Positions 1-44,528 of a DNA stretch of 44,528 nucleotides are shown here, piece after piece. The position numbers were made by a program, and so were the translations under genes. Source of the DNA: Candidatus Hydrogenedentota bacterium (GTDB lineage: Bacteria; UBA8481; J006); assembly GCA_003697085.1 (NCBI GenBank), contig RFFU01000078.1, positions 67,152-111,679 of the forward strand, in the 5' to 3' direction. How positions within the stretch are numbered: the stretch's first letter is position 1; the number at the start of each line of letters is the position of its first letter. The notes beneath the pieces are model-generated. The model did not search any database, was not told where the DNA came from, and saw nothing but the letters and a program-made list of their open reading frames with translations.

Positions 1-913
1 ACCAAAGCAGAACGATCCAGGAGTAGATCCATCGGGCCGAAGAAGTCTGCCTTGGCACGGGTGCACCAGCAACCTGCTGTATCTCGCGAATCGGCAAAAC
101 GCGGATTCCCGCGTTTCGAATCCTCTTCCAGACCTCTGGAAGGTCACGCTCCTCCGCCACGACGACCGAAACGCTATCTTCCTTTCTCCATGAGGCCGCG
201 TCGCGTCCAACCAGTGAGTTGTCTTGCGAAAGAAAAAGCCTGTAGGAACGGACGGTCTTACCGCCGGGACCCCGCGAAATTACAAAGGAGTAGGAGGACG
301 TTCCCCCCGGTGGAAAATCGGGATGGAAGACCTCCAGCCCGTAGTCTCTTAGGAGCCTTTCCGGAAGGGGCCCGCCGGTTCGGAGAATTTTGCGGACGGC
401 GGAGACCGGTGCGTCGATTTCGAGGATATAATTTCCCGGGAGATCGCCTCCAAAATTCCAGTTTCCATCGGAATAGGGGCGGACAGCTGAGGAACCGAGC
501 GATTCGGAAAGGTCCTTGCGAAAGGTCTTGAAGAGAAGTGGATTTCCGGTAAAGAAGTATGCGGCTTCCGGGCGGATCGGTTTATCTCGAATCTGTTCCC
601 ACATATAGACATTCACGATTCCTTCCATACGGAAAAGCCGCAGGATCTCCGCACCGGACGCGACAGCGTAATCTCGTCCCGTTCCCTTGTTCGAGGAGGC
701 GGCGATTAAAACGGCCGAAACGGGGATCTTCTCGATCATCGAAAGGGATCCCGTATCCTCGAGGATCGCGGTCGCCGAGGGCAGCCGTAGTGCCAAGGCC
801 ACCGCCTTCGGATGACGCGCGCTCGGGGCGGAAGGGAGGAGTGCATACTCGATCACTCCGAAAGCCAAGAGCAGACAGCCGAGAAGCGAGAGAATACGGG
901 GAGAAGACGTCAC
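1..913 (-). CDS. Membrane protein, DUF5693-like (tentative), 3' end outside window
   Basis: The frame is open from a GTG at 913 to the window edge, about 304 codons, with no stop. The GTG lies one base after the prfB stop and has a strong ribosome site (GGAGGAGAAGG) inside the prfB tail, so the two genes are probably translated together. An N-terminal hydrophobic segment at residues 8-27 looks like a signal anchor. A soluble domain of about 260 residues follows, with short motifs such as YFFTGNPLLF near residue 120. The last visible residues (ARWIYSWIVLLW) look like the start of a membrane region. This order, and the motif spacing, recall DUF5693 proteins of about 600 residues. That family call is from memory and weak, and I propose no function. 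Confidence 0.75.
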   Translation of the reverse strand, partial: MTSSPRILSLLGCLLLAFGVIEYALLPSAPSARHPKAVALALRLPSATAILEDTGSLSMIEKIPVSAVLIAASSNKGTGRDYAVASGAEILRLFRMEGIVNVYMWEQIRDKPIRPEAAYFFTGNPLLFKTFRKDLSESLGSSAVRPYSDGNWNFGGDLPGNYILEIDAPVSAVRKILRTGGPLPERLLRDYGLEVFHPDFPPGGTSSYSFVISRGPGGKTVRSYRLFLSQDNSLVGRDAASWRKEDSVSVVVAEERDLPEVWKRIRNAGIRVLPIREIQQVAGAPVPRQTSSARWIYSWIVLLW

Positions 914-914
914 G

Positions 915-2019
915 CTATCCTTCTCCTCCTCGCAACCGCCATTGGACGGTTGCGTTGATGAATGCATCGAGATCGCCGTCCAGAACTCGCTGAACATCAC
1001 CCCTTTCGACGTTGGTTCGATGATCTTTCACAAGCGTGTACGGTTGCAAGACGTACGAGCGGATCTGGCTTCCCCAGGCTATCTCCTTCTTTTCTCCCTG
1101 AATTTCTTGCAGCGTTTCCGCGCGTTCCCGAATCATGCGTTCATAGATTCTGGAACGGAGAATCTTCATTGCGGTGGCGCGGTTCTTGATTTGAGAGCGT
1201 TCTTTCTGGCAGGTCACGACGATGCCGGTAGGGAGGTGCGTGATCCGCACGGCCGAATCGGTGACGTTAACGTGTTGACCACCGGCTCCCGACGAACGGT
1301 AGGTATCGATCTTGAGGTCTTCGTCGCGAATCTCGACCGTGACTTCGTCCTCGACTTCCGGCATCACCTCGACCGAAGCGAAGGAGGTGTGGCGGCGGGC
1401 CGAGGCGTCGAAGGGCGAGATTCTCACGAGCCGGTGCACTCCGGCCTCGCCCCGGAGCTTTCCATAGCCGTACGGTCCCTTGACCAGAAAGGTGACCGAC
1501 TTAATACCGGCTTCCTCACCGGGGAGCCGATCGAGTTCTTCCGTCACGTACCCGGAAGCCTCCGCCCATCGGAGGTACATCCGGTAGAGCATCGCCGCCC
1601 AATCGCAGGACTCCGTTCCGCCGGCGCCGGGGTGGATCGAGAGAATAGCATTGTTTTGGTCGTAGTCCTCGTGAAACGAGGCTTCCACGAGAGATTTCTC
1701 GATGGCTTCACTCAGTGAGCGGATCTCCGCCTCGCACTCACTCAGTATTCCCTGCTCTCCTTCCTCGATCGCCATCCGCGACAACTCCGAAAGGTCATCG
1801 AGCCTGCGCGAGTATTCCTCGAAGACGTCAACCTTCGACCGAACAGCGTTCAATTCCTTCATCGTTTTCGCCGCGGCGGCCGGATCATTCCAAAGAGCCG
1901 GTTCCTCCGAAGCCTTTTTCAGTTCGGCGAGGCGTCTCTTCAAACGATCGACGTCAAAGACGGTCTCCGAGTTCCGAAAGGGTCTTCCGCAAGGATGAAA
2001 TTTGAGAATTGATCTCCAC
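915..2019 (-). CDS. prfB: Peptide chain release factor 2, expressed by programmed +1 frameshift
   Basis: RF2 ends translation at UAA and UGA codons. The main frame carries the SPF recognition tripeptide (about residues 201-203 of the full protein, context RISPFDAS) and the catalytic GGQ loop (about 246-248, context GAGGQHVNV). The continuous frame alone (1943 to 915) lacks the N terminus. That part lies in another frame, starting at GTG 2019 behind GGAGGAG and reading [14 protein letters not shown], which resembles the start of E. coli RF2. It runs into an in-frame TGA at CTT-TGA-C. Slipping one base there joins the frames to give 367 residues, the usual RF2 length. Annotating from 1943 would truncate it. 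Confidence 0.95.
1953..1959 (-). promoter_or_regulatory. prfB: RF2 autoregulatory +1 frameshift site (CTTTGAC)
   Basis: On the minus strand the heptamer CTTTGAC reads Leu, then stop (TGA, 1954-1956). A +1 slip continues as Asp-Val-Asp-Arg in the RF2 main frame. In the known mechanism, low RF2 slows UGA termination and favours slipping. The upstream stimulatory Shine-Dalgarno-like element is weak: GGAG lies five bases before CTT, whereas E. coli has AGGGGG three bases before. Confidence 0.93.
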
Positions 2020-2048
2020 GGATCTCCTCCACGTAGAATTGACGCCGG

Positions 2049-2077
2049 AGTCTAGCGGTTTCCCGTTTCAAGAACAA
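2049..2077 (-). promoter_or_regulatory. Possible prfB promoter
   Basis: The minus strand has TTGTTC (2077-2072), a 17-base spacer and TAGACT (2054-2049), about 30 bases before the prfB GTG. The -10 match is 4/6 and the -35 match only 3/6, so this is a weak call. Confidence 0.3.
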
Positions 2078-2191
2078 GTCCCGGCTTTTGGGAGACGTTT
2101 CCGCCTCTCGAAACGAATGCTGGAGAACGGCAAGTCGGAAACCGGCGACCGCCAAAACCAGGAGATCCCTGCCACCTGTGATTTTTTTCCC

Positions 2192-2219
2192 TTTACAGCC
2201 TTCGAGTTTTCTTTAGAAT
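2192..2219 (+). promoter_or_regulatory. mdh promoter, near-leaderless
   Basis: TTTACA (2192-2197, 5/6 to consensus), a 16-base spacer and TAGAAT (2214-2219, 5/6). The -10 box ends nine bases before the mdh ATG at 2229, so the transcript should begin at most about three bases before the start codon. No Shine-Dalgarno sequence is present. Confidence 0.7.
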
Positions 2220-2228
2220 CCGCCCGTT

Positions 2229-3218
2229 ATGGGAAACACGATCACGGTCACGGTTACCGGAGCCGCCGGACAGATCGGATACAGTATCCTACCCCGGATC
2301 GCTTCCGGCGAGGTCTTCGGTCCGGAGACGCGAATTCGGTTGCGCCTTCTGGAGATCACGCCGGCGATGCCGGCACTGGAAGGCGTGGTAATGGAACTGG
2401 ATGATTGCGCCTTTCCTCTCCTCGAATCGATCACGCCCACCGACGACCCGGAGACGGCCTTCGACGGCGTGAACTGGGCCCTGTTGATCGGCTCCCGGCC
2501 TCGGACGAAGGGAATGGAACGGAACGATCTCATCCGCGTCAACGGTCCGATCTTCGTGGGACAGGGGCAGGCGCTTCAGTCGAAGGCGGCTTCCGACGTT
2601 CGCGTCGTCGTCGTCGGCAATCCCTGCAACACGAATTGTCTCATTGCGATGCGGAACGCGCCCGAAATTCCCTCGAATCGCTTCAGCGCAATGACTTTTC
2701 TCGACCAGAATCGCGCCCAGGCACAGCTGGCCAAAAAAGCCGGAGTCCCCGTCTCCGACGTCACCAATGTCACCATCTGGGGCAACCACTCCGCCACGCA
2801 ATATCCCGACGCCTACAACGCCCGAATCCGGGGGAAACCGGCCGCGGAAGTGATCGGAGACGAAGGATGGATCCGATCGACCTTTCTCGAGACGGTACAG
2901 AAGCGGGGAGCGGCCATTATCGCCGCACGAGGACTCTCTTCGGCAATGTCCGCGGCCAACGCCGCGATCGATCATGTCCGCGCTTTTCTGAACCCTACCC
3001 GCAACGGGACGTGGTTCTCCGCCGCCGTTCCCAGCGACGGCTCTTATGGCGTGGACGAAGGTCTTGTTTTCTCCTTCCCTCTCACAAGCGACGGTCAAGG
3101 AGGTTACCGGATCGTTCCCGAAATCCCGTGGAACGATTTCGCCCGCGAGAAAATCAGTGCGACCCTGGAAGAACTCCGAAAGGAAAAGTCCGTCGTAACC
3201 GATCTTCTTCCGACCTGA
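2229..3218 (+). CDS. mdh: Malate dehydrogenase (NAD-type)
   Basis: Interconverts malate and oxaloacetate in the TCA cycle, in the cytoplasm. At 329 residues it has normal length. It begins with a Rossmann NAD site ([12 protein letters not shown], residues 9-20). The active-site loop reads [13 protein letters not shown] (near 88-100) with the substrate-binding arginines, FLDQNRAQ (near 157) carries the catalytic aspartate, and [11 protein letters not shown] (near 185) carries the catalytic histidine. This sequence style matches the MDH group of Thermus, Leptospira and Chlamydia rather than E. coli-type or LDH-like MDH. The ATG at 2229 is chosen because the glycine-rich motif follows directly and the promoter sits just upstream. 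It is monocistronic, with an unrelated metal-resistance operon after it. Confidence 0.95.
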
Positions 3219-3274
3219 TCGTTCTTCCTTTCCGGCGTACTCTCTCCTTCTCACCGTCGCGGTCGAGCAAGACA

Positions 3275-3295
3275 GGCCGGATTTTCGGACCGGCC
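3275..3295 (+). terminator. GC-rich hairpin after mdh
   Basis: GGCCGG (3275-3280) and CCGGCC (3290-3295) can pair around a nine-base loop, 57 bases after the mdh stop. No T-tract follows, so termination is only suggested by its place between two transcription units. Confidence 0.3.
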
Positions 3296-3369
3296 GGTTC
3301 CGTCAAGCGAAAAATGCCCCCCTTTTCATGCCCCCGGAATGGAGGCCTCTGAAAGACACTGATTATTGC

Positions 3370-3398
3370 TTGAACATTTGTTCAATTGATGCTATATT
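3370..3398 (+). promoter_or_regulatory. Metal-responsive promoter with ArsR/SmtB operator
   Basis: The palindrome TTGAACATTTGTTCAA (3370-3385) has perfect 7-base arms around a 2-base centre, the classic SmtB/CadC/CzrA operator form. Its first half is also the -35 box (TTGAAC, 3370-3375). A 17-base spacer leads to the -10 box TATATT (3393-3398). A repressor bound here would cover the -35 and spacer. The predicted start near 3405 leaves a leader of about 250 bases before the repressor gene. Confidence 0.8.
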
Positions 3399-3653
3399 GT
3401 CGATGATGCCGGAATGGCGATACCGCACCACACGAAAAGAAGCCCCCGCTTTTTGCTCCATTTTTCTACTCCCGGCCTCCGCCCTCTCCCTTTCACCGTC
3501 TTCTTTGCCGAACTGAGGCTCTCTCCAAGCCCGTTCCTTTCTTTTTTTCAAAAAATTCCATCTGCTCCTCGATTCTTTCACTCCCCCCAAGTCCCGTTGG
3601 GAATTCCTATGCCCCCCTGCATAAACCCCCGTGACAGAAAGGAGATGTAGTTT

Positions 3654-4097
3654 ATGCCGCAAAGACGAAAGAACGCTCGTGAAAGAAAAACAAAACGGAA
3701 GCGAAATGTTTCAAGAAGCAACAAAGCGCACGGAATAGGAATGGTGGCAACCGAGATCTGCGAGGAATTCCTCCTCCATCCCAGGAACCTCGCGCACGTA
3801 CGAAAGCGCCGGCTTTCCTCCGAGGACGCCCGGCATTTAGCGGAACTCTTCAAGATCCTCGGGGATCCGACGCGGGTGCGGATTCTTCAAGCGTTGCTCT
3901 GGAAGAAACTGTGTGTCTGCGATATATCCGCGCTCTTGGAGATCTCCGTCTCCGCTGTCTCTCACCAACTACGCCTTCTTCGCTCCGCCCGCTTGGTTCG
4001 TTCGGAGCGGAGAGGAAAGTATATCTTCTACGCTCTCGACGATTCGCACGTCGCGACGTTGTTCGAAGAAGGAAGAAGACATGTCGAACACGGCTAG
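3654..4097 (+). CDS. ArsR/SmtB-family zinc/cadmium-responsive repressor
   Basis: A metal-sensing winged-helix repressor, 147 residues. The ATG follows a clear ribosome site (AAAGGAGA, 3638-3645). After a very basic N-terminal extension (about residues 1-28) comes ICEEF, which recalls the N-terminal cysteine arm of CadC. The core runs LAELFKILGDPTRVRILQAL, then LCVCDIS with the C-x-C of the alpha-3N site, then the recognition helix VSAVSHQLRLLRSA. The end carries D-x-H-x10-H-x2-H (DSH...HVEH), the alpha-5 zinc site of SmtB/CzrA-type sensors. Both metal sites thus appear present, pointing to Zn/Cd/Pb sensing. It overlaps the ATPase gene by 17 bases and should repress its own operon through the 3370-3385 operator. 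Confidence 0.9.
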   Translation: MPQRRKNARERKTKRKRNVSRSNKAHGIGMVATEICEEFLLHPRNLAHVRKRRLSSEDARHLAELFKILGDPTRVRILQALLWKKLCVCDISALLEISVSAVSHQLRLLRSARLVRSERRGKYIFYALDDSHVATLFEEGRRHVEHG

Positions 4098-6213
4098 AAA
4101 GTATCTGCTCGAAGGTTTGGACTGCCCGAACTGCGCCGGAAGGATCGAGAAGAAGATTTCCGCGATTACAGGAGGAGTCTCCGGGGCGGTGAACTTCCTG
4201 GAAAAATCCGTCGTCTTCGATCCCCGCTATGAAAAGGAGGTGCGGAAGGCGGTGGACGAAATCGAGCCCGGCGTCACGGTTCTTCCTTTTGAAGAACGCC
4301 GGAGCGAAGAACGGGAGCAATCGCGGTGGTTTTTCCGTACCGGTTTTAGGATAACAGCGTCTTTCCTCCTCTTTCTTGGAGGATTGTACTTTCGTCAAAA
4401 AATTCATCAGCGCCTGGAATGGCTGGAATGGGGCGTTTTTCTTTCCGCCTATCTCCTCGTTGGAGCGCCGGTTCTTTTCAACGCGGTGAAGAATCTCGTC
4501 AACCGCAAGCCCTTCAGCGAACACTTTCTGATGACGATCGCGACATTGGGGGCGATCGCCATCCATCAATTGCCCGAGGCGGTCGGGGTGATGCTCTTCT
4601 ATACCGTGGGGGAGTTCTTCCAGAAGATGGCCGTGGGACGTTCGCGGCGCTCCATCAAGGCGTTGCTCGATGTTCGACCGGACGAGGCGCGCGTGCTTCT
4701 TCCCGAAGGAAGCCGGATTGTTCCTCCGTCCGATGTGGCCGTGGGCGCGGAGATCGAGGTCCGACCGGGCGAGAGAATTCCCTTGGACGGAACCGTCTTG
4801 GAGGGAACGGCGCGCCTGGACACCTCGGCCTTGACCGGTGAGTCGGTGCCGCGGGGGACGCATCCGGGAGACGCGGTCTTGGCGGGAATGATCAATCTCA
4901 ACGGGAACCTTCGGATTCGTGTCGCGCGCCCCTTCGCGGAATCCTCCGTGGCGAAGATTTTGCGGCTGGTTCAGGAAGCGGCGGGAAGAAAAGCGCCGAC
5001 GGAGCGTTTCATCAGGAGTTTCGCGGCGATCTATACCCCCATCGTTGTTCTTTTGGCCGGGTTGATCGCCGTTATTCCTCCGCTACTCTTCAGCGCGGAT
5101 TGGTCCGTCTGGCTCTACCGCTCCTTGGTGCTTCTGGTGATCTCTTGTCCCTGCGCCTTGGTTGTCTCCGTCCCGTTGAGTTATTTTTCCGGATTGGGCG
5201 CCGCTTCGCGCGCCGGCATCCTGATCAAAGGTGGCCAATTCCTCGACGCTCTTACGGCTTTGACGACCGTCGTTCTCGACAAGACCGGAACGCTGACCAA
5301 GGGGGTCTTCGAACTGATCGAGGTTTTCCCCGAGCAGGGTTACACCGCCGAAGAGGTACTGAAGTTCGCGGCTCTGGCCGAGTCGTGTTCGAATCATCCG
5401 GTGGCGGAGGCGATCCTCGCCGCCGCGCCGTCGGCTCCGCGCGACGACGTGGAAGAGTTCGAGGAAATTTCGGGGCACGGAATCAAGGTAAAAATGTCGG
5501 ATGGACGAACGCTCATAACCGGAAACGACCGGATCCTTCACAGGGAGAATATCCCTCATTCCGACTGTCTTTCAGAAGGAACGGTTGTTTACGTGGCCTT
5601 GGAAAAGCGTTTGATAGGGAAGATCATCCTCGGTGATCGGATTAAGGACGACTCCGTCGAGGCCGTGGCGGAACTGCGCCGAACCGGAGTCGAGCAGGTG
5701 GTGATGTTGACCGGTGACAATGCCTCATCGGCCAAGGGAATCGCTCGTGCTTGTTCCCTCGATGCCTTTTACTCGGATCTTCTTCCCGAAGACAAGGTGA
5801 GGAAAGTGGAAGAGTTGAAGGCGGCGTCGCGAGATGAAAACGGCAAACTGGCCTTTGTCGGCGACGGGATCAACGACGCCCCCGTCTTGGCCTTGGCGGA
5901 CGTTGGCGTGGCCATGGGGGCGTTGGGTTCCGACGCGGCAGTTGAATCCGCGGATGTCGTTCTGATGAACGACCGGGTTTCCCAACTCGTGGACGCCGTT
6001 CGAATCGCTCGAAGAATCCGCGCCATCGTTCGTCAGAATATCGGAATGATCATGGCTGTGAAGATTTTTTTCATCGGAGCCGGCGCGCTCGGCACAGCGG
6101 GAATGTGGGAGGCCGTCTTCGCCGACGTCGGTATCACCGTCATCGCCGTCTTCAATTCAATCAGAGGCCTGAGGATTTCGATGTTTGGAGAAGAGAGGAA
6201 AGATCCGAAATAG
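4081..6213 (+). CDS. zntA: Zn(II)/Cd(II)/Pb(II)-exporting P1B-type ATPase
   Basis: Inner-membrane heavy-metal export pump, 710 residues. One N-terminal metal-binding domain has CPNC (residues about 15-18). Membrane helices flank the A-domain TGES (near 258). The transport motif SCPCALVVS lies near 354, the phosphorylation motif DKTGTLTKG near 400, HP (NHPVAEA) near 438, TGDN near 543 and GDGINDAP near 594. The last helices contain a lysine (AVKIFF) and an aspartate (FADVG), as in the Zn/Cd/Pb P1B-2 class rather than copper pumps. The ATG at 4081 lies inside the repressor gene, is followed by the expected MSNTARKYLLEGLDCPNC start, and implies coupled translation. cadA would be an equally valid symbol. 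Confidence 0.93.
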   Translation: MSNTARKYLLEGLDCPNCAGRIEKKISAITGGVSGAVNFLEKSVVFDPRYEKEVRKAVDEIEPGVTVLPFEERRSEEREQSRWFFRTGFRITASFLLFLGGLYFRQKIHQRLEWLEWGVFLSAYLLVGAPVLFNAVKNLVNRKPFSEHFLMTIATLGAIAIHQLPEAVGVMLFYTVGEFFQKMAVGRSRRSIKALLDVRPDEARVLLPEGSRIVPPSDVAVGAEIEVRPGERIPLDGTVLEGTARLDTSALTGESVPRGTHPGDAVLAGMINLNGNLRIRVARPFAESSVAKILRLVQEAAGRKAPTERFIRSFAAIYTPIVVLLAGLIAVIPPLLFSADWSVWLYRSLVLLVISCPCALVVSVPLSYFSGLGAASRAGILIKGGQFLDALTALTTVVLDKTGTLTKGVFELIEVFPEQGYTAEEVLKFAALAESCSNHPVAEAILAAAPSAPRDDVEEFEEISGHGIKVKMSDGRTLITGNDRILHRENIPHSDCLSEGTVVYVALEKRLIGKIILGDRIKDDSVEAVAELRRTGVEQVVMLTGDNASSAKGIARACSLDAFYSDLLPEDKVRKVEELKAASRDENGKLAFVGDGINDAPVLALADVGVAMGALGSDAAVESADVVLMNDRVSQLVDAVRIARRIRAIVRQNIGMIMAVKIFFIGAGALGTAGMWEAVFADVGITVIAVFNSIRGLRISMFGEERKDPK

Positions 6214-6237
6214 GCAAAGCCCCCGTGTTTCTTGAGG

Positions 6238-6266
6238 TTGCTTTTCCGAGCCGGGCCATCTATTCT
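6238..6266 (+). promoter_or_regulatory. lysC promoter with very short leader
   Basis: TTGCTT (6238-6243), a 17-base spacer and TATTCT (6261-6266), each 4/6 to consensus. The lysC ATG is at 6280, so the predicted leader is only about six bases. No Shine-Dalgarno sequence is visible. Confidence 0.45.
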
Positions 6267-6279
6267 ACGGCGGAATTTT

Positions 6280-7521
6280 ATGTTATCCGTGCAAAAATTC
6301 GGCGGTTCCAGCGTGGCGAACGTGGACCGCATTCAGAAGGTCGCCGAACGTGTATCCCGTACGGTCGAAAGAGGCCATCGTGTCGTCGCCGTCGTCTCGG
6401 CGATGGGAGATACGACGGACGAGTTGATCGATCTGCTCGCGCAAGTCACCGATCGGCCTCCGGACCGTGAATACGACGTTCTTGTCTCGACCGGAGAAAT
6501 CGTTTCGGCGGCGCTGCTCGCCTGCGCTCTGCGTACCCGCGGTCATAACGCCGTCTCGATGACAGGGCCGCAGATCGGAATCCACACGGATGGGGTGTAC
6601 CGCAAGGCGAAGATCGTCAAGATCCGAGCGGACCGCATCCGCGAGGCACTCGATGCCGGCTGTGTGGTAACGGTCGCCGGATTCCAGGGAATCAACGAAG
6701 CGGGCGAGATCACCACATTGGGGCGGGGAGGCTCGGACACGACGGCGGTGGCGTTGGCGGTGGCGCTTGAGGCGGACGTGTGCGAGATTTTCACGGACGT
6801 AGAGGGCGTCTTCAGCGCGGATCCGCGTCTCGTACCGCGTGCGCGGAAGATTCCGCGGATCGCCTACGACGAAATGCTGGAGTTGGCGACGGCGGGAGCG
6901 CGCGTGATGCAGTCCCGCGCGGTCGAATTTGGAGCGAAATTCGGTGTCCGCATTCACGTGCGGTCATCGTTCAGCGAGGGAGAAGGAACTATGATCGAAA
7001 ACGTCGAGACGAACGGATGGGGCGAAGCCGGAATGGAACGTGTTTTCATTCGCGGTGTCGCCCACGACGCGAATCAGGCCAAGATCACGGTTGCGGGGGT
7101 ACCGGACAAGCCGGGGGTTGCGGCCACGCTCTTCGGCGCGCTGGCCGACGAACGCATCAATGTCGATGTCATCGTTCAATCGGCCACAGCCGTGGACAAG
7201 AACGATATTTCCTTCACCGTGAACCGAGACGATCTCGATCGCGCGATCGAGATCTCCAAATCCGCCTCCGAAGAACTCGGGGGCGGGGAAGTGACAGCCG
7301 ACGAGAACATCGCAAAGGTCTCGATCGTGGGAATCGCGATGGCGCAGCACGCCGGTGTCGCGGCGACGATGTTTCGAACGCTTGCTTCCCACGGTATCAA
7401 TATCCAGATGATCTCGACCTCCGAGATTCGAATCTCCGTCATCGTCGAGCGTTCTCAGATGGAGGAAGCCGTGCGCGCGCTTCACTCCGCGTTCGGACTC
7501 GACGCGCCGGAAGGAGCGTGA
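6280..7521 (+). CDS. lysC: Aspartate kinase
   Basis: Phosphorylates aspartate, the first step toward lysine, threonine and methionine. The 413 residues start with the kinase signature VQKFGGSSVAN. TLGRGGSDTTAVALA (near 153) is the nucleotide/aspartate-binding loop, followed by EIFTDVEGVFSADPR. The C-terminal 150 residues hold two ACT domains (starting near ITVAGVPDKPGVAATLF and VSIVGIAMAQHAGVAATMF), the usual place for lysine/threonine feedback. A longer reading from 6232 adds 16 unmatched residues, so ATG 6280 is preferred. It heads a long co-directional run, and the cimA start is seven bases after its stop. Confidence 0.93.
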   Translation: MLSVQKFGGSSVANVDRIQKVAERVSRTVERGHRVVAVVSAMGDTTDELIDLLAQVTDRPPDREYDVLVSTGEIVSAALLACALRTRGHNAVSMTGPQIGIHTDGVYRKAKIVKIRADRIREALDAGCVVTVAGFQGINEAGEITTLGRGGSDTTAVALAVALEADVCEIFTDVEGVFSADPRLVPRARKIPRIAYDEMLELATAGARVMQSRAVEFGAKFGVRIHVRSSFSEGEGTMIENVETNGWGEAGMERVFIRGVAHDANQAKITVAGVPDKPGVAATLFGALADERINVDVIVQSATAVDKNDISFTVNRDDLDRAIEISKSASEELGGGEVTADENIAKVSIVGIAMAQHAGVAATMFRTLASHGINIQMISTSEIRISVIVERSQMEEAVRALHSAFGLDAPEGA

Positions 7522-7528
7522 TGCCGTT

Positions 7529-9211
7529 ATGGGAGTGAAAATCTACGACACCACCTTGCGGGACGGAACGCAGGCGGAAGGAATCGCCTTCAATGTGGAG
7601 GCGAAGGTCCGGGTTGCAAAAATGCTCGATGATCTCGGTATCCATTATCTCGAAGGCGGCTGGCCCGGATCGAATCCAAACTCCATCGAATTTTTCGAAC
7701 GGATCCGCTCCGTACCGCTCAAGCATATCCGCGTCGCCGCCTTCGGATCGACCCGGCATAAGCGCAATACCCCGGCGCGCGATCCGAACATCCGCGCTCT
7801 GCTCGAAACGCAAATGCCGGTCGTGACTATCTTCGGAAAGTCCTGGGATCTCCACGTGCGGGATGCCCTGCGGGTCTCCCTCCAAGACAACCTCGCTATG
7901 ATCTCGTCCACCGTGGCGTATCTGAAGAAGAAGGGGCGTGAAGTAATTTACGATGCCGAACATTTCTTCGACGGATTCAAGGCAAACCCGGAGTATGCCC
8001 TCTCCACCCTCGACGCCGCGGCGAAGGCCGGCGCTGATTGCCTCGTGCTCTGCGAGACGAACGGCGGAGCGATTCCGAGTGAGGTCGCCGCGATCGTCCG
8101 CGAGGTTCGAAAACGATTCCCGGAAGCCGAACTCGGAATCCATACTCACAATGACAGCGGCTGCGGGGTGGCGAATGCGTTGGCCGCCGTGGAAGAGGGC
8201 GCCAACCATGTCCAGGGAACGATCAATGGTTACGGGGAGCGCTGTGGCAACGCCAACCTGATCCCGATCATCGCAAACCTCGAACTGAAAATGAATCGGA
8301 ACGTGATCGGCAAACGCCGCCTGCGTTTGCTCACCCCTGTCTCCCGCGGAGTCGATGAACTGGCGAACCAGATTCCCGATGTCCGAGCCCCGTTCGTCGG
8401 CAGCACCGCCTTCGCTCACAAGGGCGGCATCCATGTCTCGGCTGTGTTGCGCAACGCGCGATGTTACGAACACGTTGAGCCGGAAGCGGTCGGGAACCGG
8501 CGGCGCGTCCTCATCTCCGACCAATCGGGGCGAGCCAATCTCGCCTACAAGATTGGCGAACTCGGTCTCGATGCCGACCCGAGCGATCCTGAAGTCGCAG
8601 CCGTCCTCCGCGAAGTCAAGGAACTGGAGAACCGCGGTTATGAATTCGAAAGTGCCGAGGCGAGCTTCATTCTGATGCTGGAGAAGGCCAAACGTCGCCT
8701 TCCCCTCTTCTTTGAAAACGCGACATGGCGGATTCTCAACGAATCGATCGATGGGGAGAACTTCGTACTTGGGATCGTCAAGGTCACGGTCGATGGTAAG
8801 GAAGAACATGCGGTTGCGGAAGGAGACGGACCGGTGAACGCTCTCGATCTCGCTTTGCGGCGCGCCCTCTCCCCCTTCTTCCCCGAACTCTCCTCCGTCC
8901 ATCTCGTCGATTACAACGTCCGCGTCCTCAATGCGCAAGAAGCCACCGCCGCCGCCGTGCGTGTGCTTATCCTCTCGTCGGACGGGCACGAAACGTGGGG
9001 AACCGTCGGCGTCTCTCCCAATATCATCGACGCCTCCTGGCGCGCCCTCACCGACTCCCTCGTCTATTTTCTCTGGAAGCGGTCCCGCAAAAAAACCCGG
9101 CCCCGGGGAGGGAACAACCGGACCCGCGGAGGAAATAACCGACCCCGCAAAAAGAGCCGCCGCTCCTGGGAAAAGGAGACCCGTGGAAAAAGGTCGGGAG
9201 GCGAACGCTGA
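7529..9211 (+). CDS. cimA: (R)-citramalate synthase with basic C-terminal tail
   Basis: Condenses pyruvate and acetyl-CoA to citramalate, bypassing threonine for isoleucine synthesis. IYDTTLRDGTQAEGI at the start is the aldolase-like signature of the isopropylmalate/homocitrate synthase family. GIHTHNDSGCGVANALAAVEEGANHVQGTI is split across the metal-binding HxH region near residue 210, and AFAHKGGIHVSA lies near 295. The C-terminal regulatory domain extends to about 515. The layout fits the Geobacter-type citramalate synthase (TIGR00977) rather than LeuA. About 45 extra residues follow, rich in Arg, Lys, Gly and Asn with RGGNNR occurring twice; this tail is not a normal part of the family. 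SD GGAAGGAG is 12 bases upstream. It is co-directional with lysC. Confidence 0.9.
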   Translation: MGVKIYDTTLRDGTQAEGIAFNVEAKVRVAKMLDDLGIHYLEGGWPGSNPNSIEFFERIRSVPLKHIRVAAFGSTRHKRNTPARDPNIRALLETQMPVVTIFGKSWDLHVRDALRVSLQDNLAMISSTVAYLKKKGREVIYDAEHFFDGFKANPEYALSTLDAAAKAGADCLVLCETNGGAIPSEVAAIVREVRKRFPEAELGIHTHNDSGCGVANALAAVEEGANHVQGTINGYGERCGNANLIPIIANLELKMNRNVIGKRRLRLLTPVSRGVDELANQIPDVRAPFVGSTAFAHKGGIHVSAVLRNARCYEHVEPEAVGNRRRVLISDQSGRANLAYKIGELGLDADPSDPEVAAVLREVKELENRGYEFESAEASFILMLEKAKRRLPLFFENATWRILNESIDGENFVLGIVKVTVDGKEEHAVAEGDGPVNALDLALRRALSPFFPELSSVHLVDYNVRVLNAQEATAAAVRVLILSSDGHETWGTVGVSPNIIDASWRALTDSLVYFLWKRSRKKTRPRGGNNRTRGGNNRPRKKSRRSWEKETRGKRSGGER

Positions 9212-9226
9212 AGGAACGAGTCTCTC

Positions 9227-9245
9227 CGGTTCCGCTTCGGAACCG
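9227..9245 (+). other. Perfect 8-bp hairpin between cimA and hisS
   Basis: CGGTTCCG (9227-9234) and CGGAACCG (9238-9245) pair around a 3-base loop in the 57-base cimA-hisS gap. No T-tract follows. It could be a processing site, a weak pause or nothing; hisS has no visible SD after it. Confidence 0.4.
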
Positions 9246-9268
9246 CGCCCGCTGATCCGCGAATTCCG

Positions 9269-10636
9269 ATGATGCGAAGCAAGGCGGAACAGTTGAAGGC
9301 GCCGCGCGGGACCCGTGACCTCGTCGGTCCTCTCCAGGATCTCTTCGAAAAGATCGAGGCAAGTGGACGGCGGGCGGCGGAAGCCGCCGGCTATCGAAGA
9401 ATTTCGACTCCGATCTTTGAAAACGCCGCTCTCTTTGTGCGAAGCGTCGGGGAAGAAACCGACGTCGTTGGGAAAGAGATGTACCTTCTTCAGGATCGAA
9501 AGGGACGGCGGCTTGCTCTGCGGCCCGAGGGAACGGCTCCGGTCGTTCGCGCCTTCATCGAGCGCAACCTCGCTTCCGCGGGGCTCCCCGTCCGGCTTTA
9601 CTACCTCGGCCCGATGTTCCGCTACGAACGTCCTCAAGGGGGACGCTACCGCCAGTTTCACCAATTCGGATGCGAACTCTTCGGTTCCTCCTCGCCGGCT
9701 GCGGACTTCGAGGTGGTGGGAGTCGCGCGGAGGTTCCTCGAAGACCTCGGCGTCGCTTCCCACCTCGTGCTCAATCATCTCGGTTGTCCGCGCTGTAAGG
9801 AAGCTTTCGCGCGCTCACTCGCTGATTTCGCCAAGACCATCTCCGACCGGCTCTGCCCCGATTGCCGCCGGCGCGCGGAGCGCAACCCGTTACGTCTTCT
9901 CGATTGTAAGGTTCCCGATTGTCGCGATCTCCACAGTCTGGCGCCGGAAATGGAACTGTGCGAGGCCTGCTCCGCCAACGCCGCCTCGATCAAGAACGCC
10001 CTGCGGGAAGCCGGGATCGAATTTTCCTGGGATTCCCGCCTCGTGCGGGGGCTGGATTATTACACGGGAGTTGTCTTCGAATTCCGTTCAGCGGATCTCG
10101 GTGCGCAGGATGCCGTCTTGGGCGGCGGGCGATACGACGAACTCGTCGAGGCGCTTGGTGGGCCGTCCACTCCCGCCGTGGGATTCGCCGCCGGCATCGA
10201 CCGCCTCGCTCTTCTTCTCGAAAGAACCTCTTCCTCCCCCCTTCGCCCTTTCGTGGTGATTCTTCCGATGGAAGAGAGGCAGACCCTTGCGGCGGCGGAA
10301 TTAGCGGACGGATTGCGGGCGGCCGCAAGAAAAGAACTCCCGAAGCATTGCTCCGACCGGGAACCGGTGATACTGTCCGCTCTTCGCGCCCGAAGGCTCA
10401 AAACCGCGCTGGCCGAAGCAGCCGAAGCGGGAGCCCGATTCGTCGTGATTCTCGGCGAAAACGAAATGGCACGCGGGAGTGTCACTGTCAAGAACCTCGA
10501 CACGCGGGAACAATGGAGCGTTTCCGTCGAGGATTATTCGAGGGCGGGCGGTACGAATCTGGCTCACTTTCTTCGTGAGCACAGTGTTCCTCGAAAGAAG
10601 GCTGAACAGGAAACGATAAGTGGAGGGAAAGATTGA
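9269..10636 (+). CDS. hisS: Histidyl-tRNA synthetase
   Basis: Class II synthetase that charges tRNA-His, 455 residues. It opens with APRGTRDLVGP. Motif 2 is YYLGPMFRYERPQGGRYRQFHQ, split here near residues 109-130. Motif 3 and the histidine-specific loop appear as LVRGLDYYTGVVFE (near 254) and GGGRYDELVE. The insertion domain has cysteine pairs (GCPRCKEAF, LCPDCRRR, CKVPDC, CEAC), a zinc-finger-like form found in many bacterial HisRS. The C-terminal anticodon domain runs from about 330. ATG 9269 and the adjacent ATG 9272 cannot be separated; an in-frame stop just upstream excludes longer starts. aspS starts one base after its stop. Confidence 0.95.
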   Translation: MMRSKAEQLKAPRGTRDLVGPLQDLFEKIEASGRRAAEAAGYRRISTPIFENAALFVRSVGEETDVVGKEMYLLQDRKGRRLALRPEGTAPVVRAFIERNLASAGLPVRLYYLGPMFRYERPQGGRYRQFHQFGCELFGSSSPAADFEVVGVARRFLEDLGVASHLVLNHLGCPRCKEAFARSLADFAKTISDRLCPDCRRRAERNPLRLLDCKVPDCRDLHSLAPEMELCEACSANAASIKNALREAGIEFSWDSRLVRGLDYYTGVVFEFRSADLGAQDAVLGGGRYDELVEALGGPSTPAVGFAAGIDRLALLLERTSSSPLRPFVVILPMEERQTLAAAELADGLRAAARKELPKHCSDREPVILSALRARRLKTALAEAAEAGARFVVILGENEMARGSVTVKNLDTREQWSVSVEDYSRAGGTNLAHFLREHSVPRKKAEQETISGGKD

Positions 10637-10637
10637 G

Positions 10638-12440
10638 ATGAGCACGGATACGCAAGCGGTGTGGAAACCCGCGGGTTCCCTTTCGAAGGACATGATCGAT
10701 CAACGCGTCTCCGTCCGAGGATGGGCGGCGACACAAAGAGACCACGGAGGTCTCGTCTTCGTGGATCTGCGGGATCGCTCGGGCATCGTCCAGTTGGTCT
10801 TCGATCCCGAGCGTTCGGGGAAGGAGGTTCATTCCGCGGCACATCGGATTCGCTCGGAAACGGTCTTGCGCGCGGAAGGAACGGTGCGCAAGAGAAGTGA
10901 AGAGACGATTAATCCCAAGATCCCCACGGGTGAAGTAGAGATTGTCGTGGAGAAGTTGGAGATTCTGGCGACCTCGAAACCATTGCCGTTCGAGATAGAG
11001 GATGAAGTCTCGGCGGGGGAAGAGGTACGACTGCGCTTCCGTTATCTCGATCTCCGCCGCCCGGTCATGTTCCGCCGTCTGGCCCAGCGCCATCAAATCT
11101 GCCGCGCCGTACGCTCCGCCCTCGATGACGCCGGCTTTATCGAGGTCGAGACGCCGATGCTGATGCGCTCGACTCCCGAAGGCGCACGCGATTATCTCGT
11201 TCCCTCCCGGGTTCAACCGGGCCGTTTCTTCGCCCTCCCTCAATCTCCGCAGCTGATCAAACAGATTCTGATGGTGGGTGGAATCGAGCGATACTATCAA
11301 ATCGTAAAATGCTTTCGGGACGAGGACCTGCGGGCGGACCGGCAGCCTGAGTTCACGCAGATCGACATCGAGATGTCGTTCATCGAGGAGGAGGACCTTT
11401 TTGCGGTCTGCGAACGGATGTTGCGCGCGGCCTTTGCGGCAGGCGGCATCGAAATCACGGTCCCGTTTCCTCGGATTCCCTATGCCGAAGCGATCGAAAA
11501 ATACGGAACGGACAAACCCGATCTTCGCTTCGCCCTCGAGATCGTTCCGATCACCAGACTGGCCGCGGAAAGCGGATTCAAGGTGTTCCGCGAGGTCGTG
11601 GACGCAGGGGGCCTCGTCGCCGGCTTGCGGATTCCCGGCGGCTCGCAGGCAATGTCTCGCAAAGATATCGATGACCTAACGGCGTTCGCGAATCGCCACG
11701 GCGCGAAGGGAATGGCGTATTTTCACGCGAAGGAAGGCCGTTTGACTTCGAATATCGCCAAGTACTTCGAAGACGGTTTGCTGGAAAGGATCCGCGAAGC
11801 CTTCGGGGCGGAGGAGGGGGATCTCGTCGTTTTCGTCGCCGATCGGCCCAAGATCGCTTATCCTGCTCTCGCGGCCTTGCGGAACAGGATCGCAAAGGAT
11901 CGTGGTCTCGTCCGAGACGAACAGGCGTTCTGCTGGATCGTGGACTTTCCGTTGTTGGAATGGGATGAAGAATCCGGGCGGTTCGCGGCGATGCATCATC
12001 CCTTCACCTCTCCCCACCCCGACGATCTGGAACGGCTCGAATCCGACCCGGGCTCGATAAGAGCCCGCGCCTACGATTGCGTTCTGAATGGAAATGAAAT
12101 CGGCGGCGGGTCGATCCGTATTCATACTCCCGATCTTCAATGCCGAATGTTTCGAATTCTGGGAATCGATGACGAAGAAGCACGAGAGAAGTTCGGTTTT
12201 CTTCTCGATGCGCTTTCCTACGGCGCACCGCCGCATGGCGGGATCGCCTTTGGACTCGATCGAATCGTAATGCTGATTACCGGGGGCAACTCTCTCCGCG
12301 ATGTCATCGCCTTTCCGAAGACTCAAAACGCCTCCTGTCCGCTCACCCGTGCTCCGGGGAGAGTCTCGCGCGAACAGTTGGAGGAATTGCATTTGATAAG
12401 CACGGCCCTTGACGATGACGCCCCGGAAGCGACAGAATAA
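10638..12440 (+). CDS. aspS: Aspartyl-tRNA synthetase
   Basis: Class II synthetase for tRNA-Asp, 600 residues, the bacterial-type length with a GAD insertion. The N-terminal OB-fold covers about residues 10-115. ALPQSPQLIKQ (near 200) is the substrate flipping loop and FRDEDLRADRQPEFTQID (near 222) is motif 2. GIAFGLDRIVMLI (near 540) is motif 3. A GTG at 10620 would add six residues, but ATG 10638 lies one base after the hisS stop, has GGAGGG upstream and gives the expected N terminus. Whether it also charges tRNA-Asn cannot be told from this window. Confidence 0.95.
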   Translation: MSTDTQAVWKPAGSLSKDMIDQRVSVRGWAATQRDHGGLVFVDLRDRSGIVQLVFDPERSGKEVHSAAHRIRSETVLRAEGTVRKRSEETINPKIPTGEVEIVVEKLEILATSKPLPFEIEDEVSAGEEVRLRFRYLDLRRPVMFRRLAQRHQICRAVRSALDDAGFIEVETPMLMRSTPEGARDYLVPSRVQPGRFFALPQSPQLIKQILMVGGIERYYQIVKCFRDEDLRADRQPEFTQIDIEMSFIEEEDLFAVCERMLRAAFAAGGIEITVPFPRIPYAEAIEKYGTDKPDLRFALEIVPITRLAAESGFKVFREVVDAGGLVAGLRIPGGSQAMSRKDIDDLTAFANRHGAKGMAYFHAKEGRLTSNIAKYFEDGLLERIREAFGAEEGDLVVFVADRPKIAYPALAALRNRIAKDRGLVRDEQAFCWIVDFPLLEWDEESGRFAAMHHPFTSPHPDDLERLESDPGSIRARAYDCVLNGNEIGGGSIRIHTPDLQCRMFRILGIDDEEAREKFGFLLDALSYGAPPHGGIAFGLDRIVMLITGGNSLRDVIAFPKTQNASCPLTRAPGRVSREQLEELHLISTALDDDAPEATE

Positions 12441-12504
12441 GAGACGTGAGGGAGAATGAATAGGAACGAGCCGGGAACGGTGCCGGAGTCGGGTTAGACT
12501 TCCG

Positions 12505-14628
12505 ATGGCAAAACCGAATTCCCGAAAGCGCGGGGGCCTGATGCCTTCTCGATTCCTCGGCCGGCCCCCCTTGCGGCGGAACTGGTTGCGGTTCCGGCAG
12601 GACCGACTGGGGGTCTTCGTCTTCCTGCTGGTTTGTTCCACCCTGATCCTCTGGCCCGCGATGCCGTCGGCTCAGAACGTCCCGCGCACCGGCGACATTG
12701 CGATAGCCGATGTCTTCGCGCCGCGGGGATTCGTCTTCGTGGACAATGCTTCCGCGCGTCGGCGCTGGGAAAGCCTCTATCGCTCCGTTCCGGCGCCGTA
12801 TCGCTTACGCACCGAGGGGTTCGAAGCGGCCGCGCGAAGATTGCGCGGCGCTTTGACCGCTTCTCTTCCGGACACACATCCTCTTTCCTCTCCCCGTCGG
12901 CGGCAAGTTGCGATCCTCCAGGTGAACCGTCTCTTGAGGAAAATGCGGTCCCGAGGATACTCCGATTCGGACATCCACGCGGACCGTCTCTCGATTCTTC
13001 TTCCGAATGGAAAACGACGGATTGTCGAAGCCTCGTCCGTCGTTCAAAAAAAGAGGCTCATCGAGGAACTTCCGGATCTGACGCGGCGCGAGGCGGAGGC
13101 GGTGGCGCGGCTGATCTCCGAATACATCCCACCGACACTCGTCTTCGACTCCGCCGAGGCGAACCGGATTCTCGAGAAGATCCGCCAAGAGAACCCGCCG
13201 GCCCGCACACGCTTCGCGCCGGAAAAGGCCGTCATCGTCGCGGGGCAGCGTCTGGCTGAACGCGATGTCGAACTGATTCGCCAGTTGAACGAGTACAACC
13301 GCAAACGAAACCTCCAAGCCATCGGACTTCTCCTCCTCTTTCAGATTCTTTTGCTCTCCTTCGCCGCTTTGTATATGAAGCGGTATCTCTTCGAGCAGTA
13401 TGAAAACACGCGGGATATCTGGGGCATCGCCTTCACCTTTCTCGCTTCCCTCTTCCTTTGCCTTGTCGTTCTCGTAATCGTCGAACGTGCCTCCTGGGGG
13501 AGATGGCGTTTGACCCCCGCCGTTCTTCCCGTGCCCGCGCTGGCGATGACTCTGACTCTCCTTTACGGCGTCCGCCTGGCCTTCATCGCCACAATGTTTT
13601 TGAGCCTTTTGGCATCCACGGTGATGGCTCCCCGTGTCTCGATTCTGGCAATGTTTCTGTTGGGGGCCATGACCGCTTCCTTCGCTGCGGTCCATGCGAG
13701 AAAACGAAGCGATCTCGCCCGAGCCGGACTCTGGACCGGACTCGTGCAGGCCTTCGTCATCGTCAGCCTCGGGATCATCTATTCTCAACCATGGTCGGCC
13801 TTGCGCGCCGAGATTATCTCCGGGTTCGGCTCGGGCATCCTCTCCTCCCTCCTCGTCTCCGTGCTTCTCCTGCCGCTCGAGGTTCTCTCGCACCGCCCCT
13901 CTTCCTTCCGCCTCCTCGAGTTGACGGATCCGCAACATCCCGTGCTTCAACAGCTGCTCCGAACCGCTCCCGGAACCTTCCAGCATTCGCAACACGTTGC
14001 TTTGCTGGCGCAGACGGCGGCGGAAACGATCGGTGCCAACGCCCTGCTGACGCGCGTCGGCGCTTATTTTCACGATATCGGGAAGATGAAGAAGCCCGAA
14101 TACTTTACCGAAAACCAACAAAAGGGAGCCAATCCCCACGATTCCCTCTCACCGACGATGTCTGCGACCATCCTGAAAGCTCACGTGACCGATGGAGCAC
14201 AGATGGCGCGGGTCGCCAAATTGCCCGACGCCGTCATCGACTTCATCTGGGAACATCACGGAACGACATTAATGAGCGTCTTTTACGCTCGCGCCCTGGA
14301 GCAAGCGGGGGACGAGGACGTGGACAAGAGCAAATACCGCTATCCCGGGCCGCGCCCGCAAAGTGTTGAAACGGCCCTGGTGATGTTGGCGGACTCCGTC
14401 GAGGCCGCTTCCCGTTCCCTCGAACGCCCCACACCCAACCGCCTCGAACGCCTCGTCAAAAAGATCATCACGGACAAATTTGAGGAGGAACAGCTCGACG
14501 ACTGCGGGCTGACGCTGCGCGAACTCAACCTCATCGCTGATGAGTTCACGCGCGTTCTCTCCGGACTCTACCACTCCCGAAACGTCGTCTATCCCGAAAA
14601 AAGCGGAGGTGAAAGGAAAAAAAGTTGA
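12505..14628 (+). CDS. pgpH: 7TM-HD phosphodiesterase (PgpH type, c-di-AMP hydrolase)
   Basis: Membrane protein predicted to degrade cyclic di-AMP. The 707 residues comprise an N-terminal membrane anchor (about 34-52), an external 7TMR-HDED domain (about 60-265), a block of membrane helices (about 270-465) and a cytoplasmic HD domain. The HD domain shows QHSQHVALLAQ (near 492), YFHDIGKMKKPEYF with the HD pair near 522, WEHHGTTL, and MLADSVEAASR with the last metal aspartate. This layout matches Listeria/Bacillus PgpH. ybeY overlaps its stop, the gene neighbour typical of PgpH. No SD precedes 12505, and a start at 12541 is possible. Confidence 0.9.
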   Translation: MAKPNSRKRGGLMPSRFLGRPPLRRNWLRFRQDRLGVFVFLLVCSTLILWPAMPSAQNVPRTGDIAIADVFAPRGFVFVDNASARRRWESLYRSVPAPYRLRTEGFEAAARRLRGALTASLPDTHPLSSPRRRQVAILQVNRLLRKMRSRGYSDSDIHADRLSILLPNGKRRIVEASSVVQKKRLIEELPDLTRREAEAVARLISEYIPPTLVFDSAEANRILEKIRQENPPARTRFAPEKAVIVAGQRLAERDVELIRQLNEYNRKRNLQAIGLLLLFQILLLSFAALYMKRYLFEQYENTRDIWGIAFTFLASLFLCLVVLVIVERASWGRWRLTPAVLPVPALAMTLTLLYGVRLAFIATMFLSLLASTVMAPRVSILAMFLLGAMTASFAAVHARKRSDLARAGLWTGLVQAFVIVSLGIIYSQPWSALRAEIISGFGSGILSSLLVSVLLLPLEVLSHRPSSFRLLELTDPQHPVLQQLLRTAPGTFQHSQHVALLAQTAAETIGANALLTRVGAYFHDIGKMKKPEYFTENQQKGANPHDSLSPTMSATILKAHVTDGAQMARVAKLPDAVIDFIWEHHGTTLMSVFYARALEQAGDEDVDKSKYRYPGPRPQSVETALVMLADSVEAASRSLERPTPNRLERLVKKIITDKFEEEQLDDCGLTLRELNLIADEFTRVLSGLYHSRNVVYPEKSGGERKKS

Positions 14629-15143
14629 GCGGGGGCTCGCAAGATCAATCCGAACGTTCGGCTTCTCGGCTCAGAAAGCGAAAGGGAGGAGTCGTCTTTC
14701 AGAATGCCGCCGGCCGGGCCGCCCCGGCGCATACCGAATATTGGATTCGGCGGGTCCTGCAATGCGAGATTCGCGCTCGTGGGCTTCCTCCGGACTGCGA
14801 GGACGGGATCACCGTCCGACTCGTCGATGACGCCACGATGCGTTCCTTCAACTCTCGTTACAAACAGAGACGCACGACAACCGACGTGCTCGCTTTTTCC
14901 ACCGGTGACATTCTGATCTCGCTCGATCGAGCGTCGGTCCAGGCCCGGGACGAAAACCATTCCGTCAGGCGCGAGGTGCTTCATCTCGCCCTCCACGGCT
15001 GGCTTCACCTCAACGGATTCCGTGACGCGCGCCCGGACGAGGCCGCACGAATGGAAAGGGAAATAGAAGAGATTCTAAATCGTTTTCCGAAACTGCGGAA
15101 GGCGCAAAGCAGACGTCGAGCGTTGAAACGAACCGGTGCTTGA
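14625..15143 (+). CDS. ybeY: Endoribonuclease YbeY with Asp as third zinc ligand
   Basis: Metal-dependent RNase used in 16S rRNA 3'-end maturation and ribosome quality control. The 172 residues start at a TTG overlapping the pgpH stop by four bases, behind GGAGGTGAAAGG. The first 30 residues are a poorly conserved basic extension. The core shows VRLVDDATMRSFNSRYKQ, TTDVLAFST and the metal motif LHGWLHLNGFRD. The usual ending is GYDH; here the third histidine is replaced by Asp. I recall a similar GYKD in Bacteroidota YbeY, so this is probably functional. It sits between pgpH and the CNNM genes, and its tail overlaps the next gene by eight bases. Confidence 0.92.
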   Translation: MSGGSQDQSERSASRLRKRKGGVVFQNAAGRAAPAHTEYWIRRVLQCEIRARGLPPDCEDGITVRLVDDATMRSFNSRYKQRRTTTDVLAFSTGDILISLDRASVQARDENHSVRREVLHLALHGWLHLNGFRDARPDEAARMEREIEEILNRFPKLRKAQSRRRALKRTGA

Positions 15144-16191
15144 TTCTTACCTCTTGACCGCAATCTTTTTGGCGCTTCTCTATGCTCTCTCCGCTCTCAT
15201 CTCCGGTTCTGAAACGGCTCTCTTTTCCCTCAAACCTCATCATCGAGAGAACCTTGGGAACCGCCGCGCCCGGATTGATCACCTCCTCCGACAACCCAAG
15301 CGCCTCCTCATCACGATTCTCCTTGCCAATCTCCTTGTCAACACCGCGGCCGCCTCCCTGATGGAAACGACACTGCATCGACTTTTGGGAGGTTACAGCG
15401 TAGCCGCCGCGGTCGCCGTCGGCTCGATTTTCATCCTCGTCTTCGGGGAGGTGTTGCCGAAGACGGCCGCGATCCGTCATAACGTTCGTTTCGCTCTTCT
15501 CACCTTTCCACTTGTTGATTTTCTCAGGATTCTCTCTCGCCCCTTGACGGCTCCCCTCGTGGCTTTGGCGCGCGCGGTCGAACACGGGATCGGCGCGGAA
15601 AAAGAAACTGCCGTGACGGAAGAGGATATTCGCAGCCTCGTCTCCCACGGCGAGGATATGGGCGTGCTCGACCGTGAAGAGGAACGTTGGATTCATTCGA
15701 TCTTCGAACTGGACAAGATGCGTGCGAATGACCTGATGCGTCCGCGAGACAAGATCGTGGCTCTCCCACGCTCCGCCGACTTCGAAACCGCATTGAAAAC
15801 CATCCGGGAATCCGGTTTTTCCCGCATCCCCATCTATTCCGATTCCATCGACAGAATCATCGGCATTCTCCACGCCAAGGACCTCGTCCTCGCCCATCTC
15901 CAAGGTCGCAAGATTCCCCCGGCAAAGTGTCTTCGGAACGCCGTCTTCGTGCCTCGCTGGCGGCGTTGCGACGATCTCCTTCGCGATCTCCAAACCCGCA
16001 GGACGCATATCGCCATCGTCGTCAACGAATTCGGTAACACCGCGGGACTGGTCACCTTGGAAGATCTTCTCGAAGCCATCGTGGGTGACATCCGCGATAT
16101 GCGTCAGGAGGAAGCGCAAACCAACTCGCTGGAAAACTCCTCTTCCCCTTCCGAAGACAGCGTTGTCGAAAGAAAGAAGTCACCTTCATGA
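15136..16191 (+). CDS. CNNM/CBS-domain membrane protein, short form
   Basis: A CorC/HlyC-family relative of 351 residues linked to Mg/Co or Na homeostasis. Residues about 1-150 form the CNNM membrane domain (ISGSETALFSL, ILLANLLVNTAAASL, FGEVLPKT). A pair of CBS domains follows (LMRPRDKIVALP to IVVNEFGNTAGLVTLEDLLEAIVGDI). It then stops in a Ser-rich tail and lacks the C-terminal CorC_HlyC domain. It starts at GTG 15136 inside ybeY and ends overlapping the next paralogue, so the two are likely co-translated and may form a heteromer. The substrate is unknown. Confidence 0.88.
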   Translation: MLDSYLLTAIFLALLYALSALISGSETALFSLKPHHRENLGNRRARIDHLLRQPKRLLITILLANLLVNTAAASLMETTLHRLLGGYSVAAAVAVGSIFILVFGEVLPKTAAIRHNVRFALLTFPLVDFLRILSRPLTAPLVALARAVEHGIGAEKETAVTEEDIRSLVSHGEDMGVLDREEERWIHSIFELDKMRANDLMRPRDKIVALPRSADFETALKTIRESGFSRIPIYSDSIDRIIGILHAKDLVLAHLQGRKIPPAKCLRNAVFVPRWRRCDDLLRDLQTRRTHIAIVVNEFGNTAGLVTLEDLLEAIVGDIRDMRQEEAQTNSLENSSSPSEDSVVERKKSPS

Positions 16192-17417
16192 TCCCCGCCT
16201 TCCTCGTCGCCATCCTGACTCTCATCCTCTTCAGCGCCTTCTTCTCCGGCATCGAGACCGGGTTTCTCTCCGCCTCGCCCGGTCGTATGCGCACTCTTCA
16301 AGAAAAAGGCGATCCCCGTGCCGACATCGTTCTCCATTACCTTAATTTCCCTGACGAGTACATCGGAACCGTGCTCGTCGGAGTCAATCTTTGCAACGTC
16401 GCGATCTCCGTTCTCGTTACGTGGGGATTCCAAACCCTCTTCGGCGATCCCAAACGAGCGGTTCTCTTGACAATGACCACCGTCACCCCTGTGTTGCTCG
16501 TCTTCGCCGAGGTCCTGCCGAAATCGATCTTTCGAAGCCGCCCCAATTCCCTCTGCCTCGCCTTTGCGCGTCTCTTCCGGGCAACACACATCCTGCTGCT
16601 GCCTGTCAGCAGCACCGTCGTTCGGCTCAGCCGAGCTCTGCTCCCGCTCGCCGTCACCGAGGCAAAGCGGGATTATCTGGCCAGGCGCGCCGAAATTCAG
16701 GCGCTCGTCCGCGAAGGAGAACGGATCGGCGCCGTCGAGGACGACGAACTGGAGATGATCGAGTCGGTCTTCGAACTGTCGGAAACGACCGTGAAGGAGG
16801 TGATGGTTCCCCGCGTCTCGATGGCCGCCATCGCCGACGATGATTCGCTTGAGAATATCCGCAACTTTGTCGTGAACCGCCGTTTTACCCGGTATCCCGT
16901 CTACCACGAAACCCCCGATTCAATCCGCGGGATCCTTCACGTCCTGGATCTTCTGGAGGAACAAGAGATCTTTTCCCGTTTGATGCCTCCGATCTATCTC
17001 GCCGAAACGATGACCGTCGATGATGCACTCGAGTACCTCAGAAAAGCCGGTCATCCGATGGCCATCGTCGTCGATGAATACGGCGGGACGGCCGGGCTCG
17101 TCACGATCGAGGACCTTCTCGAGGAACTGGTGGGCGAGATCGAAGATGAATTCGACACCGTGGAAGAGAAGATCGTCGAACTGGACCGCGGACGCTGGCT
17201 CGTCCACGGCACCACCGACCTCGATGAACTCGTCGAGCGGATCGGAATCGCCATCCCTCTGGAAGAGTTCGAGTCGGAGACGGTGGGAGGCCTCGTCATG
17301 GAAAACCTCGGGCGCATTCCGAAGGTCGGAGAGACGATCTTCTTCGGGAAACATTATTTACGCGTCACAGCCTCCGACGAACGCCACGTCATCCGCGTCG
17401 AAATCGGCCTGCGGTGA
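16188..17417 (+). CDS. CNNM/CBS/CorC_HlyC transporter-like protein, full length
   Basis: A full-length hemolysin-C/CorC-family protein of 409 residues. The membrane CNNM domain shows FSGIETGFLSASPGRM and FAEVLPKSIFRS. CBS repeats run from VMVPRVSMAAIA to IVVDEYGGTAGLVTIEDLLEELVG. The C-terminal CorC_HlyC domain begins near residue 330 (WLVHGTTDLDEL) and ends HVIRVEIGLR. Its ATG overlaps the previous stop (ATGA), showing coupling with its shorter paralogue. Family members affect Mg, Co or Na efflux; the substrate here cannot be read. It is the last gene of the plus-strand run that begins at lysC. Confidence 0.9.
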   Translation: MIPAFLVAILTLILFSAFFSGIETGFLSASPGRMRTLQEKGDPRADIVLHYLNFPDEYIGTVLVGVNLCNVAISVLVTWGFQTLFGDPKRAVLLTMTTVTPVLLVFAEVLPKSIFRSRPNSLCLAFARLFRATHILLLPVSSTVVRLSRALLPLAVTEAKRDYLARRAEIQALVREGERIGAVEDDELEMIESVFELSETTVKEVMVPRVSMAAIADDDSLENIRNFVVNRRFTRYPVYHETPDSIRGILHVLDLLEEQEIFSRLMPPIYLAETMTVDDALEYLRKAGHPMAIVVDEYGGTAGLVTIEDLLEELVGEIEDEFDTVEEKIVELDRGRWLVHGTTDLDELVERIGIAIPLEEFESETVGGLVMENLGRIPKVGETIFFGKHYLRVTASDERHVIRVEIGLR

Positions 17418-17426
17418 CACCGCAGG
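17408..17426 (+). terminator. Palindrome over the CNNM stop codon
   Basis: CCTGCGGTG (17408-17416) and CACCGCAGG (17418-17426) form a perfect 9-base inverted repeat around the last base of the TGA stop. As RNA it would make a 7-bp stem with a 5-base loop. No T-tract follows, but a long gene-free stretch begins here, so it may end or stabilise the transcript. Confidence 0.4.
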
Positions 17427-17432
17427 TTATCC

Positions 17433-17540
17433 CTTCATCCTCCGTTTTCGTTCACCGTTCTTCGTTTTTCGCTACGGTATATGGAACGGCAGAAATCGAG
17501 GTTCAAACGTTAAACGGTGGATGAAAAACGGTGAACGAAA
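17433..17540. repeat. Spaced inverted repeat with heptamer periodicity
   Basis: TTTCGTTCACCGTT (17446-17459) recurs inverted at 17527-17540 with 67 bases between. Around both arms the sequence moves in 7-base steps (CGTT-type heptamers on the left, AAACGGT-type on the right). No gene is seen here. Confidence 0.6.
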
Positions 17541-17589
17541 TTTCCTTTTTCCTTTTGCCTTCTGCCTTTTGACTTTTGCCTTTTTCCTT
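17541..17589. repeat. Heptamer array (TTGCCTT-type)
   Basis: Seven consecutive 7-base units close to TTKCCTT: TTTCCTT twice, then TTGCCTT, CTGCCTT, TTGACTT, TTGCCTT, TTTCCTT. The period is exact with no slipped base. It translates in some frames as Lys/Arg/Gln-rich junk and is not a gene. Confidence 0.8.
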
Positions 17590-17702
17590 TCTTTTTCCAA
17601 ATCCTTCCGCCGCCCGTGCGGCCAAGATGGCCCCGCTCCCAGACTCCCCTCTTTTTCTCCTTCTCTCCGGGCCCTTGCGCTTGGCCTTCTCCTTGCCCTC
17701 CC

Positions 17703-17811
17703 TTTTTCCGTGTCATTCGGTGTGCTCCGTGGTCCCCCTTCTTCCGTGTTGTTCCGTGTCTTCCGTGGTTCACCTCTCTTCGGCGGCCGTCCGCGTCTTC
17801 CGCGGTCTCGG
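17703..17811. repeat. 36-nt tandem repeat, three units
   Basis: Units start at 17703, 17739 and about 17775. The first two align over 36 bases with a shared core TTCCGTG...CCGTGG, and the third is degenerate and one base longer. On the minus strand the core reads ACCACGGA...ACACGGAA. This resembles the ACCACGGAGGACACGGA-type dispersed repeat common between genes of many environmental bacteria; that identification is from memory. Confidence 0.7.
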
Positions 17812-17944
17812 CAATTGGAATGGGGTTCCGGAAAAATATTTGCGATCGCTTCCTTCCCCGGTTTTAATTAACGTTGTGGAAACGGCCTGCTCGGCGTTTT
17901 GTCCGGCCGGCGGAATCTTCGCCGTCTCCCGACGAGGAACCAAA

Positions 17945-18325
17945 ATGTACGAACGCAGACTCTTCACCTTCGAGGAAGCCAATCGCTTGGTCGAACCGAT
18001 CAGCCTTCTTACGGCACGGGCGCGCGAGGAAATGGAACACATCTGGGAAAGCCTCAACCTCGATGTCACCGAGCGCGAACTTTCCGAAGGCTATCAGCGA
18101 ATCAATGCCGCTAAACGACGCTGGTATGCGCGAATCCGCGAGCATGGGGCCGTGCCCCGTCGGCTCTGGGAAGTTGATTTCGAGACGGAATACGGCCTTG
18201 CGTTTTCCTGGCGCTTCGGGGAAAAGGAAATCCGTTATTGCCACTCCCTCCACGACTTCGGCCCCTTTCCGTTCCGCATTCCCATTCCGGCGCGACTCCT
18301 TGCCGGTAATCTCGGCGAGGTGTGA
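17945..18325 (+). CDS. DUF2203 family protein
   Basis: A cytoplasmic protein of 126 residues and unknown function. It opens RRLFTFEEANRLVEPISLL, the usual start of DUF2203 proteins (a Leu-rich helix after FTxEEAN). It ends with a strand-like region in which WRFGEKEIRYCHSLHDFG matches the family's CWRLGE...FWH core. An upstream extension of the same frame to 17576 is entirely the repeat-derived region and is not credible, so ATG 17945 is chosen even though its ribosome site is poor. The next gene starts in its stop codon (GTGA). Confidence 0.82.
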   Translation: MYERRLFTFEEANRLVEPISLLTARAREEMEHIWESLNLDVTERELSEGYQRINAAKRRWYARIREHGAVPRRLWEVDFETEYGLAFSWRFGEKEIRYCHSLHDFGPFPFRIPIPARLLAGNLGEV

Positions 18326-19989
18326 GGGCCGAGACGTACTCCGACGAAGGATCGTCCCCGCCGCCGCGAACATCCGCGATTTCCGGAACAATTCTCTTCT
18401 TCGCCGTCATCGCGCTGGTTCTCTATGCCTACCTTCCTTCTCTCCGGCACATTCCCCGCGCCGACCAAATCTACTACTTCTGCGAGGCTTCCCGCTTCAC
18501 CAATCCTCTTCATCCTGACATCCTCTCTCTCTCACTTGGTACACTCTCCTTCAATCGAACGAGAATTTTCGCGCCCGGGGATTATCTCCTCTTCCGCCCC
18601 CTCTTCTTTCTCTTCCTGGCGTTGGAATACACATTTTTCCGCGGAAACGCATTTCCGTACCAACTCACCGGCCTTCTTCTTCATCTCATTCTTCTCTGGC
18701 GCTTCGCCGTTTTGCTCCGCCGCCTCTTTCCGGACCCGCTCCATGGCGTTTTCGTCATCTTCTTCTCGGTTCTTTCCGTATCCGCGGAGGCCGTCATCTG
18801 GCAGCACGTCAACGGATATATCCTCTTCGAGATTCTTCTCCTTCTCTTCTTCGACCGTTTCTTCCTCTGGCTTCGAACCGCCCGCCTCTGGTATCTTCGC
18901 GTCGCCACCGCCTGGCTGATCCTGGCCGGATTCACTTACGAACTTGGAGTCGTCGTCGCGGCGTTGGGATTCGCGCTCTCCTTCTCCCTCCCGTGTCCTC
19001 GAGATGGTGCCGCCGCGAGAAGACACTTTTCCTTCGCCTTTTTCCTGCTTGCCGGACTCAATCTTCTCGATCTCATCGTCCGCTGGCCGCATATTCCGAT
19101 GGCTCCTTCCGGTTTTCAAACGCTCCCTTCATCGTTTTCCAAGATTCTCCTACCGTTCCTCTTCCTTCCCGGCTACTGGATTCGCGCGGCCTTGCTTCCC
19201 GCGACGAATTATCGCTTTCTCACGCTTCCTCGACTGACAATCCTCCCGCGGCACGTTGTCGGCTCTTCGACGTCGTCTTTTCTTTCCGCGGCGTTTCTGG
19301 CGCTTGCTCTCTTTGCTCTCATCCTCCTTGCGCTTCGAGAGGTTCTCCTTTCGCGAAACAAAACTTCCCGAGCAGATCGTTCTTTTCTCTCCTTCGCTGG
19401 TTGCTTTCTCTTTCTCCTAAATGGCGCCTATCTGCTTCTCATCTCCGCAGGAAGAATCCTGCCTCGGGAAATCACCTACGTCTTCTGGAATCCCAATTGG
19501 AGCTCCCCCTTCTGGCTCTATCTCCTTCTCTTCCTGGCGGTTGTTATGAACCTGGCCCGGGTGGGTTTGGCGCGCACCTTCCCTCCCGAGCGCCGCGCTC
19601 TGGCCGCGGTCCTTTTCACTCTCTTCCTCTTGCTCACCGCCGACAACGCCGCTCTCACCCGCCAAATCAATCTCCGTTACGCGGATGAAATGGCTCCGCA
19701 ACGAAGGTTTCTCGCGGCGCTCTCCCGTTTCGTCGAACGTCACCGGAACGAACCGGATTTCTCCTTCGCCTGGACGCGCATTCCGCGCATGGATTCGACG
19801 GGATACACACCGAACGTTGTTCGACCGGACGGGAGTTACGCGCCGCAGCCCCTCTTCTACGCCCAATCTCTTTATGGTTCCCTGATCTCCACCGACCCGA
19901 AATACCGCGTCCGCTACGATCCAAAGAAAGGGGAAATCGACGAAGAGGTCGTCGTCAACGAGACCTCTCTTCCACCGGCACGACCGTGA
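18322..19989 (+). CDS. Polytopic membrane protein, possibly GT-C type glycosyltransferase
   Basis: Inner-membrane protein of 555 residues with roughly ten to twelve hydrophobic helices from residue 20 to 440 and a soluble C-terminal tail of about 100 residues. Near the start, ADQIYYFCEASRF sits in the first external loop, where GT-C enzymes place acidic catalytic residues, but I see no decisive motif. GTG 18322 overlaps the DUF2203 stop, so the two are co-translated. Its last 35 bases overlap tail-to-tail with the minus-strand lipoprotein gene. The function is unproven; a role in surface glycan assembly is inferred from topology and neighbours only. Confidence 0.75.
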   Translation: MRAETYSDEGSSPPPRTSAISGTILFFAVIALVLYAYLPSLRHIPRADQIYYFCEASRFTNPLHPDILSLSLGTLSFNRTRIFAPGDYLLFRPLFFLFLALEYTFFRGNAFPYQLTGLLLHLILLWRFAVLLRRLFPDPLHGVFVIFFSVLSVSAEAVIWQHVNGYILFEILLLLFFDRFFLWLRTARLWYLRVATAWLILAGFTYELGVVVAALGFALSFSLPCPRDGAAARRHFSFAFFLLAGLNLLDLIVRWPHIPMAPSGFQTLPSSFSKILLPFLFLPGYWIRAALLPATNYRFLTLPRLTILPRHVVGSSTSSFLSAAFLALALFALILLALREVLLSRNKTSRADRSFLSFAGCFLFLLNGAYLLLISAGRILPREITYVFWNPNWSSPFWLYLLLFLAVVMNLARVGLARTFPPERRALAAVLFTLFLLLTADNAALTRQINLRYADEMAPQRRFLAALSRFVERHRNEPDFSFAWTRIPRMDSTGYTPNVVRPDGSYAPQPLFYAQSLYGSLISTDPKYRVRYDPKKGEIDEEVVVNETSLPPARP

Positions 19990-20938
19990 CGCGGACCGAG
20001 TTGCGCGCTCGCCCTCCGGCTCCCTCCGCCTCGATGGAGAACGACCGTGTTTTCTTCGGCGTCAGAAGCATCGTTCCGTAGGAGGACAGCGTCTTTCCTT
20101 CGAACGTCACCGTGTCCGCTCCACTCGTACGCCACTGCAACAACACCGCCTCACCCGGCCGGATTTCACGCGGGCGGAGTCTCAAGAGGATCTTCGGAGG
20201 AGAAGGCCGCGGCGGGACGGGGCGCGGTGGAAGGACCGAGAGAACAAGCGTTCGCGAGGTAATGAAATCCGCCGACTGGCAACTTAATTCGTAAGCCGCG
20301 TCCGCAACGGGATGAACGACTGTTTCGCCCTCCGGAGAAACGCCCAGGCCGTTGAGGTGTACGGTCGATTTTCCGGGAACACGCCAGCGCAAAACAGCCG
20401 TCTCCCCGCGCGCAATGCGCTCCGGAGCGACCGAAAAGAATATCTCCCGTTCCTCTTCAGGGGCGGGAACCGACTCGAGGAATTCCCGGCTCTTCGCGAG
20501 ATAACGGTCAACCAGTCGCAGAAGAGGGGAATCGGTTTCGAGCTCGTAGGAGACGAGATGAAGGGCGACGGCGGCGCGCCGGGCCGGTATCACCTGCTCC
20601 CAATCCTTCCGCAGAAACGCCTTCAAAAGCCGCTCCCGGGATTCTTCATATTCTCGATAACGTCTCGGATAGCGCCGTTCCACCCCTCGGGAAAGCATTC
20701 GCGGAAGAATCAATTTTTCGGACCGCCCGACCGTTGCAATCCATTCCGCACCGCGTTGATGGCCTTCCTTTTCGAGATCGTGAACCGCCTTTTTGGTGAA
20801 TGCATCTTGAATCACCCTTCCGGAATTCCGCGTTTCGCGGCAAGAGAAGAGGGGTACGAGAAGGCACAGAACGAGGAGAACTCCGGTTCTTCGAAGACGA
20901 GTGCTTCTCCAACGGAGCCTCAACCGACGTAAAATCAT
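19955..20938 (-). CDS. Lipoprotein with two Ig-like domains
   Basis: Predicted lipoprotein of 327 residues. Arg-rich N-terminal residues precede a hydrophobic stretch and the lipobox LVPLFSC, with the lipidated cysteine near residue 33. A helical region follows to about 160. Two related domains come next: [19 protein letters not shown] (about 168-225) and [18 protein letters not shown] (about 235-300). Both have the P..I..GE...L.W pattern of bacterial Ig-like folds. A Pro-rich linker separates them. ATG 20938 overlaps the glgB stop (ATGA). A lipoprotein translationally coupled to a cytoplasmic branching enzyme is unexpected. Its function is unknown. Confidence 0.8.
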
Positions 20939-23289
20939 CGCGTATCCCGCGGAACCTCGAGCCAAAGGGTTGCCAAGGGGGGCAGAGTCAATGTCGCCGA
21001 ACAGGGAAGTCCGTGGGACGGTGATTCCACGGCTTGGATGCCTCCTCCGTTCCCGACGTTGCTTCCGCCGTAGTACAAAGAATCGGTATTGAGAATTTCA
21101 CGATAGAATCCCTTCCGCGGAAGCCCGATCCGGTAATGGTGTCTCACGACCGGGGAAAAATTTCCGATCACGACCATTTCCCGTCCTGTGGACGGCGAAA
21201 TTCTTCGAAAGGCGATCGTGTTCGTGTCCGCGCCGTGGGTATCGATCCATTGAAATCCGGCCGGATCATTGTCCCGCTCCCAAAGTTCCGGCGACGCCAG
21301 ATAATGCCGATTGAGATCCCGAACGAGGTTGAAGACGCCCCGGTGCGGCGCCCAGTCCAGCAGGCTCCAATCCAGCGCTTGGTAATACCGCCACTCCCTC
21401 CTTTGCGCAAACTCGTTCCCCATAAAAAGCAACTTCTTCCCCGGATGACTCCACATGTACGCATAAAGCGCTCTCAAATTCGCAAATTTCTGCCACTCGT
21501 CGCCCGGCATCTTGCCCAAAAGCGACCCCTTTCCGTGGACGACCTCGTCGTGGGAGAACGGGAGGATGAAATTCTCGTTCCAAGCATAGACCAACCCGAA
21601 GGTAAGGTTGTCATGGTGATAACGCCTGAAGATCGGATCGAGGTGAAAGTAATGGAGAGTGTCGTGCATCCATCCCATATTCCATTTGAAGGTAAACCCG
21701 AGTCCCCCCAAATAGGTCGGGCGGCTCACACCCGGCCATGCCGTCGATTCCTCCGCGATCATCATCGCGCCGGGAAACCGTTCGTGCGCGATCTCATTGA
21801 GGCGTTTGAGGAATTCGACGGCATCGAGGTTCTCTCGTCCCCCGTACCGGTTCGGTACCCACTCACCGGGTTTTCTCGAATAGTCGAGGTAGAGCATCGA
21901 GGCGACGGCATCGATTCGCAAACCGTCCGCGTGAAACTCCTTGAGCCAATAGAGCGCATTGGCGAAGAGAAAATTTTGAACCTCCTTCCGCCCATAATTG
22001 AATATGAATGTATTCCAGTCCGGATGCTCGCCTTGCCGCGGATCGAGGTGTTCATAAAGCGCCGTGCCGTCGAAGCGACCGAGCGCAAAGCCGTCCTTCG
22101 GAAAATGAGCCGGCACCCAATCCAGAATCACTCCGATCCCGCGCGAATGAAGATGATCGATGAAAAAGCGGAAATCGTCCGGGTCCCCATACCGGCTCGT
22201 CGGAGCGAAATAGCCGGTGACCTGATAGCCCCACGATCCGTCGAACGGGTACTCCATCACCGGCAGCAGTTCGACGTGGGTGAAACCGAGATGGGAGAGG
22301 TAATCGCCCAACTCCGGCGCCAGTTCCCGGTAACTCAGCGGACGGCCGCCTTCTTCCTCACGTCGCCGCCAGGAACCGAGATGCATCTCGTAAATCGTCA
22401 TCGGCGTTCCCAACGGGTCCCGCTTTCGTCTCGCCGCCATCCAGTCGTCGTCGGTGAATCGATACCGCGAATGAAAAACGCATGAAGCACGCTTCGGAGG
22501 ATGTTCGGCGTATCGCGCATAGGGGTCCGCCTTCTGAAACACATCCCCCTCCCGCGTCCGAATTTCGTATTTGTAAAGCACGCCGGGTTTCAAATCCGGA
22601 ATAAAAATTTCCCGAATACCCGAGGCCCCCAACGGCCGCATTACGTGGTAACGAGCGTCCCAGTCGTTCCACTCGCCCACCACGCTCACCCCGGCCGCGT
22701 TCGGTGCCCAAACGGCGAAAGACACTCCTCGCACGTTATCGACACGGCGGTAATGCGCTCCCAACTTCTCGTAGATCCGCTCATGCCTTCCTTCCGCGAG
22801 AAAATAGAGATCGAGTTCCCCTACTGTCGGAAGAAAGGCATAGGGATCGCGGATCGAAAAGCGCGTTCCGTCCGCGCGCTCGATCTCGAGACGGTACCGA
22901 AAGAGTGTTTTCCGGCGCGGCAAGGCCGCCTCGAAAAAGCCCCACTCATGGCATTTCAACATCGGAACACGCCGTACCCGCGACTTCTCCTCGATCAGCA
23001 ACTTCATCGAGACGGCATCCGGCCGATAGGCGCGTACGATGACCCCGGCCGAGGTGGGGTGGATGCCGAGAACGGAATGAGGATCGGGGTGGTTGAGCGA
23101 AAGAATCCGCCCGATTTCGTGCACCGACACGGTGGCTTCGACAAGGAGGCGCAGAGGTGGCCGCCGCCGAAGACGCCGCTTTTTTCCGGCCTTCCGCGCG
23201 GTCCTGGATCCGACGTAAACCCGCGTCGTCCGCCGCAGCGGTCGCTGCGGATCATTCCTCCCCCGCCGCGCCTTTCCCTCTCTCTTCAC
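20935..23289 (-). CDS. glgB: 1,4-alpha-glucan branching enzyme
   Basis: Makes alpha-1,6 branches in glycogen. The frame gives 784 residues. The first 55 are a basic extension, then the usual [19 protein letters not shown] start of the N-terminal modules, a CBM48 ([22 protein letters not shown] split near 195) and the GH13 barrel. Catalytic Asp is in [12 protein letters not shown] (near 458), Glu in [11 protein letters not shown] (near 511) and the third acid in [12 protein letters not shown] (near 581). The GTG at 23289 overlaps the treZ stop (GTGA). The true start may be further in, because the extension is unlike other GlgB proteins. It lies directly downstream of treY-treZ. Confidence 0.93.
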
Positions 23290-25184
23290 GCGATCTCTCC
23301 TTCGCCGGAATTCCGCTGTATATAGATAACCGCCGTCCGCGGTGCAAGCGAAACTTCCTTCTCACGCTCCGCCGTCTCTGGAAATCGGATTCGGAACGGC
23401 CCCTCGGGAATCCACCCGCTTCCCCCGTAACGTTCTTCCTCCGAACAGAGCACCGGCTCCCACCGCCCCGGCAATCGGGGCCACGGTAGGATCCCTTCCT
23501 TCTCCGAAAAATTGGCGGCGGTCACGGCAAACCCCGTTTCTCGATCCCCCAACAGAACCAAGCACCACGATTCATCCTCATCTCCGATCACCGTACATCT
23601 CCGCCGGTCGCAGGAAGCCAAGACCGGAATCCGCCGGCGCAACCGCAACAGGTCGCGCACGAGATTCCGGTGATGCGCGCCGGGGGGACGCAACGACGCG
23701 GAACGATCCAAGCGACAGAGAGCAAACGTCTCCGGATCGCTTGGATCCGGAGGGGCCTCCCGAAAGAGTCCGGCGTATTCTCTCGCCCGACCGATTCGAA
23801 TCCTCTCGAGAAGCGCCGCGTCCGGATAATCGACGAAATAATGAAACGGCGCCCGCTCCCCATACTCCTGCCCCATAAAAAGCATTGGAAGGTACGGCGC
23901 CGTCAGTAAGATCACCGTGGAGCAACGAAGAAGCGCCGGCTCCAGCAACTCCACCTCCCGCCTCCCCCCCGATGCGTTCGCCACTTGATCATGATTCTGT
24001 GTGAAGATCACGAAACGCTTCCCCGAACAATCACCGGGAGACCGACCGTGCCGTCGCCCTCGATACCTGGAATACTGCCCCGTAAAGACATACCCCTCCG
24101 AAAGCGCCTGCGCCAGTTCCTGCAACGACCCGAAATCCTGGAAGTACCCGGAACGATCTCCCGTCAGGTAGGTCCTCAGCGAATGGTGGAAATCGTCGTT
24201 CCACTGTGCATCCAGACCGTACCCTCCCTTGGAAGAAGGGCGTATCACGCGGGGATCGTTCCGGTCCGACTCAGCGATCAAATACGCCTTTCTCCCCAGT
24301 CGGTCCGCCTCCGAATGAAAGCGTTCCGCCAATTCCTCGAGAAACGGATACGCACTCCGGTCGAAGATCGCGTGGACGGCGTCGAGCCGAAGAGCGTCCA
24401 CGTGATAATCGCGCAACCACATCAGCGCATTCTCGATGAAGTACGCCCTGACCGCGTCTGAACCGGGGCCGTCGAAATTAATCGCGTGCCCCCAGGGCGT
24501 ACGATAGCGATCCGTAAAGTAGGGGGCACAGAGCGGAAGAACATTTCCCATCGGGCCCAGATGGTTGTAAACGACGTCGAGGACGAGGCAGAGACCGTGA
24601 GCGTGACAGGCGTCCGCCAGCGCCGCAAATCCACGCGGTCCGCCGTAGGAAGCCTGCACCGCATAGGGAAACACCCCGTCGTAACCCCAATTCCTCTCTC
24701 CCGGAAACGCCGCGATCGGCATCACTTCGACGGCCGTCACGCCAATGTCCGCCAGCGACGGCAGAGCCTCGATGATCCCCTCGAATCTTCCGGAAGGCGA
24801 AAAGAGCCCGGTGTGAACCTCGTAGAAGACGTATTCCTCCAGCGGTCGTCCGCTCCATTCCCCGTCCGTCCACGAAAAATTTTCCGGGGCTACGACCTCC
24901 GAATCCCCCTCCACACCCTCCGGTTGAAACCGCGAAGCAGGATCGGGCAGGAGGATCTTCTCGTCGCCGAGAAACTTGTAACGAAACCCCTCTTCCACCC
25001 CGGAAAGCGTAACTCCGTGCCAGCCGTCCCCGAGCGGTTCGAGCGGAATCGGAGATCTCTGCTTCAGAGCCGGCACGAGGCTGACCGAAGAGAAGGAGGG
25101 CGCCCAAATTTGAAACCGCGTTCCTTCTCCAACCCGCACCGCGCCGTGCAACGGAAGCGGAGGTGTATCGAACGGCTCGTTCAT
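23286..25184 (-). CDS. treZ: Malto-oligosyltrehalose trehalohydrolase
   Basis: Releases free trehalose from maltooligosyl-trehalose (EC 3.2.1.141). The 632 residues comprise an N-terminal beta domain ([15 protein letters not shown]) and a GH13 barrel: [30 protein letters not shown] with the nucleophile near 266, [14 protein letters not shown] with the acid/base near 304, and [12 protein letters not shown] near 400. The LRLDAVHAI plus AESDRNDPR combination is typical of TreZ rather than GlgB or GlgX. ATG 25184 overlaps the treY stop (ATGA); a GTG 15 bases upstream is possible. Confidence 0.93.
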
Positions 25185-28063
25185 CCTTCGTGATACCACA
25201 ACGCAACGGGCAGATCCGAGAAAAGCCGCGCGGCCTCGAGACTAGCGACGCCTGGAGGGACGTCCTTCTTCCATCCACTCAAGACATCCGTCCAACCGCC
25301 CGCGGGAAGATCCTCGGAAAACGTCAACCGTGTGTCTCCCCAGAACCTCTCTCCGATGGGAAGTGTCTCCGCCGCGCCCGCGCGTAACGGATGGCGCAAA
25401 ACCGCGCAGAGAACCGTTTCCCGCACCGCGGAACGAATGAAACCAACGATGTGCGTCTCTTTCTCTCCGGATGAATCCGCGGGGCGGTAACCGCCCTCTT
25501 GAAAAGGAAGCGGATGTTCCCTTCGAAATCGTAGTCCGGATCGCATCAGAAACAATTTTATCCGCCCATCGAATCGCGACGCCAATAATTCCGAGAGGGA
25601 CTCCTTCCGGAGAGGCAAAGTGGGAAGATCGCGCAACAGTGCTTTCCGAAGCTTAAAATCGACGGGACGGCGGTTGTCCGGATCGACAAGAGAAAAGTCC
25701 CAGAGTTCCGTTCCGCGATAGAAATCGGGAATTCCGGGAGCCGCAATCTTGAGAAGGAGTCCGGACAACGAATTCCAGATTCCGGATTCTTGGAGTGGGC
25801 GCGCAAAACGCACGATCGATGTACGGAACCCCTCCTCTCCATCGTCGGAAAGCGTTTTGTCCACAAAACGCTCCAAGGCCGCTTCGTATTCCACGTTCGG
25901 ATGAATCCAACTCGACCGAATCTTCGCCTCGCGAACCGCCTTGCGGAGGTATTCCTTGATCCGACCGCGGAAAGCATCATTGATTTCGGTTTCCGAGAAA
26001 GGAAGCGTTCCGATCAGGGTCTGATAATAAAGATATTCATCGTTTCGGCTCGGATATTCCTCTCCTTCGACGAGCACCTTCCAGCGCCGGTTCCGTTCCA
26101 TCCACGCCGCGCAAGCCCTATGCCACTCCGAAGGAATCTCAGAAAGCGCATTGATCCTGGCGCGGACATCCTCCGATCGTTTCGTGTCATGCGTAGAGGC
26201 GGCATTCAAGGTGAACGGTGTTTCCCGGGCCCGCTTCGCGAGAAACTCGTGAAACTCGTCCAACCCCACGCCGAAGGAGCGCGGTTCACCTCCAACCTCG
26301 TTGAGCGATGCGAGCGGAAACGCGCGGTAGAAGGCCGTGTCCTCGACCCCCTTCGCCATCACGGGAGCCGTCAATTGCTGGAACCGCATCACGAATCGCC
26401 GAACCTCCTCCCGAAATCCCTCTTCCGCCTCTTCCCCTTCCAACAACAACAGCCGTTCGATGAAGGCGTAAATACTCGGATCGACCGCGGGGTTGAGCAT
26501 TCGAGCCGTACGGACGGCCGTCCGTATGGCCGCTCGATCTTCTTCCCGAACCACCCGACACCGGGCGTCGATGTAACTCCGATAGACAGGAAAAGAAACG
26601 ATGATCTCCGTCAAGGCCTCCCGGAGCCCCCGCGGAGTGAAATCCCGCGAGGCCCGGCCCCGCTTTGCGATTCGCAGGAGCAGATTGGCCAGGACCTGAA
26701 GTTCACTGCTCAATGTCACGTCCAGGATCAGGGTTCGAGATTCCCTCGAGATCCGCGGAAAGTTCGAGGAACCTCCGGTCAAGCGGTAGTAAAGATCACG
26801 AAAGGCTCCCTGGGCGTCGCGGACAACCTGTATCCCGTCCGCGTGATACAGGAAATCATAGCCCGTCGTTCCGTGCACCGGCCACGAGTCGCACAGTCTC
26901 TCCCGCGGCGACAAGATCTTCTCCACCACGACGAAAAGAGCGTCTTCCGCCCTCTTGCTCGATCCGCTCCCCGCCAAGAGCCGCTCCCGCTCCCCCTGAA
27001 TCCGCTCCAGGTACCCCTTGGGATCGTTGAGGCCGTCGATATGATCGATCCGAAGTCCCGTCACCAACCCCCTCGCAATCCACTCCAGAATCTTCGCGTG
27101 GGTTGCGTGGAACACTTCCGGGTCCTCCACGCGAATCGCCGCCAGATCGTTGACATCGAAAAATCGGCGGTAATTGATCTCCTCCGCCGCCACGTGCCAA
27201 AAACTCAAGCGGTACGCCTGATCCGATAACAAGCGTTCAAGGCGATTGAAACTCCGCGGCCGTCCCGGCACCCCGTTCAGTTCAGCCAATGCGGATTCGA
27301 GCACCGATGACAGGGTCGGGTTCCCTTGGAAAATCTCCCGAAGCCGCGCGACGCACTCCTCCTTCAATTCCCCTCGCGCTCCAACGAGCTCCCGATCCGT
27401 CTCCCAAGGCCGCGCCGTCCGCCGGATTCTCTCGTGGAGAGAAGAAATATCTCGGAACACGGCGTCTTCAGGCGATAGGACTCGCCTCGCCCGTCGCAGA
27501 AGGATCGAAAGCGGAATCGCCCAGGAACGAAGCGCAAGCGGCAGGATACGTTCGTCACAGCGAAGACGAAAAGCCCCGTCGTCCCACACCACCCGGATCC
27601 GTCCCGACTCCAGAACCCTTCCAAACTGATCGTCGAGGATCGGAAGAAGCACGCGCCCTCGCATGTCCGGGAGGTCCGACTCCCAATCGATATCGAAATA
27701 ATGCGCATATCGACTTCCCGGACCGTTCTCCAGAACGTCTTCCCACCAAGGATTCGCTCCTCCACCGATCCCCATATGATTGGGAACGACATCGAGAAGC
27801 AATCCCATTCCGCGCCGGCGAAGATCCTCCGTCAGATGAAGGAAGGATGCGTCGCCGCCGAGTTCCGGATTGATGCGATCGTGGCGGACAATGTCGTAGC
27901 CATGCCGACTTCCGGGAACCGGTTCGAGAAGCGGCGAAGCGTAAAGGTCCGTGATTCCGAGTTCCTGAAGATAATCGAGAAGGTTCCGAGCGTCGTTCAG
28001 CGTGAACTCCGGAGAAAACTGGAGCCGGTACGTCGCTCCGGGGATTCTCGACGGCCGCCTCAA
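25181..28063 (-). CDS. treY: Malto-oligosyltrehalose synthase
   Basis: Converts the reducing end of a maltodextrin into an alpha,alpha-1,1 trehalosyl end (EC 5.4.99.15). At 960 residues it has the usual size. It opens [18 protein letters not shown], and [11 protein letters not shown] lies near 92. Catalytic Asp is in [17 protein letters not shown] (near 337), Glu in [11 protein letters not shown] (near 378) and Asp in [17 protein letters not shown] (near 624). These motifs are specific for TreY. The start is a TTG preceded by AAGGGAGA five bases upstream, which decides the start. No debranching enzyme (treX/glgX) or glycogen synthase lies in the window, so glycogen debranching must be encoded elsewhere. 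Confidence 0.95.
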
Positions 28064-28160
28064 TTTATCTCCCTTGCCTTCCCCTTCGCCTCCAAGAAAT
28101 GGCCGCGGATTTTGGAAATCGAGTCGGCGCGAACGTCTTCGCCCTCCTCCTCACGTTCGT

Positions 28161-29186
28161 TCACTCCGCTTCTTCGAAGATCGCACGCCCATTCGGCATC
28201 TGGAAAGCGCCACTCCCCCTATCTTCGCCGGAAAATCTTTGATAGTAATCCTCGATCGTCTTGCGGAGCCCTTCGCGAAAATCGGTCTTTGCCGTCCAGC
28301 CAAACCGTTGCCGGGCACTGGTGGCATCCACGCAACGCCTTGGTTGACCGTCCGGCTTGGTCTCGTCCCAAACGATCTTCCCTTCGTACTTGATCAAATA
28401 AGCAATCTCCTCGGCCAATTCTCGAATCGAGATTTCCCGATTGCAGCCGAGATTCACCGGATCCGGACTGTCGTATCTCTCGAGAGCCGTCACCAGCCCC
28501 TCGGCGCAATCCTCCACGTAAAGAAACTCCCGCGTAGGCCGTCCCGAGCCCCACGCCACAACCTCCCTCGCTCCGTTTCGTTTCGCCTCCGCGATCTTTC
28601 GGATCAAGGCCGGAATCACGTGGCTCCGCTCCGGCTCGAAATGGTCCCCCGGTCCGTAGAGATTCACCGGCATCAGGAAGATGGACCTCAGGCCGTACTG
28701 ACTCCGATAGGCATTGGCGAGGACGTGAAGCGTCTTCTTGGCGATCCCGTAGGGCGCGTTCGTCTCCTCAGGATATCCGTTCCAGAGATCATCCTCCCGA
28801 AACGGAAGAGGAACGATCTTGGGATAACAACAAATCGTTCCCGTAATGAGAAGTTTACGGACACTGAAACGGCGGGACTCCTCGATCACGTGCGCTCCCA
28901 TCATCAGGTTTTCGTAACAGAAACGCCCGGGTTCCGCGCGGTTGGCGCCGATCCCGCCCACGACCGCGGCCAAATGAATCACGAGATCCGGGCGCGTTCG
29001 GTCGAAAAGTTCGGAACACCGCCGCGCCTTGGTCAGATCGTACTCAGAGCGGCGCGGAACAACTATCTCGGCCGTCCCCCGCCGCTTCAATTCCGCCACC
29101 ACGTGGCGCCCGAGAAACCCCGAGCCCCCCGTCACCAACACCCGCGACCGGCGGAGATCGATTTCTTCCGTTGCGCTTCGCGTCAT
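28161..29186 (-). CDS. GDP-L-fucose synthase-like NAD-dependent epimerase/reductase
   Basis: Short-chain dehydrogenase of the GDP-fucose synthase (Fcl) group, 341 residues, cytoplasmic. [14 protein letters not shown] (near 13-26) is the NAD(P) site. [16 protein letters not shown] corresponds to the catalytic Ser/Thr segment and [13 protein letters not shown] (Y near 144, K near 148) is the catalytic YxxxK. Fcl finishes GDP-L-fucose for surface glycans; a related GDP-sugar product is possible. A longer reading from 29471 only adds junk residues. ATG 29186 is chosen because a promoter lies just upstream and the fold starts after 12 residues. It sits between a glycosyltransferase gene and treY on the same strand. 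Confidence 0.88.
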
Positions 29187-29192
29187 ACCGAC

Positions 29193-29220
29193 TTTATACA
29201 CTCTTCTTCCCGGTCCGCAA
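29193..29220 (-). promoter_or_regulatory. Leaderless promoter for the epimerase gene
   Basis: The minus strand has TTGCGG (29220-29215), a 16-base spacer and TATAAA (29198-29193, 5/6). Only six bases separate the -10 box from the ATG at 29186, so transcription should start at the start codon. No SD is present. Confidence 0.6.
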
Positions 29221-29266
29221 AGAGCAACGCGTACTCCACCGGAACGTCGTGCCCTCTTCCGGCCCT

Positions 29267-30622
29267 TCAGCGAATCTCTACGATCTTTCCGTCTTTTCTT
29301 TTCGGGACGCCGACAATGATTCCCTGTCTTTGAAAGAAGCGCCCGAAATACTCCCGCTCCATCGGTAACAACTGACTCGTCCAGATTTCGGGATCGAGAA
29401 ATTTTCTTTTGAAGGAAGGGGGGGCGTACCGGACCGCGGCCATCGCCGCGGGAAAAGTACGAAAATACCATTGCGCCTCGGAACCGTTGGTCTCCGCCAG
29501 TTTCGAAAATTCCACCGCGTAACGCCGGGTCCGTGGCGTGTTCCAGTTATAGGGGAAAGCGGGCTGAAAATAGAGCGACAGGATCCACAGATACGAAAGA
29601 AGCATTCCTCCGAGAACAATCCACCGCAAAAACCTTACTTTGATCTTCGCTAGACCCAAGCCGCTCAAAAGAACCAATAAGAGCGACGAGGGAAAGAACG
29701 CACGATAGGTAAAGCCGCTGTCGATAAAGAACTGGACGGGATAGTAGAAGGCAAGCGGTGAAAGCGCGCCCACAAAAAGCCTTCGTTCCCACGAACGCTT
29801 CTTCTCCCGCAATCCACCGAGAAGAAAGAGCAATCCCGCGCTTCCCAGTGCTGTAGCGGTAAGTATGGCGAGGCGAATTCGCGGCCGCGTCGTCAGGGCG
29901 TTACCGGCCAGGCTCTGTTTCAAAAAGACGATTGCCGTGTGAGGCGTCAAGCGATCGAAGGTATGTGCGCCGGGATGGGAACGGGAATAATACAGTGCGG
30001 GAAGAAGCCAAAGAAGAACGATACCGAAGCCGCACAACAGCGGAACGGCTCTCTCCTTCCACCGCCGACGAAGCGCTTCCCACAGCAGCCACGGAAAATA
30101 GAAGATCGCGTAGGGAAAGGTATAAAAGGCGGCCGCCGGCAGAAGCATCCACCCCCAAAAACTCAACCGCTCCGAAAGAACCAAGAGAATCATAAGCGTT
30201 ACGAGCAAGCCATAAAGGGCGTACATCCGAACCTCGCGACTCCAATAGACGGCCAGAGGATTTAAGGCCAGAAGAAGCCCCACGAGCCCTCCCTCTCGAA
30301 TTCCACGCCGCCGGATCACGAAATGCGTGAGAATCCCGACTGTTGTAATCCCAAAGAGAACAGAAGGAAGTCGAAAAGCGATATCCGAGGCATCGGCTGG
30401 AAGAAACGAAATGAGGAGAAAATACAGCGGCGCGTGCGGTAATGTCGTGGAAGGCCAAAAGATCTCACTTCTCGGCGTTATCGCAAAGGCATAGGAGAAG
30501 AGTTCGTCGAGCCAAAGTTCGCGCTGGCCGAGAAACAGCAACCGCGCCACGGCCGCCACCCCCAGAACGATCAGGAAAACCGTTCCGGCTGAACGATGAG
30601 GGCCTCCCGCTTCCCTACTCAA
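29267..30622 (-). CDS. ArnT/PMT-like membrane glycosyltransferase (GT-C, GT39/83 group)
   Basis: Integral membrane protein of 451 residues with about ten helices. The first periplasmic loop carries [13 protein letters not shown] (near 34-46) with the Asp-Glu pair that is catalytic in PMT/ArnT enzymes, followed by HAPLYFLLI (near 63). The soluble C-terminal end is short. Such enzymes move a sugar from a polyprenyl-phosphate donor onto a lipid, glycan or protein outside the membrane. It starts at a TTG overlapping the methyltransferase gene by eight bases, so the pair is coupled. The acceptor and sugar are unknown. Confidence 0.82.
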
Positions 30623-31196
30623 AACGCCAAATCCCCAAGAGATCCCTCCCTAAATTCCGAACCTCCGTCACCCCGTGCCGTTCCCACAATTCTCTCAGTT
30701 CCCTTTCCGTGAACCGCGTCTCCACCGGCCCTTCTCCGTAGTCGGTCAATTCGGCCGCCAGCCATCGCACTATCTTCCAACGATGTGATGCAACGTTTCT
30801 TACCGGTTCGAGAATCGAAAGAATCTTTGCCTTCCGACGAGCCTGGTCAACCAAAGATTCTAAAAACGCAGGAAATTGATAGAGCGAGTCGAGCAGCAGC
30901 ACGACGTCGCACAGCGGGAACGCGTATTCGCGGACATCGGCCTTCTCCGCTGAGAGTCCCCGCCTTCGAGCATACCGCACGAAAGTTTCGTTTATGTCAA
31001 CAGCATGATAGGAAACCTCTTTCCGCACCAAGGCTTCTTCGTAAACCGCACAGTCGCCCGCGCAGAGATCGATCACGGACGCCCCTTCCTCGACCATTTC
31101 CGCAAGCACCTCGAATCGTTTCCCGTAATCCCGCCCGTACAGAATCCTCATCACCATTCGATAAAGCCACGGTGAACGATAAATGGGAGACGTCAT
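30615..31196 (-). CDS. Class I SAM-dependent methyltransferase
   Basis: Cytoplasmic methyltransferase of 193 residues. VIDLCAGDCAVYEEAL (near 41-56) is the SAM-binding motif I, YHAVDINETFVRYAR gives the acidic residue of motif II, and PLCDVVLLLDSLYQF is motif IV. Family subtype and substrate cannot be named. ATG 31196 has AAAGGAG eleven bases upstream. It is the first gene of the minus-strand run ending at 19955 and is coupled to the PMT-like gene, so a small glycan or lipid substrate is plausible. Confidence 0.8.
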   Translation of the reverse strand: MTSPIYRSPWLYRMVMRILYGRDYGKRFEVLAEMVEEGASVIDLCAGDCAVYEEALVRKEVSYHAVDINETFVRYARRRGLSAEKADVREYAFPLCDVVLLLDSLYQFPAFLESLVDQARRKAKILSILEPVRNVASHRWKIVRWLAAELTDYGEGPVETRFTERELRELWERHGVTEVRNLGRDLLGIWRFE

Positions 31197-31560
31197 CCGG
31201 AAAACCGCTCCTTTCCTTTCCCGGCCCCCCGCGAATCGTCCGCATCACGGTTACTCGTTTTCGGCCCCCGCTTCCAGCGTATCCCTCGAAAGTGCTGAGT
31301 CTTTACCATTCTCACTCTTGCTTCTTTCTCTCCCCCTTTTTTCGTTCCGTTTCTCCCCGTACTCGTTTAAATTCTAACTGGAAAAATGTACAGCGCACAT
31401 CCAAAACGTCGGAATTCGCGGAGAGCGCGGAAGAAATGAAGAACCACGACATTCCACGGAATACGCGAACGGGTAAGACCCGCGAAACAGACAGAGAATT
31501 TGGGAAAGTCGCAAAGAGAGGATGGAAGAGAAACTCTTCTCTCCGTCCTGGTTGTGAGCG
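31197..31560. other. Divergent intergenic region with degenerate repeat
   Basis: This 364-base gap separates the minus methyltransferase from the plus GT2 gene and must hold two promoters, none of them convincing by eye. From about 31420 to 31500 the plus strand has an ACCACG...CACGG...ACGCGAACGG pattern that resembles a decayed copy of the 36-nt repeat at 17703-17811. No gene is supported. Confidence 0.45.
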
Positions 31561-32325
31561 ATGAAGCCTGACCTCTCCCTCGTGATCGCCTGTTATCGCG
31601 ACGCAAACCATCTCGAACGCAATGTCATTCAGATTCGCGATCTTCTCGCCGCAACCCGATGGAAGGTCGAGTGGATTTTCGTCGAGGATGCTGGAGAAGA
31701 TGGTTCGCTCGAGATCATCCGCCGACTGGCAAAGGAGACCGTTCCGGGGGCCAAGATGATTTTTCACGAGAAAAACTCCGGCCGCGGAAAGGCCGTGCGC
31801 GATGGATTCGCCGTCGCAAACGGCCGGGTTCTGGGCTTCATCGACATCGATCTGGCCGTCGGTCCCGTTTATATTCCTTTGATGGTTCACCGAATCCTTC
31901 ACGATGGATACGATGTCGCCGTCGCCTGGCGCATCTATCGAACATCCTTTCATCCCTCCAACCTCGTCCGGGATTTCCTCTCCTACGGCTACCGGCTTCT
32001 CACAAGAATCGTTCTTTCCCTCCCCTTTCACGATACGGAAGCCGGCTACAAGTTCTTTCGAGCCGAATGCCTTCCCGACCTCCTCCGACACGCCACCAAT
32101 CCCGGTTGGTTCTGGGATACCGAATTGATGCTCTATTCCCATCTGCTTGGACTGAAGGTGATCGAGGAACCCTGCCTCTATCGTCGCGACAAGGATAAAG
32201 CCTCCACCGTCCATATCTTCGCTGACACCTTTCACTACCTAAAAAACCTCCACCACCTCCGGAAAAGGGGTCATTCTTCCAATTTGTCAATTTCGCGATC
32301 TCCAGAGCCCCGGCATAAAGATTGA
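31561..32325 (+). CDS. Family 2 glycosyltransferase
   Basis: GT-A fold enzyme of 254 residues. DLSLVIACYRDANHLERNV is the start of the nucleotide-sugar domain, IFVEDAGEDGSLEIIRRLA follows, and GFIDIDLAVG (near 98) supplies the DxD metal site. DTEAGYKFFRAECLPDLL recalls the polyprenyl-phosphate sugar transferases (DPM1/GtrB-like), but the C-terminal membrane helices of GtrB are missing. It could make a polyprenyl-linked donor for the GT-C enzymes nearby; this is inferred. ATG 31561 has only a weak ribosome site. The gene stands alone on the plus strand. Confidence 0.87.
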   Translation: MKPDLSLVIACYRDANHLERNVIQIRDLLAATRWKVEWIFVEDAGEDGSLEIIRRLAKETVPGAKMIFHEKNSGRGKAVRDGFAVANGRVLGFIDIDLAVGPVYIPLMVHRILHDGYDVAVAWRIYRTSFHPSNLVRDFLSYGYRLLTRIVLSLPFHDTEAGYKFFRAECLPDLLRHATNPGWFWDTELMLYSHLLGLKVIEEPCLYRRDKDKASTVHIFADTFHYLKNLHHLRKRGHSSNLSISRSPEPRHKD

Positions 32326-32888
32326 TTCCCTTCTCCTACGGGCTCCCAGTAGTGACACTCGAGGACTTCTCCGCCGCAATTCTCCTTTCTTCAACCCGAC
32401 CGCTTCACGTGCTGTTTCCCAATCTTCAAAATCTCTTAGAAGCGGTTTCATAAGTACCGTTATGACCTCGGAAATACTGAAATTCCAAAAAGGCAGAAAA
32501 CCTTATAAAACGATTTCTAGAACGATCTGAAATAATTTGAAATTTTTTGAAACATCTTGTTGACAACGTCGGAAAAAGGACGGTAACTTCTTTCTGCGTG
32601 GAACATTTCCGCATTTCTCGCGCGAAGAATCGGCTCCTTGCCTTTAAAAGCCGGAATCAGAAAAGAAATGAGCGGTGAATGCGGGTGGACCATGTGGCAT
32701 TAGATTTCGAAAAGAATGTATTTGAGTTCGCTGCTTTTTTACGCCGCAGACTTCGTTTCGAAGGCCGCGCAATGAACTTCAGGGTCCTGTTCGGGTCCGG
32801 ACGGAACCTTACTCCCGCCCGCATTCCCGTTTGATTTGCGAGCGGCCCGTGGAAAAAGAACAAAGACACCGTGGTGGAGAAGAATAGT

Positions 32889-32919
32889 AAAAAAAGAAAG
32901 GGCCTGCTCCCGCAAGCCC
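32889..32919 (-). terminator. Rho-independent terminator
   Basis: On the minus strand GGGCTTGC and GCAGGCCC (32919-32900) form an 8-bp stem with one G-U pair and a GGGA loop, followed at once by TTTCTTTTTTT. It lies about 90 bases after the stop of the lysine-rich gene. Confidence 0.85.
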
Positions 32920-32963
32920 TCGTCTTCTCTTCCCTCCAGTTTGATACCTTTGGGAAGAATCCG

Positions 32964-32996
32964 CACGACGGATTTTCTCGACGAAAATCCGCCGTG
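32964..32996 (-). other. 14-bp stem-loop just after the lysine-rich gene
   Basis: Bases 32996-32983 pair with 32977-32964 around a 5-base loop, including one G-U pair, ten bases after the TAA stop. No U-tract follows, so it looks more like an mRNA 3'-end protector or a regulatory stem than a terminator. Confidence 0.65.
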
Positions 32997-33006
32997 TCAT
33001 TCCGAA

Positions 33007-33147
33007 TTACCGACGCCTCTTCTTCGAGGTCTTCTTCTTGGCCGTCTTCTTTTTGGCGGTCTTCTTCTTGGCCGTCTTCTTTTTGGCGGTCTTCTTCTTG
33101 GCCGTCTTCTTCTTCGCCGCCTTCTTGGCCGTCTTCTTCTTCGCCAT
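33007..33147 (-). CDS. 46-residue lysine-rich histone H1-like peptide
   Basis: The peptide starts MAKKKTAKK, repeats the unit KKKTA through its length and ends SKKRRR. It is built only of Lys, Ala, Thr and Arg apart from Met and one Ser. The coding DNA shows a 30-base tandem unit with synonymous changes (ACG/ACC, AAG/AAA) that spare the amino acids, which argues for real coding. Such tails occur in bacterial H1-like proteins (HctB, AlgP) and bind DNA or RNA through charge; here there is no other domain. ATG 33147 follows GGGGTG, and a GTG twelve bases upstream is also in frame. A stem-loop and a strong terminator follow. DNA or RNA compaction is inferred. Confidence 0.8.
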   Translation of the reverse strand: MAKKKTAKKAAKKKTAKKKTAKKKTAKKKTAKKKTAKKKTSKKRRR

Positions 33148-33354
33148 TTCGCATTTCACCCCTTTCCTTGGAAGTTTCCCATACCCCGTAGGGTCCCACG
33201 CTCTTTACTGACCAAAGCGTGGTCTATATTTTCATTCCAACCTTTCCGGGCCCTGCGATCACCTCCGGCAGGACAGTTTCTTTCCCGCTGTCCCCATCCT
33301 TCAGACTAAAGAATAATTTTTTTTTCTATGCCGACAACCTAATTTCTCTTTTTT

Positions 33355-33669
33355 CTACGCCTTTTCTTCCACAGCCTCCGTTTCACTTTCAAAAGCCTTT
33401 TTTCCCGCATCGACCGCCGACGCGAACCGATCCTTCACTTCCTCCACTTCTTGTTTGACCCGCGCCAGCCGTTCCGACGCATTTTCCCGAACCGCGCTCA
33501 CCCTGTCCACTGCGCGGTCCGCCGCTTCCTCGGCGTAAAACCGCAATCTCCGACGCATCTCCTCTCCCGAACTCGGCGCATAAAGGATACCAAACAGCGC
33601 TCCGACAACGCCTCCCAGCAGGAAAGCCAACAACGCATTCATTCCCCCGTCATCACAGCTCCGACTCAT
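33355..33669 (-). CDS. YtxH-like small membrane-anchored protein
   Basis: Protein of 104 residues with one glycine-rich membrane helix (MNALLAFLLGGVVGALFGILYAPSSG, split near 10-35), then a long charged amphipathic helix (AEEAADRAVDRVSAVRENASERLARVKQEVEEVKDRF). This is the YtxH/gas-vesicle GvpP-like layout seen in general-stress proteins. ATG 33669 is chosen because AGGAGG lies ten bases upstream; ATG 33642, directly before the helix, lacks a good site. It begins 27 bases after the DUF948-like gene, and these two probably share an mRNA. Its function is unknown. Confidence 0.82.
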   Translation of the reverse strand: MSRSCDDGGMNALLAFLLGGVVGALFGILYAPSSGEEMRRRLRFYAEEAADRAVDRVSAVRENASERLARVKQEVEEVKDRFASAVDAGKKAFESETEAVEEKA

Positions 33670-33696
33670 CTCCGTTTTGCCTCCTTCTCTCGCTCT

Positions 33697-34053
33697 CTAT
33701 GAAGATTTCTTCTTCCCAAAGAAAACATTTGCCGCCGTCCGCACCCCGCTGCCCAAACCGGCAAGCAGAACCGCAGGACGAGCGACGGCCCGATTATAGA
33801 GTTCCACCGTCTTTCCCACACTGGCGACCATTTCCTTTGTTTGGGCGGTAATGTTATCGACCCGAGCGGTTTGCACGGTCACTTGCCGGGTGATCTCCTC
33901 CACGTTCGCCGCGACTCTCCGTAACGTGGGTTCCATCTCACGGTAGGTCCGAAGCGTCGCCTCCAATTCATTTAATGTTGAACGAACCTTGAGAACCAGC
34001 GCCGCCCCCAGGATTCCGAAGACCACGACCGCCGTCCAGGCCACCGTTTCCAT
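33697..34053 (-). CDS. DUF948-like membrane-anchored coiled-coil protein
   Basis: Protein of 118 residues: an N-terminal membrane helix (VAWTAVVVFGILGAALVL), then heptad-rich sequence (LEATLRTYREMEPTLRRVAANVEEITRQVTV, broken here near 30-60), then a second weak hydrophobic stretch (RPAVLLAGLGSGV) and a KKKSS end. DUF948 proteins look like this and are often paired with YtxH genes, as here. ATG 34053 has AAGGAGAG seven bases upstream; upstream in-frame codons add only unlikely sequence. Confidence 0.8.
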   Translation of the reverse strand: METVAWTAVVVFGILGAALVLKVRSTLNELEATLRTYREMEPTLRRVAANVEEITRQVTVQTARVDNITAQTKEMVASVGKTVELYNRAVARPAVLLAGLGSGVRTAANVFFGKKKSS

Positions 34054-34336
34054 GCTTTCACTCTCCTTTTCCCTATCGGCCGCATTTACCACCGCGCCTT
34101 CATTAACCGAAACTAAACACGCAACCGCTTTTCTTGTCAACCCTCTAACAAGAACTTCTTCTTCCTTTCGTGGAAAACTTCCTTCTTTACCGACCACGCC
34201 CTTTTTGTTGTTCCTTCGTCCTTTCTCCGATTATTCTTCTGTTTAGGCAACGATCCTGTGCAGGGCGTTATCCCTTCTTCCCACCCCGCCTGGTTCGTTG
34301 GCCGACAACACAAACAACTCGGAAAAGGAGGAGACC

Positions 34337-34810
34337 ATGAACCCCGGACTCACCATCGAAGCCGTCCGGAAAGAAACAGGCATCTCGTTCCGCAATATCA
34401 AATACTGGACGGCCCTCTATGAACTTCCGTTCCAAAAAAAAGGCCGGCGGAATTACTACCCGCCGGATACGGTGGAACTCCTTCGCGCCATCGCGCTTCT
34501 CTCCCGCTTCCATGTCTTCTCCTCCCGTTATATTCGCTGGCTCATCGACCTCAAACTCGAACGTCCCCTCAAGGAAGAGTCATCCTACATCGCTTTCCTC
34601 GCCGAGGAACCGTTTCTCGTTTCACTCTTCGGTATCCACGCGCCCCGTTCCCCGTCAACCACGGTACCCCAGCACTCTTCTTCTTCCTCTTCCTCCTTCT
34701 CACCCTCCTTCTCCGCGAAGGGGGATCACGTTCACAACAACCCCTCCGATTCCTCCTTTCCTACCGCTTTTTCACGTACCGTATCCCCCGACGATGACGT
34801 TATCCTCTGA
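34337..34810 (+). CDS. MerR-like transcription regulator with Ser-rich tail
   Basis: Protein of 157 residues. LTIEAVRKETGISFRNIKYWTALYELP (split near 5-31) is a MerR-type winged helix with the usual R-x-I-x-Y-W, then RRNYYPPDTVELLRAIALL. No effector-binding domain follows; instead about 60 residues rich in Ser, Pro and Phe. ATG 34337 follows AAAGGAGGAG at ideal spacing, so the longer reading from 34298 is rejected. It is divergent from the DUF948/YtxH pair and may control them; that is inferred from position only. Confidence 0.85.
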   Translation: MNPGLTIEAVRKETGISFRNIKYWTALYELPFQKKGRRNYYPPDTVELLRAIALLSRFHVFSSRYIRWLIDLKLERPLKEESSYIAFLAEEPFLVSLFGIHAPRSPSTTVPQHSSSSSSSFSPSFSAKGDHVHNNPSDSSFPTAFSRTVSPDDDVIL

Positions 34811-34994
34811 AGTACGAAGAAACCCCCGCGTTACAATAAGTTTGTTCCACCGCTGAAGATCGTCTCGTCTCGCCCCGTTAGACCCGCGAAGAAGGCAGAG
34901 TCGGCGTCGTCCGGTTCGCTCCCGAACAGCAGCGAAAAAAGGAACGGCTGGAACGAAACAGGCTCGAAATTCCCACTGCCTTTTCTCTTCTCAT

Positions 34995-35036
34995 TCTTCC
35001 CGTTTCCCCTCTCCCTTTTCCCATCTCCCTTTAACC
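34995..35036. repeat. Heptamer array (NNNTCCC-type)
   Basis: Five consecutive 7-base units end in CCC (TCTTCCC, GTTTCCC, CTCTCCC, TTTTCCC, ATCTCCC), then a decayed unit TTTAACC. The exact 7-base period matches that of the array at 17541-17589 although the unit differs. It lies between convergent genes. Confidence 0.7.
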
Positions 35037-35048
35037 ATATGATTTACC

Positions 35049-35064
35049 GACCCGTTTCCGGGTC
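35049..35064. terminator. GAAA-tetraloop hairpin between convergent genes
   Basis: GACCCG and CGGGTC form a perfect 6-bp stem (35049-35064). On the minus strand the loop is GAAA; on the plus strand a pyrimidine-rich run follows. It sits between the MerR-like stop (34810) and the formyltransferase stop (35099) and may end both transcripts. Confidence 0.45.
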
Positions 35065-35098
35065 TTCCCTCTCTTCCTGCCGGAGAAGAAAATTGATT

Positions 35099-35998
35099 TC
35101 AATCGATCTCGGAAACGACTCCGGAATCAGCGGCATCCCGCAGGCGTGCTCCGCTCAAAAACCCCCACCCTTCCAATTCCGCCAGTTCGACCACCAACTT
35201 CCCATCTCGGCAAGGCACTTCCGGTCCTTCTCCCCCTTCCTTGACACCAAAGATTTTCATTCTCAACCCGCCTAACCGGGCCAGCATTCCATAAAAAGGA
35301 TTCCCGGCTCGCACCCGATTTTTCGTTTCCTCCCGCGTCCATCTCTTCGAGAATTTCGTTTCCTCGATTCCCACTCGCGGCGCACGAGGAAAATCCCCTC
35401 TTTCCTGAGGTGTCTCCTCGATTTTCCCACAAGCGATCTTCTCCAGGGCCTCAAGCACGGCCTCACCCCCCAATAACGCCAACCGGTTCCAGAGTCGGCC
35501 GATCGTTTCCTCTTTTTCAATCGGAATCCGCTTTCTCAACAGAATCGGACCGGCGTCGAATTCTTCCGTGAGGTGATGGATGGTTACTCCGGTCTCCTGC
35601 TCCCCTCTGGCCAAAACCCAAAAATAGGGATTGTGTCCGCGGTATCGAGGAAGCAGCGACGGATGGACATTCCAACCTCCGAGGAGCGGAACCGAATACC
35701 AGGACTCCGGTATTTTCCACTCCCACCCCGCCACAAAAAACGTCTCGATTCTTTCCTGGATCAACCGCCTCCGCACCACGTCCTCCTTTTCCTTTGCTTC
35801 GCCGACAACGATCGAAGGACAGGGGACGGAAAAACGATCCGCATCCCGAGCAAAAATTACAAGGGAAGGAGGTTTCCCGGCCGAAAGCACCGCATTCAAG
35901 ACACCGTTCAGAGGGCCCGGCAAACCAAGGAGTGCGTAGCGCGGCGGCTTCTTCAACGCTTTTCGAATACCACCATCACGTTTCGGAAGACGAATCAA
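35099..35998 (-). CDS. Formyltransferase-family protein (sugar N-formyltransferase-like)
   Basis: Protein of 299 residues with a formyl-transferase core: GWNVHPSLLPRYRGHNPYFW (split near 107-126) has the catalytic His and the SLLPRYRG loop, and TGVTIHHLTEEFDAGPIL (near 136) has the conserved Asp. Such enzymes use 10-formyl-THF. It differs from methionyl-tRNA formyltransferase, and the neighbourhood fits an N-formyl sugar or a related small substrate. The TTG at 35998 overlaps the cupin gene by 23 bases; no ATG lies near the conserved start, so the exact N terminus is uncertain. Confidence 0.82.
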   Translation of the reverse strand: MIRLPKRDGGIRKALKKPPRYALLGLPGPLNGVLNAVLSAGKPPSLVIFARDADRFSVPCPSIVVGEAKEKEDVVRRRLIQERIETFFVAGWEWKIPESWYSVPLLGGWNVHPSLLPRYRGHNPYFWVLARGEQETGVTIHHLTEEFDAGPILLRKRIPIEKEETIGRLWNRLALLGGEAVLEALEKIACGKIEETPQERGDFPRAPRVGIEETKFSKRWTREETKNRVRAGNPFYGMLARLGGLRMKIFGVKEGGEGPEVPCRDGKLVVELAELEGWGFLSGARLRDAADSGVVSEID

Positions 35999-36350
35999 GG
36001 ATTGTTATCCGATCCGCGTCGGCGGGAACCACGCAAAGGAAAACGAATGGCTCCTCACCCAATGTCTCATAGGAGTGTTCCACTCCACCAGGGATGAAAA
36101 CCACGTCTCCCTCCTCAACCATGAAATCCTCGCCACCAATCACAACCCGAGCTCTGCCGGAAAGAACATATTGTCCATGCTCGACCGAATTCGTGTGAAG
36201 AGGCATACTTCCCCCAGGCCCAATCGTAAAACAGCGAAGAATAAAATTCCTCGCCCCATCCGAGGGCCCGATCAGGATTTGTCGCTCAATTCCGGCCCCG
36301 GTGCCGACCTCTTCCTTCTTGATATCCTTCGCTTTTCGAACAATGATCAT
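35976..36350 (-). CDS. Cupin-domain protein
   Basis: Single small cupin of 124 residues. LHTNSVEHGQYVLSGRARVVIGGEDF contains motif 1 (split near 52-77: H, then E-H-G), with GDVVFIPGGVEHSYE (near 82) as motif 2, so the metal-binding His/Glu set looks complete. It resembles mannose-6-phosphate-isomerase-type or sugar-modifying cupins, but the substrate is unknown. ATG 36350 has a -10-like TATGTT only six bases upstream. It is co-transcribed with the formyltransferase gene and divergent from the HAD gene. Confidence 0.83.
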   Translation of the reverse strand: MIIVRKAKDIKKEEVGTGAGIERQILIGPSDGARNFILRCFTIGPGGSMPLHTNSVEHGQYVLSGRARVVIGGEDFMVEEGDVVFIPGGVEHSYETLGEEPFVFLCVVPADADRITILDSSSET

Positions 36351-36356
36351 AAACGT

Positions 36357-36384
36357 AACATATCCTCCCTTCCCGTCTTTGCAA
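36357..36384 (-). promoter_or_regulatory. Leaderless promoter for the cupin gene
   Basis: The minus strand has TTGCAA (36384-36379, 4/6), a 16-base spacer and TATGTT (36362-36357, 4/6), then six bases to the ATG. A GGGAGG overlaps the promoter but is 13 bases from the ATG, too far for a normal ribosome site. Confidence 0.45.
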
Positions 36385-36448
36385 CCCGCTTTCTTCGCCG
36401 GAAAAGTTTCCGTGGCGGGAGAGAGAAAAACGAGATAGGTTTCTCGAA

Positions 36449-37174
36449 ATGAGTCCCAGAATCAAAACAATCGTATTTGATTTCGACGACACGCTGGTTG
36501 AAACCGGAGTTCTTTTTCACGAAGTTCTTGATTCCCTCGTCTCCACGATTACAAGCGCTCTCCCCGGAACACCACCTCCGGCAGCGGACATCCTTAAGAC
36601 TCAGAGCCGTTTCGATATCGAACTCGTCGAACAAATGGGGGTGGTTCCCGAACGTTTCGCTCAGTCTCTCATTCGGACCTATCGGTTCTATCTTGAAAAA
36701 TACGGTCTTTCATCGGAGCCTGAACGGGAAGCATTTCTCGAGCGCGAGGGAGCCCGCGCTTTTCACGACCTTCCCGCGCTCTCCGAGGATACTCTGATGG
36801 TCCTCAAGACACTGAAGGACCGTGAAAAGATTCTCTACACGTGGGGACTTCCCGAAATTCAGATGCGACGCCTCGGTCGGTTGCATCTCACATCGTATTT
36901 TTCCGAAATTCACTGCGTCCCGGCGAAGACCACAACGGCGATGAAACGCGTGATTGGAACGCGAGACCCGGATTCCGTTCTCATCTGCGGTGATTCGCTT
37001 CGATCGGAAATCGCCCCCGCCCTGGAACTCGGCTGCCACGCAGCCCATCTCCGCCGACCGGACGGCTGGGACTACCACAACGTTCCCGTCAGCGGAAATT
37101 ATCACCTTCTCTCGCGCCTCGGCGATCTCCTCGGCGTCATAGGCGACCTCGACGCGAAACCGGATTCTCGTTGA
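36449..37174 (+). CDS. HAD-superfamily phosphatase
   Basis: Hydrolase of 241 residues. VFDFDDTLVETG (near 9-20) is motif I with both aspartates. YTWGLPEIQMRRL lies in the motif II zone, AKTTTAMKRVIG supplies the motif III lysine and ICGDSLRSEIAPALELG is motif IV. The helical cap is inserted after motif I. It probably dephosphorylates a small metabolite such as a sugar phosphate. It is divergent from the cupin gene, with a 98-base shared promoter region. No clear SD. Confidence 0.85.
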   Translation: MSPRIKTIVFDFDDTLVETGVLFHEVLDSLVSTITSALPGTPPPAADILKTQSRFDIELVEQMGVVPERFAQSLIRTYRFYLEKYGLSSEPEREAFLEREGARAFHDLPALSEDTLMVLKTLKDREKILYTWGLPEIQMRRLGRLHLTSYFSEIHCVPAKTTTAMKRVIGTRDPDSVLICGDSLRSEIAPALELGCHAAHLRRPDGWDYHNVPVSGNYHLLSRLGDLLGVIGDLDAKPDSR

Positions 37175-37334
37175 GCCGAAGCTCGCGATGCAACGGGCCC
37201 TTTCCTGGAACCGATTAAAGAGTCGAAAATTCCATGGAATATCTTTTTGATTCGGCGACGAGCCGGCGTTCCTATGATTTAATCAAGATATTGACCTCCC
37301 GATAAAGACCCTCGACGAAAGGAGAACAATCCTT

Positions 37335-38219
37335 ATGTGGATTTTTGCGAACGAAATTCGGAAGACAGGCGGGATCTGTTTTCTCGACATCGGCAGCGGC
37401 TGGCAATTGTCGGAACGTTGGAAGGCGATTGAGCCTCTTATCAGTCTTTGGGGCTTCGATCCCAACCCGGAGGAATGCAAGCGGTTGGAACAAAATAAAA
37501 ATTCCTTTCTCAGCGCCCGTTACCTTCCCTATGCCCTTTCCGATCAGAACGGTCGGGCGCGACTCTTTGTGACGAAAAGCGGTTACTGTGATTCCCTTCT
37601 GGAACCGAACACACCGTGGTTAAGTCGCTTTTCCTACAAAAGGCTTTTTGATGTGGTCGGCAGGAGAGAGATTGAAACTGTTCGGCTGGATCACGTTCCG
37701 GAACTTCAGGAAGTGGATGTTGATATCATCAAATCGGATACTCAGGGAATGGAACTTCCCATTCTCTCAAAAGCGACCCGTTTCCTCAATCAAGCCTTTT
37801 ACGTTGAGACGGAAACGGGGTTTCTCGAAAATTATTATGGAGAGACGACTTATTCCCAAATTGACGAATTTATGAGAAGCAGGGGGTTTCTTCTCTTCGA
37901 TATGCGGATTCATAGAATGACCCGGGATAACCCTTTCAAAGATTTGAAAACGACACGCGGACAAATCCTTTGGTGTGAGGCTGTTTGGCTCAAGGACTAT
38001 CTCGCGTTGGAGACAAAAGGAAGTCTGGACACTGCATCGTTGACACGGCGTAAAGCAATTCGTGCGCTGACTCTTTGCGCCCTCCAAAAGACTTTTGATT
38101 TCGGTTTGGAACTGGCGCGCTTTTTCCATAAAAAATGCTTGCTCGATGACAGCGAAATGGAACGACTTGAAAGACCGGAGACGTGGATGTTACCAGAGGA
38201 CTCTGTCGCCCGTTGGTAG
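37335..38219 (+). CDS. FkbM-family methyltransferase
   Basis: SAM-dependent O-methyltransferase of 294 residues. CFLDIGSGWQLSERW is motif I, LWGFDPNPEECKRLEQ is motif II, and VDIIKSDTQGMELPIL (near 132) is the FkbM hallmark (K-x-D-x-Q-G-x-E). The C-terminal 70 residues are helical. FkbM enzymes often methylate surface or exopolysaccharide sugars. GAAAGGAG lies upstream of the ATG. The gene is visibly less GC-rich than the housekeeping genes, which suggests transfer. A repeat element begins shortly after it. Confidence 0.87.
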   Translation: MWIFANEIRKTGGICFLDIGSGWQLSERWKAIEPLISLWGFDPNPEECKRLEQNKNSFLSARYLPYALSDQNGRARLFVTKSGYCDSLLEPNTPWLSRFSYKRLFDVVGRREIETVRLDHVPELQEVDVDIIKSDTQGMELPILSKATRFLNQAFYVETETGFLENYYGETTYSQIDEFMRSRGFLLFDMRIHRMTRDNPFKDLKTTRGQILWCEAVWLKDYLALETKGSLDTASLTRRKAIRALTLCALQKTFDFGLELARFFHKKCLLDDSEMERLERPETWMLPEDSVARW

Positions 38220-38260
38220 TCGTAGTTCCTCCCACCACGCCGTTTCTTGTATTCAAGAAA

Positions 38261-38373
38261 CCCGCGCTCCCAGGTCTCACCGCGGACGGGAGCGACCGTG
38301 CTCCACCGTTGGCAGGACGCTGGCGCACCCAGGAAGGCTTATCTCACCGCGATTTGAATCCGCCCATAATCTG
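38261..38373 (+). repeat. Dispersed repeat element, left copy
   Basis: It runs from CCCGCGCTCCCAGG (38261) through CCCAGGAAG (38328-38336) to GCCCATAATCTG (38362-38373). The same landmarks occur in the same order, with 26 versus 25 bases between the last two, in the element at 42804-42954. It fills most of the 246-base gap before the TylF-type gene. Confidence 0.65.
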
Positions 38374-38465
38374 ACATCTCCCCCCAGAATGAAGTGGATT
38401 CGATCGTAAGAGTGCGATAACATTTTTAAACGGACGGAGATCGACTGCCTGATCTCCAACCGAAA

Positions 38466-39182
38466 ATGGGATACGTTGCCGAGGCGGATTCGGCTAGGGG
38501 GGCCTGGCAGAGTTGGTTCAGGTTGATTGAGGGCGTGGCGCTCCTTATGGATGATAATGCATTTTTGAAGAAGTGTCGGGAAAAGAGTCTGCTTTCGGAA
38601 GGGAAACTGCGGAATCTGGCTCGACTGGCCCGCCTGGTTAATCGGAATGAAGTGCCCGGAGACTTTGTCGAATGCGGTGTCTTCCGGGGTGGAAGCGCGG
38701 CGATTTTGAGCAGGGAACTGGGCTCTCGACATCTTTGGCTTTATGACAGTTTCGAGGGGATGCCTCCAACGGAGGAAATCGACGGCCCCGGTGCCAAAGA
38801 GTGCGTCGGACTTTGTGTGGGAAGTGAAGAAGATGTCCACGAGATCCTTCGCTGCGCCGGTGTTACACAGGATCAATACGATCTTTGCGTTGGTCTTTTC
38901 GAGGAGACTTTCAAGAAGTATCTTCCGAACAAGGTTGCTCTTCTTCATTGTGACGCGGATTGGTACCGTTCGGTTTCGGCGGTCTTGGACACATTTTATC
39001 CGCTGATGCCTCCCGGCTCCGTTGTCATTCTGGATGATTTCGGATGTTGGGAAGGGTGCCGGGAAGCGTTTTACGACTTCTGCTTTCGAAATAACGAGAA
39101 GCCTCTCTTGGAACGGCTGGAATATGATCAGGCGTACTGGATAAAAGGGCGCAAACACAACCGCACGCCGGAGGGGATCTGA
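38466..39182 (+). CDS. TylF/MycF-type O-methyltransferase
   Basis: Protein of 238 residues of the macrocin-O-methyltransferase (TylF) family. GDFVECGVFRGGSAAIL (near 65-81) is the family's SAM motif, LYDSFEGMPPTEE follows, and LLHCDADWYRSV plus VVILDDFGCWEGCREAF hold the metal-binding acids (D..DD). Members methylate deoxysugar hydroxyls in macrolides and are common in O-antigen or spore-coat sugar loci. ATG 38466 follows the left repeat element. The GT4 gene starts five bases after its stop. Confidence 0.9.
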   Translation: MGYVAEADSARGAWQSWFRLIEGVALLMDDNAFLKKCREKSLLSEGKLRNLARLARLVNRNEVPGDFVECGVFRGGSAAILSRELGSRHLWLYDSFEGMPPTEEIDGPGAKECVGLCVGSEEDVHEILRCAGVTQDQYDLCVGLFEETFKKYLPNKVALLHCDADWYRSVSAVLDTFYPLMPPGSVVILDDFGCWEGCREAFYDFCFRNNEKPLLERLEYDQAYWIKGRKHNRTPEGI

Positions 39183-39186
39183 AAAG

Positions 39187-40470
39187 GTGAAACGGCGTCT
39201 CAGAATCGCCCTCGTTAACACGTTTGACGGAATCGGGGGAGCATCGCGTGCCGCGTTTCGTCTTCACCAGGGGTTGCTCGCCGCGGGCCACAAGAGTCGC
39301 GTGTTTGTCAAGCAGAAGCGACGCAGGGATGAATCCGTGGTGGAGGTGTCTGAAAAAGAAAGCGCCGTCCGGGCGGCTGCTCTTCGGCGCCGCAAAGAGA
39401 AGGCGTTTCGGAACCGTCCTTCCGGATACGAAGGATTCAACGAAGATTCCACCCCCTACGGGCGAAGCGCTTTCGATTTTGTCACGGAGGTTGACATCGT
39501 CAATCTCCATTGGGTCGCTCAATTTCTCGATTATGAATCCTTTTTTTCTCGTGGTCCGGATATGCCGCCCGTGGTTTGGACGCTTCACGATATGAACCCT
39601 TTTACGGGAGGATGTCACTACGATGACGGCTGTATGCGGTGGAGGCAAGGATGCGGTGCCTGCCCGCAGTTGGGATCGCGAAATGTTCGCGATTTATCCC
39701 GGCGGGTCTGGCGGAGAAAGAAGAGCATTCTCGACCGCCTTCCCGACCAAACATTGTACATCGTGGCTCTCAATCGGTGGATGAAAGATCTGATTGAGAA
39801 AAGTCCGATTCTTGGTCGGTTCCCGGTCTCCATCATTCCCAACGGCCTGGATACCGATCTCTTCCGCCCCCGAGACAGAAAGGCCGCGCGGGGCATCTTG
39901 GGGATTCCCCAAACGGCCCGCGTGGTTCTCTTTGTCGCGGACTCTTTGGAAGTGCGCCGAAAGGGTATGCGTTTCCTTCTCGAGGCCCTTCGCGGAATCA
40001 GAATCCCGAATTTGTATCTGCTGACGATGGGCCGGGGTGACCCCGCGCCAATCGAAAATTGTCTGGGGCGAAATCTTGGTGTCATCGAAGACGAACGCCT
40101 TATGTCCCATGTTTATAGTGCCGCGGATATCTTTGTCCTTCCGTCCTTGCAGGACAATCTCCCCAATACGGCGATTGAATCTCTATCTTGTGGCACGCCT
40201 GTCCTTGGATTTGACGTCGGCGGACTTCCCGACATAGTCCGGAATGAGGCGGTGGGCCGGCTGGTTCCCGCCGGGGACATCAATCTCCTCCGAGAAGGAA
40301 TTAAAAAATCTCTGAACGGCCGTTTCTCCCGAGAAAAAGTTTCCGCCGCCTGCAGGAGATTGGCTTTGAAGGAATTTTCCTCGGCGGTTCAGGCGGATCG
40401 ATATATCCGCCTTTTTCGTCGGGCCTTGCCGTCACGAGCGAAAAAATACCGGGGGAGGATTCATGGCTGA
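39187..40470 (+). CDS. Family 4 glycosyltransferase
   Basis: GT-B fold enzyme of 427 residues. IALVNTFDGIGGASRAAFRL begins the acceptor domain, and VNLHWVAQFLDY with VVWTLHDMNPFTGGCHYDDGC is characteristic of a GT4 subgroup in exopolysaccharide clusters; its cysteines (C..C..GCGACPQ) may bind metal or stabilise the loop. The donor domain holds IIPNGLDTDLFRP (near 216) and FVLPSLQDNLPNTAIESLSCG (split near 318-338) with the E-x7-E-like site. The start is GTG 39187 with a poor SD. It overlaps the next gene by eight bases. Confidence 0.9.
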   Translation: MKRRLRIALVNTFDGIGGASRAAFRLHQGLLAAGHKSRVFVKQKRRRDESVVEVSEKESAVRAAALRRRKEKAFRNRPSGYEGFNEDSTPYGRSAFDFVTEVDIVNLHWVAQFLDYESFFSRGPDMPPVVWTLHDMNPFTGGCHYDDGCMRWRQGCGACPQLGSRNVRDLSRRVWRRKKSILDRLPDQTLYIVALNRWMKDLIEKSPILGRFPVSIIPNGLDTDLFRPRDRKAARGILGIPQTARVVLFVADSLEVRRKGMRFLLEALRGIRIPNLYLLTMGRGDPAPIENCLGRNLGVIEDERLMSHVYSAADIFVLPSLQDNLPNTAIESLSCGTPVLGFDVGGLPDIVRNEAVGRLVPAGDINLLREGIKKSLNGRFSREKVSAACRRLALKEFSSAVQADRYIRLFRRALPSRAKKYRGRIHG

Positions 40471-41386
40471 ATCGATTGACGAATCTTCCTGCATTCTTTG
40501 CGGACGTCCATCCGCCCCGCCTCGTGAAACATTTTCGGTCGATGAACTCACTGAAGATTGGCGCCGTTCCTTTGCCGTCGATGTACGTCCCGAATTCGCG
40601 AATATTACGATGGTTTCCCTTTACCACTGTTCTTTCTGTGATCTGGATTTCTTCATCCCCGCCGTAACGGGTTCCTCGGAATTTTACGGAGAGTTGGCGA
40701 AGTTCCCCTGGTATTATATGTCCGACAAGTGGGAATTTTCGATGGCGGAGAAAGACGTCCCGCATCGAGCCAGTCTCGTTGAGTTTGGATGCGGAAAGGG
40801 GGATTTCCTCAAGCGAGTCCGCTCGCGGAAAAAAGCCGATGTTCTCGGAGTTGAACTCGGTACCCCGGTGGTGCCCGAAAGTGGAGAGCGGGACATTCCG
40901 ATGATGCGGGCCGGCGAAGGACTGACCCGGCGGATAAGAGGGGTATTCCCCAAAGGAGTGGACGTTGTCTGCGCTTTTCAATTCCTCGAGCACGCAGCGA
41001 ATCCGAGAGCGTTTATCGAAGACGTTCTCAGCGTGCTTCGTCCGGGGGGAAGACTTTTGATTTCCGTTCCCAATGACGCCGGTTTTCTTAAAGACATCAG
41101 ACCCACGCTGCACACTCCTCCCCACCATGTAACGCGCTGGAGCCCGCGGACGCTTGAAGCGGTTGCGGAACAATTTGCTCTCACATTGGATCACTTGGCG
41201 TATGAACCCTTGGCGCGCTACCATCGAGAGTTGTGGCTGGCCGCTTATGTGGCAAGAGCGCGGTCACTGGGAGTATCCCCCTTAGAACAAAAATTCCGTA
41301 TGACAATGTTAAGTTTCTTCTTGAAGTCACACCTCATAAGACGCTGGATTCGCGGGCACACAATTTATGCACGCTACACGGTCTGA
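40463..41386 (+). CDS. Class I methyltransferase with N-terminal zinc-ribbon-like motif
   Basis: Protein of 307 residues. SSCILCGRP (near 8-16) and YHCSFCDLDF (near 54) supply two C-x2-C pairs, as in the Methyltransf_23 group that starts with a small metal-binding module. SLVEFGCGKGDFLKRV (near 108) is the SAM motif, FQFLEHAANPRAFI is motif IV and LRPGGRLLISVPN is post-motif. It is co-translated with the GT4 gene (8-base overlap). It probably modifies a sugar nucleotide or glycan. Its 3' end overlaps the methyltransferase remnant that follows. Confidence 0.87.
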   Translation: MAESIDESSCILCGRPSAPPRETFSVDELTEDWRRSFAVDVRPEFANITMVSLYHCSFCDLDFFIPAVTGSSEFYGELAKFPWYYMSDKWEFSMAEKDVPHRASLVEFGCGKGDFLKRVRSRKKADVLGVELGTPVVPESGERDIPMMRAGEGLTRRIRGVFPKGVDVVCAFQFLEHAANPRAFIEDVLSVLRPGGRLLISVPNDAGFLKDIRPTLHTPPHHVTRWSPRTLEAVAEQFALTLDHLAYEPLARYHRELWLAAYVARARSLGVSPLEQKFRMTMLSFFLKSHLIRRWIRGHTIYARYTV

Positions 41387-41579
41387 CGGAATCAAATTGG
41401 AGACGATCTTCGAATTTATGACACCGGAGGGGATATTGGTCAGCGATAACACGCACTGCTGTTCGGCGCTGAGCGATTTCTGTCAGGAGAAGGGGTGGAG
41501 GTATTATTACGTTCCCGAACGTTCACGAGGCCATTTTTACCCGGGGGCCGGCATCGGAATGGCGCGGCGGGATTCATGA
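41367..41579 (+). pseudogene. C-terminal remnant of a class I methyltransferase
   Basis: A 70-codon frame whose last 50 residues (FMTPEGILVSDNTHCC, LSDFCQEKGW, HFYPGAGIGMA) match the end of Methyltransf_24-type enzymes: an L-x-PGG-like loop, D(D/N) and a downstream F-x-DF. The SAM-binding half is absent, and the frame enters directly from the 3' end of the preceding gene. Its TGA overlaps the next gene's ATG (ATGA), so it keeps the coupling of an intact operon gene. I read it as the scar of a deletion. An alternative is a real short protein, less likely because motif I is missing. Confidence 0.6.
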
Positions 41580-42676
41580 AAATTTTGATGTTGTGGGAGT
41601 ACTATCCCGATTTTCTGGCCCACACGTACCGGTCCCATCCGGAATTAAAAACCTATCCCTACAAAGAACAGAGGGAGGTGCTTCTCAACAGTCACTTTGG
41701 TTGGCCGGGCGAGGTATGTTCCTCTTTACGCCGCTTGGGGATGGATGTGGAGTTTGTCATCGCCAATGCCGTGAGTTTGCAAACAAGGTGGTTCGAAGAA
41801 CATAGGCCGAGAAATACTCTGGAGTCTTCGAGTGCCCAAGAAGTGGTTGCCCATCAGATCAAGGCTTTCCGCCCCGATATCGTTTTCTGCCCCGCGCTTC
41901 CCCGGTATTCCGGACGATTCTTTGATGAATTACGGCCGTATTACCGCCACGTCGTGCTTTGGATCGGCTATGAAATCCCCCCTCGTTATGAATTCCGAAA
42001 CTGTTCCGCGGTGTGCACTTCGTGGCCTTTTCTCGCCAAGCGATTTGATCCCGAACTTCGCGACGTCTTTCACGTCAAGGCCGGATTTGATCCAAACGTG
42101 TTGAATGAAATCGGGATCATTGAGAAAACGCGATCGATCACCTTTGTCGGCAGTCTATCTGAATCCCATAAGAGGCGAGCGGAGTACCTCTCCACCCTCA
42201 TTGAAGAAGGAGTGGAGGTCGAGTGTTTCGGGAAGATTGATTGGCATTCATCGGATGTTCGTTTACGGAAATCTTTTGAAGTGATCCAACCATGTCATCG
42301 CGGCGCTGTTTATGGTTTGGAGATGTACCGTATTCTTGCGTCGTCTTTTGTAACGATAAATGTTCATTCGGAGGCCGCCGGGGCGTTGGCTGGAAATATG
42401 CGTCTCTTCGAGGCGACCGGTGTCGGAGCCTGTCTCGTAACCGAAGATGCGATCAACATCGCGGACTTCTATGTTCCGAACCAGGAGGTGGTTACATACA
42501 CGTCCTTGGAGAATTTCGTCGAGGTTGTTCGGGAATTGGCGGCGGACAAGGAAAAGGCGTTGGCCGTCGGCCGGCGCGGTCAGAAGAGAACGTTACGAGA
42601 GCATACTACAGAGAGAATGGCTCGACGAATCTCGTCCGTGTTTGAGCGGGTCATGAAGGAAGGGCCGAAGAAGTGA
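41576..42676 (+). CDS. CgeB-like glycosyltransferase
   Basis: GT-B-type protein of 366 residues. It opens MKILMLWEYYPDF. FRPDIVFCPALPRYSG and HVVLWIGYE end the first domain, SITFVGSLSESHKRR starts the second, and GNMRLFEATGVGACLVTEDA (near 265) is the signature of the CgeB/Glyco_trans_1_2 group. These enzymes act in spore coat, maturation and surface glycan loci. ATG 41576 overlaps the remnant's stop; a longer reading from 41495 is unlikely. It is the last gene before the right repeat element. Confidence 0.87.
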   Translation: MKILMLWEYYPDFLAHTYRSHPELKTYPYKEQREVLLNSHFGWPGEVCSSLRRLGMDVEFVIANAVSLQTRWFEEHRPRNTLESSSAQEVVAHQIKAFRPDIVFCPALPRYSGRFFDELRPYYRHVVLWIGYEIPPRYEFRNCSAVCTSWPFLAKRFDPELRDVFHVKAGFDPNVLNEIGIIEKTRSITFVGSLSESHKRRAEYLSTLIEEGVEVECFGKIDWHSSDVRLRKSFEVIQPCHRGAVYGLEMYRILASSFVTINVHSEAAGALAGNMRLFEATGVGACLVTEDAINIADFYVPNQEVVTYTSLENFVEVVRELAADKEKALAVGRRGQKRTLREHTTERMARRISSVFERVMKEGPKK

Positions 42677-42803
42677 GGTGCTCTTTTTCTTGAACCCGCA
42701 GTTCTTCCTCCAAAGTTCGAGAAAGTTCATTGGCCGGAAAATCCAAACACGATCTGGACTCTCCCGACGCAAGCCGTACGAGGTCACTATTGCAGCCACG
42801 GCG

Positions 42804-42954
42804 CCCGCGCTTCCAGGAATGCGCGCTTCGGGCAGTAACCCTCGGGCAAGGTCCTGCGCTCCCAGAAATACACGCTTCGGGCAATAAACCTCGGGCACGG
42901 TCCTGTACTCCCAGGAAGCCTTCCTTACCGGAATCTTTCTCTGCCCATAATCTG
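42804..42954 (+). repeat. Dispersed repeat element, right copy, with 49-bp tandem units
   Basis: It begins CCCGCGCTTCCAGG (42804, 13/14 like the left copy) and ends CCCAGGAAG (42910-42918) ... GCCCATAATCTG (42943-42954). Inside are two clean 49-base units (42807-42855 and 42856-42904), sharing GCGCTYCCAG at their start and CTCGGGCAMGGTCCT at their end, and a partial third from 42905. No gene is seen in the whole gap 42677-43043. Confidence 0.75.
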
Positions 42955-43043
42955 TTATGACCCCGGACCTCCCCCGGTTCTCGGCCGCGTCATTTCCAGA
43001 TTATCGAGGAGAAAATCGACGTTCGTCATCCCGGCGTCTTCGC

Positions 43044-44528
43044 TCATATTTTGCTCCAATTCGTGGCATCTCTCCAAAGAAGCACTCCGGCTCCGCACAT
43101 CCCGAGCACCAGGATAAGGAAGAAAGGAAGAATTCCCCAAAGCGGAACGCCCAGTTTCCAGGCATAAACCCACCAATAATCGAGACTTTTTCGGAGTCTT
43201 TGGTTCGGAGGCGTCGCTCCGACAGGAACCCTCGTTCTGCCGAAACGGTATTTCGCGGGAAGACGCTCAAATTCGAGTCGTTTCCAGAGTTGGAAATGTC
43301 CGTACCACGGATTGTATCGGAATGTGCTCCAGGAAGCCTCGTATGGGATCCCGTGATCCCAAAGAAGATCGTTCCAGGAATCCGTCGAGACGGTGGAAGC
43401 AAAAAGTTGAAGCATAATCGCCGAAGAAACGCCCAGAACTTTCGCCCAATGTTTCGAATCTTTCCATAACGGCCACAGCCCCAGGCTCAGGAGCGGCACA
43501 ACGGCCCCGAGGTGTCGCGGCCCCCAGGCGGCCCCTCCGTTCCAAACGGAAAGAGAAGACGCAAAGAGAAGTTGAACTATGAAGCAGAGGAGGGCCGGAA
43601 CGGCGATTTCCGGATGTTTCCGTTTCAGGTACGCCAATCCGAACAAACCGGCGACGGAAAGAGGAGAATACCAGATCAACCCGCGATTGGGGCCGAAGGT
43701 CAACCCCCAAAACCCCTCGAAGAAATCTCCTCGGAAGAGATTCGCCGTATCCGGGGAACCGGTCACCCACCACTCTCCAAAGCGGATGCCGTTATGAACC
43801 CCCACCACCACGACCGCCGGAATGAGGCCTGCAACGACACCGGCTCCCGCGCGTCCCCCGCCGCGCCGAGCGCAGGCCAGAACGAAGATCGGGAGAAAAA
43901 GCAACGCGTCATAGCGATAAAGGAAGGCTCCTCCCAGGCAGAGCCCGGCGAGAAACGCGCTCCGCGTTCGTACTTCGCCCGTCGAACAATAGAGCGCTGA
44001 AAGCAGAAACGTCCCGACGGGAAAATTGGTTGTAACCGTCCGGAACCCCATAAAGGAATACGTGCCGAAGTTGTGGAGCAACACGAGAAGAACCGCCTCG
44101 GTTTGAGTCGCCCCCAACCGCCGGAGGAGAACAAAAAGAAGGCCGGCTGTCAGGAGACTCCAGAAGACTCCCTGCAGCGAAAAACACGCCCGCGTCAGAA
44201 AGCGCTCCGGGAGTCTCAACAAACGAGCCGCCGAGCGCCCGACGAGATAAAACGGGATTCCGACGATACTCGTCGCGGGAGCATAATAGGCGTAAAACCG
44301 CCCGTCGCGTCCCCGAACGAGATTGAGATGCTTTTCCTTCACCGGTTCCACGCTCCATGATCCTCGCTCGACAAGGGAGCGGATCACCCGAAAATGAGTT
44401 TCATCGTCGACGGAATAGAGGTGGCCGCCATGAAAAAGAAGGTTGCCGCAGAAGATAAAGATCAGAAGCGCGGCGGGAGGCCCGCCCGGCGAAGAACGCC
44501 GGTCCCCCCCCCGCCCACTATCTCCATC
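43044..44528 (-). CDS. Polytopic membrane protein, GT-C-like, 5' end outside window
   Basis: The frame is open without a stop from the window edge to 43044, 494 residues. The GTG at 44387 is not the start, because the upstream frame continues a membrane helix (ALLIFIFCGNLLF) and the loop GGHLYSVDDETHFRV, a first external loop with acidic residues typical of GT-C or dolichyl-mannosyltransferase-like proteins. About ten further helices follow, with loops such as HNGIRFGEWWVTGS and GPNRGLIWYSP. The last helix is near the C terminus. It faces the glycan cassette from the other strand. The substrate is unknown. Confidence 0.8.
   Translation of the reverse strand, partial: DGDSGRGGDRRSSPGGPPAALLIFIFCGNLLFHGGHLYSVDDETHFRVIRSLVERGSWSVEPVKEKHLNLVRGRDGRFYAYYAPATSIVGIPFYLVGRSAARLLRLPERFLTRACFSLQGVFWSLLTAGLLFVLLRRLGATQTEAVLLVLLHNFGTYSFMGFRTVTTNFPVGTFLLSALYCSTGEVRTRSAFLAGLCLGGAFLYRYDALLFLPIFVLACARRGGGRAGAGVVAGLIPAVVVVGVHNGIRFGEWWVTGSPDTANLFRGDFFEGFWGLTFGPNRGLIWYSPLSVAGLFGLAYLKRKHPEIAVPALLCFIVQLLFASSLSVWNGGAAWGPRHLGAVVPLLSLGLWPLWKDSKHWAKVLGVSSAIMLQLFASTVSTDSWNDLLWDHGIPYEASWSTFRYNPWYGHFQLWKRLEFERLPAKYRFGRTRVPVGATPPNQRLRKSLDYWWVYAWKLGVPLWGILPFFLILVLGMCGAGVLLWRDATNWSKI

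Follow-up and report, generated by a model that had tools for sequence, protein, structure and literature searches.

A probable lysine-repeat micro-gene and its surroundings

The window, that is the whole stretch of 44,528 nucleotides analysed here, very probably contains on its minus strand a real gene of only 46 codons. The explanation we prefer, which to us seems somewhat better than evenly likely, is that it is a translated micro-gene encoding a disordered polycation, equivalent to a detached H1-type tail without folded domain and putatively binding nucleic acid. Good support for genuine coding comes from the syntenic position in another family, where a lysine-repeat ORF is likewise present, and from the variation found at third codon positions.

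The ORF (33007..33147, minus strand) runs from an ATG at 33147-33145 to a TAA at 33009-33007 and its full sequence is MAKKKTAKKAAKKKTAKKKTAKKKTAKKKTAKKKTAKKKTSKKRRR. The peptide begins with MAKKKTAKKAA, continues with five KKKTA units and one KKKTS, and ends with KKRRR, giving a composition of K25 A9 T7 R3 S1 M1; judged by the pentamer criterion used for HC2-type proteins, it holds seven consecutive basic pentamers KKKT(A/S). At the DNA level the array is a tandem repeat with periods of 15 and 30 (score 191, Tandem Repeats Finder). Other tandem repeats of the window lie at 42807-42914 (unit of 49 bp, 2.2 copies) and at 17512-17781, where short repeats with units of 7, 10, 14 and 36 bp are clustered. 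The ORF listing also offers an in-frame GTG at 33159, which would extend the peptide to 50 aa, but we favour the ATG at 33147 because GGAAAGGGGTGAAATGCGAA, which directly precedes it, sets a GGGG 11 nt upstream, by inspection a putative ribosome site.

Downstream of the stop codon, on the same strand, there are a perfect 14-bp stem-loop (32964..32996), after which no long T run follows, an additional predicted hairpin (32928..32958) and an intrinsic-terminator-like hairpin (32898..32921) followed by TCTTTTTTTA. In the window's own genome this stem-loop has a 21-nt core that is present a single time when up to 2 mismatches are allowed. The KKKTA-repeat ORF of 46 residues, a ribosome site, the 14-bp stem-loop and a terminator had all been claimed in the preliminary description, which named no strand, and all have plausible counterparts in the sequence.

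Upstream lies a leader-like stretch (33142..33199, minus strand), composed of the 52 nt before the start and the first two codons, which holds the ribosome-like site and a hairpin ACCC-TACG-GGGT (33194-33183). A 9-bp hairpin, CCACGCTTT...AGAGCGTGG (33196..33222, minus strand), is found further upstream. The next genes are a YtxH-like protein (PF12732; 33355..33669, minus strand), a DUF948-like gene with a start chosen by us and a score below the Pfam cut-off (33697..34047, minus strand), and a divergent MerR-type regulator (34298..34810, plus strand). In the intergenic stretch no sigma-70-like site was found on the strand of the ORF, either in the window or in the related genome described below; one minus-strand match is located inside YtxH (33509-33481).

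A positional counterpart in a related genome

The phylum was represented by two genomes in the grouping used (the NCBI label may be wider), the window's own and that of Candidatus Hydrogenedentes bacterium CG07_land_8_20_14_0_80_42_17 (G001), which belongs to the same order but to another family. In both, the DUF948-YtxH pair with a nearby MerR regulator is kept (33355-34810 in the window, L022:2802-4582 in G001), with identities of 48% for YtxH, 37% for the DUF948-like protein (L022:3879-4259) and 54% over 78 aa for MerR (L022:2805-3194, minus strand), and a formyltransferase-like gene near the locus is 41% identical. G001 has an additional ORF of 186 aa between MerR and DUF948.

Behind DUF948-YtxH, in the same place in both phylum genomes examined, a lysine-repeat ORF is present. 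The one in G001 has 27 codons (L022:4718-4801, plus strand), begins 135 nt past YtxH with GTG GCA GCG AAA AAG AAG, and encodes after its start the peptide AAKKKATKKATKKATKKATKKATKKR, that is AAKKK(ATKK)5R. The repeat unit is therefore different, 15 bp coding for KKKTA in the window versus 12 bp coding for KKAT in G001, while the frame, the K/A/T/R composition, the start region and the downstream terminator are kept; the terminator-like hairpin begins 83-86 nt past the stop in both genomes. Beyond the terminator tail the 3' stretches show a slight likeness, the best local match being CCTTTCTTTTTT with a score reached by 9 of 1000 shuffles. As evidence against a gene the preliminary description had named a frame broken in relatives in which the DNA repeat persists. 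G001 displays the opposite: its unit measures 12 bp instead of 15, so the DNA repeat is what differs, and frame and protein character are retained.

With E values up to 100 allowed, BLASTP did not align the two peptides, a common outcome for low-complexity sequence, and the kinship of the peptides is consequently argued from synteny and character. Two independent origins at one place might also account for the arrangement. In the family models the G001 peptide had a sole sub-threshold match, to an unrelated family.

The association with YtxH

The strongest of the competing explanations accepts the peptide as real and assigns it a partner other than the nucleoid, namely ribosomes or RNA, polyphosphate, or the acidic C-terminus of the neighbouring YtxH; we judge it to have perhaps one chance in four. 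It gains from the polycation adjoining a YtxH gene in both genomes and, as far as polyphosphate is concerned, from the reported association of AlgP with polyphosphate granules (PMC9239181). For YtxH itself, the last 20 residues include 6 acidic and 3 basic ones in G001 as well as in the window (the latter counted by eye), whereas 11 of the tails of 15 other homologues are more basic than acidic. Against this partner, three of those 15 tails are also net acidic (L032, L036, L037) and one is even (L039), yet no lysine-repeat gene is adjacent to them.

More generally, none of the 15 other YtxH loci (from Nitrospira, Deltaproteobacteria, Chloroflexi and others) has a lysine-repeat ORF, the sequence available behind the match being only ~0.26 kb in L037 and ~0.54 kb in L033. 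Short K-rich ORFs devoid of repeats were observed near YtxH at L030, L033 and L034. Wide co-travel of YtxH and lysine-repeat genes is thus unsupported, and in the loci examined the pairing is confined to this phylum. The literature search returned no text pairing YtxH with DUF948, and its KKKTA matches were unrelated by title.

Distribution of the motif

We searched for the motif in several ways. The start-anchored pattern ATGGCNAARAARAARACNGCNAAR occurred in one of 386 genomes, the own one, an exact pattern of this kind missing variants such as the ORF of G001. The 15-base unit pattern was found at 14 places in the own genome, 6 of them within the lysine-repeat ORF, against 5 for a reversed control pattern. 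A search with the peptide itself gave matches at E up to 1 in 5 of 41 genomes (the own one, G001, G024, G029 and G034), and the syntenic ORF of G001 was missed; the match in that genome is on another contig, has an internal stop and differs from the syntenic ORF. The match in G024 is a KETGR-type frame, the plus-strand matches L002 and L004 are not lysine-repeat proteins, and L006 overlaps L005.

The two remaining genomes are more informative. G029 has an ORF of 65 aa (L003:1402-1599, minus strand; start chosen by us within a frame of 83 aa) in a locus of 71% GC, where inspection reveals GGAGGG upstream of the start and, past the end of the ORF, a GC-rich hairpin followed by a T run. G034 has an ORF of 329 aa (L005:754-1743, minus strand), with a long part rich in KKKTA/KKKSTKK and a strongly acidic C-terminal part. 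As read from their sequences, these lysine-rich ORFs count against the uniqueness of the window peptide.

In viral contigs, three exact KKKTA units in a row were found in 19 stretches. In 16 of these the run is located within an ORF of 107-252 aa, 11 being one protein of 228 aa (one copy cut); of the other three, L060 (66 aa) consists largely of repeat, L072 is truncated where the stretch ends, and for L073 (162 aa) the start is doubtful. Since most of the viral runs lie inside longer proteins, the motif is a poor guide to function, and together with G029 and G034 they suggest that it arises easily, with stand-alone forms being rarer but not unique. A tblastn search of plasmids gave no match, a weak negative because of low-complexity filtering, and solved structures were matched only by stretches of the sigma factors HrdB/SigA, at E 0.16 or worse.

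Coding evidence

To judge how readily such ORFs arise by chance, we counted those of 25-80 aa in which K makes up at least 40% of the residues and the set KRATSMV at least 90%. One was found in the window and one in the 10-kb locus of G001, and none in 60 shuffles of the window or in 200 of the G001 locus. Another 369,626 bases from other loci contained a single one, the tail of a longer ORF, on a contig that had been chosen for its KKKTA run.

Synonymous third-base changes between the units had been put forward in the preliminary description. They are present, but their weight is moderate when taken by themselves: the six perfect KKKTA units vary at two sites, both at codon position 3 (P 0.095), and adding the seventh unit (KKKTS) gives three of four varying sites at the third position (P 0.077). 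The evidence from the window alone is weak because an exact 30-bp duplication copies the alternation of AAG/AAA and ACG/ACC. The five KKAT units of G001 have four varying sites, all of them third positions (P 0.002), and pooling both genomes places 7 of 8 variable sites at codon position 3, with P ~3e-4 for randomly placed sites taken as independent, which in repeats they strictly are not. Third codon positions have a GC content of 0.93 in the ORF of the window and of 0.48 in that of G001, compared with an overall GC of 0.57 for the window and 0.38 for the G001 locus.

These data also bear on the possibility that a longer protein, H1-like or other, left the ORF behind as its tail, or that the ORF is a tandem repeat with incidental coding, in either case functionless now. 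The viral runs, so often embedded in longer ORFs, and the 30-bp duplication, which amounts to repeat expansion, would fit such an origin. We nevertheless regard it as improbable, at roughly one chance in nine, for a ribosome-like site, a stop and a terminator flank the lysine-repeat ORF in both genomes in spite of the different units, and the repeat units show the third-position bias just described.

The leader and RNA structure

Between the window and G001, the 52-nt leader with the first two codons is identical in 38 of 60 alignment columns. When the intergenic stretches alone were compared, the match stopped shortly upstream of the start codon in both genomes, and its local score (29) was equalled by 8 of 2000 shuffled pairs and none of 416 other pieces of the G001 locus; the likeness is modest and based on two sequences. 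Both leaders can form a hairpin (A/G)CCC-TA(C/A)G-GGG(T/C), noted by inspection, which keeps its closing pair although the two genomes differ there by a single exchange (A-U versus G-C), and the 9-bp hairpin further upstream has no aligned counterpart in G001. A stretch of 381 nt folds better than 100 of 100 shuffles (z -2.9). The fold results disagree on the ribosome-like site: the GGGG is paired at 57-97% in the window and at 28-80% in G001, and folding of shorter stretches leaves it unpaired in the minimum-energy structure of the window and partly paired in that of G001.

A first leader model (R1) matched its source loci strongly (the window and a single contig represented by both L022 and L024), and its five matches elsewhere among 18 sources were weak (E 0.91 or worse). 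A second model built from both genomes (R2), searched to E 0.1 with filters that lose some weak matches, picked out 11 of 116 genomes; the own genome and G001 scored E ~1e-18, and no lysine-repeat ORF is found behind any of the 10 places in the other nine genomes (E 0.0014 or weaker). Searched to E 10, the own genome yields no further R2 copy, and 114 others contain none that is credible.

That a structured RNA, made of the leader and the 3' hairpins, is the functional product and the ORF secondary is the least probable explanation, with hardly more than one chance in twenty, since the likeness of the leaders and the folding of the 381-nt stretch speak for it, but the variation within the ORF is of the coding type, Rfam 15 has no match at gathering in the whole window, and its matches at E up to 10 in either locus are far below gathering scores.

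Proposed role of the peptide

Returning to the translated polycation, binding of DNA or RNA by the 46-aa peptide is the most likely activity by analogy, and a role in compacting the nucleoid or RNA is plausible from its composition and from the published H1-like proteins. A polycation without folded domain would work by charge, binding DNA and/or RNA electrostatically, and might in this way help to compact or protect the nucleoid or ribonucleoprotein, perhaps under stress. Recombination within the repeat could alter the length of the peptide and leave the frame intact, because each repeat step is a multiple of three. The folded stretch directly upstream of the ribosome site may tune translation, although this is a guess. 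A more specific version, in which the H1-like tail forms an entire gene of 27-46 codons for a minimal chromatin peptide peculiar to this lineage, and a folded leader RNA of an undescribed type controls translation, possibly through binding of the peptide to that leader, appears to us unlikely, at about one chance in seven.

The locus suggests that, in a bacterial phylum sampled only sparsely, an H1-type basic tail can form a gene by itself. A gene of this size may be dropped by annotation filters for length or low complexity, and the presence of two repeat designs at one locus offers a natural test of whether selection keeps charge and not sequence. The importance of the case would grow if the leader were a regulator or if the peptide were abundant.

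Comparison with known H1-like systems

No model in Pfam (E up to 0.01), NCBIfam (E up to 1) or PHROG matches the 46-aa peptide. Specifically, it fails the HC2 profiles (PF07382, NF038052), contains no HU domain (PF00216, Pfam) and does not have the layout of AlgP, an N-terminal domain followed by a KPAA tail, the peptide having 46 aa in total and no proline. In the two genomes, for which assembly completeness is ~95% (own) and ~86% (G001), the PF07382 cut-off was never passed, the only weak match being in G001 and elsewhere than the locus.

In HU of the mycobacterial type, a lysine-rich C-terminal extension with basic KKA-type repeats is part of one chain, whereas in the window the lysine repeat stands alone. 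Each genome has two HU-family proteins, encoded on other contigs, and none of them possesses a lysine-repeat tail; therefore a separate tail peptide could supply what the tail provides in mycobacterial HU. The 65-aa ORF of G029 resembles the window ORF as a short stand-alone K/A/T-rich frame with a GGAGGG site, hairpin and T run, but differs in its irregular repeats and its end rich in A/P/S; its match to HC2 is weak (E 0.0055, 17.3 bits, cut-off 40).

Among characterized proteins, chlamydial Hc2 (HctB), Bordetella BpH1 and their Burkholderia relatives share with the window peptide the lysine-rich pentamer repeats; Hc2 and BpH1 are H1-like, have been reported to bind DNA, measure 165-237 and 182-206 aa respectively, and carry two basic residues per pentamer, and the length of Hc2-type proteins varies through in-frame gain and loss of repeats (PMC2848022). 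The window peptide differs from them in its 46 aa, in having three K in each pentamer and in its failure to match the HC2 models, and its G001 counterpart is made of KKAT tetramers. The C-terminal KPAA domains of AlgP and PhaF are likewise low-complexity basic repeats resembling the H1 tail, and AlgP is H1-like with reported DNA binding (PMC9239181), but they are proline-rich tails on a larger protein, whereas the window peptide is free of proline and of any other domain. By its predicted sequence, the window peptide belongs with the H1-like lysine-repeat proteins already known, as a variant that is short and has no domain.
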